The translations under genes and the position numbers were made by a program. A DNA stretch of 64,000 bases from an uncultured Spirochaetaceae bacterium (GTDB lineage Bacteria; Spirochaetota; Spirochaetia; Sphaerochaetales; Sphaerochaetaceae). Shown here piece by piece: positions 1-64,000 of this stretch (positions are counted from its first letter, which is position 1; every line of letters begins with the position of its first letter). The stretch spans positions 1 through 64,000 of the forward strand of contig CALXOL010000005.1 in NCBI GenBank assembly GCA_944390015.1, given 5' to 3'. The notes beneath the pieces were generated by a model. That model saw only the letters and a list, made by a program, of their open reading frames with translations, did no database searches and was not told the origin of the DNA.

Positions 1-584
1 TAGTACTCTACAACGAGCTGGTCGTTTACCTCTACTGGAATCTCAGAGCGCTCTGGAAGTCTTGTGAACTTACCTGAAAAATCCTCTTCGTTTCTCTCGA
101 AGTATGGAAGATTGAATGCCGGATGTCCGAGGAAGTTTGTCTTGAAGAGTTCGTTCTTTCTTGACTTCTCCTTCAAGCTGATAACATCGCCAACCTGGAT
201 CTGGTAGGAAGGAATATCTACCTTCTTGCCGTTTACAAGGATGTGGCCGTGTGTTACGAGCTGACGTGCAAGGCGGATTGAGTTACCGAAGCCGATGCGG
301 TATACAGCATTGTCGAGTCTTCTCTCGAGAGAGATGACAAGAGCATCACCCGTCATCATTGAAGACTTGAGAGCCTTCTCATAATAGTGGTGAAGCTGCT
401 TCTCTAAAACGCCATAATAAGCCTTGAGCTTCTGCTTCTCGGTAAGCTGCCTTGAATAATCAGTTGGCTTCTTCCTCTTCTGGAAAGCAGGATTACCCGC
501 TCTCTTCATTGCCTTGGGATGTCCACAATAATTAATCCCAAGCCTTCTGCACTGCTTGAATCTAGGACTCATGTTTCTTGCCAT
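1..584 (-). CDS. rpsD: 30S ribosomal protein S4 (3' end outside window)
   Basis: The complement reads [20 protein letters not shown] and continues through the typical S4 body, including the S4 RNA-binding domain ([20 protein letters not shown], then [20 protein letters not shown]). About 194 codons are visible and the frame runs off the left edge after VVEYY, only about ten residues short of the usual S4 length. S4 is a primary 16S rRNA-binding protein that nucleates assembly of the 30S body. ATG at 584 is preceded by a strong Shine-Dalgarno sequence (TGGAGGG, 9 nt upstream). The gene appears to be transcribed from its own promoter at 634-663 rather than from a large ribosomal operon. Identification is firm. 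Confidence 0.97.
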
Positions 585-633
585 AGATTTTTACCCTCCA
601 CAGTATTAATCATGCTTTTTCAGCAACTTTGTT

Positions 634-663
634 AATCTAATCTTTTTCAGATGGATTTGTCAA
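634..663 (-). promoter_or_regulatory. Probable sigma-70 promoter of rpsD
   Basis: On the minus strand a perfect -35 TTGACA (658-663) is followed after 18 bp by TAGATT (634-639, 4 of 6 matches to TATAAT). It lies about 50 bp upstream of the rpsD start codon, leaving a short leader that carries the Shine-Dalgarno sequence. Read by eye only. Confidence 0.6.
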
Positions 664-715
664 TATGAAAAGTAGTGCTAACTATACGCAATACGTGATT
701 TTAAGACCTTCTCAA

Positions 716-744
716 TAAAGCAGGCCACCTCATACGAGATGGCC
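716..744 (-). terminator. Intrinsic terminator downstream of trxA
   Basis: The minus strand forms a 9-bp stem GGCCATCTC/GAGGTGGCC (one G-U pair) with a 4-nt loop at 723-744, followed by a T-rich run (TGCTTTATT). It sits 30 bp past the trxA stop and fits a rho-independent terminator. Confidence 0.7.
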
Positions 745-773
745 ATGACGCTGAAAATGAAATGAAACATCAG

Positions 774-1082
774 TCAGACAAGCATCATCTCAAGACTTGC
801 CTTGCTTCTTGCTCCGACTGCCTGGGAAACGGCCTTTCCATTCTTAAAATAAATCAAGGTAGGAATGCTCATGACACCATACTCGGATGCGAGATTCTGG
901 TTCTCATCGACATCCACCTTAACTATTTTAACATCGCTTCTCTCTTCTGAGACCTGATCAAGAATCGGGGACATCTGCCTGCATGGACCGCACCATGTTG
1001 CGAAGAAATCCACAAGCACCGGTTTATCCGATTCAAGAACAACGCTCTTAAACTGATTCTCATTAATATGTTCTACTGCCAT
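774..1082 (-). CDS. trxA: Thioredoxin
   Basis: This 102-aa single-domain thioredoxin has the canonical redox motif WCGPC at residues 30-34, the cis-Pro segment SIPTLIYFKNGK, and the buried Asp of VDFFATW. It is a cytoplasmic dithiol/disulfide oxidoreductase that reduces protein disulfides and supplies electrons to reductases such as ribonucleotide reductase. Its length matches the family. ATG at 1082 is preceded by AGGAGA. It lies 59 bp downstream of the Fnr-like regulator on the same strand, so the two could be co-transcribed, and a terminator follows at 716-744. Confidence 0.96.
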   Translation of the reverse strand: MAVEHINENQFKSVVLESDKPVLVDFFATWCGPCRQMSPILDQVSEERSDVKIVKVDVDENQNLASEYGVMSIPTLIYFKNGKAVSQAVGARSKASLEMMLV

Positions 1083-1141
1083 TTTTCTTTTCTCCTATGA
1101 GCATAAGATAACACTAATTGAGATAAAGGAAAGTGATATAG

Positions 1142-1810
1142 TCACCGTAGGCTCGCAGATGCCCGTTTTGATAGCCCATCAAGATTGGTTATCTCAACAC
1201 TTCCCCGCTTTACAGAAACCTCCCCTTCCTTCTCAAGGTATGAGAGCGTTCTGCTTATGACTTCCCTTCTGGAGCCGAGGTTGCGTGCGATCTCCTCGTG
1301 AGTCAGCCTCATGAAAAGACTTTTCTCTAATCTCGCCTCCTCACATAAATATGCCGCAACACGGGAGTCAAGGCGTTTATTGAGAATCTGATCGATAAGC
1401 CACATAAGATCGCTTAGATGGGCCGAGAGGATGGAACATATGTAATTCGATACGTTTATATTCTCTCTCCTGATCTGATCAATGATGAGTGTCGGAATAA
1501 GGATGCATCTGCTATCCTCCTGTGCCACGATACTCACATCAAAATCGATATCACGTAGAAGACATGTAGCTGTAAATATGCATAAATCATGCTCGAAAAA
1601 TCTGAAAAGCGTTATGTCCCGGCCATCCTCTGAAAGTGAAAACGCCTTCAGCTGACCGGAAGTAACGACGATGAATCCACTACACTCAAGATCGGGGTTC
1701 ACCTTCTCTCCTCTCTTAAAGGAAAGCTTTTTAACAGATTGCTTCAGCTTTTCCTTCTCCACATCGCTCAAAGAAGAAGAAAACGGAATGTATTCCATTA
1801 TTTCGTCCAT
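1142..1810 (-). CDS. Crp/Fnr-family transcriptional regulator
   Basis: This 222-aa protein has an N-terminal cyclic-nucleotide-binding-like beta-roll (about residues 15-130, with GFIVVTSGQLKAFSLSEDGR) and a C-terminal winged helix (about 150-215). The recognition segment is LTHEEIARNLGSRREVISRTL, typical of Crp/Fnr. The N-terminal third lacks a clear Fnr-type four-cysteine cluster; scattered cysteines occur (ECSGF, HDLCIF, TCLL). It is therefore more like Fnr-family regulators that sense redox or small ligands without a confirmed Fe-S cluster. It is divergent from the GH2 gene (47 bp apart) and just upstream of trxA. There is no Shine-Dalgarno sequence; a TGTTATCAT box ends 7 nt before ATG, so a leaderless mRNA is likely. 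Confidence 0.85.
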   Translation of the reverse strand: MDEIMEYIPFSSSLSDVEKEKLKQSVKKLSFKRGEKVNPDLECSGFIVVTSGQLKAFSLSEDGRDITLFRFFEHDLCIFTATCLLRDIDFDVSIVAQEDSRCILIPTLIIDQIRRENINVSNYICSILSAHLSDLMWLIDQILNKRLDSRVAAYLCEEARLEKSLFMRLTHEEIARNLGSRREVISRTLSYLEKEGEVSVKRGSVEITNLDGLSKRASASLR

Positions 1811-1817
1811 AAAGAAA

Positions 1818-1826
1818 ATGATAACA
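1818..1826 (-). promoter_or_regulatory. Extended -10 promoter of the Crp/Fnr gene (leaderless)
   Basis: TGTTATCAT on the minus strand is an extended -10 (TG, 1 nt, TATCAT). Exactly 7 nt separate it from ATG at 1810, so transcription would start at or next to the A of the start codon. No Shine-Dalgarno sequence is present. Confidence 0.55.
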
Positions 1827-1841
1827 GTAAGAGCTTCGAGA

Positions 1842-1850
1842 TGCTATAAT
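1842..1850 (+). promoter_or_regulatory. Extended -10 promoter of the GH2 gene (leaderless)
   Basis: TGCTATAAT at 1842-1850 is a perfect extended -10. Seven nucleotides separate it from ATG at 1858, predicting an mRNA that begins at the start codon. It is interleaved with the divergent promoter of the Crp/Fnr gene. Confidence 0.6.
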
Positions 1851-1857
1851 CTTTTTC

Positions 1858-3537
1858 ATGGAAAACATGATACTTGGCGAGCATCCACGCCCTGATATGA
1901 AGAGAAAAGACATCACGGTACTCAATGGACTGTGGGAGTATGGAGTGAGCGATGGCAGAAGAGAGGAATTCGACAGAGAGATTCTCGTGCCATTCTCAGC
2001 AGAATCAGAACTAAGCGGCATAAAAAGAACACTGATGCCTGACGAGACTGCGTATTACAGGAAGAACGTGCCGTTAAGGAAGGAGGAAGGATTTAGATAC
2101 ATCCTCACGTTCCTAGCTGTGGATTATTATTCGAAACTCTTTATAAACGGAAGGGAGATTCTTAAGCATGAGGGAGGATACCTGCCGTTTTCAGCTGACA
2201 TAACCGATTATATCCAAAACGGGGGATTCGAGATAAAACTGTATGTGACAGATCCTACCGATAGCGAGGCGATAGAAAGAGGAAAGCAGACGCTGCATCC
2301 CCATAGGATCTGGTATCCAGCACAGAGCGGAATATGGCAAAGCGTATATCTTGAAAAAGTTCCCGACTCATACATAGAGAAGATCATCGTAAAACCTGAT
2401 TGGGATGACTCATCATTCAAGATACTCCCTGTCTCAAATAAAAGGGAGCGTGGCAAAGCAACACTCGAGATAGAAGAAAGAGAGTACGAGATAGAGATGG
2501 ATGCGATTAATACCATAAGGATAAAGGCCCCTCACCCATGGTCCCCGGATGATCCTTTCATCTACTACTTCAAGATAAGATACGGCAATGACGAAGTTGA
2601 GAGCTATACGGCGCTCAGAAAGTTCTCCATCATTACCGATGAGCATGGAAGAAGGAGGCTTGCCCTCAATGGCAAGGCAATCTTCCATCACGGAATACTC
2701 GACCAGGGTTATATGAAGAAGAGTCTCTTAACATATGAGAGTGACGAGGCGATCATAAAGGATCTCTTAATGGTGAAGGCCATGGGATTCAATACTGTAA
2801 GAAAGCACATAAAGATTGAGAGTCCTAGATGGTACTACCATGCTACGAGAATCGGTCTCATAGTCTGGCAGGACATGGTGAATGGCGGAGCAGGCTACCG
2901 TGATTTCGCAGTTACCCTTCCCCTTTTTACGACATCATTTTTAAAAGATAAAAGATGCTACCTGCTATCACGGAGAAGTGAGGAGGAGAAAAGAAGGTAT
3001 GAGAGCTTCATAAAAGAGAGCATAATGTACCTTTATTCCGTTCCATGCATAGGCATGTGGTGCATATTCAACGAGGGATGGGGGCAGTTCGACTCCTCAA
3101 GAATCCTTGAGGAGGTGAAAAAGCTCGATGATACAAGAACGATAGACATCACATCCGGCTGGCACGACCAGGGAGATGGGGATTTTCTGTCAAAGCACGT
3201 TTACTTCCACCCTTACAAGTTCAAAAAGGATAAGAAGGGACGATGCATAATCCTCTCTGAATTCGGAGGAATCGGAATGGGAGAAGAGAGCGAGGTTAAA
3301 GCTAAGAAATTCACATACGAGGACGTATCTGACGGCGATGAACTGCTTGAAGGAATAAGAAAAATGTATGAGCGTGATGTCATCCCGTATATAGAAAAAG
3401 GCCTTTCGGCATCCATCTACACCCAGCTTAGCGATGTAGAACAGGAGACGAACGGCCTTGTCACATATGACAGATCAAAGATAAAAGTCTCAGTCAAAGG
3501 GATGAAAGCTCTCTCGGAGAGATTAATCATACATTGA
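1858..3537 (+). CDS. Glycoside hydrolase family 2 protein (beta-galactosidase/glucuronidase-like)
   Basis: This 559-aa protein has the GH2 order: a sugar-binding jelly-roll domain (about residues 15-165, with KDITVLNGLWEYGV and HRIWYPAQSGIWQSVYLE), an Ig-like domain (about 165-245), then a TIM barrel. The acid/base glutamate is E406 in FNEGWGQFD and the nucleophile is E468 in LSEFGG. There is no signal peptide, so it should act in the cytoplasm on imported oligosaccharides, retaining configuration. It is shorter than classical LacZ, and the exact sugar specificity cannot be read from sequence. Its end overlaps convergent ychF by 11 bp. Confidence 0.88.
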   Translation: MENMILGEHPRPDMKRKDITVLNGLWEYGVSDGRREEFDREILVPFSAESELSGIKRTLMPDETAYYRKNVPLRKEEGFRYILTFLAVDYYSKLFINGREILKHEGGYLPFSADITDYIQNGGFEIKLYVTDPTDSEAIERGKQTLHPHRIWYPAQSGIWQSVYLEKVPDSYIEKIIVKPDWDDSSFKILPVSNKRERGKATLEIEEREYEIEMDAINTIRIKAPHPWSPDDPFIYYFKIRYGNDEVESYTALRKFSIITDEHGRRRLALNGKAIFHHGILDQGYMKKSLLTYESDEAIIKDLLMVKAMGFNTVRKHIKIESPRWYYHATRIGLIVWQDMVNGGAGYRDFAVTLPLFTTSFLKDKRCYLLSRRSEEEKRRYESFIKESIMYLYSVPCIGMWCIFNEGWGQFDSSRILEEVKKLDDTRTIDITSGWHDQGDGDFLSKHVYFHPYKFKKDKKGRCIILSEFGGIGMGEESEVKAKKFTYEDVSDGDELLEGIRKMYERDVIPYIEKGLSASIYTQLSDVEQETNGLVTYDRSKIKVSVKGMKALSERLIIH

Positions 3538-4633
3538 ACTTGAAGAACATTATATCTCCGTCCTGAACGACGTACTCACGCCCTTCAAGCCTAAGTTTTC
3601 CAGCTTCCTTGACCTTTTGCTCAGAGCCGTACTTGAAAAGGTCCTCAGCGTTATAAACCTCGGCTTTAATGAAGCCCTTCTCGAAATCAGAGTGTATGAT
3701 GCCGGCGCATTCCGGAGCCTTAGCACCCTCTTTAAAAGTCCATGCCCTGTCCTCATCCTTACCTGCAGTGAAGAATGTCCTCAGGCCAAGAGTCTTATAG
3801 GCCGCCCTGATGAGAGGATTGAGACCGCTCTCACTAAGCCCTACGGACTCAAGAAACTCCTGTCGCTCTTCGGCACTCTCAAGGGAAGCAATCTCACTCT
3901 CGATCTTTCCGCAGATCGTAATGCACTGACTACCCTCCCCATTAGCAATATCCTTTACGGCCTTTACATAGTCGTTATCCTCTCCAATTGAATTCTCATC
4001 AACATTACATACGTAAATGACTGGCTTCATCGTAAGAAGATGCAGATCGTATACGGCGTTCTTCTCGTCCTCATCAGTTATGATGCTTCTTGCACTCTTT
4101 CCATCGGAAAGCCCTTTCATCAGCTTATCATAGATGGGAAGAAGATACTCGGTCTCCTTCTGGGCCTCCTTACTCACCCTCGCCATCTTACCCTGCTTCT
4201 GATACCGCTTCTCCACAGTATCGTAATCGGCAAGTGCAAGCTCGATGTTTATCGTCTCTATATCCCCTCTGGGGTCTATCTTATTATTCACATGTACGAT
4301 ATCAGGGTCATCGAAGCATCTTACGACATGTGCGATGACACCGACTTCCCTGATGGATGCCAAAAACCTGTTTCCAAGCCCCTCGCCTTTGCTCGCACCC
4401 TTCACGAGTCCCGCTATGTCTACGAACTCCACAGTGGCAGGAATCTTCCTCTCTGGAGGAATGAGCTCTGCAATCCTGTCAAGTCTCTCATCAGGAACAG
4501 CAACGATGCCCACGTTGGGATCTATTGTGCAGAATGGATAGTTGGCAGCCTCCGCAGGGGCGGAAGTTACAGCAGAAAAGATTGTCGATTTACCCACATT
4601 CGGTAATCCGACTATTCCACAATTCAAACTCAT
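3527..4633 (-). CDS. ychF: Obg-like ribosome-binding ATPase YchF
   Basis: This 368-aa protein has the usual YchF length and layout: a P-loop GLPNVGKST near the N-terminus, the G3-type segment EFVDIAGLVKGAS, the coiled-coil insertion around residues 120-200, and a C-terminal TGS domain (about 280-365) ending EYVVQDGDIMFFKFNV. YchF is a translation-factor-class P-loop NTPase that binds ribosomes and prefers ATP to GTP. The start is supported by GAGGTGATACC immediately upstream. The gene is divergent from hflX, another translation-related NTPase, and its 3' end overlaps the GH2 gene by 11 bp tail to tail. Confidence 0.96.
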   Translation of the reverse strand: MSLNCGIVGLPNVGKSTIFSAVTSAPAEAANYPFCTIDPNVGIVAVPDERLDRIAELIPPERKIPATVEFVDIAGLVKGASKGEGLGNRFLASIREVGVIAHVVRCFDDPDIVHVNNKIDPRGDIETINIELALADYDTVEKRYQKQGKMARVSKEAQKETEYLLPIYDKLMKGLSDGKSARSIITDEDEKNAVYDLHLLTMKPVIYVCNVDENSIGEDNDYVKAVKDIANGEGSQCITICGKIESEIASLESAEERQEFLESVGLSESGLNPLIRAAYKTLGLRTFFTAGKDEDRAWTFKEGAKAPECAGIIHSDFEKGFIKAEVYNAEDLFKYGSEQKVKEAGKLRLEGREYVVQDGDIMFFKFNV

Positions 4634-4675
4634 GGTATCACCTCAGACTCGTACTTTACCACAAATACAGCCAGA

Positions 4676-4704
4676 TGGACAGTGCCCATCAAGCCTACTA
4701 TAAT
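4676..4704 (+). promoter_or_regulatory. Near-consensus sigma-70 promoter overlapping the annotated hflX start
   Basis: TGGACA (4676-4681, 5/6) and TATAAT (4699-4704, 6/6) are separated by exactly 17 bp. The last two bases of TATAAT are the first two of the ATG at 4703. The expected +1 is near 4712, where an in-frame GTG begins. Confidence 0.7.
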
Positions 4705-5962
4705 GGCAAGCGTGGAAGAAGATAACGTTTTACTCATCACAACTGTTCACCCTAGCGTGAACTCACGCATCACCTATCATAAGGAGATGGAGATCAGAAG
4801 CCTCTTGGACACCTTGGGCGTAAGAGTCTCTTTCCATATCCCATTCACGCTCAAGCAAGAGAACCCAAATACTTACATTGGCCCCGGACAAGCGGAGGAG
4901 GCGGCAAGGATTGCTTCGGAAACGGGATGCACAGCCGTTGTAATCAACGCATTCATTACCCCGCGTGAGGAGCTGAATCTTGAGAAAATCCTCTCCCTAC
5001 CCGTGATGGACAGGGAGAACGTGATCCTCTCAATCTTTATGAAAAACGCCCATTCAAAAGAGGCAATGCTCCAGATTGAGAAAGCGCAGGCGGAATACCT
5101 AAGGCCCAGACTGAAAGGAAAGACGATGAACCTGGCCCAGCAGAGAGGAGGGGTCAGAGGAGCAAAAGGCCTGGGAGAGCGTATGATCGAACTGGATAGG
5201 AGAAAGCTGGACAGGAGAATCAACACAATAGATAAGGAACTTGAAAAGATAGAGAAGATAAGAAATGTCCAGAAAAAAGAGAGAAGAGGAAGTGAAGTTT
5301 TCTCTTTTGCTCTGCTTGGCTATACAAATGCAGGAAAAAGCTCGATAATGAACGCCCTTACAAAGGCCGATGTCCTTGTAGAGGATAAGCTCTTTGCAAC
5401 ACTGGACACAACGACAAGAAGACTGAGGCTGAAAAACGGAGAGACCGTTCTTCTCTCCGATACCGTAGGATTTATTGAAGACCTTCCCCATCGCCTCATA
5501 AGCGCATTCTCATCCACGCTGAGAGAGGCTCTCGACTCATCAGCACTTGTCATAGTACAGGATCTGGAGAGTCCAAACAGCTATGAGAACTTCCTGACTA
5601 CAATCAACACGATAAAAGAACTAGGTGCGGAGGATAAGATAAAACTCCTTGTCCTTAATAAAGTGGATAAGGAATATGATGATTATAATACGATAAGGCT
5701 CAAGAACTATGGCATCGATTATGTCGTAACAAGCGTCAAAGAAAACATAGGCCTTGATGCTCTCTTAGATAAGCTTGAAAAGATTACGGATGAGAAGGAG
5801 ACGACAATAGAGCTGAAGACACCGCTTGATGGCTCTGCCTTCTCAAAGATCAGGAAAGAAGATGCAATAATCTCAACCGACTACAAGGAAGATGCGCTCT
5901 ATATTAAGATAAGAGTAAAAAAAGCTTATATGGCTTATTACAGGAATCTGAATCAAAAGTGA
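4703..5962 (+). CDS. hflX: GTPase HflX
   Basis: This HflX-type GTPase of about 419 aa has an N-terminal glycine-rich domain (NTYIGPGQAEEAARIASETG), a middle helical hairpin with the conserved QQRGGVRGAKGLGERMIELD segment, and a G domain with G1 GYTNAGKSS, G3 DTVGFIEDLP and G4 NKVD. HflX binds the 50S subunit and splits or rescues stalled ribosomes. The start is uncertain: an upstream GTG at 4682 also lies in frame, but the TATAAT box covers the ATG at 4703, so transcripts probably begin around 4712 and translation may start leaderless at GTG 4712 (416 aa). The beta-strand VLLITTV must be included, so the start cannot be much later. Confidence 0.93.
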   Translation: MASVEEDNVLLITTVHPSVNSRITYHKEMEIRSLLDTLGVRVSFHIPFTLKQENPNTYIGPGQAEEAARIASETGCTAVVINAFITPREELNLEKILSLPVMDRENVILSIFMKNAHSKEAMLQIEKAQAEYLRPRLKGKTMNLAQQRGGVRGAKGLGERMIELDRRKLDRRINTIDKELEKIEKIRNVQKKERRGSEVFSFALLGYTNAGKSSIMNALTKADVLVEDKLFATLDTTTRRLRLKNGETVLLSDTVGFIEDLPHRLISAFSSTLREALDSSALVIVQDLESPNSYENFLTTINTIKELGAEDKIKLLVLNKVDKEYDDYNTIRLKNYGIDYVVTSVKENIGLDALLDKLEKITDEKETTIELKTPLDGSAFSKIRKEDAIISTDYKEDALYIKIRVKKAYMAYYRNLNQK

Positions 5963-5970
5963 AAAGCAAT

Positions 5971-6715
5971 CATGACCACCGGCTGAGCCGGTGGTTTGCT
6001 CAAGCCCTATAAGGGCATACTACCGGCAAGCGCTGATACGCGCCCTGAATACGACTGCCACTCGCCCCATCTTCCCGGACCGCCGCTCAAGCGGCTTCCT
6101 TCCCGGTTTGTTCTTATTCCCTTCTCGTCCCCTACTTGTCTTTTTTCGCCGGCTCACCCGTGAACGGGTCGAACAGCTCTTTCATCTCCAGCTGCTCGCT
6201 AACCCTGTCCTCCTCGAGCTGGTTCCTTATGTACTGCTCAACCGCAGCCTTGTTCCTCCCCACAGTATCCACATACTATCCACGGCACCAGAACTCCCTG
6301 TTGCCGTAGCGGTACTTCAGATTCGCAAACCTGTCGAATATCATCAGGCTGCTCTTCCCCTTGAGATACCCCATCACGCTCGACACGCTGAACTTCGGCG
6401 GTATCGACAGCAGCATGTGGATGTGGTCGGGGCACGCCTCTGCCTCTATTATCTCTATGCCCTTCCTGGCGCATAAATCCCGCAGTATCCTGCCTATCTC
6501 CACTTTCAGCCTGCCGTAGATCACCCTCCTGCGGTATTTGGGTGCGAAAACCACATGGTACTTACAATTCCATTTCGTATGCGATAAACTCTCATTATCC
6601 ATTCCGTCCTCCTTCATCTCGGTGCTTCCTGGCAGTCGCACCTACGATGGTAGGACGGTTTCTTTTATTTGTATAGCTATAAGCTTTCCTGAACCTCCGC
6701 ACGATGCGGAGGTTT
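5971..6715. mobile_element. IS200-type insertion sequence (tnpA only, inactivated)
   Basis: A tnpA gene lies between subterminal hairpins of the kind recognised by Y1 transposases. On the right-end side are ACCACCGGC/GCCGGTGGT (5975-5995, 9-10 bp stem) and GCCCT/AGGGC (6004-6016). At the left end is a perfect 10-bp stem AACCTCCGCA/TGCGGAGGTT with a 3-nt loop (6692-6714). The total of about 0.75 kb fits IS200. Exact cleavage sites cannot be placed. A more decayed copy lies at about 56380-56815. Confidence 0.75.
6132..6602 (-). pseudogene. tnpA: IS200 transposase TnpA interrupted by an in-frame TAG
   Basis: The reading frame begins MDNESLSHTKWNCKYHVVF (ATG 6602, preceded by GGAGGA) and contains the HUH motif in CPDHIHMLLS. 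It stops at an amber codon (6276-6278) after REFWCRG. The same frame continues without further lesion as YVDTVGRNKAAVEQYIRNQL and on to a normal end at 6132. IS200 proteins normally have GYYVDTVG here, so one tyrosine codon became TAG. The nucleophilic tyrosine of Y1 transposases lies in the downstream QYIRNQ helix, so the truncated product should be inactive unless the stop is suppressed. Confidence 0.85.
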
Positions 6716-6723
6716 TCTTTATA

Positions 6724-6753
6724 CAATAAAAAATGGGAGCAACAAGCTCCCAT
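6724..6753 (-). terminator. Intrinsic terminator of the beta-barrel protein gene
   Basis: A perfect 8-bp stem ATGGGAGC/GCTCCCAT with a 5-nt loop (6733-6753) is followed on the minus strand by TTTTTATTG. It lies 20 bp past the stop codon at 6773. Confidence 0.8.
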
Positions 6754-6772
6754 CTCATTCCCATAAAGGAAA

Positions 6773-7279
6773 TTAGAACATCCAGAGTGCTCCGATGTAT
6801 CCAGCAAAACCAAATCCAAGATCAAATTTTGTCTGCTCAAGAAGTCTAAGTCCAGGTGCAAGTCTGAGATAGAACTGCATCGGGAAATCTGGAATCTGGT
6901 AAGATACTCCTACTGGAACTACTACGCTTAAATCAAGACCAAACTGCTCTCCGATAGTAAAGCCCATAGTGACACCGCCACCGACTGTGATAGGCATGTG
7001 ATGTCCCTTTCCGAAGTCAACGTCATAAACCTCGTAAGAAGCTGCGATGTCTCCAGCAAGAGAGAAGCTGTCTGCACTTACCTGGAAATTAGAAAGACCG
7101 ATATTAGCCAATATATCGAAGTCTCCCATTCCGAACTTGAGTCCTACACCTGTGTTTGTTCCAAGGTTAAGACCTACGCCAAATGTTCCATTCTTCTCTG
7201 ACCCCCTGTAGCTTGCAGCTGTGACAGGAGCGAGGATTAATGCAACAAGAAGAGCAATAAGTAATACTTTCTTTTTCAT
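6773..7279 (-). CDS. Small outer-membrane beta-barrel-like protein
   Basis: This 168-aa protein begins with a clear signal peptide (MKKKVLLIALLVALILAPVT, cleavage after TAA) followed by alternating hydrophobic and polar beta-strands rich in Gly and aromatics. It ends in ALWMF, a terminal Phe as in many outer-membrane barrels. It resembles the small spirochaetal barrel proteins of the DUF3996 type, but that link is from memory of family appearance only. A longer frame to 7342 exists; the signal peptide places the start at ATG 7279. The Shine-Dalgarno sequence is weak. It is a single gene with its own terminator. Function unknown; a porin or a structural role in the outer membrane is possible. 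Confidence 0.65.
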   Translation of the reverse strand: MKKKVLLIALLVALILAPVTAASYRGSEKNGTFGVGLNLGTNTGVGLKFGMGDFDILANIGLSNFQVSADSFSLAGDIAASYEVYDVDFGKGHHMPITVGGGVTMGFTIGEQFGLDLSVVVPVGVSYQIPDFPMQFYLRLAPGLRLLEQTKFDLGFGFAGYIGALWMF

Positions 7280-7444
7280 TTTCTTTTTACGCCAATAATT
7301 CTGGCTCTCCATAATTGAATTTAGGCATTGCCTATACCTCAAGCTTATAACTATAAGCCTTGAAAAGTAAAGACGAAAAAGTAATAATTAGTTTGCAATT
7401 TGCAGTTACATTTATGTAATTTACATGTATTTAAGGAAATAGAT

Positions 7445-8449
7445 ATGAGAAAGAGTCTTTATGCGATGAAACTTGAAGAGATAATGGAGACCCTCAAGCT
7501 TGAAAAGAAATACCAGGCACGCATAGTAAGGGACAACCTTGTAAAAGGTGTTACCGAGTTCTCAAAAATGACCAGCCTGAGTAAAAAAGACAGGGAAAGG
7601 CTCGCCTACGATGCAATGACGAGCTCCGTCATAGAGCACCAGGAGAGTGCCTCTACGGTAAAGCTTGCAATAAGGCTCTCTGATGGTATGGTAATCGAGT
7701 GCGTACGCCTCTCTGACGGGAAAGACAGATATACTGCATGCCTATCGAGCCAGGTGGGATGCGCCATGGGTTGTGCATTCTGTAAAACCGGAACCATGGG
7801 ACTGAGAAGGAATCTTGAGCCGGGCGAGATAATAGAACAGTTCGTTCATCTTGAAAAGCTCGGAGAGCGGATAAGCCATGTCGTATTCATGGGAATGGGA
7901 GAGCCTCTTAACAACTTCACATCCGTAATGGAAGCCATACATAGTCTGCACGATCCAGAGCAGTTCAACATCTCATATAGGAAAATCACGATTAGCACAT
8001 CCGGCTTCGTTCCTGGAATAAACAAGCTTACAGAGCTCGAATTGCCTATAAAGCTCGCAGTAAGCCTTGTTACTGCAGATGATGATAAGAGAAACAGGAT
8101 AATGAGGATAAACAGAACCTATCCCCTCTCAGAACTGAAGAAAGCATTAATCTCCTTCCAGCGCCATGAGAATAAGAGAATCACACTTGAGTACTGCATG
8201 CTCAAAGACTATAACACGGGAAAAGAAGATGCTGAGAAGCTGAGAAAATTCATGAGCGGAATGGATGCCCTTGTAAACCTCATCCCCTGGAATCCTGTAG
8301 AAGGAATGACATTCAAGAGCCCCGATGAAAATGAGATAAAGGCTTTTTCAAATGAGCTGAAAAGATTGAATATAAATTACTCCATCAGAAGGGAAAAAGG
8401 GAGGGACATCTCTGGAGCGTGCGGACAACTCGCATCCAAGATTGAATAA
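7445..8449 (+). CDS. rlmN: 23S rRNA (adenine-C2)-methyltransferase RlmN
   Basis: This 334-aa radical-SAM enzyme methylates C2 of A2503 in 23S rRNA (and A37 of some tRNAs) using two SAM molecules. The CxxxCxxC cluster motif is CAMGCAFC (C106, C110, C113), followed by the GEPLNN and ISTSG segments. The conserved C-terminal cysteine that forms the methyl-transfer intermediate is present in ISGACGQL. The ATG at 7445 has AAGGA upstream and gives the usual family N-terminus; an upstream TTG at 7400 is unlikely. No partner genes are adjacent; the ATPase gene downstream is convergent. Confidence 0.95.
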   Translation: MRKSLYAMKLEEIMETLKLEKKYQARIVRDNLVKGVTEFSKMTSLSKKDRERLAYDAMTSSVIEHQESASTVKLAIRLSDGMVIECVRLSDGKDRYTACLSSQVGCAMGCAFCKTGTMGLRRNLEPGEIIEQFVHLEKLGERISHVVFMGMGEPLNNFTSVMEAIHSLHDPEQFNISYRKITISTSGFVPGINKLTELELPIKLAVSLVTADDDKRNRIMRINRTYPLSELKKALISFQRHENKRITLEYCMLKDYNTGKEDAEKLRKFMSGMDALVNLIPWNPVEGMTFKSPDENEIKAFSNELKRLNINYSIRREKGRDISGACGQLASKIE

Positions 8450-8457
8450 GTCAGATC

Positions 8458-8496
8458 CATGATGGAATTTTTCGCATTGCGAAATTTTTCGTCATG
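8458..8496. repeat. Palindromic repeat, left copy flanking the DUF4143 ATPase
   Basis: This 39-nt imperfect palindrome has 19-nt arms (about 15 paired) and a one-base centre. It shares a 25-nt identical core (8466-8490) with the copy at 9791-9831. The outer arms differ between copies but stay complementary (CATGAtG/CgTCATG here, CTATGAT/ATCATAG there). It could double as a terminator for rlmN. Confidence 0.75.
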
Positions 8497-8530
8497 GAAA
8501 AACTAATACAAAGTTAATTACCAACCTTAA

Positions 8531-9781
8531 TTACTCGATAATGTCGGTTTTCATTAGAAAATCTCTTATTGAAACAATATAAACACCATTCTCATCATTA
8601 TGGGCAATTACATCATCTTCAACGATGATGATTTTTCGATAAGAATCTCTAATCAGAAGAAAAGGTCTCTCTTCCTGCGCTCGTTTTTCCAAATCTTTTA
8701 AGGACAAAGTACACTGAATATAGAAATTATTATCGTGTTTAGTTGCATAGAAATCCACTTCCAGCTGTTTTTTTGCCCTGCTTCCTTTATCATTTGTGTA
8801 GTTCATCTCCACAACGCCGACTTTTACGGAGTATCCCCTATAACGAAGCTCGTTAAAAACAATGGACTCCATGAGATGATTCAATTCAGTCTGCATGAAC
8901 CCAAGCCTAACATTTCTTAGTCCAGCATCTTCAAAATAATACTTTCTAAGAGCTCCAATGAACTTTTTACCTTTGACATCATACCTCTTTGCAGCAGTAA
9001 TAAGAAATGCATCCTCAAGATATTTGATATATCGATTTATTGTCGTATCGCTCATCTTTCTCTTCTTAACACTAGAAAAAGTATTTGCAAGTTTCTCTGT
9101 ATTGGTTAATGAACCTGTTTGAGATGCGATAACGGAAATAAGCTCCGAGAGGTTTTCTGGATTCTTAATTTTATTTCTTTCTACAATATCTTTTATATAT
9201 ACAAGTTGATAGAGATCTTGAAGAATATCTTCCTTTTCTTTTCTTGACTTCGCAAGTACAACTTGTGGAAGTCCTCCATAGGTATAATACTCTTGCCATG
9301 CCATTGACTTATCACCTTGGTATATTTCAATGAATTCAGCCCATGTAAGAGGAAGCACGTGGATTTCACGACTTCTGCCTCTGAATTCCGTAACGATATC
9401 GGAAGAGAGAAACTTAGAATTGCTACCAGTAACATAGATATCAAGATTATCATAGTGAAGCAACGAATTTAAAATATCTTCAAATTCAGGAACAAGCTGA
9501 ATCTCATCAAGAAGAATCACATATTCTTCATTATCGACGACTTTAGAAAGAATATATTCATAGAGCTTATCAGGATCCCTAAGTGTCTTGTTTTCCCTTT
9601 TGTCCAATTCGATTTGAATAATATGGTCATTCATGAGGCCTTCATTTATAAGGTATTTATAGAAAATCCTATTCAGGATGTAGGATTTTCCAACCCTTCT
9701 CAACCCTGTAATGACTTTAATAAACCCGTTTTTTCTCTGCTCTACAAGACGTTCGATATACCTACTTCTTTTTATTTCCAT
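8531..9781 (-). CDS. AAA-type ATPase with C-terminal DUF4143
   Basis: This 416-aa protein has an N-terminal AAA domain with Walker A GLRRVGKS (residues 26-33), Walker B YVILLDEIQ and a sensor-like YVTGSNSKFL. A DUF4143 region follows, with a PD-(D/E)XK nuclease-like beta core (LEVDFYATKHDNNFYIQC). Such proteins are very common and scattered in bacteria and archaea; their function is not established. ATG 9781 is preceded by AGGATG. The gene is bracketed by two near-identical palindromes (8458-8496 and 9791-9831), so it may travel as a cassette. It is distantly related to the second such protein at 17909-19285. Confidence 0.85.
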   Translation of the reverse strand: MEIKRSRYIERLVEQRKNGFIKVITGLRRVGKSYILNRIFYKYLINEGLMNDHIIQIELDKRENKTLRDPDKLYEYILSKVVDNEEYVILLDEIQLVPEFEDILNSLLHYDNLDIYVTGSNSKFLSSDIVTEFRGRSREIHVLPLTWAEFIEIYQGDKSMAWQEYYTYGGLPQVVLAKSRKEKEDILQDLYQLVYIKDIVERNKIKNPENLSELISVIASQTGSLTNTEKLANTFSSVKKRKMSDTTINRYIKYLEDAFLITAAKRYDVKGKKFIGALRKYYFEDAGLRNVRLGFMQTELNHLMESIVFNELRYRGYSVKVGVVEMNYTNDKGSRAKKQLEVDFYATKHDNNFYIQCTLSLKDLEKRAQEERPFLLIRDSYRKIIIVEDDVIAHNDENGVYIVSIRDFLMKTDIIE

Positions 9782-9790
9782 AACTTCATC

Positions 9791-9831
9791 CTATGATAAA
9801 ATTTTTCGCATTGCGAAATTTTTCATCATAG
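9791..9831. repeat. Palindromic repeat, right copy flanking the DUF4143 ATPase
   Basis: A 41-nt palindrome with 20-nt arms (17 of 20 paired) and a one-base centre. The core 9800-9824 is identical to 8466-8490. It lies just upstream of the ATPase start codon, where it could also serve as an operator. Confidence 0.75.
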
Positions 9832-9925
9832 AAAATCTTAATATAAGGGGAAAATGCAGTCAATCATGAAAAAAATTTTCGCACTTCATATAAAAATATC
9901 ATTTTAAATATCTTTCTTGTTTTAT

Positions 9926-9960
9926 GAAAAAAAAGCAAGGAGAATCACACTCTCCCTGCT
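9926..9960 (-). terminator. alaS: Intrinsic terminator of alaS
   Basis: The minus strand reads AGCAGGGAGA, a 7-nt loop and TCTCCTTGCT, followed by a run of T. The stem spans 9934-9960, 30 bp past the alaS stop. Confidence 0.85.
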
Positions 9961-9989
9961 TCTACTCTTAGCTATAATTACTGCTATCC

Positions 9990-11783
9990 TTATTTCTCTA
10001 GAACAGCTTTAATTCTCCTGACTCCTGCAGAAGAGGACTGCTCTTTAAGAATCCTGAAGTGTCCCATGTCTCCTGTGTGTGTAACATGAGGGCCTCCGCA
10101 GACCTCCTTAGAGAAATCTCCAATCGTGTAAACGGTAACTTTTTCCCCATATTTCGAGTCGAAGAATGCGATAGCTCCGCTCTCTCTTGCCTCTTCAAGA
10201 GTCATGGTCTCAACGGTTACAGGAAGATCCCTCTTTATCTGCTCGTTCACAAGATCCTCAACTTCCTTTACCTGCTCCTTCGTCATAGGTTCTGGATGAG
10301 TAAAGTCGAATCTCAGACGCTCTGCCGTGATATTACTACCCTTCTGCCCTACATGCGTTCCAAGAACCTTTCTCAAAGCCGCATGCAACAGGTGTGTAGC
10401 TGTATGAAGTGCTGTCGTCTGCTCGCTATGGTCTGCCAAGCCTCCCTTGAACTGCTGCTCCGCACCTGCGCGTGAGAGCTCCTGGTGCTTCTGGAAAGCA
10501 GCGTTAAACCCTTCGATATCCACAGTAAAGCCATTTTCTTTTGCTAGCTCCTCAGTAAGCTCGATTGGGAAGCCATAAGTATCATAAAGCTTGAATGCCA
10601 AACGACCGGAGATCACCCTACTGTTACCTTTCAGAAGATTAGGAAGCATCTTATCGAACTCCCTCTCTCCTTTTACGAGGGTATCAGAGAACTTCTCCTC
10701 TTCCTTGATAAGCTCATGATCGATGAATTCACTATGTTCCACAAGCTCAGGATAGGGGGTGCCATACTGTGCGATTACGATCTTTGAAAGCTCAGAGAGG
10801 AACGGCTTATCGATGCCAAGTTTCTTAGCATGACGAACTGCCCTTCTTATAAGACGGCGAAGAATATACCCCTGCCCGACATTGGATGGTGCGACACCTT
10901 TCTGATCCCCAAGAATGAATACGCTGGTTCTTGTATGATCGGCGATGATGCGCATGGACTTGTCATCCTCCTCGCTCTCGCCATACTTCTTAGAGCAAAG
11001 AGCTTCAATTCCCCTTAAAAGACCGGAGAAGATCTCTGTCTCATATACGCTCTTCTTTCCATTGAGGACTGCAACGGTACGCTCTATACCCATGCCTGTA
11101 TCGATGCACTTCCTCTCCATCTCATGATATGTTCCATCGGCTTCTTTCCTGTAGCCCATGAATACGTCATTCCAGATTTCAAAGTATTTTCCACATGAAC
11201 ATCCTGGTCCGCAGTCCGGTCCGCACTTCGGGCGACCTGTATCGTAGAACATCTCGCTGTCCGGTCCGCAAGGGCCTGTCTCACCTGCAGGGCCCCACCA
11301 GTTGTCTTCCCTTCCCTTGTAATAGATCCTCTCCTCTGGAATTCCGAGGCTCTTCCACTTACTGGCTGCAATCTCATCGCGGGGAACCTCGTCATCTCCA
11401 GCGAAGACAGTGACACTGATCTTCTCAGGATCAATGCCGAGAACCTTTGTAAGGAATTCATATGAGTATTCAATCGCCTCCTCTTTGAAATAATCTCCGA
11501 GTGACCAGTTTCCAAGCATCTCGAAGAATGTGAGGTGATGTGGATCTCCAACGCTGTCGATATCTCCTGTGCGGATACACTTCTGATAATCTGTAAGCCT
11601 CCTGCCCTGAGGGTGTTCGGCTCCCAGGATATATGGTACGAGAGGGTGCATTCCCGCTGTTGTAAATAGTACTGTCGGATCGTTTTCCGGAATCAAGGAG
11701 GCCCCGCTGATCTGCTTATGCCCCTTTGAAACGAAGAAATCGATATACATCTTTCTTAATTCATCTGCCGTAATGTTTTTCAT
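9990..11783 (-). CDS. alaS: Alanyl-tRNA synthetase, short form lacking C-Ala
   Basis: This 597-aa class II synthetase charges tRNA-Ala with alanine. It has the catalytic core (motif 1-3 region with TTAGMHPLVPYILG and HLTFFEMLGNWS), the tRNA recognition domain, and an editing domain with HTATHLLH and CGGPHVTHTG supplying the HxxxH and CxxxH zinc ligands. It ends at GVRRIKAVLEK, about 270 residues shorter than the E. coli enzyme: the C-terminal C-Ala oligomerisation domain is absent. Short AlaRS enzymes of this length are known from spirochaetes. No Shine-Dalgarno sequence is obvious beyond AGGA; a GATAAT lies 6 nt before ATG. Confidence 0.96.
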   Translation of the reverse strand: MKNITADELRKMYIDFFVSKGHKQISGASLIPENDPTVLFTTAGMHPLVPYILGAEHPQGRRLTDYQKCIRTGDIDSVGDPHHLTFFEMLGNWSLGDYFKEEAIEYSYEFLTKVLGIDPEKISVTVFAGDDEVPRDEIAASKWKSLGIPEERIYYKGREDNWWGPAGETGPCGPDSEMFYDTGRPKCGPDCGPGCSCGKYFEIWNDVFMGYRKEADGTYHEMERKCIDTGMGIERTVAVLNGKKSVYETEIFSGLLRGIEALCSKKYGESEEDDKSMRIIADHTRTSVFILGDQKGVAPSNVGQGYILRRLIRRAVRHAKKLGIDKPFLSELSKIVIAQYGTPYPELVEHSEFIDHELIKEEEKFSDTLVKGEREFDKMLPNLLKGNSRVISGRLAFKLYDTYGFPIELTEELAKENGFTVDIEGFNAAFQKHQELSRAGAEQQFKGGLADHSEQTTALHTATHLLHAALRKVLGTHVGQKGSNITAERLRFDFTHPEPMTKEQVKEVEDLVNEQIKRDLPVTVETMTLEEARESGAIAFFDSKYGEKVTVYTIGDFSKEVCGGPHVTHTGDMGHFRILKEQSSSAGVRRIKAVLEK

Positions 11784-11821
11784 AGCTTGATTATCCTAAT
11801 ATTTTGTATTCCATTGGTCAA

Positions 11822-12724
11822 TTAGAAAAGGTCTGGAGTAAGGCTTAAGTCCGTCTTAATGCGCCCTTGGCTTTTTTTCTTACTTAAGAGCTTTTTCAAA
11901 TCCCTCTCATCCCTGTATTCAAGAGCACCATGGGCTATCCTCTCTGTTATAAAAGAATACCCCGGCCTTCCCTCTTTCCTTGAAGAGACCATCTTGCGGA
12001 CAGAATCCCCTGCTCCATCAAAGATTCTCCAGGATGGCCCCCCATCCTTCTCTTCTATAAGCAGAACGGCATCAGAGAGTGCTGAGATGGCACGGTTTCT
12101 TATCACCTGATGCCATTTATCCTCTTTTCTGGAGGGGCCGGTCGCACTTATTATCAGGCCTCCACGCTTATAAATGTCCACCATCTGGTTCTTAAGACGT
12201 TCATTTGGAGCCTTAGTGACAAAAGAGGAAGAGAATGCAATTACATTCCCGCTATCCTTAATCGTATCTGCAATCATGATGCTTGAAATACCCAGTCTCA
12301 GCGGTGTGAGGAGCACAAGCTTGTTTGAGTTAATGAATCTTGATGCCTCCATGGCGATCGAGGAGCTTTCCTCATCAGGGCTGAGACTTCCAATGACTGC
12401 TAGATTCTCTTTTTCAAGGAGCCTGAGATTGCCAAGTGCATATAAAAACGGAGTCGGATACTCACTTTCCAGTATCTCTTTAGGGAAAAGGGGATTTCTA
12501 TCATCGATTATCTCGAATGAGCCCCGAATCCTCTGATAGGAGTCGCGAATACTTCTCCAGAGATAGTCCACATCCTCTTCCCTTTTTCCGATCATTTTAG
12601 AAAGTACCGATGCATAGGATGGAAGCGGATATGAGACATCAGTCTCTTTTCTAAGTATGGTATATATCTCGTAGGCTTTCCTATAGTCCTCTCCAGTCAA
12701 GCTCAGGATGGTCTCAAAGCCCAT
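11822..12724 (-). CDS. DprA/Smf-like Rossmann-fold protein (divergent)
   Basis: This protein of about 300 aa resembles DprA: a helical N-terminus, then YPTPFLYALGNLRLL and AVIGSLSPDEESS, which align with the YPxxL and AIVGSR motifs of the family, and a later segment GGLIISATG like the DprA GGLxxSE turn. DprA loads RecA on incoming single-stranded DNA during transformation. The nucleotide-binding signature here is degenerate, so the role may differ. ATG 12724 has AAGAGAG upstream and lies 8 bp after the panE stop. A longer start at 12751 would overlap panE by 20 bp. It is probably co-transcribed with panE. Confidence 0.6.
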   Translation of the reverse strand: MGFETILSLTGEDYRKAYEIYTILRKETDVSYPLPSYASVLSKMIGKREEDVDYLWRSIRDSYQRIRGSFEIIDDRNPLFPKEILESEYPTPFLYALGNLRLLEKENLAVIGSLSPDEESSSIAMEASRFINSNKLVLLTPLRLGISSIMIADTIKDSGNVIAFSSSFVTKAPNERLKNQMVDIYKRGGLIISATGPSRKEDKWHQVIRNRAISALSDAVLLIEEKDGGPSWRIFDGAGDSVRKMVSSRKEGRPGYSFITERIAHGALEYRDERDLKKLLSKKKSQGRIKTDLSLTPDLF

Positions 12725-12731
12725 GCTCTCT

Positions 12732-13634
12732 TCAACGTTTAGCAAGCACAAGCCTCCTTGCCTCTAAAAGTATGTATATAAGATCGAGATTCGGAGATGG
12801 GATGGAATGCTGATGGGCCAGACGGGAAAGCGTTCCGGCAAAATAATCGTTCTCACTTTCCCTACCTGATTCAACATCCTGAAGCATGCTCGTCTTACCA
12901 TGGTCACGTAGCGATGTAACCCTTTTTATCATTCGCTCTATGTCATCCTGTGTGATTTTAACCCCTTCAGCTTCAGCCACGCTCTGAACTTCCTTTGCTA
13001 TGACCCTCACAGCCCTTATGAACTGGGAATTATCACAAATTGAGTAATAATCGGCATCCAGTATTGCGGAAAGAGTATTAAAACATGTGTTGAGCATGAA
13101 CTTCCACCACTTCTCATGCATGATGTCATCGGGAATCTCATAGCGCTGGCCTGCCTTATCGAAGAGATCCTTTATCATGAGGATCCTCTCACTCTTTGCT
13201 CCGCTCTTCTCTCCAAAGAGTATGTTCCCCCCATTTGAGAAACAGACGGTCTCTATTCCATTATGATTGCTTGAAAGATCCGTTATGAATGAATATATGA
13301 CCTTATCGGAACCGAAACGCTCAGAGAGCACACGCTCAGCATCTATCCCGTTTAAAAGACTCATTATGGTTGTCCCATCCTTCACAAACGGTTCTATCTG
13401 GTCCAAAGCCTGGTACAGATTGAAATTCTTTACTGCGACTATGACAAGATCCGCCTTTGTGGCATCCGCCGTTCCTTCCATTCTGAAAATATGCTTTTTA
13501 GAATTTATAAACACGCCGGAGGAATACTTTTTCCTCCTTTGCTCATCTACAATCAAGGCAAAATCAGAGACAGGCTCAAGCTTCTGAGCCACTACCGCAC
13601 CTACTGCACCGCAACCTATTAAACGAACAACCAT
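12732..13634 (-). CDS. panE: 2-dehydropantoate 2-reductase
   Basis: This 300-aa PanE/ApbA-family protein reduces ketopantoate to pantoate with NADPH in coenzyme A synthesis. The N-terminal dinucleotide fold starts LIGCGAVGAVVAQKL (GxGxxG). VAVKNFNLYQAL carries the conserved VK..D/N region, and the C-terminal helical domain has EKWWKFMLNTCFNTLSAIL with the catalytic Lys region and the conserved N. Start at ATG 13634 (MVVRLIGCG), 7 nt after a perfect TATAAT with no Shine-Dalgarno sequence, so the transcript is probably leaderless. A longer frame to 13685 adds an unlikely N-terminus. Confidence 0.85.
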   Translation of the reverse strand: MVVRLIGCGAVGAVVAQKLEPVSDFALIVDEQRRKKYSSGVFINSKKHIFRMEGTADATKADLVIVAVKNFNLYQALDQIEPFVKDGTTIMSLLNGIDAERVLSERFGSDKVIYSFITDLSSNHNGIETVCFSNGGNILFGEKSGAKSERILMIKDLFDKAGQRYEIPDDIMHEKWWKFMLNTCFNTLSAILDADYYSICDNSQFIRAVRVIAKEVQSVAEAEGVKITQDDIERMIKRVTSLRDHGKTSMLQDVESGRESENDYFAGTLSRLAHQHSIPSPNLDLIYILLEARRLVLAKR

Positions 13635-13641
13635 AAAACAG

Positions 13642-13647
13642 ATTATA
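13642..13647 (-). promoter_or_regulatory. -10 element of panE (leaderless)
   Basis: A perfect TATAAT on the minus strand ends 7 nt before the panE ATG (13634). No clear -35 and no Shine-Dalgarno sequence were seen. Confidence 0.55.
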
Positions 13648-13741
13648 ACCGCCTGAAAAAAGTAAGGAAAGGGATGTTTTCCCACAATTTGTGAAGATTA
13701 CTCCTAGAATTTTTTCAGCTTAAAGGTCTACTATACTTGGC

Positions 13742-14632
13742 ATGAGAGAGAGAAACGCAGTTCTTCTATTACTTTTAACATCATTCATCTGGGGCCTTAG
13801 CTTCGTAGCCCAGAGCGTATCGACAGAGAGCATTGGCGCATTCACCTTCAATGGAATAAGGATGGTCCTAGGCGCTATCGTCCTTATCCCTGTTGCCTTT
13901 AAGACCCTTAAAATCCATGTAAAAGATAAAGCGTACATGAAAAGAACTATAAAGGGAGGACTTTTAATGGGTCTCTTTCTCGCAGCAGCTTCCATGACGC
14001 AACAGATCGGAATAGAGACGACCGATGCTGGAAAAGCCGCTTTCATGACAAGCCTCTACATGATCATCGTGCCTTTCATTTCCCGTATATTCGGAAAGAA
14101 GATAGAGAAGAAAATCTGGGTATGCGCACTTATCGCCCTGGCTGGAATGTACATGCTATGCCTTTCTGGTGGTATGAGCATATCCCGTGGAGATCTATAT
14201 CTCTTTGCATGCGCCATACTTTTTTCCTGTCACATACTTGTAATAGAGAAGGTTTCAAAAGATTCTGATGGCGTGGAGCTGTCGATGTTCCAGTTCTTTT
14301 TCGGTGGCCTGATGTGCCTCATCGGCATGCTGATTTTTGAACGCCCTGATTTATCCAGCATAAAAGAAGCCTCTCTCCCCCTTGCATATGCGGGATTCCT
14401 CTCCTGCGGAGTTGCATACACACTTCAGACCGTCGCACAGAAATATGTGCAGGCATCAAAAGCGACCCTCGCACTCTCGCTTGAGAGCGTATGGGCCGCA
14501 ATCGGAGGGGCTTTAATACTTTCCGAACGTCTAAGTCTCAATGAGCTTATCGGATGCGCGCTTGTATTCCTGGCTGTTCTCCTTGCTCAAATCGACATCA
14601 GGCGTCCTAATACCTCTTCTCAATCAGATTAG
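13742..14632 (+). CDS. EamA-family (DMT superfamily) transporter
   Basis: This 296-aa inner-membrane protein has ten predicted transmembrane helices as two EamA repeats (about residues 5-140 and 150-290). It has the typical N-terminal LLLLTSFIWGLSFVAQ and the second-repeat end SLESVWAAIGGALILSERLS. Substrates of this family range from amino acids to nucleotides; none can be inferred here. A TATACT box lies only 4 nt before ATG 13742 and no Shine-Dalgarno sequence is visible, so the start or mRNA end may be unusual. Its 3' end overlaps the ECF S-component gene by 26 bp tail to tail. Confidence 0.88.
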   Translation: MRERNAVLLLLLTSFIWGLSFVAQSVSTESIGAFTFNGIRMVLGAIVLIPVAFKTLKIHVKDKAYMKRTIKGGLLMGLFLAAASMTQQIGIETTDAGKAAFMTSLYMIIVPFISRIFGKKIEKKIWVCALIALAGMYMLCLSGGMSISRGDLYLFACAILFSCHILVIEKVSKDSDGVELSMFQFFFGGLMCLIGMLIFERPDLSSIKEASLPLAYAGFLSCGVAYTLQTVAQKYVQASKATLALSLESVWAAIGGALILSERLSLNELIGCALVFLAVLLAQIDIRRPNTSSQSD

Positions 14633-15134
14633 CTTTCTCAAGAGCAAATACTATTGCAGGAATAACGGCTAGCTGGATTATGATTGCAGGCCATGTGGAC
14701 ACAAAATAAGATGCCAGCCATGCATTGAATGAGTATGAACCGGATGAGAAGAAGAGTGCTCTGCAAACTCCTGCCACTATTCTACCTGCAACCATGCTCA
14801 GCAGAAGGGATATGTAAAGATCCGCCATGTAGTTATACGTATGTACAAGACGCATGAGAAGGCCTGCGAAGAATGCATAGGAAGCAAGTTCTATCATCAT
14901 CTGAGGCATATATGAGAATGCAGGCATACCTGTAAGTATTGAAGAAAGAAACGGCCCAAGCAAACCTACGATGAGGCCATAGAGGGGTCCTATCGTAAGG
15001 CCTGCTATAAATGCCGGGATATGCATCGGAGAGATCAGTACTCCGGCATTAGGAATGGCATGAAAAGCCATTGGAAGAACGACACAGAGCGCAGAAAGAG
15101 CTGCACTGATTATGATTTTCTTAACATTAGTCAT
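14607..15134 (-). CDS. ECF transporter S component (substrate-binding membrane subunit)
   Basis: This 175-aa membrane protein has about six transmembrane helices, with AFHAIPNAGVLISPMHIPAF and GLTIGPLYGLIVGLLGPFLS patterns typical of vitamin-specific S components. It should bind the vitamin and work with the EcfT-EcfA1-EcfA2 module encoded just upstream. The specific vitamin cannot be deduced by eye. ATG 15134 is preceded by GGAGGTATAAATTG and overlaps the EcfT stop (TGATG), indicating translational coupling; the TTG at 15137 is an unlikely start. It is the last gene of a four-gene ECF operon on the minus strand. Confidence 0.8.
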   Translation of the reverse strand: MTNVKKIIISAALSALCVVLPMAFHAIPNAGVLISPMHIPAFIAGLTIGPLYGLIVGLLGPFLSSILTGMPAFSYMPQMMIELASYAFFAGLLMRLVHTYNYMADLYISLLLSMVAGRIVAGVCRALFFSSGSYSFNAWLASYFVSTWPAIIIQLAVIPAIVFALEKANLIEKRY

Positions 15135-15877
15135 CAATTTATACCTCCTGAGACCAATAAAGCAAAAAAAGACAATATAAAAAGAACCGTAATGATTTCC
15201 CTGATACCCATTTTCAAATATTCCTTCTTGAATCTCATCTTGGCACTATAACCACGGGACTCAAGAGCAAACGAAAGCTCATCAGCTCTTTTAAACGCCA
15301 TAAGGAAAAGAGGTATCACAATGGCCTTGTAATCTAGGATCCTATCTTTGAACGTATCAGCAATACCGATACGCCTGAGCTTACGAATCCTTCCAAGGCG
15401 CTCACTCTCACCGATGAACTCATCAATGAGGATTAAAGAAATGGAAATTGAAGAAGATATCATATCGACGGGCACGAATAACAGTTTCAATGGGAATAAC
15501 AATATGTATAGGCTATCGTTTATCTCGCTGATAGCCGATCCTGATGTGTAGAGGTATGCTATGAGCGTGATAAGTGAAACCCTGTAGACTATCAAGAAAG
15601 CGTTCATGATTCCCTCTTTAGAGATGCGGAATATGAAGAAGGATAAAAGCGTGCCTTCCTCAGAAAAAAGCATATTCAAAAGGAATATGAAGAGAAGGAA
15701 ATAACGAAGTTTGAAAAGTGGCAAGAAGAGTTCTTTCAATCCAGCTTTGGAAAGCAAAAGAGAAATGAAAACTATGGCTAGAACGATGAGATTCGAGAAA
15801 GTCGAATCTGCAATGAATACGCTCAACACCAGGAAAATGAAGAATATAAGACGATAAAAAGGAGAGATCCTATCCAT
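15134..15877 (-). CDS. ecfT: ECF transporter transmembrane T component (EcfT)
   Basis: This 247-aa hydrophobic protein has about five transmembrane segments and the cytoplasmic coupling helix region EFIGESERLGRIRKLRRIG. The segment FKRADELSFALESRGYSAKM contains the conserved A-R-G coupling motif (SRG) that contacts the ATPases. It links ATP hydrolysis to movement of the S component. It overlaps ecfA upstream by 8 bp and the S gene by 1 nt. The start at 15877 has GGAGAAGAA before ATG. Confidence 0.85.
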   Translation of the reverse strand: MDRISPFYRLIFFIFLVLSVFIADSTFSNLIVLAIVFISLLLSKAGLKELFLPLFKLRYFLLFIFLLNMLFSEEGTLLSFFIFRISKEGIMNAFLIVYRVSLITLIAYLYTSGSAISEINDSLYILLFPLKLLFVPVDMISSSISISLILIDEFIGESERLGRIRKLRRIGIADTFKDRILDYKAIVIPLFLMAFKRADELSFALESRGYSAKMRFKKEYLKMGIREIITVLFILSFFALLVSGGIN

Positions 15878-16595
15878 TTCTTCTCCTTTCGATAAGCTCT
15901 GACATAGAGAGAATTGGCATGCTGAAGAGCTCCATCGATTTTAGATACGTGAAGGATTTCTCCACAAAGTCTTTTTCCATTGCCAAAGAGGGAGAGCCGG
16001 AGAATTCCTTTTGACCGTTCCTCATTACAATTACCTCATCTGCAAGATCGAGAATTGAAGGATCATGTGTGATTAAGATGACACCCTTTTTCTCTTTGTG
16101 CAAAATGACAAGAAGATTTCTCAGCGTCTTATAACCCTTATAATCCAGACCGGATAAGCTCTCATCAAGAAGCAGGAAATCCGGATCTGAGGCAAGGGCA
16201 AGGGCTATGGATAGAAGTCTCTTCTCCCCTCCAGATAGTGAAAATGGTGATTTAAAAAGGAATTCTTGAGAAAGGGAGAGAGATGAAAGAAGCTTTTGTG
16301 CAATCTCCTTCAGCTCATCTTTTCTTTTACCTCTGAGCGAATATGAAAACTCATCTAGCACTGTAGGAAGGAAGAAGGAATCATCACTCTCCTGCGGAGC
16401 ATAAGAAATCCTTGCAGAACTAACAAGCTCACCACTATCGGGTATGGTCATGCCCGATATCACATCAAGTAATGTCGTCTTTCCCGCACCGTTTTCCCCC
16501 ATGACCATGATAGTCCTTCCCTTTTCAAACCTATGGGAGAAGGGGCCGAAAGTAAAAGATCCACGGCGTGCGATGACACTCTTAAGCTCGATCAT
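15870..16595 (-). CDS. ECF transporter ATPase (second of pair)
   Basis: This 241-aa ABC ATPase has Walker A GENGAGKTT, Q-loop YAPQESDD, signature LSGGEKRLLSIALAL, Walker B DFLLLDESLSGLD and switch His in LITHDPSIL. It pairs with the ATPase encoded by 16582-17346 to energise the ECF module. ATG 16595 is preceded by GGAGGGG and the gene overlaps the preceding ATPase gene by 14 bp. The N-terminal beta-strand region is short and divergent (MIELKSVIARRGSFTFGPFS). Confidence 0.88.
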   Translation of the reverse strand: MIELKSVIARRGSFTFGPFSHRFEKGRTIMVMGENGAGKTTLLDVISGMTIPDSGELVSSARISYAPQESDDSFFLPTVLDEFSYSLRGKRKDELKEIAQKLLSSLSLSQEFLFKSPFSLSGGEKRLLSIALALASDPDFLLLDESLSGLDYKGYKTLRNLLVILHKEKKGVILITHDPSILDLADEVIVMRNGQKEFSGSPSLAMEKDFVEKSFTYLKSMELFSMPILSMSELIERRRNG

Positions 16596-17346
16596 TTTCC
16601 CCTCCTGTCATGAAGGAATAAAAGGTGCTATCAAGAGGACGGACATCTGAGGAGATTAAAAGAGGCACATCACTGAGCACAGCATTGCTTTTGCCTTCTT
16701 TTATCATCCTACCATCTTTTAAGAGGATGATTCTATCTGAGGAAGAGGCAGCTTTCGCATCATGGGTGACGCTTATTATCCCCTTCCCTTTTCTTCTCTT
16801 TTCTTCAAGGATAGAAGCTAGAAGCTCTCTGGATATCCTATCGAGGAATGCAAAAGCCTCATCAAGAATAATGATGTCGGGATCTGTGACAAATACTGAG
16901 GCCAGCATCAGACGCTGTTTCTCCCCTCCTGAGAGTTTTTTCAGCTCAAAGGCCTCATACTCAGAGAGATTGAAAAGCTCTAAGGCGGAAATGGCTCTCT
17001 CATAGGCTTCATCTTTTGGCGTATTGAAATTCAGAGGGGCGAACATCACCTCATCAATGACCTTTTTTGATATGAATGAGGATTCGGGGCGTTGAAACAC
17101 AAGCCCTATGTTCCGACGTATCTTGCTCACATCATTTTTACTCCCGCCATCATATCCAAGTATATTTAGCCTACCGCTTTTATAAGGGAGGATGAGGTCA
17201 AGAATTTTAAGCAACGTACTCTTTCCAGAGCCGTTAGCGCCCAGTATGGATATGTACTCCCCCCTATCAAGGGTGAATGAGATGTCGGATAAAACATCAC
17301 GCCTTCCGTCATATGAGAAGGAAAGGCCATCAGCTTCTATTAACAG
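16582..17346 (-). CDS. ECF transporter ATPase (first of pair), probable CTG start
   Basis: The conserved frame contains the full Walker A GANGSGKST, Q-loop LVFQRPESS, signature LSGGEKQRLML, Walker B DIIILDEAFAFLD and SVTHDAK. The first conventional start codon in frame (TTG at 17214) cuts the protein inside Walker A. Upstream the frame stays open and encodes IEADGLSFSYDGRRDVLSDI, the normal N-terminal strand. Between the in-frame TGA and this segment there is no ATG, GTG or TTG; CTG at 17346, preceded by AGGAAAGGGG, is the best candidate, giving 254 aa. A hairpin (ATAATCAG/CTGATTAT, 5-nt loop) lies just upstream. Confidence 0.8.
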   Translation of the reverse strand: MLIEADGLSFSYDGRRDVLSDISFTLDRGEYISILGANGSGKSTLLKILDLILPYKSGRLNILGYDGGSKNDVSKIRRNIGLVFQRPESSFISKKVIDEVMFAPLNFNTPKDEAYERAISALELFNLSEYEAFELKKLSGGEKQRLMLASVFVTDPDIIILDEAFAFLDRISRELLASILEEKRRKGKGIISVTHDAKAASSSDRIILLKDGRMIKEGKSNAVLSDVPLLISSDVRPLDSTFYSFMTGGENDRA

Positions 17347-17364
17347 AAAATCCCCTTTCCTCAG

Positions 17365-17396
17365 CTTCTGCCAAAGATAATCAGCTCATCTGATTA
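17365..17396 (-). promoter_or_regulatory. Hairpin in the leader of the ECF operon
   Basis: On the minus strand ATAATCAG, loop ATGAG, CTGATTAT forms an 8-bp stem about 20 nt upstream of the predicted ribosome-binding site of the CTG-initiated ATPase gene. It lacks a U-tract, so it is not a standard terminator. I could not match it to a known riboswitch class. Confidence 0.4.
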
Positions 17397-17491
17397 TTTA
17401 CGTGGATTAATAAATAGTCATTCATGACACACTGTCAGCTTCAAGCGGACTGAATCAAAAATAACAGAAAAACAGAAAAAAGAGAATATAT

Positions 17492-17890
17492 TTACGAGAA
17501 TGTGTATTCTATCACATCCTCTATGATTTCCTTTAAGGAAGCCCTCCTTCCCCCCGCAACATAATTATTGCAGCCTTTCGATGGAATCAAAACCTTCTTC
17601 GCATTGCTTCTGGCAATGGAAAGAGCCATGACCTCTGTTACTTCCCCAAGCATGCTGTCGGCAATGACAAGTCCAATCGGGCAGATAATGACATCAGCCT
17701 TGGCTGCACATACCCTGACAGGATTTTCCCCGGTTGCTCCTTCATCAGCACCTGCCTTAAGCATTGCACTTGTCGCATTTGAATTGGTTCCAACTGCTAT
17801 GATATGAAGATCACTTTTTCTCTCTTTCAAGGCTGAGATCACCTCTCGCCCTATTCCTCCGCCCTGTGCGTCAATTACCAAAACCTGCAT
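17492..17890 (-). CDS. DUF3842 family protein
   Basis: This 132-aa small soluble protein starts MQVLVIDAQGGGIGREVI, a nucleotide-binding-like glycine-rich loop, and has CGxxVIxP-type segments (ADVIICPIGLVIADSMLGEV, KVLIPSKGCNNYVAGG). These are recognisable as DUF3842, a family of unknown function. It lies about 145 bp upstream of the ECF operon on the same strand and may be its first gene, so a role connected to the transported vitamin is possible. No Shine-Dalgarno sequence; an extended -10 TGTTATTAT ends 7 nt before ATG. Confidence 0.75.
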   Translation of the reverse strand: MQVLVIDAQGGGIGREVISALKERKSDLHIIAVGTNSNATSAMLKAGADEGATGENPVRVCAAKADVIICPIGLVIADSMLGEVTEVMALSIARSNAKKVLIPSKGCNNYVAGGRRASLKEIIEDVIEYTFS

Positions 17891-17897
17891 AAGAGAA

Positions 17898-17906
17898 ATA
17901 ATAACA
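17898..17906 (-). promoter_or_regulatory. Extended -10 promoter of the DUF3842 gene (leaderless)
   Basis: TGTTATTAT on the minus strand, followed by 7 nt and ATG 17890. No Shine-Dalgarno sequence. Confidence 0.55.
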
Positions 17907-17908
17907 GA

Positions 17909-19285
17909 TTAAATTGTTCTTTGAATATGTTTTTTCATTTCTTCATTGGAAACAAAATTAAAATTGAAATTAACTTTATGCTGCTCCAAAAACATGATCA
18001 TATAAAGAGGAAGCGAAAGGATACCAGATTTTTCTCCTACATTATTGCGAGATATGCGGATAGCTCGTTCTATCCCATATTTTTCTGTAGAAAGGACGGT
18101 AGATAGCGATTTGGATCTCTTATTCTCTCCGCTTTTTACCTCGACAGGACATATTTTGTTTTCAAATGTGATAATAAAATCGATTTCCAGAGAATCTGAT
18201 GGTGAGAAATAGTACAGAGGGAACCCAGAGGAAGTAAGACTTTGGGCTATAATGTTTTCATAAAAAGCACCTTTAAAAAGCCCAAGCTCACCATTGATAA
18301 TCTTCAACGCTGTTCCATCTTCATACATTGACACAAGTAATCCAGTATCATTCATATATACTTTGAATTTATTATCCACCAAGAACCCTCTCAGAGGGGC
18401 CTCTATTTTAGATAGGTTATTGCAAAAAGATATAATCCTTGCATCTTTTAACCACAATAATGAGCCTCCATAGTTACGAAATCTTGCGCCCTTGTTTATA
18501 ATTGAATACTGGAATTTCTTATAATCTTTAGCAAGTTGAGATGGAATTGAGTCAAAAGTACTTATTATCTTTGTTTTTTCGTCTTCTTCTGCATACTTTA
18601 CAATATCTTTTTTATAATCAGCAATTATATTTCTTTGAATTTTTAAAGCAACTGAATAATCTCTGTTTTCCGCATAACTGTTCACAACAGCAGGCATCCC
18701 ACCTATTGCCATGTACAGGGAAAAATATGAAAGCATTGTATTATGGACAAAAGTATCAACAGCTTTTCTTTTTTTAAAACAATCCTTCAAGCTGGCAATC
18801 ATTTCATCATCAATTCCCATAGCCCAAAGAAATTCCTCAAAATCTAAAGGGAATAATTCAATGTTATTGATATAACCGACAGGAAAAGACCGCTCACTTG
18901 CATGGTTAATTCCGAGCAAAGAACCTGTAGCAATTACATCGAATCTAGGATCTTTTGCCAAAAATTTTAAAGCAGTTCTTCCATTAGGACAATGCTGAAT
19001 CTCGTCAAGGAAGATCAACGTACTACCTTCTTTCCTTCTTGTTTCGGGGAAAGCAAAAGAAAGCTTCGTAAGAATTGTATCCGCACTCAAATCTTCTGAA
19101 AAAATCGATACAAGTTCAGGAGTCTCAAAGAAATTGATTTGGTAGATTGTCTTGTATGTATTCTTTGCAAATTCAAGAACAGCAGTAGTCTTACCAACCT
19201 GCCTTGCCCCATTTATAAGAAGTGGTAACCTATTGGTATCTTTTTTCCATAAATATAATTTATCAGTGATTTTGCGCCTTAACAT
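17909..19285 (-). CDS. AAA-type ATPase with DUF4143 (second copy type)
   Basis: This 458-aa protein has Walker A NGARQVGKTT near residue 30, Walker B TLIFLDEIQHC, sensor VIATGSLLG and a C-terminal DUF4143/PD-(D/E)XK-like core: LEIDFIITFENKICPVEVKSGENK. The D...EVK pattern is compatible with an intact nuclease-like site. The family is widespread and uncharacterised. The gene has a good promoter (TTGATT-17-TATAAT, 19297-19325) with three perfectly phased direct repeats upstream (19331-19414), suggesting dedicated regulation, perhaps by its own product. It is much longer and clearly different in sequence from the copy at 8531. Confidence 0.85.
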   Translation of the reverse strand: MLRRKITDKLYLWKKDTNRLPLLINGARQVGKTTAVLEFAKNTYKTIYQINFFETPELVSIFSEDLSADTILTKLSFAFPETRRKEGSTLIFLDEIQHCPNGRTALKFLAKDPRFDVIATGSLLGINHASERSFPVGYINNIELFPLDFEEFLWAMGIDDEMIASLKDCFKKRKAVDTFVHNTMLSYFSLYMAIGGMPAVVNSYAENRDYSVALKIQRNIIADYKKDIVKYAEEDEKTKIISTFDSIPSQLAKDYKKFQYSIINKGARFRNYGGSLLWLKDARIISFCNNLSKIEAPLRGFLVDNKFKVYMNDTGLLVSMYEDGTALKIINGELGLFKGAFYENIIAQSLTSSGFPLYYFSPSDSLEIDFIITFENKICPVEVKSGENKRSKSLSTVLSTEKYGIERAIRISRNNVGEKSGILSLPLYMIMFLEQHKVNFNFNFVSNEEMKKHIQRTI

Positions 19286-19296
19286 ACTTCGATTTC

Positions 19297-19325
19297 ATTA
19301 TAAGTTTACTAAGGAGAAAAATCAA
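19297..19325 (-). promoter_or_regulatory. Promoter of the second DUF4143 ATPase
   Basis: On the minus strand TTGATT (19320-19325) and TATAAT (19297-19302) are spaced exactly 17 bp. The predicted transcription start leaves a leader of only about 5 nt before ATG 19285. Confidence 0.65.
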
Positions 19326-19330
19326 TTAAA

Positions 19331-19414
19331 ACACATTTTACCGACGAACTTTTTTTATTTTTGCACGTTTTACCGACGAACTTATAGCATTGAAACACAT
19401 TTTACCGACGAAAC
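19331..19414. repeat. Three direct repeats (iterons), 20 bp, 32-bp period
   Basis: ACACATTTTACCGACGAACT at 19331-19350, GCACGTTTTACCGACGAACT at 19363-19382 and ACACATTTTACCGACGAAAC at 19395-19414. Each start is 32 bp from the next, i.e. three helical turns, so the sites face the same side of the DNA. The first repeat begins 6 bp upstream of the -35 box of the ATPase promoter. The 12-bp spacers are unrelated to each other. Arrangement fits binding sites for an activator or autoregulator. Confidence 0.85.
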
Positions 19415-19614
19415 TGTACTTGTCAAAAAAAAGAGTTGTACTAGTCAATCAAAAAAAACGTATAATTTTCCGAAAAAGACAACATAAAGATGCATAAATA
19501 TTCAATATTTCGCATATTTTATTTTCTTAAGCATTGACACTTGTTGGATTTTCCTTGATAGTTAGTTTATATAATCTTTGGTTATTATATATCTATATAA
19601 ATGAGGAGGCTTAT

Positions 19615-20580
19615 ATGAAGAAATTAATTGCAATCATTGCTCTTGTAGCTCTCTCACTTGCACCGCTTATGGCACAGGGAGGAAGCGATGCAGGATCTGG
19701 TACACTTCGCTTCGGAACGGGTGGAGACCAGGGAACATACTACGGATTCGGTAACGTTCTCGCCCAGAGAATCTCTTCCGAGACTGACACATCCGTTGTT
19801 GCCGTAGTTAGCGCAGGAAGCCAGGACAACATCGAAATGATGGATATGAACAGCTATCAGCTCGGCTTTGTCCAGACTGATGTAATGAGCTATGCCTATA
19901 ATGGAACAAACCTCTTTGCCGAAACTGGAGCTATTTCTGATTTCTCTACAGTAGCGGCACTCTACATGGAGCAGGTTCAGATTGTAACTCTCGACCCGAA
20001 CATCAAGACCGTTGCGGATTTGAAGGGAAAGACGGTCTCAATCGGTTCATCCGGTTCCGGAGTATACTACAATGCCCTTGATATCCTTGGAGCTTACGGA
20101 ATCACAGAGAGTGATATCAAACCGACATATCAGAGCTTCGGTGACAGTGTTGATGCACTTCAGGATGGAAAGATCGATGCCGCATTCGTAGTTGCAGGAG
20201 CACCTACTGTCGCAGTCTCTACTCTTGCTACGACACATCAGGTATACCTCGTTTCAATCGATCAGGAGCACCTTGACACACTCCTCTCCTCATCCCCGTA
20301 TTACAGCCCGTATACGATTAAAGCGGATGTCTATGGAACACCTGAGGACTGCCAGACTGTCGCAGTTGGAGCTGTTGTTATCGCACGTGATGATGTATCA
20401 GAAGATGCGGTTTACGACGTAGTATCCACGATCTTCAACGATAAGGATGCAATCGCTCAGAGCCATGATAAGGGAAGAGAGCTGGATCTTGCATTCGCAA
20501 CATCCATTACGACAGTTCCTTATCATCCAGGTGCTGCAAAATACTTTGCAGAGCAGGGAATCACAGTAGCAACAAAGTAA
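19615..20580 (+). CDS. TAXI family TRAP transporter solute-binding protein
   Basis: This 322-aa periplasmic protein starts with a signal peptide (MKKLIAIIALVALSLAPLMA) followed by QGGSDAGSG and the TAXI signature LRFGTGGDQGTYYGFGNVLA. Later segments KTVADLKGKTVSIGSSGSG and NALDILGAYGIT are typical of the family. It delivers substrate to the fused permease encoded 68 bp downstream; TAXI systems often import C4/C5-dicarboxylates or glutamate/glutamine-like compounds, but the substrate is unproven here. ATG 19615 has GAGGAGG upstream; the longer frame from 19534 is not credible. A terminator-like hairpin separates it from the permease gene. Confidence 0.92.
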   Translation: MKKLIAIIALVALSLAPLMAQGGSDAGSGTLRFGTGGDQGTYYGFGNVLAQRISSETDTSVVAVVSAGSQDNIEMMDMNSYQLGFVQTDVMSYAYNGTNLFAETGAISDFSTVAALYMEQVQIVTLDPNIKTVADLKGKTVSIGSSGSGVYYNALDILGAYGITESDIKPTYQSFGDSVDALQDGKIDAAFVVAGAPTVAVSTLATTHQVYLVSIDQEHLDTLLSSSPYYSPYTIKADVYGTPEDCQTVAVGAVVIARDDVSEDAVYDVVSTIFNDKDAIAQSHDKGRELDLAFATSITTVPYHPGAAKYFAEQGITVATK

Positions 20581-20600
20581 AATAACGGCTAAAAAAACCT

Positions 20601-20625
20601 AGGGCTGTTGCATAGACAGCCCTTT
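20601..20625 (+). terminator. Intercistronic hairpin/attenuator between TRAP genes
   Basis: GGGCTGT, 7-nt loop, ACAGCCC followed by TTTT lies in the gap between binding-protein and permease genes. It probably lets part of the transcripts stop, giving more binding protein than permease. Confidence 0.7.
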
Positions 20626-20648
20626 TATCAGTTTATAAGGAGTACATA

Positions 20649-22670
20649 TTGAAGGATAAGAAACACGAAAAACACCTGCATCTACATCATCATGACGACT
20701 CTGTCGGTACAATGGCCGATGTAGAAGCAGTAATGAAGAAGTATGACAGGGAGTCCAATGTCAGAATCTGGGAGGGACTACCAAAGAAGATCATACACTA
20801 TGTCATGGCAGCATTCGCCATCTACTGTATCATCGATGCGATCTTTCTCACCACTCTTCAGGAGGTACGTTACTCTGTTTTCATGGGTATGATAATCTTC
20901 CTAGGTTTCTTAACATTCCCCGTGAAGAAAGGTTATGAAAGAGTAAACTACATGCCATGGTACGACATCATAATCATGCTCGTAGGTTCCGGTGCATATT
21001 TCTTCTATGCTTTCAATGCAATGACCGTAATCAGGCTTTCTGCAAGGATTATGGCTAACCCGATGTTCATGGTAGTTGGAGCCATTGGAATTCTAGCCCT
21101 TGTAGAGCTATGCAGACGCTGTGTAGGACTTCCAATCCTCTGTGTAGCCGGCGTTCTGGTAATCTACACGCTTGTCAGTGGAATTTCACTTCCTCAGCTA
21201 ATCAGGACTCTTTTCTATACTGCGAACGGTATTTTCTCAACACCTGTAGGTGTCTGCGTAAAATACATCGTAATCTTCATCATCTTCGGTGCTTTCCTTG
21301 AGCGTACGGGAGTTGCAGATTTCTTCATCCGCTTTGCAAATGCCGCAGTCGGTCGTTTCACAGGAGGACCTGCGAAAGTAGCAGTTGTCGCATCAGCGCT
21401 TGAAGGTATGGCTTCCGGTTCATCCGTTGCAAATACTGTAGGATCCGGCTCCATTACAATCCCAATGATGAAGAAGATGGGATACCGCCCGGAATTCGCA
21501 GCAGCAGTAGAGGCCGCAGCATCCACAGGCGGGCAGATCATGCCACCTATCATGGGAGCCGCAGCATTCCTTATGGCGGAGTTCACAGGCATCCCTTACG
21601 GCCGTATCGCTGTAATGGCCATCCTTCCTGCCGTTCTTTACTTCACAGGAATATTCATCGCAGTACATCTTGAGGCAAAAAAGATGGGTATGAGTGGAAT
21701 TCCAAAAGAAGATCTTCCAAAGCCGAAAGAGCTTTTAAAGGAACTATACCTCTTGCTCCCACTCGTTGCTCTCATTTACCTCGTAGGTTCAAACACCTAT
21801 ACGATGGCATACTCTGCAACCCTTTCGATTCTCGTAGCCATGCTTGTCGGTGTAATCCATAAGATCATCCCTCATATCGGCCTCTCAAAGGAAGGAAAAG
21901 AGGAAGAGGAGGAAGGAGAAAAGCCCAGTCTTTCTTTCAGATGGATTCTCGATGCCTTTGAAAACGGTTCAAGAAGCTCCATCACCGTAGTCGTAGCATG
22001 TGGTATCGCAGGAATCATCTCGGGATGTATCACAGTTACGGGACTTGCATCAATCCTGCTTGGAACAATCGTTTCCCTTTCCCATGGAATCGTAATGATA
22101 GCACTTCTGCTGACGATGCTCTGCTGTATCGTTCTCGGAATGGGAGTTCCAACGACTGCGAACTATTGTATCATGGCTGGTGTCTGCGCACCTATCCTCA
22201 TCGCTCTTAACGTAGAGACTGTCGCTGCTCACTTCTTCGTATTCTACTTTGGAATAGTCGCAGATATCACTCCACCGGTCGCACTTGCGGCCTATGCGGG
22301 ATCGGCAATAGCGAAATCCGATCCGATGAAGACAGGAGTCGTGGCGACGAAACTCGCAATCGCGGCATTCGTCGTACCATACGTTTTCGCACTTAACCCT
22401 GCGATGCTGTTTGTAAACGTAACCAGCGTATTCGAAGTCATCCAGATCTGTATCACTGCGCTACTCGGAATATTCGGTATAGCTGCTGCATTGAATGGGT
22501 ATCTTGGAAGGAACCTGAATCCATTTGTAAGAATCATCCTAGCACTTGCAGGACTATGCATGGTCATTCCTGGTACGATTACGGACCTTATGGGCCTTGT
22601 CGTACTCGTATTGGTAGTTGTTTACGAGTATGGAATGAAGAAAAAAGACAGTTCAGTAAAAACGGCATAA
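20649..22670 (+). CDS. TRAP transporter permease, fused DctQ-DctM (4TM/12TM)
   Basis: This 673-aa integral membrane protein fuses a small DctQ-like N-terminal part (about residues 35-110) to a DctM-like permease, as is usual for TAXI-type systems. Conserved DctM-type stretches include ASGSSVANTVGSGSITIPMM, ASTGGQIMPPIMGAAAFLMA and GMGVPTTANYCIMAGV. A His-rich start (HEKHLHLHHHDD) precedes the first helix. The start codon is TTG at 20649, supported by AAGGAGT upstream. It drives substrate uptake using an ion gradient together with the TAXI protein. A terminator follows at 22681-22711. Confidence 0.92.
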   Translation: MKDKKHEKHLHLHHHDDSVGTMADVEAVMKKYDRESNVRIWEGLPKKIIHYVMAAFAIYCIIDAIFLTTLQEVRYSVFMGMIIFLGFLTFPVKKGYERVNYMPWYDIIIMLVGSGAYFFYAFNAMTVIRLSARIMANPMFMVVGAIGILALVELCRRCVGLPILCVAGVLVIYTLVSGISLPQLIRTLFYTANGIFSTPVGVCVKYIVIFIIFGAFLERTGVADFFIRFANAAVGRFTGGPAKVAVVASALEGMASGSSVANTVGSGSITIPMMKKMGYRPEFAAAVEAAASTGGQIMPPIMGAAAFLMAEFTGIPYGRIAVMAILPAVLYFTGIFIAVHLEAKKMGMSGIPKEDLPKPKELLKELYLLLPLVALIYLVGSNTYTMAYSATLSILVAMLVGVIHKIIPHIGLSKEGKEEEEEGEKPSLSFRWILDAFENGSRSSITVVVACGIAGIISGCITVTGLASILLGTIVSLSHGIVMIALLLTMLCCIVLGMGVPTTANYCIMAGVCAPILIALNVETVAAHFFVFYFGIVADITPPVALAAYAGSAIAKSDPMKTGVVATKLAIAAFVVPYVFALNPAMLFVNVTSVFEVIQICITALLGIFGIAAALNGYLGRNLNPFVRIILALAGLCMVIPGTITDLMGLVVLVLVVVYEYGMKKKDSSVKTA

Positions 22671-22680
22671 AGCTTATGAG

Positions 22681-22711
22681 GCCTCTGCTACACGGCAGGG
22701 GCTTCGTTTTT
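22681..22711 (+). terminator. Intrinsic terminator of the TRAP operon
   Basis: Stem GCCTCTGC/GCAGGGGC (one G-U pair) with a 6-nt loop, then TTCGTTTTT. It abuts the 3' end of the convergent AraC-type gene. Confidence 0.75.
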
Positions 22712-23505
22712 CACTGCTGAAATCGTTTTTTATACCCTGATGGGCTTATCTTCATCTGAGACCTGAATACATCTTTGAAGTAAGTGGGATCTGAATACCC
22801 CGCCATCAAGGATGCGTAAGACACGCTCCCCCCTTTCTTAAGGATATCTGCAGCGACAGCTATACGGCTTGAGCGTATGAAATCGGATAGCCTCATCCCT
22901 GTCTTCTTATGAAAGAGGGATGAAAAATACGTCGCACTCAGATGCATGTGTCCTGCGATGCTCTCAAGGCTAAGATCAGATCGGATGTTCTTCTTTATAT
23001 AAGAGGCAACCTCATTTACAAAAGGATCAGTCCCATCCTGCCTCTCTCTATAGACCCTAAATGCGGTAGTTATTATCTGTACTGAGATTGCGCGGCATAT
23101 GATGTGAGATAAATCATCAAGACCCTCCCCCTCCCTCTGGAGCTGTGAGAACATATACTCTAAAGACGGCATGTCCTCACAAAGGAAGAAAGGAGGAAGG
23201 GCACTATCTATATCTTCAAGCCAATGACGGGGAATGGATGCAAAATACCTTGTGTGCACCCCATCATTTGAAAATGATGTCTTATGCATCAGCGATGGCT
23301 TTATGAATACAAAGCCTTTCGCATGGACGGGGAACACCGTATCCTGAATGAAGTACCTTCTCTCTCCTGAAACAAGATAATACATCTCATAGAAGTCATG
23401 GCTATGAAGTTCTGGCATCGAATAAAATGTGTCTTTCTTTCTAAATTTACAGCTGAATTCCTCTTCCATGGAATGGATATTATCATAATAAAACAGCAGT
23501 TTCAT
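22711..23505 (-). CDS. AraC-family transcriptional regulator
   Basis: This 264-aa protein has an N-terminal cupin-like sensor domain (about residues 15-150, with ELHSHDFYEMYYLVSGERRY) and two C-terminal helix-turn-helix motifs: LSLESIAGHMHLSATYFSSL and VSYASLMAGYSDPTYFKDVF, ending with the family segment KISPSGYKKR. Such regulators sense sugars or other small ligands. It is convergent with the TRAP operon and divergent from the MATE gene, either of which it might control. No Shine-Dalgarno sequence is evident before ATG 23505. Confidence 0.9.
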   Translation of the reverse strand: MKLLFYYDNIHSMEEEFSCKFRKKDTFYSMPELHSHDFYEMYYLVSGERRYFIQDTVFPVHAKGFVFIKPSLMHKTSFSNDGVHTRYFASIPRHWLEDIDSALPPFFLCEDMPSLEYMFSQLQREGEGLDDLSHIICRAISVQIITTAFRVYRERQDGTDPFVNEVASYIKKNIRSDLSLESIAGHMHLSATYFSSLFHKKTGMRLSDFIRSSRIAVAADILKKGGSVSYASLMAGYSDPTYFKDVFRSQMKISPSGYKKRFQQ

Positions 23506-23550
23506 TAAAAATCAAAGGAAATTCTCTTTTATCATGGGAATTATTTAGGC

Positions 23551-23556
23551 TATAAC
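23551..23556 (+). promoter_or_regulatory. -10 element of the MATE gene (leaderless)
   Basis: TATAAC (5/6) ends 7 nt before ATG 23564 with no Shine-Dalgarno sequence, repeating the spacing seen at other genes in this window. Confidence 0.45.
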
Positions 23557-23563
23557 TCTGGCT

Positions 23564-24958
23564 ATGGTTAAAATATCAGCAAAAGATGAGGAATTTAGAA
23601 AGGAAGTTCAAACCGGAAATATCTGGCGTATCGTGTTTAAAGTATGCGTTCCTTTAGCATTATATTCATGGATGAGCCAGCTGTTTGCCGTCCTGGATAC
23701 ACTCATGGCGAGCGGAATATCTTCAGATGCGGTCTCAACCGTAGTATACATGGTGCAGCTGCAACATGTAGTACTGGCAATCGGCGGAGGACTGAGCGTA
23801 GGTGGCGGCATCATGATAGCGCATGCCTATGGTAAAGGGGATGCAGAACAAATCAAGAAAGTTCTTTCCACTACAATAACCCTTTGCATCATTCTCTCAA
23901 TAGTAATCCTTCTCATCCTACCCTTCACTCCCATCATTCTCCGCATTACGGGAACTCCCGAAGTATTCGTATCGATGGGTTCCGTGTATTTTTCAGTAAC
24001 GCTGATAGGCATAATAATCCAGTTCTTCAACACCATATACATATCGAATGAAAGATGTAGGGGCAAAAGCAGGAAGATCCTCGCACTCAATCTCATTACG
24101 GTTGTCGTAAAACTCTTGCTCACTGCCATATTCGTATATCTTCTCTCAGGGGATATCGTATCGATAGCATTCGCATCTCTGGCGAGCTATCTCATAATAT
24201 TCGTCTTTGCGCTCTCTTCCTTCATAAAAAAAGATGATGCCTTCTCCTATTCCATCAGATATATAAGCTTCAAGGGACTACTCTCCCCTATTTTAAAGCT
24301 GTCAATTCCATCCATGGTAGAAAAGATTGCATTTGCCGTCGGCAAAGCCATGGTCAACAACATGGCATCTGGATATGGAACTCAAATCGTTGGTGCTGCG
24401 GGGATATCGAATAACATGTCCGGACTTCTGACGGGAATACAGACTGGTTTTGAAGACGGAGGCTCATCCCTTGAGGGACAGCTTTACGGAAGCTATAACA
24501 TCGAGCGCACCGTAAGAGTATACAGACATATTCAGATCGTGGTATTCCTCATCGGTCTTGTAGGATTCTTCGTCATGAAGGCCCTTTCAAGCCCTATCGC
24601 ACATATATTCTCAATATCCAGAGGAGGATATGATCCCTCTTTTCATCAAACAATCTGTGATATATTCCACTATGAGCTTCTAGGATGCCTTCTGCTCTCA
24701 TTCGCCTATTCAAGTTTTGCATTCCTCCTGGGACTTGGAAGAACGAAAGCACTTCTTGCCATCAACTTCGCTAGAATCTTCTTATTCCGTCTGCCTGTCA
24801 TATACTACTTCAAGAACTTTACAGAGATGGGATACGAAGCGGTCGGGTATACGATGGCGATAAGCAACTCACTTGTCGGAATTCTTGCTTTCATAGCAAG
24901 CGAGGTGATAATCGTAAAGGAGAGGAAAAGAATCGAAAGAAAAGGCAAAACAGTTTGA
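23564..24958 (+). CDS. MATE family multidrug/cation antiporter
   Basis: This 464-aa inner-membrane protein has about 12 transmembrane helices in two MatE repeats (about residues 20-215 and 240-450). Typical N-terminal segments are VPLALYSWMSQLFAVLDTLM and GGGIMIAHAYGKGDAEQI. MATE proteins export drugs, metabolites or lipid-linked compounds by Na+ or H+ antiport. No Shine-Dalgarno sequence; TATAAC ends 7 nt before ATG. Its stop overlaps the -35 element of the next gene, so the carrier downstream has its own promoter. Confidence 0.9.
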   Translation: MVKISAKDEEFRKEVQTGNIWRIVFKVCVPLALYSWMSQLFAVLDTLMASGISSDAVSTVVYMVQLQHVVLAIGGGLSVGGGIMIAHAYGKGDAEQIKKVLSTTITLCIILSIVILLILPFTPIILRITGTPEVFVSMGSVYFSVTLIGIIIQFFNTIYISNERCRGKSRKILALNLITVVVKLLLTAIFVYLLSGDIVSIAFASLASYLIIFVFALSSFIKKDDAFSYSIRYISFKGLLSPILKLSIPSMVEKIAFAVGKAMVNNMASGYGTQIVGAAGISNNMSGLLTGIQTGFEDGGSSLEGQLYGSYNIERTVRVYRHIQIVVFLIGLVGFFVMKALSSPIAHIFSISRGGYDPSFHQTICDIFHYELLGCLLLSFAYSSFAFLLGLGRTKALLAINFARIFLFRLPVIYYFKNFTEMGYEAVGYTMAISNSLVGILAFIASEVIIVKERKRIERKGKTV

Positions 24959-24983
24959 CTGGATTTGAAAAAGTAAATATCAT
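24955..24983 (+). promoter_or_regulatory. Promoter of the ArsB/NhaD-type carrier
   Basis: TTGACT (24955-24960) and TATCAT (24978-24983) with 17-bp spacing, each 5 of 6 to consensus. The expected start is about 2 nt before GTG 24993, so the mRNA has almost no leader. Confidence 0.65.
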
Positions 24984-24992
24984 TCTCCACTT

Positions 24993-26099
24993 GTGATAAA
25001 GACCTTTATTAAAAACGAGATAGTGTTCGTAGTAGCACTCATAGCGGCAGTTATTACCGCATTCTTCAATCCACCATCTAAGGGATGGATTGAAGCGATA
25101 GATTTTAGGACACTTGCACTTCTTTTTTCCCTCATGGGGATATCTGAAGGGCTCAAGGGGTCATCTTTCTTCTCCTCTGTCGCATCTACGATAGAACACA
25201 GGGCGGGAAATACAAGAAGGCTTTCATTACTTCTCGTGCTCATAGTCTTCGTCTCTTCAATGTTCTTCACGAACGATGTATCACTCCTGATATTCGTTCC
25301 ATTCTCAATCATGCTTCTGGATATGGCAAAAGTAGATGAGGAGCATGTGATGAGAGTCGTCACCCTTGAGACAATCAGTGCAAACCTAGGTTCGATGACA
25401 ACCCCTGTTGGAAATCCTCAGAACCTTTACATCTGCTCATTCTTCAATGTTGAAGCAGGCCCTTTCTTCAGAACGATACTGCCTTACTCAGTTCTATCAG
25501 CAATCCTGATAGCCCTACTTTCCCTCATCCTTCTAAAAGATAAAATCCCACTCGAAGAGAAATGTGGGAATGAGGCCAATCTTGATAAGAAAAAGAGCGC
25601 TGTTTATCTTTCTCTTCTCTTAATCGCACTTTTATCGGTATTCAGACTAATCGACTGGAAAATCCTTTTCTTCCTCGAGCTTGCCATTATTTTAATCATT
25701 GATAGGAAAATCCTTAGAAGAATCGACTATGTTCTTCTTCTGACATTCGTCTGTTTCTTCATATTCAGTGAGAACATGGGTAGGATCGAAGCAGTAAGGA
25801 ACATACTGACAAAGCCAATGGAGAGCCATCCTATTGCAACTAGCGCACTTGTATCCCAAATCATAAGCAATGTTCCTGCTGCAATACTCCTATCCCCGTT
25901 CTCCTCGTCTTTTGAGGGCGTTCTCATAGGCACCGACATAGGAGGACTCGGAACCCCGATTGCATCTCTGGCTTCCCTAATATCATTGAAATTCTATTAC
26001 AGGAGGGAAAATGGTAAAAAAGGCAGATACATGGCCATGTTCCTGTTATGGAATTTCATACTTCTTGCAGTACTTGCATTGTTTTCTTTGCTGTTTTAA
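24993..26099 (+). CDS. Anion/cation carrier of the ArsB/NhaD-CitM (IT) superfamily
   Basis: This 368-aa protein has about ten transmembrane helices. Conserved ion-transporter features include the segment FFTNDVSLLIFVPFSIMLL, the motif SANLGSMTTPVGNPQNLYIC and, in the second half, SQIISNVPAAILLSPF with IGGLGTPIASLASLISLKFY. These are the paired hairpin motifs of SLC13/ArsB-type carriers. Substrate cannot be assigned; sodium, arsenite, citrate and dicarboxylates are all transported by relatives. It starts with GTG (24993) with no Shine-Dalgarno sequence. Confidence 0.82.
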   Translation: MIKTFIKNEIVFVVALIAAVITAFFNPPSKGWIEAIDFRTLALLFSLMGISEGLKGSSFFSSVASTIEHRAGNTRRLSLLLVLIVFVSSMFFTNDVSLLIFVPFSIMLLDMAKVDEEHVMRVVTLETISANLGSMTTPVGNPQNLYICSFFNVEAGPFFRTILPYSVLSAILIALLSLILLKDKIPLEEKCGNEANLDKKKSAVYLSLLLIALLSVFRLIDWKILFFLELAIILIIDRKILRRIDYVLLLTFVCFFIFSENMGRIEAVRNILTKPMESHPIATSALVSQIISNVPAAILLSPFSSSFEGVLIGTDIGGLGTPIASLASLISLKFYYRRENGKKGRYMAMFLLWNFILLAVLALFSLLF

Positions 26100-26106
26100 A
26101 AGAACA

Positions 26107-26127
26107 GGCCTGCGAAAAAAGCAGGCC
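26107..26127. terminator. Bidirectional terminator between convergent genes
   Basis: Stem GGCCTGC/GCAGGCC with a 7-nt A-rich loop between the carrier gene (+) and the hydrolase gene (-). The minus strand continues into TGTTCTTTT. Confidence 0.65.
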
Positions 26128-26150
26128 ATAATTATTCAAACTATAAATAA

Positions 26151-27020
26151 TTATAAAGTCGCAAGGAACCATGTTATCGTTGCGGCTGTCGTCTCTTCAA
26201 GAGCTGATGTATCGCCAGAGAAGACATTGAACGTGTGATCACAGTTCTCAACCCAGTAGATAGGTGCGTTTGGAGAGCTTACTAGGGCCTTCTGTATCTC
26301 AAGTGCAGTCTCTGGAACAACTGAGGTATCATCAGTTCCCTGTATGATGAGATAAGGAACCTCAACGTTAGCAGCCTCTTTATGATAGTCGATTCCCATT
26401 GCGCACTCATAATATGCAGGTGACTGTTTAAGCGGTTCTCTCCAGTCATAAACAACCTCGTAATAGCCGTTTTCAAGAGCAATCTGGTACTCAGCACTCT
26501 CATCTTTCTGCTCGAAAGCGCCTGCCCATGTGAGAGCAGATTTAAACACGTCATTCCTTGCAGCTGTAAGGAGGGTAAGACGGCCTCCCTGGCTCCATCC
26601 CATGATACCGACTCTCTCAATATCCACTGCCTCCACGCCCTTGAGATATTCATAGCAGCATATGGCATCTGCTATTCCCTTGTCGTAGGTGAAGTCGATG
26701 TAATCCTCTGTTGAGTCTCCGTTTCCGATATAGTCATAGCGGATTGTAGCGATTCCAGCCTTAGCCATCTCTGGGGCAGTGTAATCGTAGGCATTTCCAG
26801 CCTCATGACGGGTTGATCCGTTTCCATGCAGCATCACTACCGCAGGAAATGTCTCACCTTCGGCCCCTTGAGGAACTGTAAGGGTCGCAGGAATCTGATG
26901 GTCTCCTGCATCAATCATGATATCCTGCTCCGTATAGGCATATACATACTCCGATGCGAACAGGGACATGCCAGTAGAGAGGATAAGCAGAGCTAAAAGA
27001 GCAACTAATACTTTTTTCAT
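26151..27020 (-). CDS. Secreted alpha/beta hydrolase (dienelactone hydrolase/peptidase S9-like)
   Basis: This 289-aa protein starts with a signal peptide (MKKVLVALLALLILSTGMSL, then FASEY). The alpha/beta-hydrolase core shows the oxyanion region VVMLHGNGSTRHEAG, nucleophile elbow GWSQGG, a downstream acid region in IIQGTDDTSVVP and the catalytic His in CDHTFNVF. It is probably a periplasmic or lipid-exposed esterase; its substrate is unknown. GAGGAG precedes ATG 27020 and TATAAT lies just upstream of that. It is 60 bp downstream of the esterase gene on the same strand. Confidence 0.85.
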   Translation of the reverse strand: MKKVLVALLALLILSTGMSLFASEYVYAYTEQDIMIDAGDHQIPATLTVPQGAEGETFPAVVMLHGNGSTRHEAGNAYDYTAPEMAKAGIATIRYDYIGNGDSTEDYIDFTYDKGIADAICCYEYLKGVEAVDIERVGIMGWSQGGRLTLLTAARNDVFKSALTWAGAFEQKDESAEYQIALENGYYEVVYDWREPLKQSPAYYECAMGIDYHKEAANVEVPYLIIQGTDDTSVVPETALEIQKALVSSPNAPIYWVENCDHTFNVFSGDTSALEETTAATITWFLATL

Positions 27021-27082
27021 TTTTCACTCCTCGTATTATTATACTCTTATTATTTTTACTACATAAAATTAGTCAACAAAAA

Positions 27083-27751
27083 TCAATCAAGCAGCCAGCT
27101 AAGCGCATTAGCAAGTCTCCCAGATGCGTTCTTATAATGATTTCCTTTATTGAGAGTAAAAACTGTTTTCACCCCGCTTTTTCTAAAGTGCTCTTCAACT
27201 TGCCTTGTAATATCCTCTGTTTTTCTCAGATACGGATTCGTTGTATTGCTCTCCTTGTCCCCTATGGAGAAATAGACCTTCTTGACACCAGGGCTGAAAT
27301 CATGGGACAGGGCAAACTCCTTAAAACCTGGAAACCATAGTGAAGAGGAGACGGATGCAGAGAGCTGAAAACAATCACACTTATAGAGTGAATAAAGGGC
27401 GAAGAGGCCGGCAAGAGAATAACCTGCGATTATGCGTTCTCCCACTTTCCCAATTCTTTTTTCCACATCGGGTATGATTGCAGATGTAAGGATGCCAAGA
27501 TAATCATCGGCACCACCAATGAAAGGCATGGCGTTAGAGGCTATGGCATCATGGCTCCATGGCACCATATCCCTCGTCCAGTCCAGATTTCCGATAGCCA
27601 CAAGGGAAAACGGACGCATTGTAATACTTGAAAGCCGTCCATACACATCTTTTGCTTCAGAAGAGACGGTGTTCAGGTATATCACAGGGGCTGGCTGCTC
27701 CTTAGCCTTGAACAGGCTTATTTTCTTTCCACCAGATTCAAAACAGATCAT
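27083..27751 (-). CDS. Putative esterase (esterase D/IroE-like alpha/beta hydrolase)
   Basis: This 222-aa protein matches the putative-esterase family (PF00756 type): a WTRDMVPW segment, a nucleophile elbow in AGYSLAGLFALYS and a late His in NKGNHYKNA. It lacks a signal peptide. Members include siderophore esterases and S-formylglutathione hydrolases; specificity cannot be read here. It starts 2 bp after the stop of the UvrA-like gene, indicating co-transcription. Confidence 0.8.
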   Translation of the reverse strand: MICFESGGKKISLFKAKEQPAPVIYLNTVSSEAKDVYGRLSSITMRPFSLVAIGNLDWTRDMVPWSHDAIASNAMPFIGGADDYLGILTSAIIPDVEKRIGKVGERIIAGYSLAGLFALYSLYKCDCFQLSASVSSSLWFPGFKEFALSHDFSPGVKKVYFSIGDKESNTTNPYLRKTEDITRQVEEHFRKSGVKTVFTLNKGNHYKNASGRLANALSWLLD

Positions 27752-27753
27752 GA

Positions 27754-30228
27754 TCAGATATATCTTCCCGTTATGCTTTCCTTGGTATTGCTGATCATCT
27801 CAGAGCTTCCAGTTGCGACAATCATACCACCCTCTGTGCCTCCACCGGGGCCCATGTCTATTATATAATCCGCATTTCTTATGACATCAAGATCATGCTC
27901 TATGACAATAACAGTCGCTCCTGCGTCTATAAGGGTCTGGAATACAGTTAAAAGGCTTTGTACATCAAGGGGATGTAGACCTATCGTAGGTTCATCGAAA
28001 ACAAAAACGGAATCACTCTGCCTCCTACCCATCTCGCTGGCAAGCTTCAACCGTTGCGCCTCTCCCCCTGAAAGACTCGGGGTCTCCTCTCCCAAGGTAA
28101 GATAACCGAGTCCGAGATCCTGAAGTGTCTTAAGCCTCTGATGAATAAGTTTTCTATCCTTCAGCCAGTCAATAGCGGTATTCACATCCATTGCCATAAA
28201 TTCGGAAATGGAGAATGAAGAGCCGCCACAATCCAGTTTCACATCATCTGCGGCTTTTGAGTATCTTGAACCATGACACTCAGGACAAGGGATATCGACA
28301 TCGGGCAGGAATTGAACATCAAGACTTATCTCACCAGTTCCATCACAGACTGGGCATCGCAGTTTTCCTGTATTGTAAGAGAAATCTCCAGCCTTCAACC
28401 CCCTCTCCTTAGCCCCGGAGATTCGGGCAAAAACCTTTCTCAGCTCATCATGAACTGCGGCATATGTCGCAACCGTGGAGCGTACGTTTATGCCAATCGG
28501 AGTTGCATCAATGAGTTTTACCTGCCTTATACCATCTGCACTTATCGATTTCACATGCCCAGGAAGCTTGGAGTTCTCACAAAACGCCTTCAAAGCAGGA
28601 ACAAGGCTTTCCAGGATAAGGGTTGTTTTTCCAGATCCGGAGACCCCTGTTACGACGGTAAGTCTTCCCTTTGGGAACTTGACTTCCAATGGCTTGACGG
28701 TATGTATCGCATCGGTTGAAAGCACTATCTCGCCATAATCAAAAAGAGAGCCATAGTCACACCTTGTTCTCACTTCAACCTTAGCTCTTCCAGATAGGAA
28801 CGGTCCGATACGGGAGATGTCATTCTTCTTAATATCATCAACAGATCCTTCCGCTATGACATAGCCCCCAGATGCCCCTGCATCCGGCCCCATCTCAACT
28901 ATCCAGTCCGCCTCAGAGAGAATCTGAGTATCATGATCAACGAGAATGACGGAGTTTCCATCATCCACCAGGTCATGCATCACCCCTTTAAGCCCATCTA
29001 TATTTGAAGGATGAAGGCCGATTGAAGGTTCATCAAGAACATACAGCACACCGGTCGTGCGATTCCTTACGGCACGGGCAAGCTGCATTCTCTGCCTTTC
29101 TCCCGTTGAAAGCGTGGAAGACGCCCTATCCAATGATAGATAACCAAGCCCGAGGTCAATTAATCTTTTCGCCGTTGACAGAAAAGAAGAACAGATACTC
29201 TCAGCCATGGGACGCATCTCTTCTTTCAAGGAGAAAGGAACGAGACTGACCCATTCAATAAGGTCACTAAGCGTCATTGCACACGCCTCATCCAAGGAAA
29301 TTCCCCTGACTAAAGGGGCTCTTGCCTTTTCTGAGAGACGAGAGCCATGACACGATGGACAGACTTCCTCCTTCAAGAATTTCTCCACCCTCTTCATCCC
29401 CTGTTCATCCTTAACTTTCTTAAGAGCGTTCTCCACCGTATATACTGCATTGAAATATGTAAAATCGAGCTCTCCCGCCTGATTGGAACTCTTCGCCTTA
29501 TAGAAAATATGTTTCTTCTCAGCCGGGCCATCAAAGACTATCCATCGCTCGTTATCCGTCAGTTCAGAAAAAGGCACGTCCGTTCTTACCCCCATGGCAC
29601 GACAGACATCAACCATAAGAGACCACATTAAGGAGTTCCAAGGTGCAACAGCCCCCTCTTCTATGCTAAGGCTCTCATCTGGTACGAGCTTGCTCCTGTC
29701 AACAGTGCGGACAATCCCCGTACCATCGCATTCGGGGCATGCCCCCTCACTATTAAAGGCAAGGGACTCCGCAGCTGGGGGCTCAAAGACCGCACCACAT
29801 ATAGGGCATGTCAGAGACTTTCCTAAAGCGACATCCAATGTCGGTTCATGATAGTGACCGTTCGGACATCGATGAGAGGCAAGGCGTGAAAAGAGCAGTC
29901 GAAGGGAATTAAGAAGCTCACTTCCAGTACCGAAAGTACTCCTTATTCCAGGTACTCCGGGACGCTGGCGTAGAGCTAAGGCAGCTGGAATATAAAGCAC
30001 ATCGTCAACAATTGCCTTCTCAGCCTGACTCATCCTTCTGCGCGTATATGTTGAGAGTGCGTCAAGATATCTTCTTGATCCCTCTGAATAAAGTACTCCC
30101 AATGCAAGAGATGATTTTCCAGATCCAGAGACTCCCGCAATTCCAACAATCTTATTTAGTGGGATATCGACATCTATGTTTTTCAAATTGTGAACTCTAG
30201 CGCCACGAACAAGGATTTTATCTGCCAT
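27754..30228 (-). CDS. Short UvrA-like ABC ATPase (UvrA2 type)
   Basis: This 824-aa protein has two ABC modules of UvrA architecture: Walker A GVSGSGKSSL and GVSGSGKTTL, signatures LSTGERQRMQ and LSGGEAQRLK, Walker B YVLDEPSIGLHP and VFDEPTIGLHP. Zinc modules are CPICG...CPECDGTG and CPVCDGTG...CPECHGSR. It is about 120 residues shorter than canonical UvrA, consistent with a UvrA2-type paralogue lacking much of the UvrB-binding region; these are linked to drug or DNA-damage resistance. The real start is ATG 30228 (MADKILVRGA), with TATAAT 7 nt upstream and no Shine-Dalgarno sequence; the frame extends to 30384 without homology. Confidence 0.9.
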   Translation of the reverse strand: MADKILVRGARVHNLKNIDVDIPLNKIVGIAGVSGSGKSSLALGVLYSEGSRRYLDALSTYTRRRMSQAEKAIVDDVLYIPAALALRQRPGVPGIRSTFGTGSELLNSLRLLFSRLASHRCPNGHYHEPTLDVALGKSLTCPICGAVFEPPAAESLAFNSEGACPECDGTGIVRTVDRSKLVPDESLSIEEGAVAPWNSLMWSLMVDVCRAMGVRTDVPFSELTDNERWIVFDGPAEKKHIFYKAKSSNQAGELDFTYFNAVYTVENALKKVKDEQGMKRVEKFLKEEVCPSCHGSRLSEKARAPLVRGISLDEACAMTLSDLIEWVSLVPFSLKEEMRPMAESICSSFLSTAKRLIDLGLGYLSLDRASSTLSTGERQRMQLARAVRNRTTGVLYVLDEPSIGLHPSNIDGLKGVMHDLVDDGNSVILVDHDTQILSEADWIVEMGPDAGASGGYVIAEGSVDDIKKNDISRIGPFLSGRAKVEVRTRCDYGSLFDYGEIVLSTDAIHTVKPLEVKFPKGRLTVVTGVSGSGKTTLILESLVPALKAFCENSKLPGHVKSISADGIRQVKLIDATPIGINVRSTVATYAAVHDELRKVFARISGAKERGLKAGDFSYNTGKLRCPVCDGTGEISLDVQFLPDVDIPCPECHGSRYSKAADDVKLDCGGSSFSISEFMAMDVNTAIDWLKDRKLIHQRLKTLQDLGLGYLTLGEETPSLSGGEAQRLKLASEMGRRQSDSVFVFDEPTIGLHPLDVQSLLTVFQTLIDAGATVIVIEHDLDVIRNADYIIDMGPGGGTEGGMIVATGSSEMISNTKESITGRYI

Positions 30229-30235
30229 AGGGAAA

Positions 30236-30241
30236 ATTATA
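30236..30241 (-). promoter_or_regulatory. -10 element of the UvrA-like gene (leaderless)
   Basis: A perfect TATAAT on the minus strand ends 7 nt before ATG 30228. No convincing -35 or Shine-Dalgarno sequence. Confidence 0.55.
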
Positions 30242-30468
30242 TTCCAAAGAAAAGAGAGCGAGAAGTATCGCTTTCCATCGAAATGCAATAGCAAGCAAAG
30301 GTTAATACTGATGGCGAACGAAAAAACTATTTCCCATGAGGAATCTTCTGTCACAAGCGGCAAAGCAAGCGGCAACGATGACACTCTGCCTAATCAAATT
30401 ATTTTCTTGACTTTACCCTCCTCTCAGTTAGCATGGTATTTATAGTATTTTTCTATGAGGGAGGAATC

Positions 30469-31950
30469 ATGTTTAAAAATATACCTGAGGTAAAACTTGG
30501 AATAATTGCGGTAAGCAGGGACTGCTTCGTTATTTCAATTTCTGAAAATAGAAGGAAGAAGATTGCAGAGGAATGCAGGAACATCGGGGTTTCAATCTAT
30601 GAGGCACCTACCGTAGTTGAAACGGAAAAGGATGCTCTTAAAGCTGTTGCTGAAATTAAAAGTGCTGGATGCAATTCTCTCGTCGTATTCTTAGGCAATT
30701 TCGGACCAGAGACACCTGAGACAATTATAGCGCAGCATTTTGATGGCCCTGTCATGTTTATCGCTGCAGCAGAGGAAAGAGGAGACAACCTCTTAAACGG
30801 CAGAGGGGACGCATATTGCGGAATGCTCAACTGCTCTTACAATCTTAATTTAAGGAAAATAAAAGCATACATACCTGATTACCCCGTAGCAGATGCGGCA
30901 GAATGCGCTAAGATGATAAAGGACTTCATCCCTATTGCCAGGGGGATTTTAGGAATAAAAGGGCTTAAAATCATCACATTTGGTCCACGCCCTCAGGATT
31001 TCTTCGCATGCAACGCCCCTATAAAGGCATTATATGATTTAGGGGTTGAAATAGAAGAGAACAGCGAGCTCGATCTTCTTGTTTCCTACCGCCAGCATAA
31101 AGGGGATGAGAGGATAAGAGATGTTGTTTCCGATATGGAGAGGGAGCTTGGGAAGGGAAACAATTATCCTGACCTGCTTGAAAGGATGGCACAGTTTGAA
31201 CTTACGCTTCTGGACTGGGCAGAAAACCATAAAGGAGCAAGGGAATATGTGGTATTCGCAGATAAGTGCTGGCCTGCTTTCCCCGAAGAATTCGGTTTCG
31301 AGCCGTGCTATGTGAACAGCCGTCTTGCATCCCGTGGAATTCCTGTCGCATGCGAGGTAGATATCTACGGGGCATTCTCGGAATATATCGGAACATGCAT
31401 CTCAGGAGAACCAGTAACGCTTCTCGATATCAACAACACAGTGCCAAGAGACATGTTTGAAAAGAGCATCAAAGAAAAATACGACTATACCATCCAGGAT
31501 ACGTTCATGGGCTTCCATTGCGGTAACACACCGCTTTGCTGCCTAAGCGAAGGTGCAGTCAAATACCAGATGATTCAGAACCGTCTTCTTGAGAATGGAA
31601 ACACCCCTGACTTCACGAGAGGAACTCTTGAAGGGGATATAAAGCCGGGAGAAATTACATTCTTCCGTATCCACTCGAATGCAGATACTTCCATCCAAGC
31701 TTACATCTGCCATGGAGAAGTTCTCCCTGTTGCAACCAAGTCTTTTGGAGGAATCGGAGTCTTTGCAATTCCAGAGATGGGCAGATTCTATCGCCATGTA
31801 CTAATTGGAAAGCACTACCCTCACCATGGAGCAGTTGCTTTCTCACATATAGGGAAACCTCTTTTTTCCGTCCTCTCATATTTCGGCATCACGGACATAT
31901 CATTCAATCAGCCTAAGGGCATGCTCTATAAGAGCGAGTGTCCGTTCTAA
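30469..31950 (+). CDS. L-fucose/L-arabinose isomerase-family protein
   Basis: This 493-aa protein has the fold of L-fucose isomerase-like enzymes: N-terminal Rossmann-like domains with VVFLGNFGPETPETIIA and GPRPQDFFACNAPIKALYDL, and a C-terminal beta-barrel with DTFMGFHCGNTPLC and EGDIKPGEITFFRIHS. Likely metal ligands are the acidic residue in ACEVDIYGAF and the His of GFHCGN. It should interconvert an aldose and a ketose in the cytoplasm; the product would be phosphorylated by the kinase encoded 12 bp downstream. ATG 30469 follows GGGAGGAATC; the frame upstream to 30433 is not needed. Confidence 0.85.
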   Translation: MFKNIPEVKLGIIAVSRDCFVISISENRRKKIAEECRNIGVSIYEAPTVVETEKDALKAVAEIKSAGCNSLVVFLGNFGPETPETIIAQHFDGPVMFIAAAEERGDNLLNGRGDAYCGMLNCSYNLNLRKIKAYIPDYPVADAAECAKMIKDFIPIARGILGIKGLKIITFGPRPQDFFACNAPIKALYDLGVEIEENSELDLLVSYRQHKGDERIRDVVSDMERELGKGNNYPDLLERMAQFELTLLDWAENHKGAREYVVFADKCWPAFPEEFGFEPCYVNSRLASRGIPVACEVDIYGAFSEYIGTCISGEPVTLLDINNTVPRDMFEKSIKEKYDYTIQDTFMGFHCGNTPLCCLSEGAVKYQMIQNRLLENGNTPDFTRGTLEGDIKPGEITFFRIHSNADTSIQAYICHGEVLPVATKSFGGIGVFAIPEMGRFYRHVLIGKHYPHHGAVAFSHIGKPLFSVLSYFGITDISFNQPKGMLYKSECPF

Positions 31951-31962
31951 AGAGAGGCTTTC

Positions 31963-33432
31963 ATGATTGTAGCAGGAATAGATGCAGGAACACAAAGCAT
32001 AAAAGTACTGGTCTATGATTCAGAAAAGCATGAAATCATGGCTCTATCATCATCCCCTCTTCCCATTATCGAGGAGGAGGGAGGCATCAGGGAGCAGAAA
32101 GCTTCATGGTGGATTGACGCTTTAAGAAAATCCTTTTGGGAGATAAGAGGGGAAATAAGGGAGAAAATAGAAGTCATTGCAGTCTCTGGACAGCAGCATG
32201 GCTTTGTCCCCTTCTCCCTTGATAAGGGTGTGTTATGCAACGTAAAGCTCTGGTGCGATACATCTACCGCCAAGCAATGCATTGAAATTGAAGATAAAGC
32301 GGGAGGAAGGGAGAAGCTGGCAAAAAGGCTCGGCAATCCAATTCTTCCCGGCTATACGGCAAGTAAGATTCTTTGGCTGTATAAGAAGCATCGGGAGCTC
32401 TATGATGAGATGGACTACGTACTCCTTCCTCATGATTATCTCAACTGGTATCTTACCGGAGAGATAACCATGGAAAGAGGAGATGCATCGGGAACAGGGG
32501 TCATGAATATATTCTCATCAAACTGGGATGATGAGGCACTAGCCCTGATTGCCCCTGATCTGATTGAAAAGATGCCAAAAATCTCTCAAAAGCCGGGAAT
32601 TATCGGGAATATAAGGAAAAGCACTGCAAAAGAGCTCGGACTCAGCCAATCCTGCCTCGCCTCTTCCGGTGGTGGTGATAACATGATGAGTGCCATAGGA
32701 ACGGGAAGCGTCTCAGATGGTATTCTGACCATGAGTCTTGGAACATCGGGTACGCTCTTTGCATCATCTTCAAAGGCTTTCTATGACGAGAAACACCGTC
32801 TTGCCTCCTTCTGCTCTTCAACCGGCACATATCTACCCCTGTTATGTACCATGAATTGTACGGTAGCCACTGAAACGATACGTAGGCTTTTTGCTATCGA
32901 AGTAAGAGATATAGATAAGATTGCTTCAAACTCATTGCCAGGATCAGAAGGGATTATGTTACTTCCATTCTTCAACGGCGAAAGAGTTCCAGACTATCCG
33001 CATGGAGAAGGTGTACTCTTTGGAATGAGGCAATCCAATGTGAAAAAAGAGAACATAATGAGAGCCGCAATGGAAGGAGTGACATATGAATTCCTGCTCG
33101 GACTTGATGCCTTCAGGGAAAACGGAATTGCGGTAAAGGAACTCATTCTCACAGGAGGTGGGGCGAAGAGCAGACTTTGGAGGAAGATCGTCTCCGATAT
33201 GACGCTCTGCCCTGTAAAAGTGCCTAAAACATCAGAGTCCGCGGCTTTCGGTGCAGCACTTCATGGACTATGGTGTATAGAAGGTGGTAAAATCGAAGAG
33301 CTTGTTAAAAGCCATGTGAAATACGATGATGAGAAGGCCGTTAGCCCGGATGCTAAAGATAATGAGATATATAAGGCGGGATATATCAGGTGGCTTGAGT
33401 ATTCAAAAACGCTCTCCCCTATTTTCAGTTGA
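31963..33432 (+). CDS. xylB: FGGY-family kinase, xylulokinase-like
   Basis: This 489-aa FGGY carbohydrate kinase has the N-terminal phosphate-binding motif GIDAGTQSIKVLVYD, the substrate region SGQQHGFVPFS, the central GDASGTGVMN, SLGTSGTLFAS, and the C-terminal ATP-binding ILTGGGAKSRLWRKIVSDM. Xylulokinases share these features, notably GQQHG, so D-xylulose or a related ketose is the most likely substrate. It lies between the isomerase and a peptidase gene in one operon. Weak Shine-Dalgarno sequence AGAGAGG upstream of ATG 31963. Confidence 0.85.
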   Translation: MIVAGIDAGTQSIKVLVYDSEKHEIMALSSSPLPIIEEEGGIREQKASWWIDALRKSFWEIRGEIREKIEVIAVSGQQHGFVPFSLDKGVLCNVKLWCDTSTAKQCIEIEDKAGGREKLAKRLGNPILPGYTASKILWLYKKHRELYDEMDYVLLPHDYLNWYLTGEITMERGDASGTGVMNIFSSNWDDEALALIAPDLIEKMPKISQKPGIIGNIRKSTAKELGLSQSCLASSGGGDNMMSAIGTGSVSDGILTMSLGTSGTLFASSSKAFYDEKHRLASFCSSTGTYLPLLCTMNCTVATETIRRLFAIEVRDIDKIASNSLPGSEGIMLLPFFNGERVPDYPHGEGVLFGMRQSNVKKENIMRAAMEGVTYEFLLGLDAFRENGIAVKELILTGGGAKSRLWRKIVSDMTLCPVKVPKTSESAAFGAALHGLWCIEGGKIEELVKSHVKYDDEKAVSPDAKDNEIYKAGYIRWLEYSKTLSPIFS

Positions 33433-33443
33433 AAGAGGAAATA

Positions 33444-34568
33444 ATGTTAAAAACTGGTGAATTCTCATCCATTTATTTTGAAAAAGCAATTTCATTATTA
33501 AGAGATGTATGCCCGATTCCATCTCCTTCCCTAAATGAGAAAAAGAGGGTCGAATTCATTTTAAGTTATTTAAGATCAGAGGGCATAACATCTGCATTTG
33601 AAGACGATGCTAATAATGTCATCATCCCCTATAACGATACAGGAGATAATGAACTTGATGTGTTTGCCGCACACATAGATGTAGTATTTCCTGACACCTC
33701 CCCTCTTCCTTTTAAAGAGGAAGGAGACTTCATACACTCTCCTGGATGCGGGGATGATACGGCATCATTCGTAGCAATATTGATGTACGCTATTCATTTT
33801 CTCAAGAAAGAGCCGAAAACAGAAAGGGGAATACTCTTTGTATGCAATGCCTCAGAAGAGGGACTTGGGAACCTGAAAGGCACAAGAAAGCTCTTCGATA
33901 CATATGGAAAGAGAATCAGGAGCTTTACGACGTTTGATGAATGTCTGGGTGCAGGAATCGTGAATACTGCTGTCGGTAGTGAGAGATACCTGATTAAGGT
34001 AAAAACGGAAGGTGGGCACTCGTTCAAGGATTTCGGAAAGAGAAATGCAATCGCTATTCTATCTGAAATCATAACAAGACTTTATAAGCAGAATGTTCCT
34101 CAAATGGGAAAGACCACTTACAATGTTGGGACAATATCAGGGGGAACAAGTGTCAATACAATCGCAGAATATGCAGAGTGCACCTATGAATTCAGAGCCA
34201 CAAGCAGAAAAGATCTTGAAGAAATGCACTCATCATTTGAAAGCATAATCAACTCATTCTCTTCAGAGAATGATGCCTCAATCAGCTATGAGAACATCGG
34301 TATAAGGCCATGCGGGAATGAAGTGGATATCTCATGGATGGAAGATATCGCGGAAAGTCTCATGAAAGACTATGGCCTCAGTACAGAGAGACGGGCTTCC
34401 AGTACGGATGCCAACATCCCTCTATCCCTTGGTATTCCCGCCATTTGCATCGGAATTGTAGAAATGCACGGCCAGCATACGAGAGAAGAATACATGAGAA
34501 TCTCAAATTATAAAACTGGACTGGATCTGGGGTACGATTATATTAAAAGGATTACCGGCTCAAAATGA
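33444..34568 (+). CDS. M20-family metallopeptidase (PepT-like)
   Basis: This 374-aa cytosolic di-zinc peptidase has the conserved metal motif AAHIDVVFPD (His and Asp), GCGDDTASFVAILM (bridging Asp), NASEEGLGNLKG (catalytic Glu pair) and a C-terminal HGQHTREEYM with the last His ligand. Between them is the dimerisation lid (about residues 180-290). It resembles tripeptidase T/M20 peptidases, though carnosinase-like or deacetylase roles are possible. It begins 11 bp after the kinase stop with GAGGAAAT before ATG 33444; a TTG at 33429 is less likely. Its presence in a sugar operon suggests substrates such as glycoconjugate peptides, but this is speculation. Confidence 0.85.
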   Translation: MLKTGEFSSIYFEKAISLLRDVCPIPSPSLNEKKRVEFILSYLRSEGITSAFEDDANNVIIPYNDTGDNELDVFAAHIDVVFPDTSPLPFKEEGDFIHSPGCGDDTASFVAILMYAIHFLKKEPKTERGILFVCNASEEGLGNLKGTRKLFDTYGKRIRSFTTFDECLGAGIVNTAVGSERYLIKVKTEGGHSFKDFGKRNAIAILSEIITRLYKQNVPQMGKTTYNVGTISGGTSVNTIAEYAECTYEFRATSRKDLEEMHSSFESIINSFSSENDASISYENIGIRPCGNEVDISWMEDIAESLMKDYGLSTERRASSTDANIPLSLGIPAICIGIVEMHGQHTREEYMRISNYKTGLDLGYDYIKRITGSK

Positions 34569-34571
34569 TTA

Positions 34572-35927
34572 TCATTTGATCATATTTGCTCTTTCCGTCA
34601 TCTCTCTTAAATAGCGGCGATAGCATACATAGTGAGCAATAGCGGTAGCACTCCATGATATCGGATAGCTTAAAAAGAGCATTTCTATCGTCATTACAGC
34701 TCTAAAAGCGGTATAGACCCAGATTACGCGGAAGATACACACGCCAAGTAGTGTGATTATCGTAGGAGCAAGCCCTTTTCCAAGCCCCCTCTGTACTCCT
34801 GCATAAACCTCCATCACACCACATAGTCCATAAGGCAGCATTGCGACAAGATTTCGAGACATCGCATAACCGATTGCATCTGAATCTATGAAGAATGGGA
34901 GCATGGGATAGCCTATAAGGTAGACAAAAGTACCGAGCAGAGTACCGGTTACAAATGTAAAGGCAAGAGAAAGATGTACGATTTTAGAAACATTGGAAAG
35001 CTTTCCAGCACCTACGTTCTGCCCTGTGAAACTTATCACGGCCTGCATTATCGAATTTGTAGCGGCATATATGAAGTTCTCCATCGTAGTTGAAACGGAA
35101 CAACCTGCGACAGCAGCAGAACCGAATATGTTGATTGCACTCTGTATCTGCATGTTAGAAAAAGAGAATGCCATGTTATTCAGCCCTGTAGGCACCCCTA
35201 TGACAAGGATGCGTTTAAAAATCTTAATATCTATTGCCAGGTTTCGTAAAACAAGACGGGTCTCATCATCTGTTCGCAAAAGATAGGAAACAGATAGGAC
35301 GGCTGCGAAGACCTGGCTTAGAAGTGTTCCTATGGCCACCCCGGCAACCCCGAGATTGAAAACAAGGACGAATCCTGTGCAAAGTATTATATCCACTACC
35401 CCAGAGAGTGTCAGATAGATGAACGGATGCCTTGAATCCCCTTTTGCCCTCATTATCGCCGATGCAAAATTAAATATCAGATTGAATGGAGCACTGAAGA
35501 AATATATTCGCAAATAGAGAGTCGATTCATCTATGATGTCAGAGGGAGTATTGAGAGCCTCCAATGAAAGCCTCCCGAAGGCCTCACCTATGATTACCAC
35601 AACAACGCCGAGAATAAGACTTGATGAGATGGCAGTATGCACGGCTTTTCTCACAACTTCATCGTTCTTCGCCCCTATTGCCTGAGCAGCTACCACATTC
35701 ACACCTACGGCAAGGCCGGCAAATCCATTTATGAAGAGATTTACTATGTAAGTCGTAGCCCCGACTGCGGCAAGGGCTTGGCTTCCAACGAAAAGCCCAA
35801 GTATGAACATATCATCACATGCCATGAAAAGAATCTGAAGCATTGACATGAGGACAAGGGGGATGGTGAATTTGATAATATTGCGCCCAAACGGCTCACT
35901 TGTCATATCCAAAGAAGCACTATGCAT
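34572..35927 (-). CDS. MATE family efflux transporter
   Basis: This 451-aa protein has about 12 transmembrane helices in two MatE repeats, with IKFTIPLVLMSMLQILFMAC at the start, VNVVAAQAIGAKNDEVVRKA in the first half and SFTGQNVGAGKLSNVSKIV in the second. It belongs to the DinF/NorM-like MATE group and is only distantly related to the MATE protein at 23564. Convergent with the M20 gene (3 bp apart). The start region has AGG shortly before ATG 35927; an internal Met at codon 8 is an alternative start. Confidence 0.9.
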   Translation of the reverse strand: MHSASLDMTSEPFGRNIIKFTIPLVLMSMLQILFMACDDMFILGLFVGSQALAAVGATTYIVNLFINGFAGLAVGVNVVAAQAIGAKNDEVVRKAVHTAISSSLILGVVVVIIGEAFGRLSLEALNTPSDIIDESTLYLRIYFFSAPFNLIFNFASAIMRAKGDSRHPFIYLTLSGVVDIILCTGFVLVFNLGVAGVAIGTLLSQVFAAVLSVSYLLRTDDETRLVLRNLAIDIKIFKRILVIGVPTGLNNMAFSFSNMQIQSAINIFGSAAVAGCSVSTTMENFIYAATNSIMQAVISFTGQNVGAGKLSNVSKIVHLSLAFTFVTGTLLGTFVYLIGYPMLPFFIDSDAIGYAMSRNLVAMLPYGLCGVMEVYAGVQRGLGKGLAPTIITLLGVCIFRVIWVYTAFRAVMTIEMLFLSYPISWSATAIAHYVCYRRYLREMTERANMIK

Positions 35928-36026
35928 AACTTACCTATAAGAAAATCAGGCTTATAATATCCATCTTACCCTTCTGTTGCAATAATAGGGAATCGGCTAT
36001 TATAGTCAAAAGAAAGGGATGAAATT

Positions 36027-36872
36027 TTGGACATAGCTTTTCACGTGTTTTCAGGAACTGGCAATACCCTCATGGTATGCAATTACATGAAAGAAAAACT
36101 CGAAGAATATGGGAACAAAGTCGTAACATTCTCAAAAATCAAGAAGGGAGAGCTATATTCATCCTCTTCTGATTGCATCATTATCGCCTACCCCGTACAT
36201 GCATTCAACGCACCTCTTCCAATTATAAATTTCATCAAAAGCATGAAAAAACAGGAGGAAATGGTTCCAGTCTATCTCATCCAAAGCTCAGGAGAGCCGC
36301 TTTCTCTCAATAATGCAGCATTTCAGACTCTCATCAAAATCCTAAAAAAGAAAGGGTACGAGGTTTATGGATGTTTTTCATACGTAATGCCATACAATAT
36401 TATCTTTCCTCACTCAAACGGCATGGCAAGCAGAATGTGGTGCGTCGCACGAAATAGAATGGATGAGGATGCGAAAATAATCACGGATCTAAAGAAAACA
36501 AAAGTTAAGATTAAATTTCATGAGCGCATAGTCTCCGCGCTATTGAAAATCGAGCATCCTGCAATGCCAATAATCGGCAGATTTTTTAGAGCAAGCAATG
36601 ATTGTATTGGGTGCTCATTATGTATGAAAAACTGCCCAGAACAGAACATATCGATGAAAGATGGAAAACCGATTTTTAAAAATTGCTGCTCAGGATGTAT
36701 GGGCTGCTCATTCAATTGCCCTAAAGATGCGATAAGAATATCCATACTGGATGGATGGAGAGTGAATGTGAAATATGATTTCAACGCTGCTGAAGCAACA
36801 GATGATGAGATCTGCAACTATCTAAAATCATCATATCTGAGTTATTTTCATAAATATGAGGAAAAAGATTAG
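36027..36872 (+). CDS. EFR1-type flavodoxin/ferredoxin fusion protein
   Basis: This 281-aa protein has an N-terminal flavodoxin-like domain (HVFSGTGNTLMVCNYM with the FMN phosphate loop SGTGNT, and IIAYPVHAFNAP) and C-terminal tandem 4Fe-4S motifs: CIGCSLCMKNCP and CSGCMGCSFNCP. This layout is the EFR1 family found in anaerobes, a presumed cytoplasmic electron carrier. Its partner enzyme is unknown. It starts with TTG at 36027, with AAAGGG upstream; the nearby ATG at 36019 is out of frame. A bidirectional terminator separates it from metK. Confidence 0.88.
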   Translation: MDIAFHVFSGTGNTLMVCNYMKEKLEEYGNKVVTFSKIKKGELYSSSSDCIIIAYPVHAFNAPLPIINFIKSMKKQEEMVPVYLIQSSGEPLSLNNAAFQTLIKILKKKGYEVYGCFSYVMPYNIIFPHSNGMASRMWCVARNRMDEDAKIITDLKKTKVKIKFHERIVSALLKIEHPAMPIIGRFFRASNDCIGCSLCMKNCPEQNISMKDGKPIFKNCCSGCMGCSFNCPKDAIRISILDGWRVNVKYDFNAAEATDDEICNYLKSSYLSYFHKYEEKD

Positions 36873-36935
36873 ACCTCTCAGACTTGTTTTTTTAATATTC
36901 TTTCATCTTTATTCCTCTTTATATCCATATATTGA

Positions 36936-36964
36936 AACCGGAGATTCATGTAGCCTCTCCGGTT
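36936..36964. terminator. Bidirectional terminator between EFR1 and metK
   Basis: A 9-bp stem AACCGGAGA/TCTCCGGTT with an 11-nt loop between two convergent stop codons. Confidence 0.65.
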
Positions 36965-36972
36965 AATAAATC

Positions 36973-38130
36973 TCATAGCATCGATTTCAAATCATACAAT
37001 GCTTTCTCATCTATCGTTTCCCAAGGGAAAATGATATCACTTCTGCCGAATGCACCGTTTGATGCGCTTTCCAGATAAATAGGCTGAAGCAGATTAAAAC
37101 GCCGTATCATTTCTCCGGGGCGTAAATCATAATTGTGTCTCACCCACTCAAGGATAATGTCATCACTTATCTTTCCTGTTCCAAAAGTACAGATGGAAAG
37201 GGAGATTGGATCGGATACCCCGATGGCATATGATATTTGAAGCTCGCATTTTGATGCCGCTTTTGCAGCGACTATCGTCTTTGCTATATTCCTAAGCACC
37301 AGAGCGGCGGTACGGTCTACCTTTGATGGATCTTTTCCAGAGAAAGAGCCACCACCATGACGGCAATGCCCACCATATGTGTCTGCTATTATCTTTCTCC
37401 CTGTGAGACCTGTATCCGCAGCTGGACCACCAAGAACAAACCTCCCCGTAGGATTTATTAAGAACCTGGTATCCGCATCGAGTAAATTTGCAGGGAGCAC
37501 AGGGATGATAACACTCTTTATTATATCCTCTCTTATCCTCTTCAAATCCACCTCTGGATCATGCTGGGCAGAGACGACGACCGCATCTATCCTCTTAGGG
37601 CTATCACCATCATACTCAATTGTAACCTGAGACTTACCATCAGGCCGAAGATATGGAAGGATTCCACGCTCTCTTAAATCGGTAAGCCTCATGGTAAGTC
37701 TTCTTGCAAGAACATAGGATAGCGGCATATACTCATCCGTCTCATCCGATGCATAACCGAACATCATCCCCTGATCACCAGAGCCCAGCGAGAAACTGTC
37801 ATAAAGAGACTTATTTACGCCCATCGCAATGTCATCCGACTGCTCATGAAGAGAAACAAATATATCGACATCATCGCAAAAACCATATTCAGACTTTGTG
37901 TAACCTATACGTTGGATTACTTTTCTCGCAACCTGCTTATAATCGACATCGGCACTGCTTGTAATCTCACCCATGATATGAACACCTGACGGCCAAGCGG
38001 TAACCTCGCAAGCACACCGAGACTTCGGATCCTGTTTTAAAACCTCGTCCAATACCCCATCCGCTATCTGATCGCATAGCTTATCAGGATGTCCTGCTGT
38101 CACTGCTTCAGACGTGAAATATCTTTTCAT
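36973..38130 (-). CDS. metK: S-adenosylmethionine synthetase
   Basis: This 385-aa MetK makes SAM from methionine and ATP. Family motifs are TSEAVTAGHPDKLCDQIADG (ATP/Mg binding), GAGDQGMMFGYA-type GSGDQGMMFGYASDETDEYM, FVLGGPAADTGLTGRKI and the P-loop-like GGGSFSGKDPSKVDR. Its length is normal. The start codon overlaps the stop of the radical-SAM gene by 4 nt (ATGA) and is preceded by GAGGTGA inside that gene, so the two are translationally coupled. The coupling of SAM synthesis to a SAM-consuming enzyme is unusual. Confidence 0.96.
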   Translation of the reverse strand: MKRYFTSEAVTAGHPDKLCDQIADGVLDEVLKQDPKSRCACEVTAWPSGVHIMGEITSSADVDYKQVARKVIQRIGYTKSEYGFCDDVDIFVSLHEQSDDIAMGVNKSLYDSFSLGSGDQGMMFGYASDETDEYMPLSYVLARRLTMRLTDLRERGILPYLRPDGKSQVTIEYDGDSPKRIDAVVVSAQHDPEVDLKRIREDIIKSVIIPVLPANLLDADTRFLINPTGRFVLGGPAADTGLTGRKIIADTYGGHCRHGGGSFSGKDPSKVDRTAALVLRNIAKTIVAAKAASKCELQISYAIGVSDPISLSICTFGTGKISDDIILEWVRHNYDLRPGEMIRRFNLLQPIYLESASNGAFGRSDIIFPWETIDEKALYDLKSML

Positions 38131-39476
38131 ATCTTCACCTCATGCCCTTTTTCCCAGATTTCATCCGCTACAGGTGCCCACATTTCCGCTTTCTCCACAC
38201 ACTTTTCACTCAGTTCTTCAACATCCTCCGGAGATGCAAGGTCTGTCGAGGAAGATGATGTTCCTTTAACAATCTCAACTAAGGCATCAGGATTATCCAA
38301 TAAAGGACACGGCCTTAAGTGATTGCAGTTGAATGGTTGATTCTTTCTGTAAGTTGAAAATAGTGGGGATGAAAGAATCTCCACAAGTGATTTCTCATGG
38401 ATGTTGCTGTCCGAATAGTGTATGAACGCACATGGTTCAGCGTCCCCGTTCGCATTAATATGGAAATAATACCGGCCTCCTGCGATACAGCCTCTGACAT
38501 ATTCTCCATCATTCCAGAAATCAATTGTGAAAATCGGCTTGGTTTTTCTAAATGACCGTATGACATCATACATATTCGCCCTTTGTTCGGCAGAGACCAT
38601 CAGATCAGTCGGAGCGCCGTTTCCAACCGGCATATAAGTGAAGAACCAGCAGAATTTTGCCCCCAGGTCAATCATCCAGTCAAAGTATTCCTCTGATCCG
38701 ATGCACTCTGTGTTCTTGGATGTATAGCAGCATGAAAAGCCAAATGGGAGTTTTTTCTGTCTGAGGATGGCAACCGCCTTTAAAACGGAGCGGAACGTGC
38801 CTTCTCCCCTTCGGGCATCGGTTGCACTTTCAAAGCCCTCGACACTGATAGCAGGAACGAAATTCCTAACCCTCAGCATATCGTCGGCGAAATCAGAATC
38901 AATCAAGGTTCCGTTTGTAAAAGCAAGAAACATCGCATCCGAATGTTTTAAACATAGAGCTATAATATCTTCCCTCCTGACTAGGGGCTCTCCTCCAGAG
39001 AAGATATACATGTAGATACCGAGTTCCTTTCCCGGCTCCACGATCCTATCAAGATCATCAAAACTCAGATTAAGCTTATTCCCGTATTCTGCGGCCCAGC
39101 ACCCAGTACAATGGAGGTTACATGCGGATGTCGGATCCATCAGTATCGCCCAAGGAGCTCTGAATCCCAGTTTCGCCTCATTCTCCTTCTGCTTTTCAGA
39201 CCATTTGAAAAAAGCATTTACGATGAAGTTCCTGAATGCAGTCTTCCTTATATCACTATCTATATCGCTCCATAAGGAAAGAATAAGCTTATGCCATGGA
39301 CTTTGCTTATCCTCCAAAGCCTCCCTGAAAAGCCTGTACTTATTCTGAAACTCTTTCTGCGGCATCAGCTTCTCAACCATAGAAAGAAGCTTTGGAAGGT
39401 TTTCCTCCGGATTTCTCTCTAGATAGTCATAGGCCTTTGAAAAGCCCATATCCACTGTTTTCATTTTGATATCCAT
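38127..39476 (-). CDS. Radical SAM protein with SPASM-like C-terminus
   Basis: This protein of about 449 aa has a helical N-terminal region (residues 1-115) followed by a radical-SAM core with CNLHCTGC (CxxxCxxC), GGEP in FSGGEPLVRRED, and a later cysteine cluster (CIAGG, EPCAFIH, CNHLRPCPLLDNPDAL) resembling a SPASM/twitch auxiliary-cluster site. The reaction is unknown; relatives modify peptides, proteins or small molecules. No precursor peptide is recognisable nearby. ATG 39476 follows AGGAGA; the frame to 39524 is probably leader. It is the first gene of a two-gene unit with metK, downstream of a TetR-type regulator. Confidence 0.85.
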   Translation of the reverse strand: MDIKMKTVDMGFSKAYDYLERNPEENLPKLLSMVEKLMPQKEFQNKYRLFREALEDKQSPWHKLILSLWSDIDSDIRKTAFRNFIVNAFFKWSEKQKENEAKLGFRAPWAILMDPTSACNLHCTGCWAAEYGNKLNLSFDDLDRIVEPGKELGIYMYIFSGGEPLVRREDIIALCLKHSDAMFLAFTNGTLIDSDFADDMLRVRNFVPAISVEGFESATDARRGEGTFRSVLKAVAILRQKKLPFGFSCCYTSKNTECIGSEEYFDWMIDLGAKFCWFFTYMPVGNGAPTDLMVSAEQRANMYDVIRSFRKTKPIFTIDFWNDGEYVRGCIAGGRYYFHINANGDAEPCAFIHYSDSNIHEKSLVEILSSPLFSTYRKNQPFNCNHLRPCPLLDNPDALVEIVKGTSSSSTDLASPEDVEELSEKCVEKAEMWAPVADEIWEKGHEVKI

Positions 39477-39527
39477 TTTTTCTCCTATGCTCTTGATATA
39501 AGAAAGTTTTTGGATATCAGCCATGAA

Positions 39528-39572
39528 CTGTTTTATGCCTTTGTCTTAAATTACGACACTCATATAAAACTG
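39528..39572. promoter_or_regulatory. Possible operator upstream of the radical-SAM gene
   Basis: An interrupted inverted repeat, CTGTTTTAT (39528-39536) and ATAAAACTG (39564-39572), matches at 8 of 9 positions, with an inner TGTC/GACA pair. It lies between the TetR gene and the radical-SAM gene. Weak evidence; AT-rich sequence makes chance matches likely. Confidence 0.25.
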
Positions 39573-39580
39573 TCTAAAGA

Positions 39581-40132
39581 TCAGGCCTCCTCATAGAGAA
39601 ACCTGATGGTGCTTTTCATATTGCATTCAAGAAGATCTGCGAATTTCGAGAATTCCTGCCTTTTATCACTCATTCCACGCTTAATCCATCTTAAGATGAA
39701 TTCGGTTATCATTAAAGCAGTGAAAGAGACTGCAATTCCCATATCTTCCTGACTCAAAGGATACTGGGATGTAACATCATCAACCATATGAGCGGCTAAA
39801 TTCTCTATTATCGGCTTTAGTCTATGGTTTATCTCATCAAGTTCAATATGATTATATATATTCAGAAGCATCTGCTTATGTTCCATGCAGAAGTCATATA
39901 TCTTCATCATGCAAGTACTAAAGTCCCTCTCTCCAGCTACTATCGGCAGGATATCATCCTCAACCATGAAGAGAAGCATATCGTACAAATCTCTAAAATG
40001 ATAATAGAACGTCTGTCTGTTAAGTCCTGTATTCTTAGTAAGATCCCCTATTGTTATCTTATTGAACGGGGTTGTCCTGATCATCGTCCTAAAAACAGAA
40101 ACTATGGCACGCTTTGTAACAAGTTTAGACAC
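39581..40132 (-). CDS. TetR/AcrR-family regulator (DhaS-like)
   Basis: This 183-aa regulator has an N-terminal helix-turn-helix KITIGDLTKNTGLNRQTFYY (residues about 25-45) of the TetR family, and a helical C-terminal domain of the type seen in DhaS-like regulators. It starts with GTG at 40132, preceded by GAGGTC. It is on the same strand as, and about 100 bp upstream of, the radical-SAM/metK pair, which it may regulate. The ligand is unknown. Confidence 0.85.
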   Translation of the reverse strand: MSKLVTKRAIVSVFRTMIRTTPFNKITIGDLTKNTGLNRQTFYYHFRDLYDMLLFMVEDDILPIVAGERDFSTCMMKIYDFCMEHKQMLLNIYNHIELDEINHRLKPIIENLAAHMVDDVTSQYPLSQEDMGIAVSFTALMITEFILRWIKRGMSDKRQEFSKFADLLECNMKSTIRFLYEEA

Positions 40133-40225
40133 TTTGACCTCAAAAAAGATATTCTTTTTACTAAAGATAAGGAAAAAACAGAAAAATGAAAAATAAACGT
40201 TCTTTTTCTTATAATTTATAAGATA

Positions 40226-40383
40226 TGCCGTCAGAAAACCTGACAGGCTTGTCCCGTAGGATGGAATGCGGCAAGACCCTTATGTCCCAAGATGTGAAAA
40301 GAAACGCCATCCGATGAAGAGAAGACGAGCAATCATGCGGACAAGACCTCCTTGGTAAATTGAATTCGAAGAATATGACGGCA
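40226..40383 (+). ncRNA. Candidate structured RNA or left-end structure upstream of tnpB
   Basis: Several nested inverted repeats fill the gap before tnpB: TGCCGTCA (40226-40233) with TGACGGCA (40376-40383); GTCAG/CTGAC (40230-40245); CTTGTCC (40248-40254) with GGACAAG (40339-40345); and inside it GGATGG (40259-40264) with CCATCC (40307-40312). Four compatible stems in 158 nt are unlikely by chance and suggest either the left end of the element or a transcribed RNA. I cannot match it to a named family. Confidence 0.5.
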
Positions 40384-40475
40384 GATGCAATTTGTTACTT
40401 TTCGCTTATTACAATGTTTGACTACTGTAATTGTGTTTTTTTTTTAACCTTCTTGAGTCGTGCTATGTTACATAT

Positions 40476-41714
40476 ATGAGAAGGTCGATAACTGTTTTTC
40501 CAAAGCTCACAGATAAGGAAGTCTCCGCTATAGTTGAGACAGGCAAGCAGTATGCGAGGGCCTTCAACATGGCATCAGAGTGCCTTATCAACAACAGCAG
40601 CACATCCAAGAGGTTCCTTCACAAAGTACAATATGAAAGGACAAAGGAGGAATGTCCTTCTCTTCCTACAGGATTAATACAATGTGCAAGGGATGTCGCA
40701 GTGGAAGCTGTCAAGAACTGGAATGTGAAGAGGACGAAACTGAGGCAGAAGCATCCCAAGAAGGCTGAGATGATGAAAAGGCCATCTATGAAGGATAAGT
40801 GCACGATGCGCTATGACGTGAGAACCATAACGCTCAGAGGCAGTCAGCTCACATTCAGCACCTGCGACAAGAGGGTAAAGACAATAATAACAATCCCTGA
40901 GTTCTTCAGAGAGAGATACTCTCCATCTGACGGCTGGAAGCTCAAAGGAGCGAACATAGGGATAAATAGGAAAGGACGGGTGTTCGTCAATCTCATCTAC
41001 GAATGCCCTGATCATATAATTGAAGAGAACAAAGACGGGAAGATAGTGGGACTGGACAGGGGTGTCTATAACATTGTTACAACTTCTGAAGGTGTTCACT
41101 ATGGAGCAAAGGATGTAAGGCGGGTGAAGAGGAAATACAATTATGTGCGCTCTGAGCTGCAGGAGAAAGGCACCCGCAGTGCGAAGAGAAGGCTTAAGGC
41201 CATCTCCGGCTGCGAGAAGAGGTTTGTCCATGACCAGAACCACTGCATTTCCAAGAAGCTTGCCAATAGTGATGAGGATGTGTTCATATACGTCCTTGAA
41301 GACCTCTCATCCATGAACATGCTGAGACTGAAAGGAAAGAGCAACAAGACCATGAGGAAATGGATATCCAACTGGTCATACTCCGACCTTGAGCTCAAGC
41401 TTACATACAAGTGCCAGAAGAACGGCATAAAAGTTGAGCTCGTGGATGCACGCTATACTAGCCGGAAGTGCTCGGTGTGCAAGACTATAGACAAGGCTTC
41501 AAGGAATGGAAACAGATACACGTGCAGGCATTGCGGCAGCAGTATGCATGCCGACACGAATGCCGCCATCAACATCCGCGACAACTACATCACCCGGACC
41601 CAGAAGTCCGGGCAGGCTGCAGTCGATCAGCCGTATGGATGGGGTGCCAGAGGTAAACCGGAGACGGAGCCTCTGGAGAAAACACTCACGTCCAAGCCTT
41701 CAGGCTCGTCCTGA
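40476..41714 (+). CDS. tnpB: TnpB, RNA-guided endonuclease of IS605-type elements
   Basis: This 412-aa TnpB (Cas12 ancestor) has an N-terminal helical/WED region, a RuvC domain with the first Asp in VGLDRGVYN, the Glu in YVLEDLSSM, and the last Asp in HADTNAAINI, and a zinc ribbon CSVCKTI...CRHCGSS. All three catalytic acids and four cysteines are present, so it may be active. The start is taken at ATG 40476 (MRRSITVF). TnpB uses an omega RNA made from the element's 3' end to cut the empty donor site and preserve the element. The stop codon lies inside the right-end hairpin. Confidence 0.92.
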   Translation: MRRSITVFPKLTDKEVSAIVETGKQYARAFNMASECLINNSSTSKRFLHKVQYERTKEECPSLPTGLIQCARDVAVEAVKNWNVKRTKLRQKHPKKAEMMKRPSMKDKCTMRYDVRTITLRGSQLTFSTCDKRVKTIITIPEFFRERYSPSDGWKLKGANIGINRKGRVFVNLIYECPDHIIEENKDGKIVGLDRGVYNIVTTSEGVHYGAKDVRRVKRKYNYVRSELQEKGTRSAKRRLKAISGCEKRFVHDQNHCISKKLANSDEDVFIYVLEDLSSMNMLRLKGKSNKTMRKWISNWSYSDLELKLTYKCQKNGIKVELVDARYTSRKCSVCKTIDKASRNGNRYTCRHCGSSMHADTNAAINIRDNYITRTQKSGQAAVDQPYGWGARGKPETEPLEKTLTSKPSGSS

Positions 41715-41717
41715 AGG
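41697..41717 (+). repeat. Right-end hairpin of the tnpB element (probable omega-RNA end)
   Basis: CCTTCAGG, loop CTCGT, CCTGAAGG: a perfect 8-bp stem that includes the tnpB stop codon. In known systems the omega RNA covers the tnpB 3' end and the right end; the guide would start just past it. Confidence 0.65.
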
Positions 41718-41727
41718 TCGTTGACAT

Positions 41728-42267
41728 CTATTTTAAGAGCATCTCACTTATCCGTGGCCTTATGACAGGAGAGACAAAAGCTGTAACGATTATTTTGATT
41801 ATATCACCGACAATGAAAGGAAAAAGCCCTGATGCTAAAGTCGCAGTAACTGATAGCTCCATCTTCACACCAAGCCAGGGAAGCCCCACAAGATAGATAA
41901 TAAGAGTGCTCACAATGGCTGAGATGAATGATGATAGCCGTGGGCGCTTTGAGGGTATCTTCATTATGACAGATCCCACAATTACCGCTGGTACCATACC
42001 AATAAGATAGCCTCCTGTAGGCCCAAGCATTGCAGCAATACCTCCTCCTGTAGTAAAGATTGGGAGTCCTATTGCACCTAGAAAAAGATATACAACGACA
42101 CTTGAGAGGGCCATCATGGGAGGAAGGCACGATGCTGATAAAAGGGCAAAAAGTGTCTGCAGTGTCATAGGTGCGGGAACCAAGGGAATCTTTATGAATG
42201 CACCTGCTGCTATAAGAGCGGCAAATAGCGAGATTAGAACAAGCTTTGTAATCTGGTTTCTTTCCAT
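41728..42267 (-). CDS. bioY: Biotin transporter BioY (ECF S component)
   Basis: This 179-aa membrane protein with about six helices shows BioY features: FIKIPLVPAPMTLQTLFALL, YLFLGAIGLPIF, and MLGPTGGYLIGMVPAVIVG. BioY binds biotin and works with EcfT and EcfA-type subunits, both encoded immediately upstream, so the three genes form a complete uptake system. ATG 42267 is preceded by GAGGTGATTGC. The stop lies only 11 bp from the tnpB right-end hairpin. Confidence 0.92.
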   Translation of the reverse strand: MERNQITKLVLISLFAALIAAGAFIKIPLVPAPMTLQTLFALLSASCLPPMMALSSVVVYLFLGAIGLPIFTTGGGIAAMLGPTGGYLIGMVPAVIVGSVIMKIPSKRPRLSSFISAIVSTLIIYLVGLPWLGVKMELSVTATLASGLFPFIVGDIIKIIVTAFVSPVIRPRISEMLLK

Positions 42268-42271
42268 GCAA

Positions 42272-42994
42272 TCACCTCATAAGATCAAATATCATTTTGA
42301 AAGATAAGAAAATAACACTTACTACTATTATTAAAAAATCGGCTACCCTGTATTCTGCCCTGTCTCTGACCTTTGAGGCATCATAGCCACGGCTATAGAG
42401 GGCATCGATATATATTTCAGCCTTATCAAGAAGAGAAGAAAGGATTGATACGGATAGCTCTGAAACAGTTTTCAACGGATGAGAAAAGAATGATGCCGCA
42501 CGGGACCTACGAGCATCAAAAATACAGGCTGTGCTATCTATTATGATGGGAATCAAGCAAAGCGTGATTTCTACCAGAGTCGAGAATATGTATGCATATC
42601 TTCCGATAACTTTGGAAAGTGAGGCTCCCATCGATCTTGCAAGCTCATCAGGCATTGTCGTATCGGTAAGAAGCATGGAAGAGAGTACCATGGAGAGAAA
42701 GGACATGGCATAAGAGAATGCATAAAGAGCATCTCTTTGAGAGAGAAAAGATGTAATTGCCATCAGAACAGACAGAAAGATGAAGAATATGCTCTCTTTG
42801 AGATACTCCCTGAGCGGTAGCTTTATTCCTAATGCAATGCAAATTGGAAACAATGAGAGTAAAATGGTTTCAAAAGGTCCACTCGATGATATCACAATTG
42901 AATATGAGAGAAGGCAAACAAGCTTGGTATTCGGATTCAGGCGGGTAAGGAGATTGTCTGCCTGCCTATAGTGGAAAATCATCGCTTGAGCCAT
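42272..42994 (-). CDS. bioN: ECF transporter T component of the biotin system (BioN)
   Basis: This 240-aa hydrophobic protein has about five transmembrane segments and the EcfT coupling regions FDARRSRAASFF and EIYIDALYSRGYDASKVRD, with the SRG motif. It couples the ATPase to BioY. ATG 42994 is preceded by GAGGATC and overlaps the ATPase gene by 16 bp; a second in-frame ATG at 42982 overlaps the stop as ATGA. Cotranscribed with bioY (4 bp gap). Confidence 0.88.
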   Translation of the reverse strand: MAQAMIFHYRQADNLLTRLNPNTKLVCLLSYSIVISSSGPFETILLSLFPICIALGIKLPLREYLKESIFFIFLSVLMAITSFLSQRDALYAFSYAMSFLSMVLSSMLLTDTTMPDELARSMGASLSKVIGRYAYIFSTLVEITLCLIPIIIDSTACIFDARRSRAASFFSHPLKTVSELSVSILSSLLDKAEIYIDALYSRGYDASKVRDRAEYRVADFLIIVVSVIFLSFKMIFDLMR

Positions 42995-43719
42995 GTAAGA
43001 TCCTCAAATGACACATTTTGGGGAAGATAGATATCGTAGGATGGAAGCTTTAAATAGACTTCAGATGCACTGCCCTCCTCCATTATTCGTCCCTCTTCCA
43101 ATATGAAGAGAGTATCCGCATGAAACAGGAACTTCTCAACCTCATGTGAGACTACTAGAATCGTATAACCTTTCCCGTGCAGTGTGTTAAGAGCACGGAT
43201 CACTGAAAGTGTTGACGGGTAATCTAGATTGGCAAAAGGTTCATCCAGAAGTATCACATCGGGCTCCATCGCAAGAATCCCGGCAATGGCGCACTTCCTC
43301 TTTTCCCCGCCCGAGAGAGTCTGAGGCCTCTGCTTAACCTTGTCTTCTAGCCCCATAAGGCTAAGAGCTTTTTCCACCCTCTGCACTATTTCTTTTTTAT
43401 CTAGTCCCATGTTCTCTGGGCCGAATGCAACATCTTTTTCAACACTCTGGCTGACAATCTGCATATCAGCATCCTGAAAGACAATGGCTATCTTTTTCAT
43501 TCGGGCCTTAGCACTGAGAGATACCCCATCTACCAGGATCTCTCCACAATCAGGATTTACAAGCCCTTTGATACACCTGAGAAGCTGACTCTTTCCTGCT
43601 CCATTTCTCCCGCACAAAACAGCAAAAGAACCTTTTTCAAGATAGAACGAGAGATTATCCAGTATTTTATGATTGTTTAACGAAAGAGAGAGATTCCTCA
43701 CTTCAAGTGCTTTTTCCAT
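42979..43719 (-). CDS. bioM: ECF transporter ATPase of the biotin system (BioM)
   Basis: This 246-aa ABC ATPase has Walker A CGRNGAGKSQLL, Q-loop IVFQDADMQIV, signature LSGGEKRKCAIAGIL, Walker B DVILLDEPFANLD and switch His VVSHEVEKF. It energises biotin uptake, probably as a homodimer. It is the first gene of the bioM-bioN-bioY operon. There is no Shine-Dalgarno sequence; an extended -10 TGATATTAT ends 7 nt before ATG 43719, predicting a leaderless mRNA. No biotin-repressor site was recognised. Confidence 0.9.
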   Translation of the reverse strand: MEKALEVRNLSLSLNNHKILDNLSFYLEKGSFAVLCGRNGAGKSQLLRCIKGLVNPDCGEILVDGVSLSAKARMKKIAIVFQDADMQIVSQSVEKDVAFGPENMGLDKKEIVQRVEKALSLMGLEDKVKQRPQTLSGGEKRKCAIAGILAMEPDVILLDEPFANLDYPSTLSVIRALNTLHGKGYTILVVSHEVEKFLFHADTLFILEEGRIMEEGSASEVYLKLPSYDIYLPQNVSFEDLTWLKR

Positions 43720-43726
43720 GATTTGG

Positions 43727-43735
43727 ATAATATCA
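43727..43735 (-). promoter_or_regulatory. Extended -10 promoter of the biotin ECF operon (leaderless)
   Basis: TGATATTAT on the minus strand, then 7 nt, then ATG 43719; no Shine-Dalgarno sequence. Confidence 0.55.
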
Positions 43736-43903
43736 TCTAAAAGATATATTGTAAACCATTATCAAGATATCGGTTTACATAAATATCAATATCATGTCGT
43801 CTATCATTATCAATTGTTCAGGGCAATGTTACACGTTTTTTATCATAGTTCTGCCAGCTTTTGTCATATTGATCAAATATCATGCCAATATCAGAGGTGA
43901 TAT

Positions 43904-44728
43904 ATGGACTATTCAGATAGGATTCAGACACACGTTGATGCTCTAAGGCATTACCTTCTAGCACAGGCGGAAGCAAATGATCCTTTTATTTCCCAAAAGG
44001 ACAGAAACGAAATAATATCCCGTGATATTCTCTCGGTATCTTCTGCGAGAAGAGGCATGCTTGTTAAGGAAATACCTGGTATGAACCCGGGATTTTCTTC
44101 ATTTCTCTCACGGTTTTCACCTATATTCACACCTGAATGGAATTCTGAATTCATGGATGAGATATCCATGCCGTCGCATTTTGCCAGGCCTTTCCAGATT
44201 ATGATTACCACATCTGATGAGGAAAACCATCATAGGCTTTCAATCACTCCTGAGGACAAGGACTTCCTGAATAAGGCAGACAAACTGGCTCGCATTGCTG
44301 CAACCTTTGAAAAGTATGAGAGCGAAGATAATGGAATCAGAGTGACAATCGATGCTTACCAGTACATACAGGATAAGAGAGCGAATCTGGTCAAGGAACT
44401 CTTCTCCCGTTCCGTAATCCGCTACAAAGGAGATAGCGCCTCTACTTCCGATAAGAGTCCATCTAATGTGGAAAAAGTGGATCGTATCCTGCTTGCTGCG
44501 ATATATGACTCATACCCTAAGAACATCGCACCGGATGATTTGGATGGTGCGATGGTTCATGTCATCCAGGCTTGTGACAATGAAAGACGCAAGGTGATGA
44601 TTTCCGAATACACAGACTTTGAGGAATTCTTCAAAGCATATCCATATGGCTGGTCTGATCATCTGATAAGAAGAACCTGGGAGACTGCGCTAAAAGAGGA
44701 AATCATCATAGAGTGTGATATAGAGTAG
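43904..44728 (+). CDS. Hypothetical protein, 274 aa
   Basis: I do not recognise this protein. It is soluble and mildly acidic, without signal peptide or membrane segments. A Ser/Pro-rich linker (SASTSDKSPSN, about residue 180) separates two parts; the C-terminal part (about 190-274) has DRILLAAIYDSYPKNIAPDD and SEYTDFEEFFKAYPYGWSDH, looking like a small helical domain. GAGGTGATAT precedes ATG 43904, so the start is firm. Its end overlaps the convergent WYL-regulator gene by 23 bp, which hints at a functional pair. Its codon use resembles neighbouring housekeeping genes. Confidence 0.7.
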   Translation: MDYSDRIQTHVDALRHYLLAQAEANDPFISQKDRNEIISRDILSVSSARRGMLVKEIPGMNPGFSSFLSRFSPIFTPEWNSEFMDEISMPSHFARPFQIMITTSDEENHHRLSITPEDKDFLNKADKLARIAATFEKYESEDNGIRVTIDAYQYIQDKRANLVKELFSRSVIRYKGDSASTSDKSPSNVEKVDRILLAAIYDSYPKNIAPDDLDGAMVHVIQACDNERRKVMISEYTDFEEFFKAYPYGWSDHLIRRTWETALKEEIIIECDIE

Positions 44729-45728
44729 CTGTCTGATCGAGTATAGCTGAGACTTTATTCCTCAGCCATGCAGGTTCAAGCAACTCTGCCTGTGTACGCA
44801 TCGAAAGTATCCAATTCACGAATTCCCTTTCTCCATAGGTTACCACTTCAAAAGTAACGGAGCCGTCTTTGTTATCAGTGATTGTAACAGTATCAGGCCA
44901 TTTCCGTTCTCTGACATACTGCACTTGTTCTGGGGCTATCCATACTTTCGCTTCAATTCTTTCTCCTCCGATAAAAGGGCCGAAAGGATCCGTCAGTAGA
45001 CCATAAGGATCAAAGTCCGGCTTTATGGCAATACTGTCCTTGATAATGCTTATGCCCTCGATTCTTTCAATTGCATATGTTCTGAGTGCTCCATTCTCAA
45101 GAAGCGCCTGCAGATACATTCCGCCATCAAAGAAAAAGGCAAAAACCGGCGAGATGTTGTTAACTTCATGTATCGATGTCTTATTCGGCACATGGTAGGT
45201 CATCGAGATGCGATTCTGTTTATTGATTGCTTTTAAAATCTGCTTGACGCTATGCTGTGTCTCCTTTGATGCAATCTTGATGATTGAGCTTATATTCTCA
45301 ATCGGGAACAGTTTTCTGGAAATACTCTTGGGATAATCAAGAGAAGGAAAGGCCACTGATTTCTGACTCAGCATTGCTGACAGTTTGCTTCTTACTGATT
45401 TGAACGCAGGAAGGACATCTTCGTTCTTCTTAAGCTCTGCCATTATATAGTGAAGAAGGATACATTCTTCCTGTGAAAACTCTGATGCAGGCAATACATT
45501 GCCGTACTTGTCCCTGTTCAGGTCAAGCATCGTCCAGAGCTTTCCCTTGCCGTTTCTTCTCTCTTCGTTTGTAAGCGGGTATCCTTCTGCCTGAAGTCTG
45601 TCTAGAAAGCGGTATGCCGTTCTTACGGAAATTCCAAAGTGCACTGCAATATCATAGATGGAACGTCCGTTCCCGTTACCAATATAAGTTGCAATACCGA
45701 GTTTTGTCGCTAAATCGTCTGAAGCCAT
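44706..45728 (-). CDS. HTH/WYL-domain transcriptional regulator
   Basis: This 340-aa regulator has an N-terminal helix-turn-helix of the DeoR/YafY type (SIYDIAVHFGISVRTAYRFL, about residues 22-42) and a central WYL domain (about 165-250) containing RISMTYHVPNKTSIHEVNNI and the fold's ligand-sensing strand region. A C-terminal WCX-like extension follows. Such proteins respond to nucleotides or DNA damage products and often control defence or stress loci. Start ATG 45728 with GGAGTAAAG upstream. It is convergent with the unknown gene at 43904 and divergent from the truncated ORF at 45829. Confidence 0.85.
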   Translation of the reverse strand: MASDDLATKLGIATYIGNGNGRSIYDIAVHFGISVRTAYRFLDRLQAEGYPLTNEERRNGKGKLWTMLDLNRDKYGNVLPASEFSQEECILLHYIMAELKKNEDVLPAFKSVRSKLSAMLSQKSVAFPSLDYPKSISRKLFPIENISSIIKIASKETQHSVKQILKAINKQNRISMTYHVPNKTSIHEVNNISPVFAFFFDGGMYLQALLENGALRTYAIERIEGISIIKDSIAIKPDFDPYGLLTDPFGPFIGGERIEAKVWIAPEQVQYVRERKWPDTVTITDNKDGSVTFEVVTYGEREFVNWILSMRTQAELLEPAWLRNKVSAILDQTATLYHTL

Positions 45729-45828
45729 TTTTTCTTTACTCCAGTAGTATTATCCAATGTTTTCAAAACTCTGTCAGCATATGACATAGATGAAAATTAA
45801 GGTAAAACTGATTCAGGAGATTCAAATC

Positions 45829-46086
45829 ATGATTGACAAATTCTCGCCTTATTGGAAAAAAGCATGCGAGTTAATCAATTATACATATCCAGAGGATCTT
45901 GATAGCTGGAAATGTCCAGAAAATGGTACAATTAATATCTCATCACCCGTTCTGGAAAAGCTCTCATTAGGGGATGTAGTCTGCATTAATAGTATCAATT
46001 ATTCCTACTTCTTTATCTTTAGCATGCTTAGCTCCGCAATACTGGATTACACACCATTAGCATTGCTTTCAACCAGTAAAACCTGA
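45829..46086 (+). pseudogene. 5' fragment of an unknown gene cut by the IS1634-type element
   Basis: The frame begins MIDKFSPYWKKACELINYTY with AGGAG upstream of ATG 45829 and runs 85 codons. Its last codon and stop (ACCTGA) lie in the terminal inverted repeat of the insertion sequence that begins at 46082, so the original gene was longer. The remaining product (a short acidic region followed by hydrophobic FFIFSMLSSAILDY) matches nothing I recognise. The rest of the gene is not found on the other side of the element. Confidence 0.6.
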
Positions 46087-47868
46087 ATTCTGCTTTAATA
46101 ACTATGGCATCTGAATAGAGAACAGCTTGTCAGCAGCCTCAGAGGGCAGGCATTCAAGCAGCTTTGCAAGGTATTCCCTCTGTGTTTTGCTCACCAGTCC
46201 TTTAAGCTCCTTTGCCTTTTTCAGGTGTTCGATCTTCACCTTGGAGAATGTGATCTTGTCCAGGGATGTGCGGATTGAGTTGAGCGTCCACTGACCATCA
46301 AAGCCATCCATTCTCCTGCGTATCTCAGAGATCAGGATTGATGAGATGAACAGCGTGAACAGCTTTCCATCCATAGCCTTGGCAGAGTGGGTGCCAAGCC
46401 TCTTGGCATCCTGTTCGTTCTTCAGATCATAGAATGCCTTTTCCACAGCATCCTTGGACCTGTAAATCTCCAGAACCTCGCGGCTGGTGAGATCCACCTG
46501 ATCGGTCACGATTGCCAAGTAGCCTGCGTAATGACTTTCTGCGTCCTCAAGGGCCTTCTCTTTGTAGGAATAAGTCTTCTTCTCAACACCATCAACCGTC
46601 TCCACATTCATGTCGAAATACTTTGCATAAAGGGCGACATGGGCCTCGTTCCAGTCTCCTGCATTGAGCTCCCTGAAGCATTCGGCAAGCTTCATGTCCA
46701 GCTTCATCCCCCTCCTGCCGGCATCTTCGTTGTCGGATGTATAGACATGTATCCGGCAGGGCCAGTGGAAATCCTCATTGCTCCAGTACTGCAAAGATGA
46801 TGTCTTTGCATAGACGGCCTCTCCGTTACTGGTGACGATTATGTTGGACGGATGCCTGATCGATGACCTCACCTCATCAATGGCTGCTTTTACCTTGCCT
46901 GAAGACAGGGGCATGGCGACAATGAACTGGTAACTGAAGCTGTACATTGAATTTATGTTGTGCTTTGCATAGAAACCCTTGTCCATGACGAACAACATGT
47001 TCTTCATGTTGAATGCAAAGCCCTCCTTCATCACATGCTCAAGGGTGGAAACATCCCGGATGTCGCCGTCATGCACATGGTAGTAGAGCGGCAGCTTGGA
47101 TCCGCTGTCCACGACAAGGCCAAGATTGATCTGCGGGAGATCTTCATGATCCCTGTTGTAGCCGAACTCCACCATCTCGTTCTCCTTCGAGTAGGATGAG
47201 ATTGATGTTATGTCGTTGAAGCAGGGCTTGCCTGAAGAGGCTGTATTGCGCCAGCTCTTCAGGAACTCCTTCCTTCTTGCCTCTTCCATTGAGGAGAAAA
47301 GCCTGGTGATGTCCGGCCCCTCAAGACTCTTTCCCTTGATCGGGCTTTCATGATCCTCCTGCCATGAAGAGTACAGATAGGCGGCATTCCTGCCTGATGA
47401 GACATAGTAGAACGAGAGCGAGAGTATTGTGTCCCATGTTCTTGGAAATGCTGCTTTCAGCGTCTCTACAAGTTTGATCTCTGTCGCAATCCTCCAAAGC
47501 ACACGGACCATGCCGACCCTGTTCTGATCGGCAAGGCTGAGTTTTGTCTCCTCGTTTATCTCCGCTTTGACCAGATGCCGCCTCTTCGGGACCAGCTTGC
47601 CACTCTCGTCAAGCCTGCCGACATACTCAAGGCTTGTCTCAGCCTGTTTCTTCTCCTTGTTCCAGACATGCGACTTCTGGATGTATGCATATTTACGGCC
47701 GTTGACCTCGTTGATGTAATAGCCGGTTCTCTCGTCCTTTTTCATAGTTATTAATATTACTATGAAAACAAGAAACACACAAGCCTGTTTTGATAGATAA
47801 TTTCAAAAAATACATGGAATTAATCTTGAATGGGCATTTGCTGCATAGTTATTATGCCAGAATTCAGG
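46082..47868. mobile_element. IS1634-type insertion sequence
   Basis: A 1.79-kb element bounded by 25-bp terminal inverted repeats, 46082-46106 (starting CCTGAATTCTG) and 47844-47868 (ending CAGAATTCAGG), identical at 22 of 25 positions. It carries one transposase gene on the minus strand. No flanking target duplication is visible (left flank ...AGTAAAA, right flank ATGAAAA...). Both neighbours are truncated exactly at its ends, implying a deletion or recombination after insertion. Confidence 0.85.
46102..47745 (-). CDS. IS1634-family (IS4-like DDE) transposase
   Basis: This protein of about 547 aa starts MKKDERTGYYINEVNGRKYA with the N-terminal region typical of IS1634 proteins. The DDE triad is visible: first Asp in LGLVVDSGSKLPLY (about residue 220), second in LFVMDKGFYAK, and the Glu in YRSKDAVEKAFYDLKN. 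All three acids are present, so the enzyme may be active. ATG 47745 has no good Shine-Dalgarno sequence; the frame continues upstream to 47778. The stop codon lies inside the terminal repeat. Confidence 0.9.
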   Translation of the reverse strand: MKKDERTGYYINEVNGRKYAYIQKSHVWNKEKKQAETSLEYVGRLDESGKLVPKRRHLVKAEINEETKLSLADQNRVGMVRVLWRIATEIKLVETLKAAFPRTWDTILSLSFYYVSSGRNAAYLYSSWQEDHESPIKGKSLEGPDITRLFSSMEEARRKEFLKSWRNTASSGKPCFNDITSISSYSKENEMVEFGYNRDHEDLPQINLGLVVDSGSKLPLYYHVHDGDIRDVSTLEHVMKEGFAFNMKNMLFVMDKGFYAKHNINSMYSFSYQFIVAMPLSSGKVKAAIDEVRSSIRHPSNIIVTSNGEAVYAKTSSLQYWSNEDFHWPCRIHVYTSDNEDAGRRGMKLDMKLAECFRELNAGDWNEAHVALYAKYFDMNVETVDGVEKKTYSYKEKALEDAESHYAGYLAIVTDQVDLTSREVLEIYRSKDAVEKAFYDLKNEQDAKRLGTHSAKAMDGKLFTLFISSILISEIRRRMDGFDGQWTLNSIRTSLDKITFSKVKIEHLKKAKELKGLVSKTQREYLAKLLECLPSEAADKLFSIQMP

Positions 47869-47982
47869 ATGAAAAGAATAAATCCAACTAACTACAATAT
47901 CATTGTGGTATATATGTCCAAATACAACTAATATAATACCGAAGCCTTTTAATATGTCTATGTACGATAAACGGTTCTTCAT
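47869..47982 (-). pseudogene. 5' fragment of an acyltransferase (AT3) gene truncated by the IS
   Basis: ATG 47982 begins MKNRLSYIDILKGFGIILVV and continues FGHIYHNDIVVSWIYSFH, the unmistakable N-terminus of acyltransferase-3 membrane proteins, in which SFH is normally followed by MPLFF. After 38 codons it meets the IS end at 47868; the frame then runs on in IS sequence to a stop at 47803. The other part of the gene is absent from the window. Confidence 0.8.
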
Positions 47983-48323
47983 GGATACACACTCTATTGG
48001 TTTAATTTGTTATACACACTTAAAATTATCAATAATATTTTGTTTAATTTAAAAACTTAACCAATGTCCTAACTAGCGAAATATATCTAGTGCAACGCCT
48101 CAAAATCATGAATTACAACTTGCCGAATTATTATGCCTTTTATTGAAATCAATAACCCCCCTTATTTAGTCTTCAAAATTCAAAAAAGAATCGACACCGT
48201 CAGATTCTCAATTTATTACTAGAGCCACAGGAATTCAGATCTTTTAATGTTTTAATCTCTTCTTCTCAAGAGCTTATTTTATCATACATATATAAAAAAG
48301 AATCTGAAAACAAACTATATTTT
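47983..48323. other. Intergenic, AT-rich, no feature recognised
   Basis: About 340 bp of very AT-rich DNA between the truncated acyltransferase and the intact one. I see no open frame of note, RNA gene or convincing terminator. Composition marks the left border of the polysaccharide locus. Confidence 0.5.
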
Positions 48324-49316
48324 CTAATTTCCTGTTAATTGTTTTTCCCATTTTAAAAGAGGTCGTTCCACATATTTAGTTTCTAACAGAGCAAAAACAT
48401 ATGCTAAAACAAATTTAACTATCCACCCACAAATTTGAATAAATAAATTATCTTTAAAATCTATGAACATCGAGATGATATAAAATGGTAACCCTGCACC
48501 AAGAAAAAAAGTAAAGCCTACTTCACTAAATTTGCTAAGTAAATCGAAATGATAATTATAGTAAAAGAAAAAGACAAAAATAGCGATTCCTAAATTATAT
48601 GCAACTATATATGCGATGAAATTATCATAAGAAAGTATTGTCGAAATTAATAAACCCACCTCAAATATTATAAGAAGGATAATGTTTTCTCTTGTTCCAA
48701 TATTATTTTTATCAACATAATTAAAATCAATACCAAGAAACGATACCGCAAACAGCAACATAAAAGCTGTCGGGAATGGCATTCCTGTAATTCTTCTTAT
48801 AAGTCCAAGGATAACAGAAAGAATCATCAAAACTGCTAAAACACAATATTTCATATTTAACTTTTCAGTGTTTCTTGTATATACATCAACACCTGTCATA
48901 CCAATTAAAATAAAGAAAGAAACCTGGATAGGAAGCATCCAACTAGCTCCAATTATGCAATCAACTCCTACGAATTGGTTGAAAAGAGTAGCATTGATTA
49001 ATGTATCGGTAATTGATACCCCCCCCCACTCTTTATTTACAAGATAAGGCATAAAAAGATGAGCAAGGTACGTTAAGCCAAGTATAAACCAATATATAGG
49101 ATAAATTCTAATTAAACGATTAAATATATATTGATTAGCTGTACGTTTTTTTCTTGAAGATAAGGCAAGATACCCAGATAATAGAAAAAAAATAACAACT
49201 CCAATTCTCCCAATAACAAATTTAAAAATTGCTCCTGAAACAGAATAAAGGTGACTAAAAAAAACAAGAAGAATGGCAATTCCTCTTAAACTACTAATCC
49301 AATATTGCTTTGTCAT
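48324..49316 (-). CDS. Acyltransferase-3 family membrane protein (probable glycan O-acetyltransferase), contains G9 tract
   Basis: This 330-aa protein has about ten transmembrane helices. The N-terminus YWISSLRGIAILLVFFSHLY carries the conserved RxxAxxxVxxxH-type motif of AT3 acyltransferases, which move acetyl groups across the inner membrane onto O-antigen or capsule sugars. The frame is intact through a run of nine G/C (49019-49027), which encodes WGGV; gain or loss of one base would inactivate it. AAGGATATT precedes ATG 49316. It belongs to the AT-rich polysaccharide cluster. Confidence 0.85.
   Translation of the reverse strand: MTKQYWISSLRGIAILLVFFSHLYSVSGAIFKFVIGRIGVVIFFLLSGYLALSSRKKRTANQYIFNRLIRIYPIYWFILGLTYLAHLFMPYLVNKEWGGVSITDTLINATLFNQFVGVDCIIGASWMLPIQVSFFILIGMTGVDVYTRNTEKLNMKYCVLAVLMILSVILGLIRRITGMPFPTAFMLLFAVSFLGIDFNYVDKNNIGTRENIILLIIFEVGLLISTILSYDNFIAYIVAYNLGIAIFVFFFYYNYHFDLLSKFSEVGFTFFLGAGLPFYIISMFIDFKDNLFIQICGWIVKFVLAYVFALLETKYVERPLLKWEKQLTGN
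49019..49027. repeat. Homopolymer C9/G9 inside the acyltransferase gene
   Basis: Nine consecutive C on the plus strand, in a region that is about 70 percent AT. It is in frame in this sequence. Such tracts change length by slipped-strand mispairing. Confidence 0.85.
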
Positions 49317-49463
49317 TTTTTAATATCCTTCTTTTTATAACGCTTCTATCTTAAGGACATCTTAATTTCTTCTAGATTAAACAAGTGCTCCCATATTATA
49401 CACATATTTATCCCACGTTTTTACTTTTAATATTGTGCACACTTTCTCCTCTGTTTTACTCTA

Positions 49464-50714
49464 CTAATCTCTTTTAAATATATCTCTTGTATAAACCTTT
49501 TCTTTTACATCATCTAAGGCGCTGTCATAGCGGTTGGCTATGATTGCGTTACTTTTCTTTTTAAATTCATCAAGATTATTTATTACTTTACTTCCAAAGA
49601 AAGTGTCTCCATCTTTTAGTGTTGGTTCATATATTATTATGGTAGCACCTTTTGCTTTGACTCTTTTCATTACGCCTTGGATACTGCTCTGCCTGAAGTT
49701 ATCTGAGTTGCTTTTCATCGTAAGGCGATATACTCCAATTACGATTTCTTTTTCTTTGTTCTTATCCCAAGCATCACCCATTTCATAAGCGCCTGCGATT
49801 TCAAGTACTCGGCTTGCAATGTAATCTTTTCTTGTTCTGTTGCTTTCCACGATGGCCTCAATTAGGTTTTCTGGAACATCTTGGTAGTTGGCTAAAAGTT
49901 GTTTAGTGTCTTTGGGAAGACAGTATCCACCATAGCCAAATGATGGGTTGTTGTAATGAGTTCCAATTCGTGGATCCAAGCAAACGCCATCTATAATTTC
50001 TTTCGTGTTAAGTCCCTTCATTTCCGCATAAGTATCAAGCTCATTGAAGAAAGAGACTCGTAATGCTAGGTAAGTATTTGCAAAAAGCTTTACCGCTTCT
50101 GCTTCTGTGAATCCCATGAACAGGGTATCAACATTTTCTTTTATTGCACCTTCCTGTAATAGTCTTGCAAATGCATGTGCAGCATCTACAAGGTTATTAT
50201 CATTCATATCGGTACCAACGATGATCCTGCTTGGGTAGAGATTATCGTAAAGTGCTTTTGATTCTCGTAAGAACTCAGGACTAAATAGTATGTTTTTACA
50301 TCCAGTTTGTTCTCTTATTTTCTTTGTATACCCAACTGGAATTGTCGATTTGATTATGATAAATGCATCTGGTGCATATTGCAGTGCAAGATCAATCACA
50401 GTTTCAACGGCTGAAGTGTCAAAGAAATTCTTTTTACTATCATAATTGGTTGGTGTTGCAATTATAATGAAGTCCGCATCAGAATAAGCATTCTTTGCAT
50501 CAGTTGTTGCTTTAAGATGCAGGTCTTTCTCCTTTAGATATTTCTCAATATATTCATCTTGTATTGGAGATTTTCCAGCATTAATTAAATCAACTTTCTC
50601 TTGTAAAATATCAACAGCATAAACATTATGATGCTGTGAAAGTAAGATGGCTATTGAAAGTCCTACATATCCTGTTCCTGCTACTGCTATTTTTAAATTC
50701 TTGTAATCTCTCAT
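49464..50714 (-). CDS. UDP-glucose/GDP-mannose-type nucleotide-sugar 6-dehydrogenase
   Basis: This protein of about 416 aa shows the NAD site [20 protein letters not shown], the central helix domain with the catalytic Cys in [28 protein letters not shown], and the C-terminal UDP-binding domain. It oxidises a nucleotide sugar twice to the uronic acid, most likely UDP-glucose to UDP-glucuronate for surface polysaccharide. ATG 50714 (MRDYKNLK) is preferred to TTG 50726; the ribosome-binding site is poor (GGAATT). It is separated from neighbours by 147 bp and about 280 bp and may have its own promoter. Confidence 0.9.
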
Positions 50715-50996
50715 ATATAATTCCAATTTAGATATACTACGATATAATTCGTTTTTCTTTAAGTGTCTTTTGGGGACATCTACTAAACATTATTGTTTTA
50801 GAACAATATGCAATCTCCATAATCCGCTTTTGTACAAGACATTCGGAGCCTTTTTAGCTATCCCTCGATCTTACCATACAAATTACGCATCAAATTCAAT
50901 CTATTTTATTCATCGCTCAGCAAAGTCCATTTATAAAGAAAAGAGATACATAGTGGACAAAGAATGGGGAACTTATTGATGTGACGGTTATCAACG

Positions 50997-51263
50997 TCAA
51001 CGACTGTTCGTAATATTATCTCCTTCCGCCAGTTTATTTGATGGCAAGACCTGTACAGATAAGTGGCATCTGCATCGGTGGTAGTCTATCTCCATGTCCT
51101 GTCCCATCTCGCAATAGAGCGTCATGTCCTTGAGCCTCATGCTAACTCTTCCACAGATATGAACAAGACTTCCACAGTACGGACATCTTTTCTCTGCCGT
51201 ATTCCGCTTGCTTTCCAGATGAAGCACCAGACGCTTCCCGTCTTCGACTATTTCTGTGCTGAT
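50997..51263 (-). pseudogene. Remnant of an ISL3-family transposase (N-terminal zinc finger only)
   Basis: The frame reads ISTEIVEDGKRLVLHLESKR then CPYCGSLVHICGR and ends ...YHRCRCHLSVQVLPSNK, i.e. the zf-ISL3 N-terminal domain. There is no start codon in the first part and the catalytic DDE domain is missing, so this is a short relic. It lies in a gene-poor stretch (50715-51463) between two polysaccharide genes that otherwise shows nothing recognisable. Confidence 0.6.
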
Positions 51264-51463
51264 ATATTATAGGCTTGAAAAGATGGGTTGTTTGCTATAA
51301 TTTAGACAAAGAGTATGTGTTTGTCCGTCTGTTTTATGTGGTAACTAAACTTTATAACCCACATGCTCTTCTTTTCAATCTCTATTCCGCTTCCCTCATC
51401 TTTCCGAGAAGAACTGTTTTTAATAAAGAATACTCCTTGAACAATCATTTTTCAGAGAATTCC

Positions 51464-52566
51464 CTATAGTTCCTCGGATTCAGTTTCTTTTACTATTTTT
51501 TCTAAGTACTTATCCAGTTTACTACACGTAGATGATATTATCTTGTTCCACACCTTATCTAGTGTTTTCATTCTTATCTGATCAATAACAAAACAACAAA
51601 GATAAATCATAAACACACAGTAGATCATATAGACATACATATGCTCTAGATGATTCTGCAACTTTAGAATAAAAAACCAGATATTTTTTTTAAATGCTCC
51701 ATTATCATGAATCAAATAAACCGTTAAAGTCGAACTTGCTATAATATTTATTATCTTTGATTTAAATGATATCTTTGAAAAAGACAATAGGACACAAACA
51801 GCTGTAATTGTTATCAATGGACTTGCGTTACCTTCAAAATGTCCTACGTAATTGCTGACAACAGGAATAAAGTTAGATACATATTCCAATGCAAAACGCA
51901 AGCAAATTAGCATAATAAAACATACAAGTCCTATGGTTTTAATTGGCAAATTTGAAATCCTATCTTTATTGAATTCAACATAGTCTCCAATGAAAACAAT
52001 GTATATTCCGAATGTAATTCCACTATAATATGCAGCAGACGGAGTGATAAAACCAAATAGACCCAATAATATAAAAAGTACAAAAATAAAAATACTATAT
52101 TTTTGGGGTCTCTTTCTGAAATATATTGCAGCATTCTGAATAAAAGGGCCAAGCATATAAACAGCAAAGTATGCTGTGACGAACCAATTCATATTTGATG
52201 ATATCGGAAAAAGCTGTTTTAAATTCGTAACAGTATCTCTTTGCCCATATATAGTTATATTAACTAAAAGCAATGACCAATTTATGAATAAAATCTGACC
52301 AAGCAGTATCATTAACCGCTTAAAAGTAAAATGGTACTTAACAAGAAACCAACCAGTAAGCAAAAAGAAAACATTATTTGATATTTTAGCTAAAAGTCCG
52401 CTTATTTCACTTGCAAACCAAAATACGGGGGGGGGGCGAATGAAAGCTGCCTAATACCATGCAAAAAATAGTGAAAAGAAATTATTGTCATCATTGCAAT
52501 AATTCTCAGCAACTCAAAGCTGCTATTTCTCTTATTATAACGATTGTCTTCATAATCAATCTTCAT
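51464..52566 (-). CDS. Acyltransferase-3 family protein, frameshifted at a C10 tract (probably phase-variable, OFF)
   Basis: ATG 52566 (AAGGAAGG upstream) opens MKIDYEDNRYNKRNSSFELL and continues RIIAMMTIISFHYFLHGIRQ, a typical AT3 start. At a run of ten C on the coding strand (52427-52436) the frame shifts and ends soon after. The main body (VFWFASEISGLLAKISNNVF, then LTGWFLVKYHF through 51464) is in another frame that would be joined if the run were 8 or 11. There are no other lesions, so this looks like a switch and not decay. In the ON state it would be a membrane acyltransferase of about 367 aa. Confidence 0.82.
52427..52436. repeat. Homopolymer G10/C10 contingency tract
   Basis: Ten G on the plus strand within about codons 44-47 of the acyltransferase gene, in very AT-rich DNA. 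Eight or eleven bases restore the frame. Confidence 0.88.
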
Positions 52567-53100
52567 AAAAATATATCCTTCCTTGCATAAATTTTATCTT
52601 ATCTTTATTAAAATGATTATCTTATTTAGTAATAAGTGATCTAATTCTACCTAAATTAAAGCATACTTAATTTTAAAGCTATTTTTGAGTAAAGTCATAC
52701 ATTAAGCAATTACTAACATCAATTCTTCGTTTTTGAAAATAAAAACAATCACAGATAGGCTTCTTTTCAAGGTGAATGTCCTGGGTATAATTTACAATTT
52801 ACCTTCATACAGATGTACTCTTAAAATAATTATTTTGCCACTCATAAGGCATCTATAATCACCTACCATGATAAAACTCTGGTTAATTTTAGCCTTGAAT
52901 TAAAACGTTATAGACATATATCTTAAAAAAGTATATGTACGCCACATGGAAATGAACCGAACTATGATTAGAGTTAAAAGTCCAACCATCTTTATGTAGT
53001 GCATAAAGAATACCCCTCTGCACATAAAATATGTTATGCAATAGTTCTTTTTTACCTCTTTTTGTAATCTTATACCAGTATTTCGATAAGAGGCTAAGAT
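52567..53100. other. Intergenic, AT-rich, no gene recognised
   Basis: About 530 bp. A minus-strand frame of some 65 codons without a convincing start (about 52910-53098) is visible but has no recognisable similarity. No RNA gene or clear terminator seen. Confidence 0.4.
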
Positions 53101-54132
53101 TTATTTTTGAAGCGTATTGAAGCTATTTATTAATCTTTTTCCTAATAGTAGAAATTCCCTAGGTAAGACTATCTTAATACCTCTTTTTATGGCTTTTAAT
53201 AGTCGCTCAGTTTTGGAAAAAGATTTTTTTATTGCACTATGGAGATTATAATTATTAAAACTGTCTATAAAAACTGGATAATGTTTGTCTTTTATCTTTT
53301 GTTCGTTAATGAGCCGATTATTTTTCATTGCGAAATCAATATTAGTTTCATTTACTGTGCAAATATCTCTAATTGCATTTATCAAAGCCTCCCCTTTATC
53401 TGTTCTGACAAAGGCTACGGAAACACCCATATCATTCCATTCTTTTAGGTTCGCTTTCGTAATGCCCCAGTAATCACCAATAGTAATATCGCTTTTATGA
53501 TTGACGCTTTTGAACTTGCATTTATAACAACAAGGACGAGACATGATAGAAAATGCGATTCCATAATCAGTATCATAAAAAGGCTTCATGTAAATCTTCT
53601 TGTTTTCAAATTCTGCGCGAAGGTATATAGGCATCCATTTTCCATTTTTCTTGTATCGGACAGAAAAATCAATTAGTTTAGATCTATACTTTTTTTCTAA
53701 AGCAGTAAGATATTCATCTGCAACTTTCTTTATCGTTGGCCCATGACAAATTAAATCAATACAATAAAGTTTCTGATATTCCTTCGTTAAATAACTTTTG
53801 ATTGCTCCAATATCGCAAGGAAGCCCTATAACAAGAACAGTTAAACCAGACTCCAAATCTTGCTTGAGCCTTTCATATAAGTTAAAATTATCATAGATTT
53901 TCTTTGATTCAACATATTTTGATCCTTGAAACCTCGATATTTCTTCAAACGTTGTAGCTCTGGCCCATTCTCCTTGCCTGAAATCAGACGAATAGCGAAC
54001 CGAATATACGATGTTTCCTTTTTTTATAAAGCTATAGGCAAAAGAATAGGCAAAACCGCCTGAAGCTGATTTTACAAGCCTACTTTTATCATTAATATAT
54101 CCAGAGTATGCTTTCTGTACACCATGTAGCAT
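53101..54132 (-). CDS. FrhB-type (F420 hydrogenase/dehydrogenase beta subunit-like) polysaccharide-cluster protein
   Basis: This protein of about 343 aa has the FrhB N- and C-terminal domain features: VKSASGGFAYSFAYSFIKKG, VIGLPCDIGAIKSYL, DLICHGPTIKKV, and a cysteine pair region RPCCYKCKF followed by SDITIGDYWGI. The usual N-terminal 2[4Fe-4S] ferredoxin domain is absent; only the C-terminal cysteines remain. Such proteins are frequent in polysaccharide loci beside pyruvyl-transferase-family proteins, as here, and are thought to act in sugar redox or pyruvylation chemistry. ATG 54132 follows GGAGG; GTG 54144 is an alternative. Confidence 0.8.
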   Translation of the reverse strand: MLHGVQKAYSGYINDKSRLVKSASGGFAYSFAYSFIKKGNIVYSVRYSSDFRQGEWARATTFEEISRFQGSKYVESKKIYDNFNLYERLKQDLESGLTVLVIGLPCDIGAIKSYLTKEYQKLYCIDLICHGPTIKKVADEYLTALEKKYRSKLIDFSVRYKKNGKWMPIYLRAEFENKKIYMKPFYDTDYGIAFSIMSRPCCYKCKFKSVNHKSDITIGDYWGITKANLKEWNDMGVSVAFVRTDKGEALINAIRDICTVNETNIDFAMKNNRLINEQKIKDKHYPVFIDSFNNYNLHSAIKKSFSKTERLLKAIKRGIKIVLPREFLLLGKRLINSFNTLQK

Positions 54133-54854
54133 GCCATCCTCCACCCTAAAATATAATTGTTATTATTTAGCACCAAACAAAGAAATCTACCAGCATTTCA
54201 TTTATATTGGAATATATTATACGGTACAAATCTGTCAATCTCTCGCCCCCCACATTGTGACAATTCCCGATATTTTAATTCCATAATATCGTTTTACAGG
54301 CACGAAGCCTCCGCATAAAATAGAGCATTATATTACCTCTCCATGTTGAAGTAAAATCACTCCTATTTCATCCAGCTGAAAAATACAGTGCAAGAATAGT
54401 AGGTTTTATACTCAGGACAATCATAATACTTGAAAAAACTTTTCCACATAAAAACAAGAAACAGATTCTGCTCGCATTCTGAAGTACAATTAACTATTAA
54501 GATAACAAATTACATTCTAAGACTGTTCCCGTACAGAGGTTGTAAGTCCTCTTTATATTGTGCATCTTTTTATCGTTTCATTCTACGAAGCCTACAGATT
54601 TCTCAAAATTACAGTATAAGCACAAGGTTTGTTTCCTTTTGAATTTTTATAATATGAGCATATATACCAACTCAGCTATGCTACACTTTTCTTAAAAATC
54701 TATAAGCATTAATGCTATTGAGCAGTCAACCGCATTCTCCCATCATTTTCATTTATTTGATGGATTTAACTTCTAACTTATATCTCTTCCTCAATATCAG
54801 AGCCCAGAGAGCAAACGGAATATCTTTATTAATACCTCAAAATCATAAACTATT
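54133..54854. other. Intergenic, AT-rich, no gene recognised
   Basis: About 720 bp with many stops in all frames and only short open stretches. It includes a C6 run at about 54246 that does not lie in a gene. Could hold the decayed remains of a gene; I cannot identify any. Confidence 0.4.
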
Positions 54855-56021
54855 TTAATTTATAACCGTAAAATTTTGTATGTTAGAACTATCTTTCACG
54901 GCTAAAGATTCTAATAACCATTTTTGCGAATCGTTTCGATATTTCACAATTTCTTCATTAATCGTTCTCCACTTAGTAGAATCGATAAGTAGAGTTGCTT
55001 TATTAAAACTGTAATTATTATCTATAATTCGATCATCTAGGCCCAATAAATATGCTAAATCTTCTATTCTGGAATTTTGTGATTTTTTTGAATTATCCAA
55101 AAATCTTTTAAAAATAAAAAAAGATTTATTAAAGAGTATAGAAAATGCCATGGCATGAAAAGAATCTGTTAAAATAAGTTTTGAATTATATATATATTCT
55201 AACCATTCCTTTGGCCCTATTATTTTATCGACACCTTTACCTTTTGACCATCCCCAATAATTTGTAGGAATAGTTTTTATTTCCACCCCCAACAAACTCG
55301 ACATTTTATCAGCAATTACTATATACTCCGGATTATCTCCTAGATAATAGCAAAGAATATAATCATTTTCTTTTGTTTGAAGGTTTAATTTTGTCCTGTA
55401 TTCCTCTTTTGTCAAAAGAAATACTGGATCACAAACAACTGATACAGGACTATTTACGAGTGGTTGTACAAGTTTTACGCCTGTTTTCTCTCGGACAGAA
55501 ATATAATCAAACGACTTCAATAATGGTCTTATTTTTCTTTTTTCTACATTGCTAAGCTTTGATTTTCCAATACTTGCAGCATAGGAAATTTTACGCTTAT
55601 CATCCGAAACAAAACTAAGAAAATTACATTTTTTAAAATATGCAGGATTCCATATTTGATCACTACCACATATATATGCATCATATATAGATGAAATTGA
55701 ATTCATTTCTTTTTGCGTGCAAAATACGTTCGTTAAGTTTAAATAATCTCTTTCAAATTTGCAAAATAGAATCCTTTTTTCTTTCTCTTCATCATCCGAA
55801 TAATATTTCTTGATTCTTATGTTTTCAATTTTATTTTTCAAAATATCCCAACGAGCTTGACTTGATAGAAAAAAACGTACTTTTTCTTTTGCATTAGGAC
55901 GATAATTTATGATTTCATTACATATGCCATACTTCATAAGAGCATGCTGCAAGGCAAAAGCCTGAAAAATGGAGCCATAATTATTAGTAAACCATGTTAA
56001 TGTTGCAGTATTTATTTGCAT
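54855..56021 (-). CDS. Polysaccharide pyruvyl transferase family protein
   Basis: This 388-aa protein matches the PS_pyruv_trans family: N-terminal TWFTNNYGSIFQAFALQHAL, YICGSDQIWNP, ISYAASIGKS, SVREKTGVKLV, VCDPVFLL and the later LTDSFHAMAFSILFNKSFF. Members ketalise or otherwise modify polysaccharide sugars with pyruvate from PEP, although many in mixed clusters with FrhB proteins have no proven reaction. AGAGGAATT precedes ATG 56021. Low GC and Asn/Lys/Ile-rich composition are typical of the locus. Confidence 0.85.
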   Translation of the reverse strand: MQINTATLTWFTNNYGSIFQAFALQHALMKYGICNEIINYRPNAKEKVRFFLSSQARWDILKNKIENIRIKKYYSDDEEKEKRILFCKFERDYLNLTNVFCTQKEMNSISSIYDAYICGSDQIWNPAYFKKCNFLSFVSDDKRKISYAASIGKSKLSNVEKRKIRPLLKSFDYISVREKTGVKLVQPLVNSPVSVVCDPVFLLTKEEYRTKLNLQTKENDYILCYYLGDNPEYIVIADKMSSLLGVEIKTIPTNYWGWSKGKGVDKIIGPKEWLEYIYNSKLILTDSFHAMAFSILFNKSFFIFKRFLDNSKKSQNSRIEDLAYLLGLDDRIIDNNYSFNKATLLIDSTKWRTINEEIVKYRNDSQKWLLESLAVKDSSNIQNFTVIN

Positions 56022-56379
56022 AATTCCTCTAGATAATGTTAGCCGATTAAAAGTTTAAATACAATGACTTATGTTCTTGCTTCTTTTATATAGAGCATTG
56101 CAAAAGTACATATGAAAAAAAAATAAGAATAAAACGAAATACACCGCATGTTATTCTATAGTTCATTAAAAGTTTAAAAAGCATAAACACATTGAAATAC
56201 GCCATCCATAACGCTTTTTGAGAAATTAAATACCTCATCGCACAAAATGTACAGGCCTTTCAAAGTTCCAACATTATCATAGTTGGTTCCACACAAAATA
56301 GTTAAAAAAAGCTTAGATTAAAAATAAATCTTGCAACAAACCATTTTCGGATCAACTACAAACAATATAATAATAACTA
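56022..56379. other. Intergenic, no gene recognised
   Basis: AT-rich gap of about 360 bp between the pyruvyl-transferase-family gene and the IS200 relic; nothing recognised apart from the relic's possible downstream end. Confidence 0.4.
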
Positions 56380-56815
56380 CCGGCTCAACCACGGACAGGC
56401 TAAACAGCTCTTTCCTCTCTAACGGCTCGCTAGCCTTATCCTCCTCAGGTGGGATCCTTATGTACAGCTCAACCGCTGTCTTGTTCCATCCCACTGTATC
56501 CACGCCTTGGCACCAGAAATCCCTGCCGCACCGGTACTTCAGGTTCGTGACCCTATCGAATATCATCAGGCTACTCTTCCCATTGAGATACCTCATTACG
56601 CTCAACACGCAGAAATTCGGCGGAATTGACTGCAGCATGTTGATATGGTCGGAGCACGCCTCCACCTCTATTATGTCTATGCTCTTTCTGACGCATAAAT
56701 CCCACAGTATTCTGCCTATCTCTCCATGCTACAATGGTAGGACGGTTTATTTTTATGTATAGCTAGAAGCTTTTCTAAACCTCGGCATGATACAGAGATT
56801 CTCTTTATACATGAA
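56380..56815 (-). pseudogene. Decayed IS200 tnpA relic (second copy)
   Basis: The sequence parallels the element at 6 kb, including the C-terminal part (VDTVGWNKTAVELYI, EDKASEPLERKELF) and the left end (ACCTCGGCATGATACAGAGA as a degraded hairpin). The first roughly 45 codons are missing: left-end DNA joins directly to the EIGRIL codons, with a stop just upstream. The HUH motif has become DHINM and the GYY segment is deleted, so it cannot be active. It lies in the polysaccharide locus in the same orientation as the first copy. Confidence 0.8.
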
Positions 56816-56832
56816 AAACCTTTTACTACCTA

Positions 56833-58389
56833 TTAAATGTTTTTCCGTGAATCATATTTAAAAACTTTTATACGGAAGAGTTTTTTAATTAAAAATTTAA
56901 ATTCACTTGTTTTAAAAAATACTATAGCAAAAAAACCATTTATTACTATAATGCAAGAAAATAAGAGGAAAATAAAATGAAAAAACGGATTGACAATTTC
57001 AACTATATTTTCAATTAATAGAACAATTACAATAGAAGTAATAGTTACAATTAAATATTTCAAATAAAGGAAAAAATATGTTAACAACTTTGCTCTGAAT
57101 CTTTTAACAAAAAGAAGATAAGGTTCGTACCAGAAATTAGTTGCAATATTGCTTACAAAAGTTCCTAACAAAATCCCTGTTATTCCTAATTGCATTGGTC
57201 CAACAAAAAATAAGGATATAATTATATTTATTACTGCTTCGCATATTGATTTCCAACGTAACTCAACAAATAACCCATAAGTATCTGCAAATATAAGAAA
57301 AGTGTTACGAATCAATCTCATATAAAGATTCAAAACAATCATCACAACTACATCTATGTCCATTAAATACGATGGCCCAATCCATAATTCAATAAAGGGA
57401 TTTATAAGAATAAACAAGCTAGCCGAACAAAAGCCAACTATCCAAAAGTTAACGAACCAGATATCACGAAAAAGGTCATATATTTTATTTGCTTTTTCTG
57501 TTGCTACTAAGTTACCAATACTTCCTGTTAATGCTTCAAAAATCTTACTGATAAAAGTTCTCAGCATATTTGAAAAAAGTGTATAATTAGAATATAAGCC
57601 AAGAGCTACAGTACTTACGTATTTAGAAATCAGAATATTATCAGTAGATGTTACAACGGCAGAACTTAATTTGCTTAGAAACATCGCTTTCACGTTTGTA
57701 TAAATTTGATTTCTTGTTTTTGAATCAACTTTAGCTTTCTTAAATTTCTTGAGATAAGAATAATTATGATCTACATATAATGAAATAGCGATATTATTCA
57801 ATAGTGTAAACAGTAATTGGATAAGTAAATACTGGATAAAATTTTGATAGGCAATTAACATCAGAATTTGCAATATTATTTTTAAAGTGTTCGTTAAGAT
57901 TGATATAATTGATACTATATCGCTTCGCTGATCCACAATGAGAATACTTTTTTTATAAATAAAAAAATAACTTCCCGTTGTATTTACCAAATAAAGAATG
58001 TAAATCAACGGAAGTTTTTCTAACGTTGGCATATCTGATATAAAAAAATCAAGAAATGGAGTAAGACACAATCCCACAACAGTTAAAACAGTGCCAATCA
58101 TTGTATAAATCTTCTTATAGAGATTTAATAGTGCCGATAATGATTCATAGTCATCTTTTGCCGCTGGCTTATACATGGAATAGATGATAGCCGTACCAAT
58201 CCCTAGCTCCCCAAGAGACAGAAGCGTCAATATGTCATTAAACAGCCCATTAATACCAAGATATGTTCTGTTAAGAGTAAATATGAATACTGTCCTTGAT
58301 ATAAAAGAAAGCAGGTTGTATATGATTTGCTCAAATAATGCTACACTTGAATTTTTAATAGATTGTTTTGTCCTAGATGTTGCCGACAT
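56833..58389 (-). CDS. Polysaccharide flippase (Wzx-like, MOP superfamily)
   Basis: This protein of about 518 aa has 12-14 transmembrane helices. The N-terminus IIYNLLSFISRTVFIFTLNR then TYLGINGLFNDILTLLSLGE is typical of O-antigen/capsule flippases, which move undecaprenyl-linked repeat units across the inner membrane. It implies a Wzx/Wzy-type pathway; no Wzy polymerase or Wzz is visible in the window. ATG 58389 begins 2 nt after the stop of the SDR gene, so the genes are coupled; TTG 58404 is an alternative. Confidence 0.88.
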   Translation of the reverse strand: MSATSRTKQSIKNSSVALFEQIIYNLLSFISRTVFIFTLNRTYLGINGLFNDILTLLSLGELGIGTAIIYSMYKPAAKDDYESLSALLNLYKKIYTMIGTVLTVVGLCLTPFLDFFISDMPTLEKLPLIYILYLVNTTGSYFFIYKKSILIVDQRSDIVSIISILTNTLKIILQILMLIAYQNFIQYLLIQLLFTLLNNIAISLYVDHNYSYLKKFKKAKVDSKTRNQIYTNVKAMFLSKLSSAVVTSTDNILISKYVSTVALGLYSNYTLFSNMLRTFISKIFEALTGSIGNLVATEKANKIYDLFRDIWFVNFWIVGFCSASLFILINPFIELWIGPSYLMDIDVVVMIVLNLYMRLIRNTFLIFADTYGLFVELRWKSICEAVINIIISLFFVGPMQLGITGILLGTFVSNIATNFWYEPYLLFVKRFRAKLLTYFFLYLKYLIVTITSIVIVLLIENIVEIVNPFFHFIFLLFSCIIVINGFFAIVFFKTSEFKFLIKKLFRIKVFKYDSRKNI

Positions 58390-58391
58390 AT

Positions 58392-59303
58392 TTAAAAGTT
58401 CCAATTATTACACCAACATTCAAATGTCATACCATATTTCACGGGTAATATCTCTTTAAGCTTAGAATCATCAAATACCGTATCACCACTCTCAATTTTT
58501 AATGCATTGGGGGGCCATGGCAAAAAATCAACTTTTGTATGATATATTTTCGCAACCAGCTCTGCCATATCTTTCAAGCAATATTCCTCACCTCCTATGT
58601 TATACACATCATTAATACATTTTGTGGACAACGCACCACCGATCAATATATTACATAAATCTCTCATATATGTAATAGTCCTTCGAATTTTACCGTCTCC
58701 ATATAGCTGAATTGCCTCGCCTTTTTTCGCTTTGCTCAACATAAACTCTGCTGTTCCATAAGAAGAAGTATTGGGAATCAATGTACCATATGGAACAGAT
58801 ATTCGGAAAATACAATATTTAATACCATATAAATTTTGATACTGTGCTAAGTATTGTTCGCACGCAAATTTATTCATAGCATAGATCGTTTTGAATTCTT
58901 TTTCATCCGATTCTTTTAACTTTTTATTCTGCCCTTTATAGATTAATCGGGTGGAAGGAAAGATAATTTTTGCTTTTGAGTTTTGTTTACGATATTCATT
59001 GAGTATGTTTAATAACCCTTTCTCGTTAACATCAACAAAGGAAGCATAGTTATCAAAACCGATAAGAGTACCAGTTTTCCCAGCAAATACAAAAATTAAA
59101 TCAGCTGAGAAATCTATATTTTTAACAGATTCTATATCAAGAATATTAACTTGCCTATAGTTTTTTTCTCCATCTAACTGTATTCCTCCGATATCACAAA
59201 GAAAAGAAGGAGCAATGTTAAAATCATTTTTTAGAACGTAAATAATGTTTCTTGCTATAAAACTATTTGCACCTATTATCGCAATATTAGGACTTCTATT
59301 CAT
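58392..59303 (-). CDS. NAD-dependent epimerase/dehydratase (extended SDR), probable 4-ketoreductase
   Basis: This 303-aa extended SDR starts NIAIIGANSFIARNIIYVLK (NAD(P) loop) and has the catalytic YxxxK in YAMNKFACE, the upstream Ser/Thr in IFPSTRLIY, and the sugar-binding VRDLC-like segment TITYMRDLCNILIGG. In this cluster the most economical role is reduction of the 4-keto group of the deoxysugar made by the neighbouring enzymes; epimerase activity is also possible. It overlaps rfbB by 4 bp (ATGA). Confidence 0.8.
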   Translation of the reverse strand: MNRSPNIAIIGANSFIARNIIYVLKNDFNIAPSFLCDIGGIQLDGEKNYRQVNILDIESVKNIDFSADLIFVFAGKTGTLIGFDNYASFVDVNEKGLLNILNEYRKQNSKAKIIFPSTRLIYKGQNKKLKESDEKEFKTIYAMNKFACEQYLAQYQNLYGIKYCIFRISVPYGTLIPNTSSYGTAEFMLSKAKKGEAIQLYGDGKIRRTITYMRDLCNILIGGALSTKCINDVYNIGGEEYCLKDMAELVAKIYHTKVDFLPWPPNALKIESGDTVFDDSKLKEILPVKYGMTFECWCNNWNF

Positions 59304-60304
59304 ATCTCTGTAATTTTCCTATAGTCCCCAGAAAGAATTTCTTTCCACCATTTTCCATTATCTAAATACCACTGAATAGTTCTTTGGATTCCATCTGAGA
59401 ATGTTGTTTCAGGGAACCATCCAAGAGTCGAATAAATTTTCTCTGGATTAATTGCATATCGTAAATCATGCCCTTTCCTATCTGTTACATATTCAATTAA
59501 AGATTCTGGCTTTTTCAAATAAAAACAAATTAATTTTACTATATCAATATTTTTCATTTCATTATGACCGCCAATATTATAAATTTCTCCAATTTTTCCT
59601 TTATGAATTATCAAATCAATTGCTTTACAGTGGTCTTCAACGTAAAGCCAATCTCTTACATTTACTCCTTGCCCATATACAGGAAGCATTTTATCTTGAA
59701 GAGCATTTACGATCATTAATGGAATCAGCTTTTCTGGGAATTGGTATGGACCATAGTTATTACTGCATCGGGATATTGTTGTAGGAAGCGAATATGTTCT
59801 ATGATAAGCCATCACAAGTAAATCTGCACTTGCTTTTGAACAGCTGTATGGACTATTAGCATGAATAGGAGTATCTTCTGTAAATAATAAATCAGGCTGA
59901 TTCAGAGGGAGGTCCCCATATACTTCATCAGTACTTACCTGATGAAATCTAATACCTCCGAATTTTCTGCAAGCGTCCATTAAAACAGATGTTCCGATAA
60001 TATTTGAATTAAGGAAAATACTGGGGTTCTCTATTGAACGATCGACATGCGATTCCGCAGCAAAGTTTACGATAACATCTGGCTTCTCACTTTCAAAAAT
60101 CTGATATATTAAATTTCTATCAGTAATATCTGCCCTAATAAATTTGAAGTTAACATTGTTACTTAGAGGTTTCAATGTAGATAAATTACCTGCATATGTT
60201 AACTTATCTATACACACAATCTGATAATTCTTATGCTCTTTAAACATGTAAAAAATAAAATTGCTTCCAATAAACCCTGCACCACCTGTGACAATTATTT
60301 TCAT
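59300..60304 (-). CDS. rfbB: dTDP-glucose 4,6-dehydratase
   Basis: This 334-aa RmlB has the N-terminal GGAGFIGSNFIFYMF, the catalytic VSTDEVYGDLPL with the DE pair, YSCSKASADLLVMAYHRTY (YxxxK), the RCSNNYGPYQFPEKLIPLMI stretch and GHDLRYAINPEKI. It converts dTDP-glucose to dTDP-4-keto-6-deoxyglucose, the branch-point for deoxysugars. It is preceded by rfbA (3 bp gap) and followed by the SDR gene. Confidence 0.95.
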   Translation of the reverse strand: MKIIVTGGAGFIGSNFIFYMFKEHKNYQIVCIDKLTYAGNLSTLKPLSNNVNFKFIRADITDRNLIYQIFESEKPDVIVNFAAESHVDRSIENPSIFLNSNIIGTSVLMDACRKFGGIRFHQVSTDEVYGDLPLNQPDLLFTEDTPIHANSPYSCSKASADLLVMAYHRTYSLPTTISRCSNNYGPYQFPEKLIPLMIVNALQDKMLPVYGQGVNVRDWLYVEDHCKAIDLIIHKGKIGEIYNIGGHNEMKNIDIVKLICFYLKKPESLIEYVTDRKGHDLRYAINPEKIYSTLGWFPETTFSDGIQRTIQWYLDNGKWWKEILSGDYRKITEI

Positions 60305-60307
60305 GCT

Positions 60308-61201
60308 TTACCTCACACTGCTAATAAAAGTGCCATTTGCTACAGATTGAAGATGTTCAGAGTAATGTGATTTTCCATAACTCTTTATTGCTAATGTAAA
60401 TTGTTCTTTTGATATCCAACCAAAACGATATGCAATTTCTTCTGGCGCCGAAATCATCACACCTTGCTGCTCCTCAACCATTGCTATAAAATTCGAAGCT
60501 TTCAAAAGACTTTCTATTGTCCCTGTATCAAGCCAAGCAAACCCTCTTCCTAATAATTCAACTTTGAGTTTTTTTTCTTTTAAATATAATTCATTTAGGC
60601 TTGTAATTTCTAGTTCTCCACGTTTCGAAGGCTTTACTCTCTTTGCCATCTCGCTCACGCCTTGGGGATAAAAATAGAGTCCGGTAATCGCATAATTACT
60701 TTTAGGATGTTCTGGTTTTTCTTCTACGGAAATAACCTGGCCATCACTATCAAATTCGACAATACCAAATCTCTGAGGATCATTTACATGATATCCAAAA
60801 ACTGTAGCGATACCATTAGAGGCAGCTTCAGAACACTTTTCCAAATATTTCGAGAAACTATTCCCGTAAAATATATTATCTCCTAATACCATTGCAACGG
60901 AATCATCTTTTATAAATTCTTCTCCTATTATAAGAGCTTCTGCCAAGCCGTTAGGTGCAAGTTGGATTGCATAAGATATTTTTAGTCCATATTGACTTCC
61001 ATCTCCTAAAAGAGTTTGAAACCTTGGAGTATCTTCAGGTGTCGATATAATCAGAATGTCTCTTATTTTTGCTAACATTAAAGTAGACAAAGGATAATAT
61101 ATCATTGGTTTGTCATAAACAGGTAATAGTTGTTTAGATGCGACTTTCGTTAAAGGATACAAGCGAGTGCCGGCTCCTCCTGCTAAAATAATCCCTTTCA
61201 T
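60308..61201 (-). CDS. rfbA: Glucose-1-phosphate thymidylyltransferase
   Basis: This 297-aa RmlA has [47 protein letters not shown] (metal/substrate Asp), [20 protein letters not shown] and GFAWLDTGT. It makes dTDP-glucose from dTTP and glucose-1-phosphate, supplying rfbB. The 3' end of the oxidoreductase gene touches its start (61201), indicating a tightly packed operon. Confidence 0.95.
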
Positions 61202-62241
61202 TATATTCTCCGTAAAAATTTTTTTGGATCTGCAATTTCCTTAAATACATCTATCATCATGGCTTGACTTTGTATAGATTTGTAAGTCTCTTCTCTAGTA
61301 TTCTTGTCTATAATACAACGAATAAAATGATTTATGGATTTGAAAAAGCTATCGTCTGGAGGTAGTTCGATGATTTGTTCCTTATCGTTTCCAATTTTTA
61401 TAGTAGCTGTTGGAACAAAACCGGCTGGAGCTGTAAGCACCCGATTAGTTTTTAAAGATCCTTTACTTCCCCACACATCCAAACTACATCGATAGTTATT
61501 ATCCATTCCAAATGAAATCTGAGCAGTTTGCCCTGCTTCGTTAACGAGTGTTGCCGAGCCAAACATGTCAACTTCATAATTTCTGATATAATTCTGTTTT
61601 GCCTGTACGATTCTTGCTGTTTTACCTAGTAAATGACAAGCATACTTTATTGTATATCCACCTGCATCAAACAGTGCCCCACCTCCAAGAGCCTTAGAAT
61701 ATCGGAAATCTTTTTTTTCTCTTAAAGGGAAACCAAAATCAATACGATAAAGACGTACATCACCAAGCGTTTTACTTTTTATAATTGAATCGATCGTCTT
61801 TAACTGGTCATGGAAAGAAAACATGTAATTTTCATGAAGTGCTAAATTTTTACTTCGCGCAGTATTTATCAAATCAACGCTATCTTTTTCCGTCAACGTT
61901 GAAGGTTTTTCAACAAAAACGTGCTTTCCAGCCTGCAATGCTATTTTGGCCCATTTATAGTGAAGTGCAGGAGGAAGGGGAATGTAGATAGCATCAATTT
62001 CCGATGTTGTTGCTATATTTTCATATCCCTTAAAAATCTTACCGCCATAAGAAGAAGTAAATTGTTTTGCTTTCTCATATTCTTTTTCTAATATATTCTC
62101 ATCATTGTTTTTTCCATTAATGAAAAGATCTTCTTTAGCCGGAATACCCAACCCAACAAAAACAAGGTCAGGTACTTTTTGTAACGCAGGCATGAAACGC
62201 CTTAGTGCGATTTCTGATGGGCAAATTATACCAATATTCAT
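61201..62241 (-). CDS. Gfo/Idh/MocA-family oxidoreductase, probable deoxysugar 3-ketoreductase
   Basis: This 346-aa protein has an N-terminal Rossmann domain ([20 protein letters not shown]), the family motif HVFVEKPST with the active-site Lys, and [20 protein letters not shown] in the substrate domain with the H typical of the family. In clusters with a 2,3-dehydratase, proteins of this family (for example OleW-type) reduce the 3-keto intermediate of 2,6-dideoxysugars. It starts 12 bp after the 2,3-dehydratase stop. Confidence 0.85.
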
Positions 62242-62253
62242 ATAGACTAATCC

Positions 62254-63660
62254 TCACATATGCAAAAGAGACAATAAATTTCTCAATTGAATATTCAACA
62301 TTCCGTTGAATTGACAGAATTGATTTAAAGTGTTGTAAGTAAGATATATGTAATCATTTGGAATCTCCGTTAAATCTGACTCAAATATTTCCATCAAAAT
62401 ATTTCTATTCTCCTCATGGTAAAATCTGCCTCCTTCTTCTGATAAAACAACATTATTACATATTCCAATTTGCAATGCTAATCTTTTTCTAAAAAAACAA
62501 TCTACGTCGTTATCATCTTTTTCTGTATGCGTTGGTTCCCATTGTATCGAAGGACCAAGCTCTGCGATATCAAATGATCCTATCTCAGGCTTTATCCGCA
62601 CAAGAAACTTGATTGTATCTTTATATCGTTTATATATTAGAGCAAAAAGCGCTTTCTCTGTTGCTTTGAAAAGGGGTTGCATCCATTTCCTAACTTCTCT
62701 ACCTTCTATTTCGATATTAAAAAAGCCAACAGAAAAATCAGCTTTATATTTACTTTGAATTGCAGTTTCACTTACAATCCAATTTTTCAATTCATATAAA
62801 GGAACTATTGATTTCTTCGATGTGTTGAACATCTTATAATTATTTAATTTATGCAAAGCTGTGACAACGGAGTTTCTTTCTTCTGGAAGAAAAATGGAAT
62901 TGTACAATTGCTTGTCGATAAACCAAGATGCAATTAAATCTCTGTGATTAAACAATGGAAAAACTGCAAATGGAATACCTGATAGAACAGTCCGGGTATC
63001 CATGTTGACAAGGTTATCAATCTCCATAAGCTTTTTTATTTGTCCAAGTGTCATCCATTTGTAATTATCGGGGATTGCAATGTCATAATCAATTAAGATA
63101 ATTATATTTCTATTTCTTTTTTGATAAAATCGACTTCCTTGCTCTGATTGTATCTGATCATATATTATTTCATTCTGTTTAGCGTGTAAAAAGCAATCAA
63201 GAAATAATGGTGCGTTTCCACCGTGTTTTCGTGTAAAATTACTTTTTGTAGCTTGTAGAGTAGGAGATATTTGAACACAGTTAACATTGCCAGGTTCAAT
63301 TTTGGCTTGCATCAACAAATTGACTATTCCATTAATCTTCTTGCAAATGATTCCAAGATATCCTATTTCTGATTGGATAATAATCGGTTGTTCTGTAGTT
63401 TTGTTGTTAATATCTTCTTCTCTAATACCAACTATCTCAAAAAAACTACCATCACGGTTAACTATTGCACTTTTGTCATAAGTATAATGCCAAAAAGAAG
63501 AATTCGTTAAGCAAGTTTCTGATATTTCTACAAATGTCTTTGCATTTAACTGAGAAATCCAAGAGCGAATCTCGTTCATAGAACTTACATTGCCATTAGA
63601 ACAAGACCAAGATTTTATAAACTCAAATGGGATATTAATATTGCTGTTCATATGTTTCAT
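62254..63660 (-). CDS. NDP-hexose 2,3-dehydratase
   Basis: This 468-aa protein has the duplicated structure of TDP-hexose 2,3-dehydratases (EvaA/TylX3/OleV): two halves each with a GRFYxxxNRN-type box (GSRFYQKRNRNIIILIDY and GGRFYHEENRNILMEIFE) and repeated VQISPTLQATKSN versus AELGPSIQWEPT segments. The enzyme removes the 2-OH from dTDP-4-keto-6-deoxyglucose, the committed step to 2,6-dideoxyhexoses. It overlaps the GT4 gene by 26 bp; ATG 63651 is an alternative start. This family is well known from antibiotic clusters and is uncommon in surface-polysaccharide loci. Confidence 0.85.
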   Translation of the reverse strand: MKHMNSNINIPFEFIKSWSCSNGNVSSMNEIRSWISQLNAKTFVEISETCLTNSSFWHYTYDKSAIVNRDGSFFEIVGIREEDINNKTTEQPIIIQSEIGYLGIICKKINGIVNLLMQAKIEPGNVNCVQISPTLQATKSNFTRKHGGNAPLFLDCFLHAKQNEIIYDQIQSEQGSRFYQKRNRNIIILIDYDIAIPDNYKWMTLGQIKKLMEIDNLVNMDTRTVLSGIPFAVFPLFNHRDLIASWFIDKQLYNSIFLPEERNSVVTALHKLNNYKMFNTSKKSIVPLYELKNWIVSETAIQSKYKADFSVGFFNIEIEGREVRKWMQPLFKATEKALFALIYKRYKDTIKFLVRIKPEIGSFDIAELGPSIQWEPTHTEKDDNDVDCFFRKRLALQIGICNNVVLSEEGGRFYHEENRNILMEIFESDLTEIPNDYIYLTYNTLNQFCQFNGMLNIQLRNLLSLLHM

Positions 63661-64000
63661 TTAATTTCTTACAATAACTCTCTGCATCAAATTGCACAGA
63701 TCTTTCTTTTCCTTTTTCTTTATAATAGGCAAGCCTTTCTTTATTCATTATCAAAGACTTCATTTCAGTACAAAGATCGTTGACCATTTTACCTCCTCGA
63801 TTCACAATTATTGCTGAATCATTTCGAGCCATTTCAGGAAATCCACCTGCATCTGATAGGATTACAGCAAGTCCTGAAGCCATGTATTCAATTGCAGAAA
63901 GCGCAAAAGGTTCTTCATACAAAGATGGCAATACTCCAACATCTGCCATTGAATAATAATTGGGGAGAATACCATAATCGATGTATCCAGTAAAATGAAT
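63635..64000 (-). CDS. GT4-family glycosyltransferase, C-terminal part (5' end outside window)
   Basis: The visible 121 codons are the C-terminal half of a glycogen-synthase-type GT-B glycosyltransferase: FTGYIDYGILPNYYSMADVG, then LPSLYEEPFALSAIEYMASG with the EPF...E motif of GT4 that binds the donor phosphate, and AVILSDAGGFPEM. It transfers a sugar to the growing repeat unit. It is read from beyond the right edge, so the operon continues upstream. Confidence 0.88.
   Translation of the reverse strand: MHFTGYIDYGILPNYYSMADVGVLPSLYEEPFALSAIEYMASGLAVILSDAGGFPEMARNDSAIIVNRGGKMVNDLCTEMKSLIMNKERLAYYKEKGKERSVQFDAESYCKKLNETYEQQY

Follow-up and report, generated by a model that had tools for sequence, protein, structure and literature searches.

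Phase variation through poly-G or poly-C tracts is known mainly from pathogens, and the switching of reading frames by such tracts is known from Campylobacter and Neisseria. The genes oafA of Haemophilus influenzae and oafB of Salmonella Typhi encode phase-variable AT3 O-acetyltransferases, for which an R/K-X10-H motif in TM1 has been described, and oafB of S. Typhi is switched epigenetically (PMC9558356). In Campylobacter jejuni, homopolymeric-tract contingency loci, some of them surface-glycan genes, are switched by reading frame (PMC3025981, PMC3068675), and slipped-strand toggling of the frame is an established mechanism at loci of this type (e.g. PMC3025981). The spirochaete Treponema pallidum carries poly-G tracts of about 7-11 bases in the promoters of tp0126, tprE/G/J and tprL; the tract of tp0126 lies between the -35 and -10 elements, where the optimum spacing is 17, and transcription of tprE/G/J is permitted only at 8 G or fewer (PMC7864442). 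The gene analyzed here lies in a stretch of 64,000 nucleotides (the window) from an uncultured Spirochaetaceae bacterium. It resembled oafA and oafB in encoding an AT3 protein, with predicted acylation of a surface glycan and with R-X10-H in TM1, but differed from them in organism, gene cluster and glycan, and it contained a C10 tract inside the gene, unlike the epigenetic switching of S. Typhi oafB. Judged from the sequence, this tract is very probably a contingency (phase-variation) switch of the AT3 gene and one of a set that extends across the genome and the genus.

The gene was read from the minus strand. It started at ATG 52566 with MKIDYEDNRYNKRNSSFELLRIIAMMTIISFHYFLHGIRQLSFA and reached the C10 tract (52436-52427) after 43 codons, so that the upstream half (52437-52566) consisted of 43 codons and the first base of codon 44. 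Past the tract, the upstream frame encoded PPPYFGLQVK and then terminated. The downstream half of the same acyltransferase (51464-52426) was found in another frame, which was open from 5' of the tract to 51464 (328 codons from stop to stop), and the tract formed the frame junction between the predicted TM1 and TM2. The first-pass annotation had described this break, with an early stop and no other lesion, and had calculated that a tract of 8 or 11 C would restore the frame; all of this was borne out, but the remainder of the protein, correctly placed in the other frame, comprised about 320 codons instead of the 300 residues given there. The downstream half matched PF01757 (Acyl_transf_3) at positions 39-324 with 38.7-41.2 bits, which exceeded the Pfam cut-off of 31 bits for this family, and the upstream half matched it weakly at positions 2-26 (E 0.025). 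Both halves aligned in the correct order and with about the right spacing to the single full-length homologues L053 and L055, and in pairwise alignment the upstream half was 41-55% identical to their N-termini. The Pfam matches and this ordered alignment therefore established the split gene as real. A four-letter code word for the fold across the halves was dropped because the same word occurred elsewhere in frame, and the Pfam and pairwise alignments were used. The R-X10-H motif of TM1 was present 5' of the tract as R-IIAMMTIISF-H, and for the RXXR motif of the first cytoplasmic loop just the basic stretch KYHFTFKR was visible. The protein was of the stand-alone type, without an SGNH domain.

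A homopolymer at the junction of two frames may also arise by decay, in which one frameshift, at a homopolymer present by chance, has inactivated the gene and erosion lies ahead. The relatives of the gene bear on this reading. The AT3 gene was absent from the other 35 members of the genus that were searched, which left no orthologous tract for comparison there; no orthologue with the tract was found in the 59 relatives searched or in viral contigs, and across 296 genomes of the phylum the searches returned distant homologues only. The tract comparison at this locus covered one genome per species. The only close relative found was L052, a 5'-truncated remnant in an "uncultured Spirochaetales bacterium" (CASFTW010000002.1), in which the 5' half was replaced by a transposase region and which thus had no allele at the tract position. 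Together with the third AT3 gene of our genome, which was cut by an insertion sequence, this remnant would speak for decay, since both suggest that AT3 genes are dispensable. However, no second lesion was present over the approximately 365 codons of the gene, and the downstream half showed a dN/dS of about 0.15-0.2 against L052 over 197 shared codons, with 40/15/75 differences at the three codon positions. These substitution data indicate that the now out-of-frame portion has evolved as a protein, under purifying selection. Decay also leaves aside that the C10 tract belongs to a non-random set of tracts, and we regard it as very improbable.

This set became apparent from the spectrum of C/G runs, which was compiled by pattern searches of the whole genome (G000; 2.19 Mb, 34 contigs). 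Runs of exactly 7, 8, 9 and 10 occurred 6, 2, 9 and 6 times, respectively, and none was longer than 10, which gave a bimodal spectrum. The 15 runs of at least 9 stood against 0.2-0.8 expected by a geometric tail from the 7-runs and 1.0-3.5 expected by Markov models of the window. For the AT3 gene itself, with a GC content of 0.30, about 2e-5 runs of at least 10 were expected under base composition. Codon usage was rejected as a proof of selection for the tract, since CCC and GGG occurred elsewhere in the cluster. The 15 long tracts were mostly located inside or 5' of surface and glycan genes, in a mixture of in-frame and out-of-frame states. Besides the C10 AT3 gene, tracts were out of frame in the gene for a Wzi-like outer-membrane protein and in two lipoprotein genes, one of them within the signal peptide. 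In-frame tracts were found in the second AT3 gene and in the third, which an insertion sequence truncates at its 5' end, as well as in genes for a sugar transferase, a glycosyltransferase, a PlsC-like acyltransferase, a large secreted protein and a membrane-anchored protein that is fused to an IS605-type sequence. The remaining tracts were 5' of genes for a BspA-like LRR lipoprotein, an LpoB lipoprotein, a sugar transferase and one gene without a Pfam match, possibly a phage gene. The tract of the PlsC-like gene (C7:85734) was not counted as strong support because it may be an ordinary Gly-rich motif. The genome resembled C. jejuni in having a set of homopolymeric tracts, partly in surface-glycan genes, but it belongs to a different phylum, and its relatives additionally carry a large class of tracts in promoter spacers.

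Several of these tracts had features of their own. In the Wzi-like gene, which had a weak Pfam match, a G10 tract (G000:C2:53756-53765; L010:4257-4266) formed the frame junction and left the gene OFF. The out-of-frame lipoprotein genes contained G9 at G000:C3:42390-42398 (L011) and G10 at G000:C10:76832-76841 (L017). The membrane protein with an in-frame G9 (L015:3224-4444; G000:C8) continued directly into an IS605/Cas12f-like transposase sequence, a read-through that is perhaps an insertion fusion.

An error of sequencing or assembly, with a true tract in frame and a gene that is intact and constant, could also account for a single frame break, since homopolymers are the commonest site of such errors and some relatives showed absurd, artefact-like C runs of about 30-40 bases. 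It would leave unexplained the excess of 9-10-base runs, their placement in surface genes and the presence of a tract in all three AT3 genes, and a one-base miscall would still leave a tract. In addition, the contigs ended at insertion sequences, which suggests a short-read assembly, where a run of ten bases would usually be read well. An error is very improbable as an explanation of the locus.

The distribution of tracts within the AT3 family was informative for a further alternative. Exactly three genes of the genome exceeded the PF01757 cut-off, and each contained a tract, at different protein positions; the chance of this was about 3e-7 under random placement (15 x 1 kb / 2.19 Mb, cubed). 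The second AT3 gene (48324-49316, minus strand; PF01757 E 4.5e-13) was intact and had its own R-X10-H motif. It carried a G9 tract (49027-49019) in frame at codons 97-100, TGG GGG GGG GTA, which was absent from the first-pass annotation. Among other AT3 genes, a G8 tract in frame was found in L107 of the same genus and a C12 tract in frame in L055 (1574-1585), from another spirochaete family (G322). The C12 tract was at a different protein position in this distant gene, and tracts therefore arose repeatedly in the AT3 family. In this alternative the C tract would be a site of recoding instead of an ON/OFF switch: a programmed -1 ribosomal frameshift, or slippage during transcription, could provide some full-length protein from C10, because the required shift amounts to re-reading one C and a ribosome or polymerase could slip on CCC CCC CCC. 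Such recoding would be needless in the two AT3 genes whose tracts are in frame; the tracts of the three genes were at different places, no conserved slippery site was present, and the promoter-spacer tracts of the relatives are not translated. Recoding is the least probable of the alternatives considered. Any of the three alternatives, error, decay or recoding, could apply to a single tract, but none of them explains the set of tracts. A contingency switch is consistent with what was found at the locus, namely a simple repeat longer than chance at the frame junction, a gene that was otherwise intact and selected, and a genome-wide set of such repeats in surface genes. The contingency-locus reading, already put forward in the first-pass annotation, gained support from the bimodal run spectrum, the surface-gene placement, the tracts in 3/3 AT3 genes and the tracts of different length between identical flanks in the genus.

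The AT3 gene was surrounded by a polysaccharide gene cluster (49464-63660, minus strand), recognized by its family content and by a GC shift. It encoded a UDP-sugar dehydrogenase, an FrhB-like protein, a polysaccharide pyruvyl transferase, a Wzx-type flippase, an NAD-dependent epimerase, a GDP-Man-dehydratase/RmlB-like dehydratase, a sugar nucleotidyltransferase, a Gfo/Idh oxidoreductase and an NDP-hexose 2,3-dehydratase, and two sugar transferases of the polysaccharide region were located outside the window. The AT-rich surroundings noted earlier were evident, the GC content declining from about 0.44 to 0.31 at 48 kb, which marked the low-GC polysaccharide region. Four of the 15 tracts were within this cluster of about 25 kb, which makes up 1.1% of the genome. 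A transposase gene was located at 46102-47778 of the window, and its last 77 bases also began contig C9 (G000:C9:1-77, L016), where the transposase copy cut the 5' end of the third acyltransferase gene of the genome.

In the proposed switch, slipped-strand mispairing during replication would add or remove C, so that tract length would differ among the cells of a clone. In the sequenced state, C10, the acyltransferase would be OFF, truncated after TM1 and before the remaining membrane domain, and other tract lengths would yield the full AT3 protein. The probable role of the full protein is O-acylation of the polysaccharide whose synthesis the surrounding genes encode; the glycan as the target is suggested by the family and the gene cluster, and acetyl as the acyl group by the AT3 family. 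The benefit of switching may be evasion of the immune system or of phages. The C10 switch would belong to the roughly 15 C/G9-10 tracts of the genome and to a genus-wide set that includes poly-G spacer promoters. Length differences were seen at other tracts of the genus, and we infer switching of the C10 gene itself.

A C10 run was present in 32 of 36 genomes of the genus. Among 77 fetched tracts, an exact TTGACA was found upstream on the G strand in 32, at a distance of 9-10 bases in 27/32 and with TA after the tract in 28/32, and the other strand had an exact TTGACA in 1/77. The pattern TTGACA-N8-11-G7+-TANNNT matched 236 times, in 33 of the 48 genomes of the genus, with a few tracts counted twice where two choices of -10 element fitted, and the reversed pattern matched 0 times. 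The poly-G was thus inside the spacer between -35 and -10, typically in lipoprotein promoters (L027, L029, L034, L040, L078, L096 and L100 are examples), with the lipoprotein start typically 35-39 bases downstream. Among the 131 matches listed, spacer length peaked at 18-19 and the tract at G9. In our genome (G000), promoter-spacer tracts of this type with an exact TTGACA numbered 0, and the C10 tract itself was inside a gene. The layout of the T. pallidum tp0126 promoter equals that of the lipoprotein promoters of this genus, and both are spirochaetal; unlike the T. pallidum promoters, the C10 tract is inside a coding region and would act on the reading frame, and the gene families differ. 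Twelve flank families of the genus each occurred with two tract lengths, and three loci of one genome had common flanks with G11, G12 and G14. Identical flanks with different tract lengths indicate that the tracts of the genus change length over short times. The C runs at G035:C76:8089-8128 and G363:C200:3035-3070, about 36-40 bases long, are probably artefacts of sequencing or assembly, and several other runs were near contig ends.

A two-tier, random surface programme across the genus appears likely, with C/G9-12 frame switches in glycan and outer-membrane genes and with poly-G spacer promoters, up to about a dozen in most species and mostly of lipoproteins where checked. It would rank among the larger phase-variable repertoires based on poly-G, and as one not yet described for these bacteria. 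The poly-G/C slipped-strand mechanism is already known, from tp0126 and tpr of T. pallidum and oafA of Haemophilus; for the lineage, uncultured spirochaetes, no earlier report was found, and no literature linking Sphaerochaetaceae with phase variation was found. What the analysis adds is a tract repertoire spanning the genus, which would combine promoter-spacer tracts of the T. pallidum tp0126 design with tracts that act on the reading frame. Tract lengths can be tallied from metagenome reads that already exist, which would make switching in a natural host measurable without culture, and tract-bearing genes are liable to be mis-annotated as pseudogenes. Tracts within signal peptides, as in the L017 lipoprotein, were also present in the relatives L041, L048, L051, L062 and L087.
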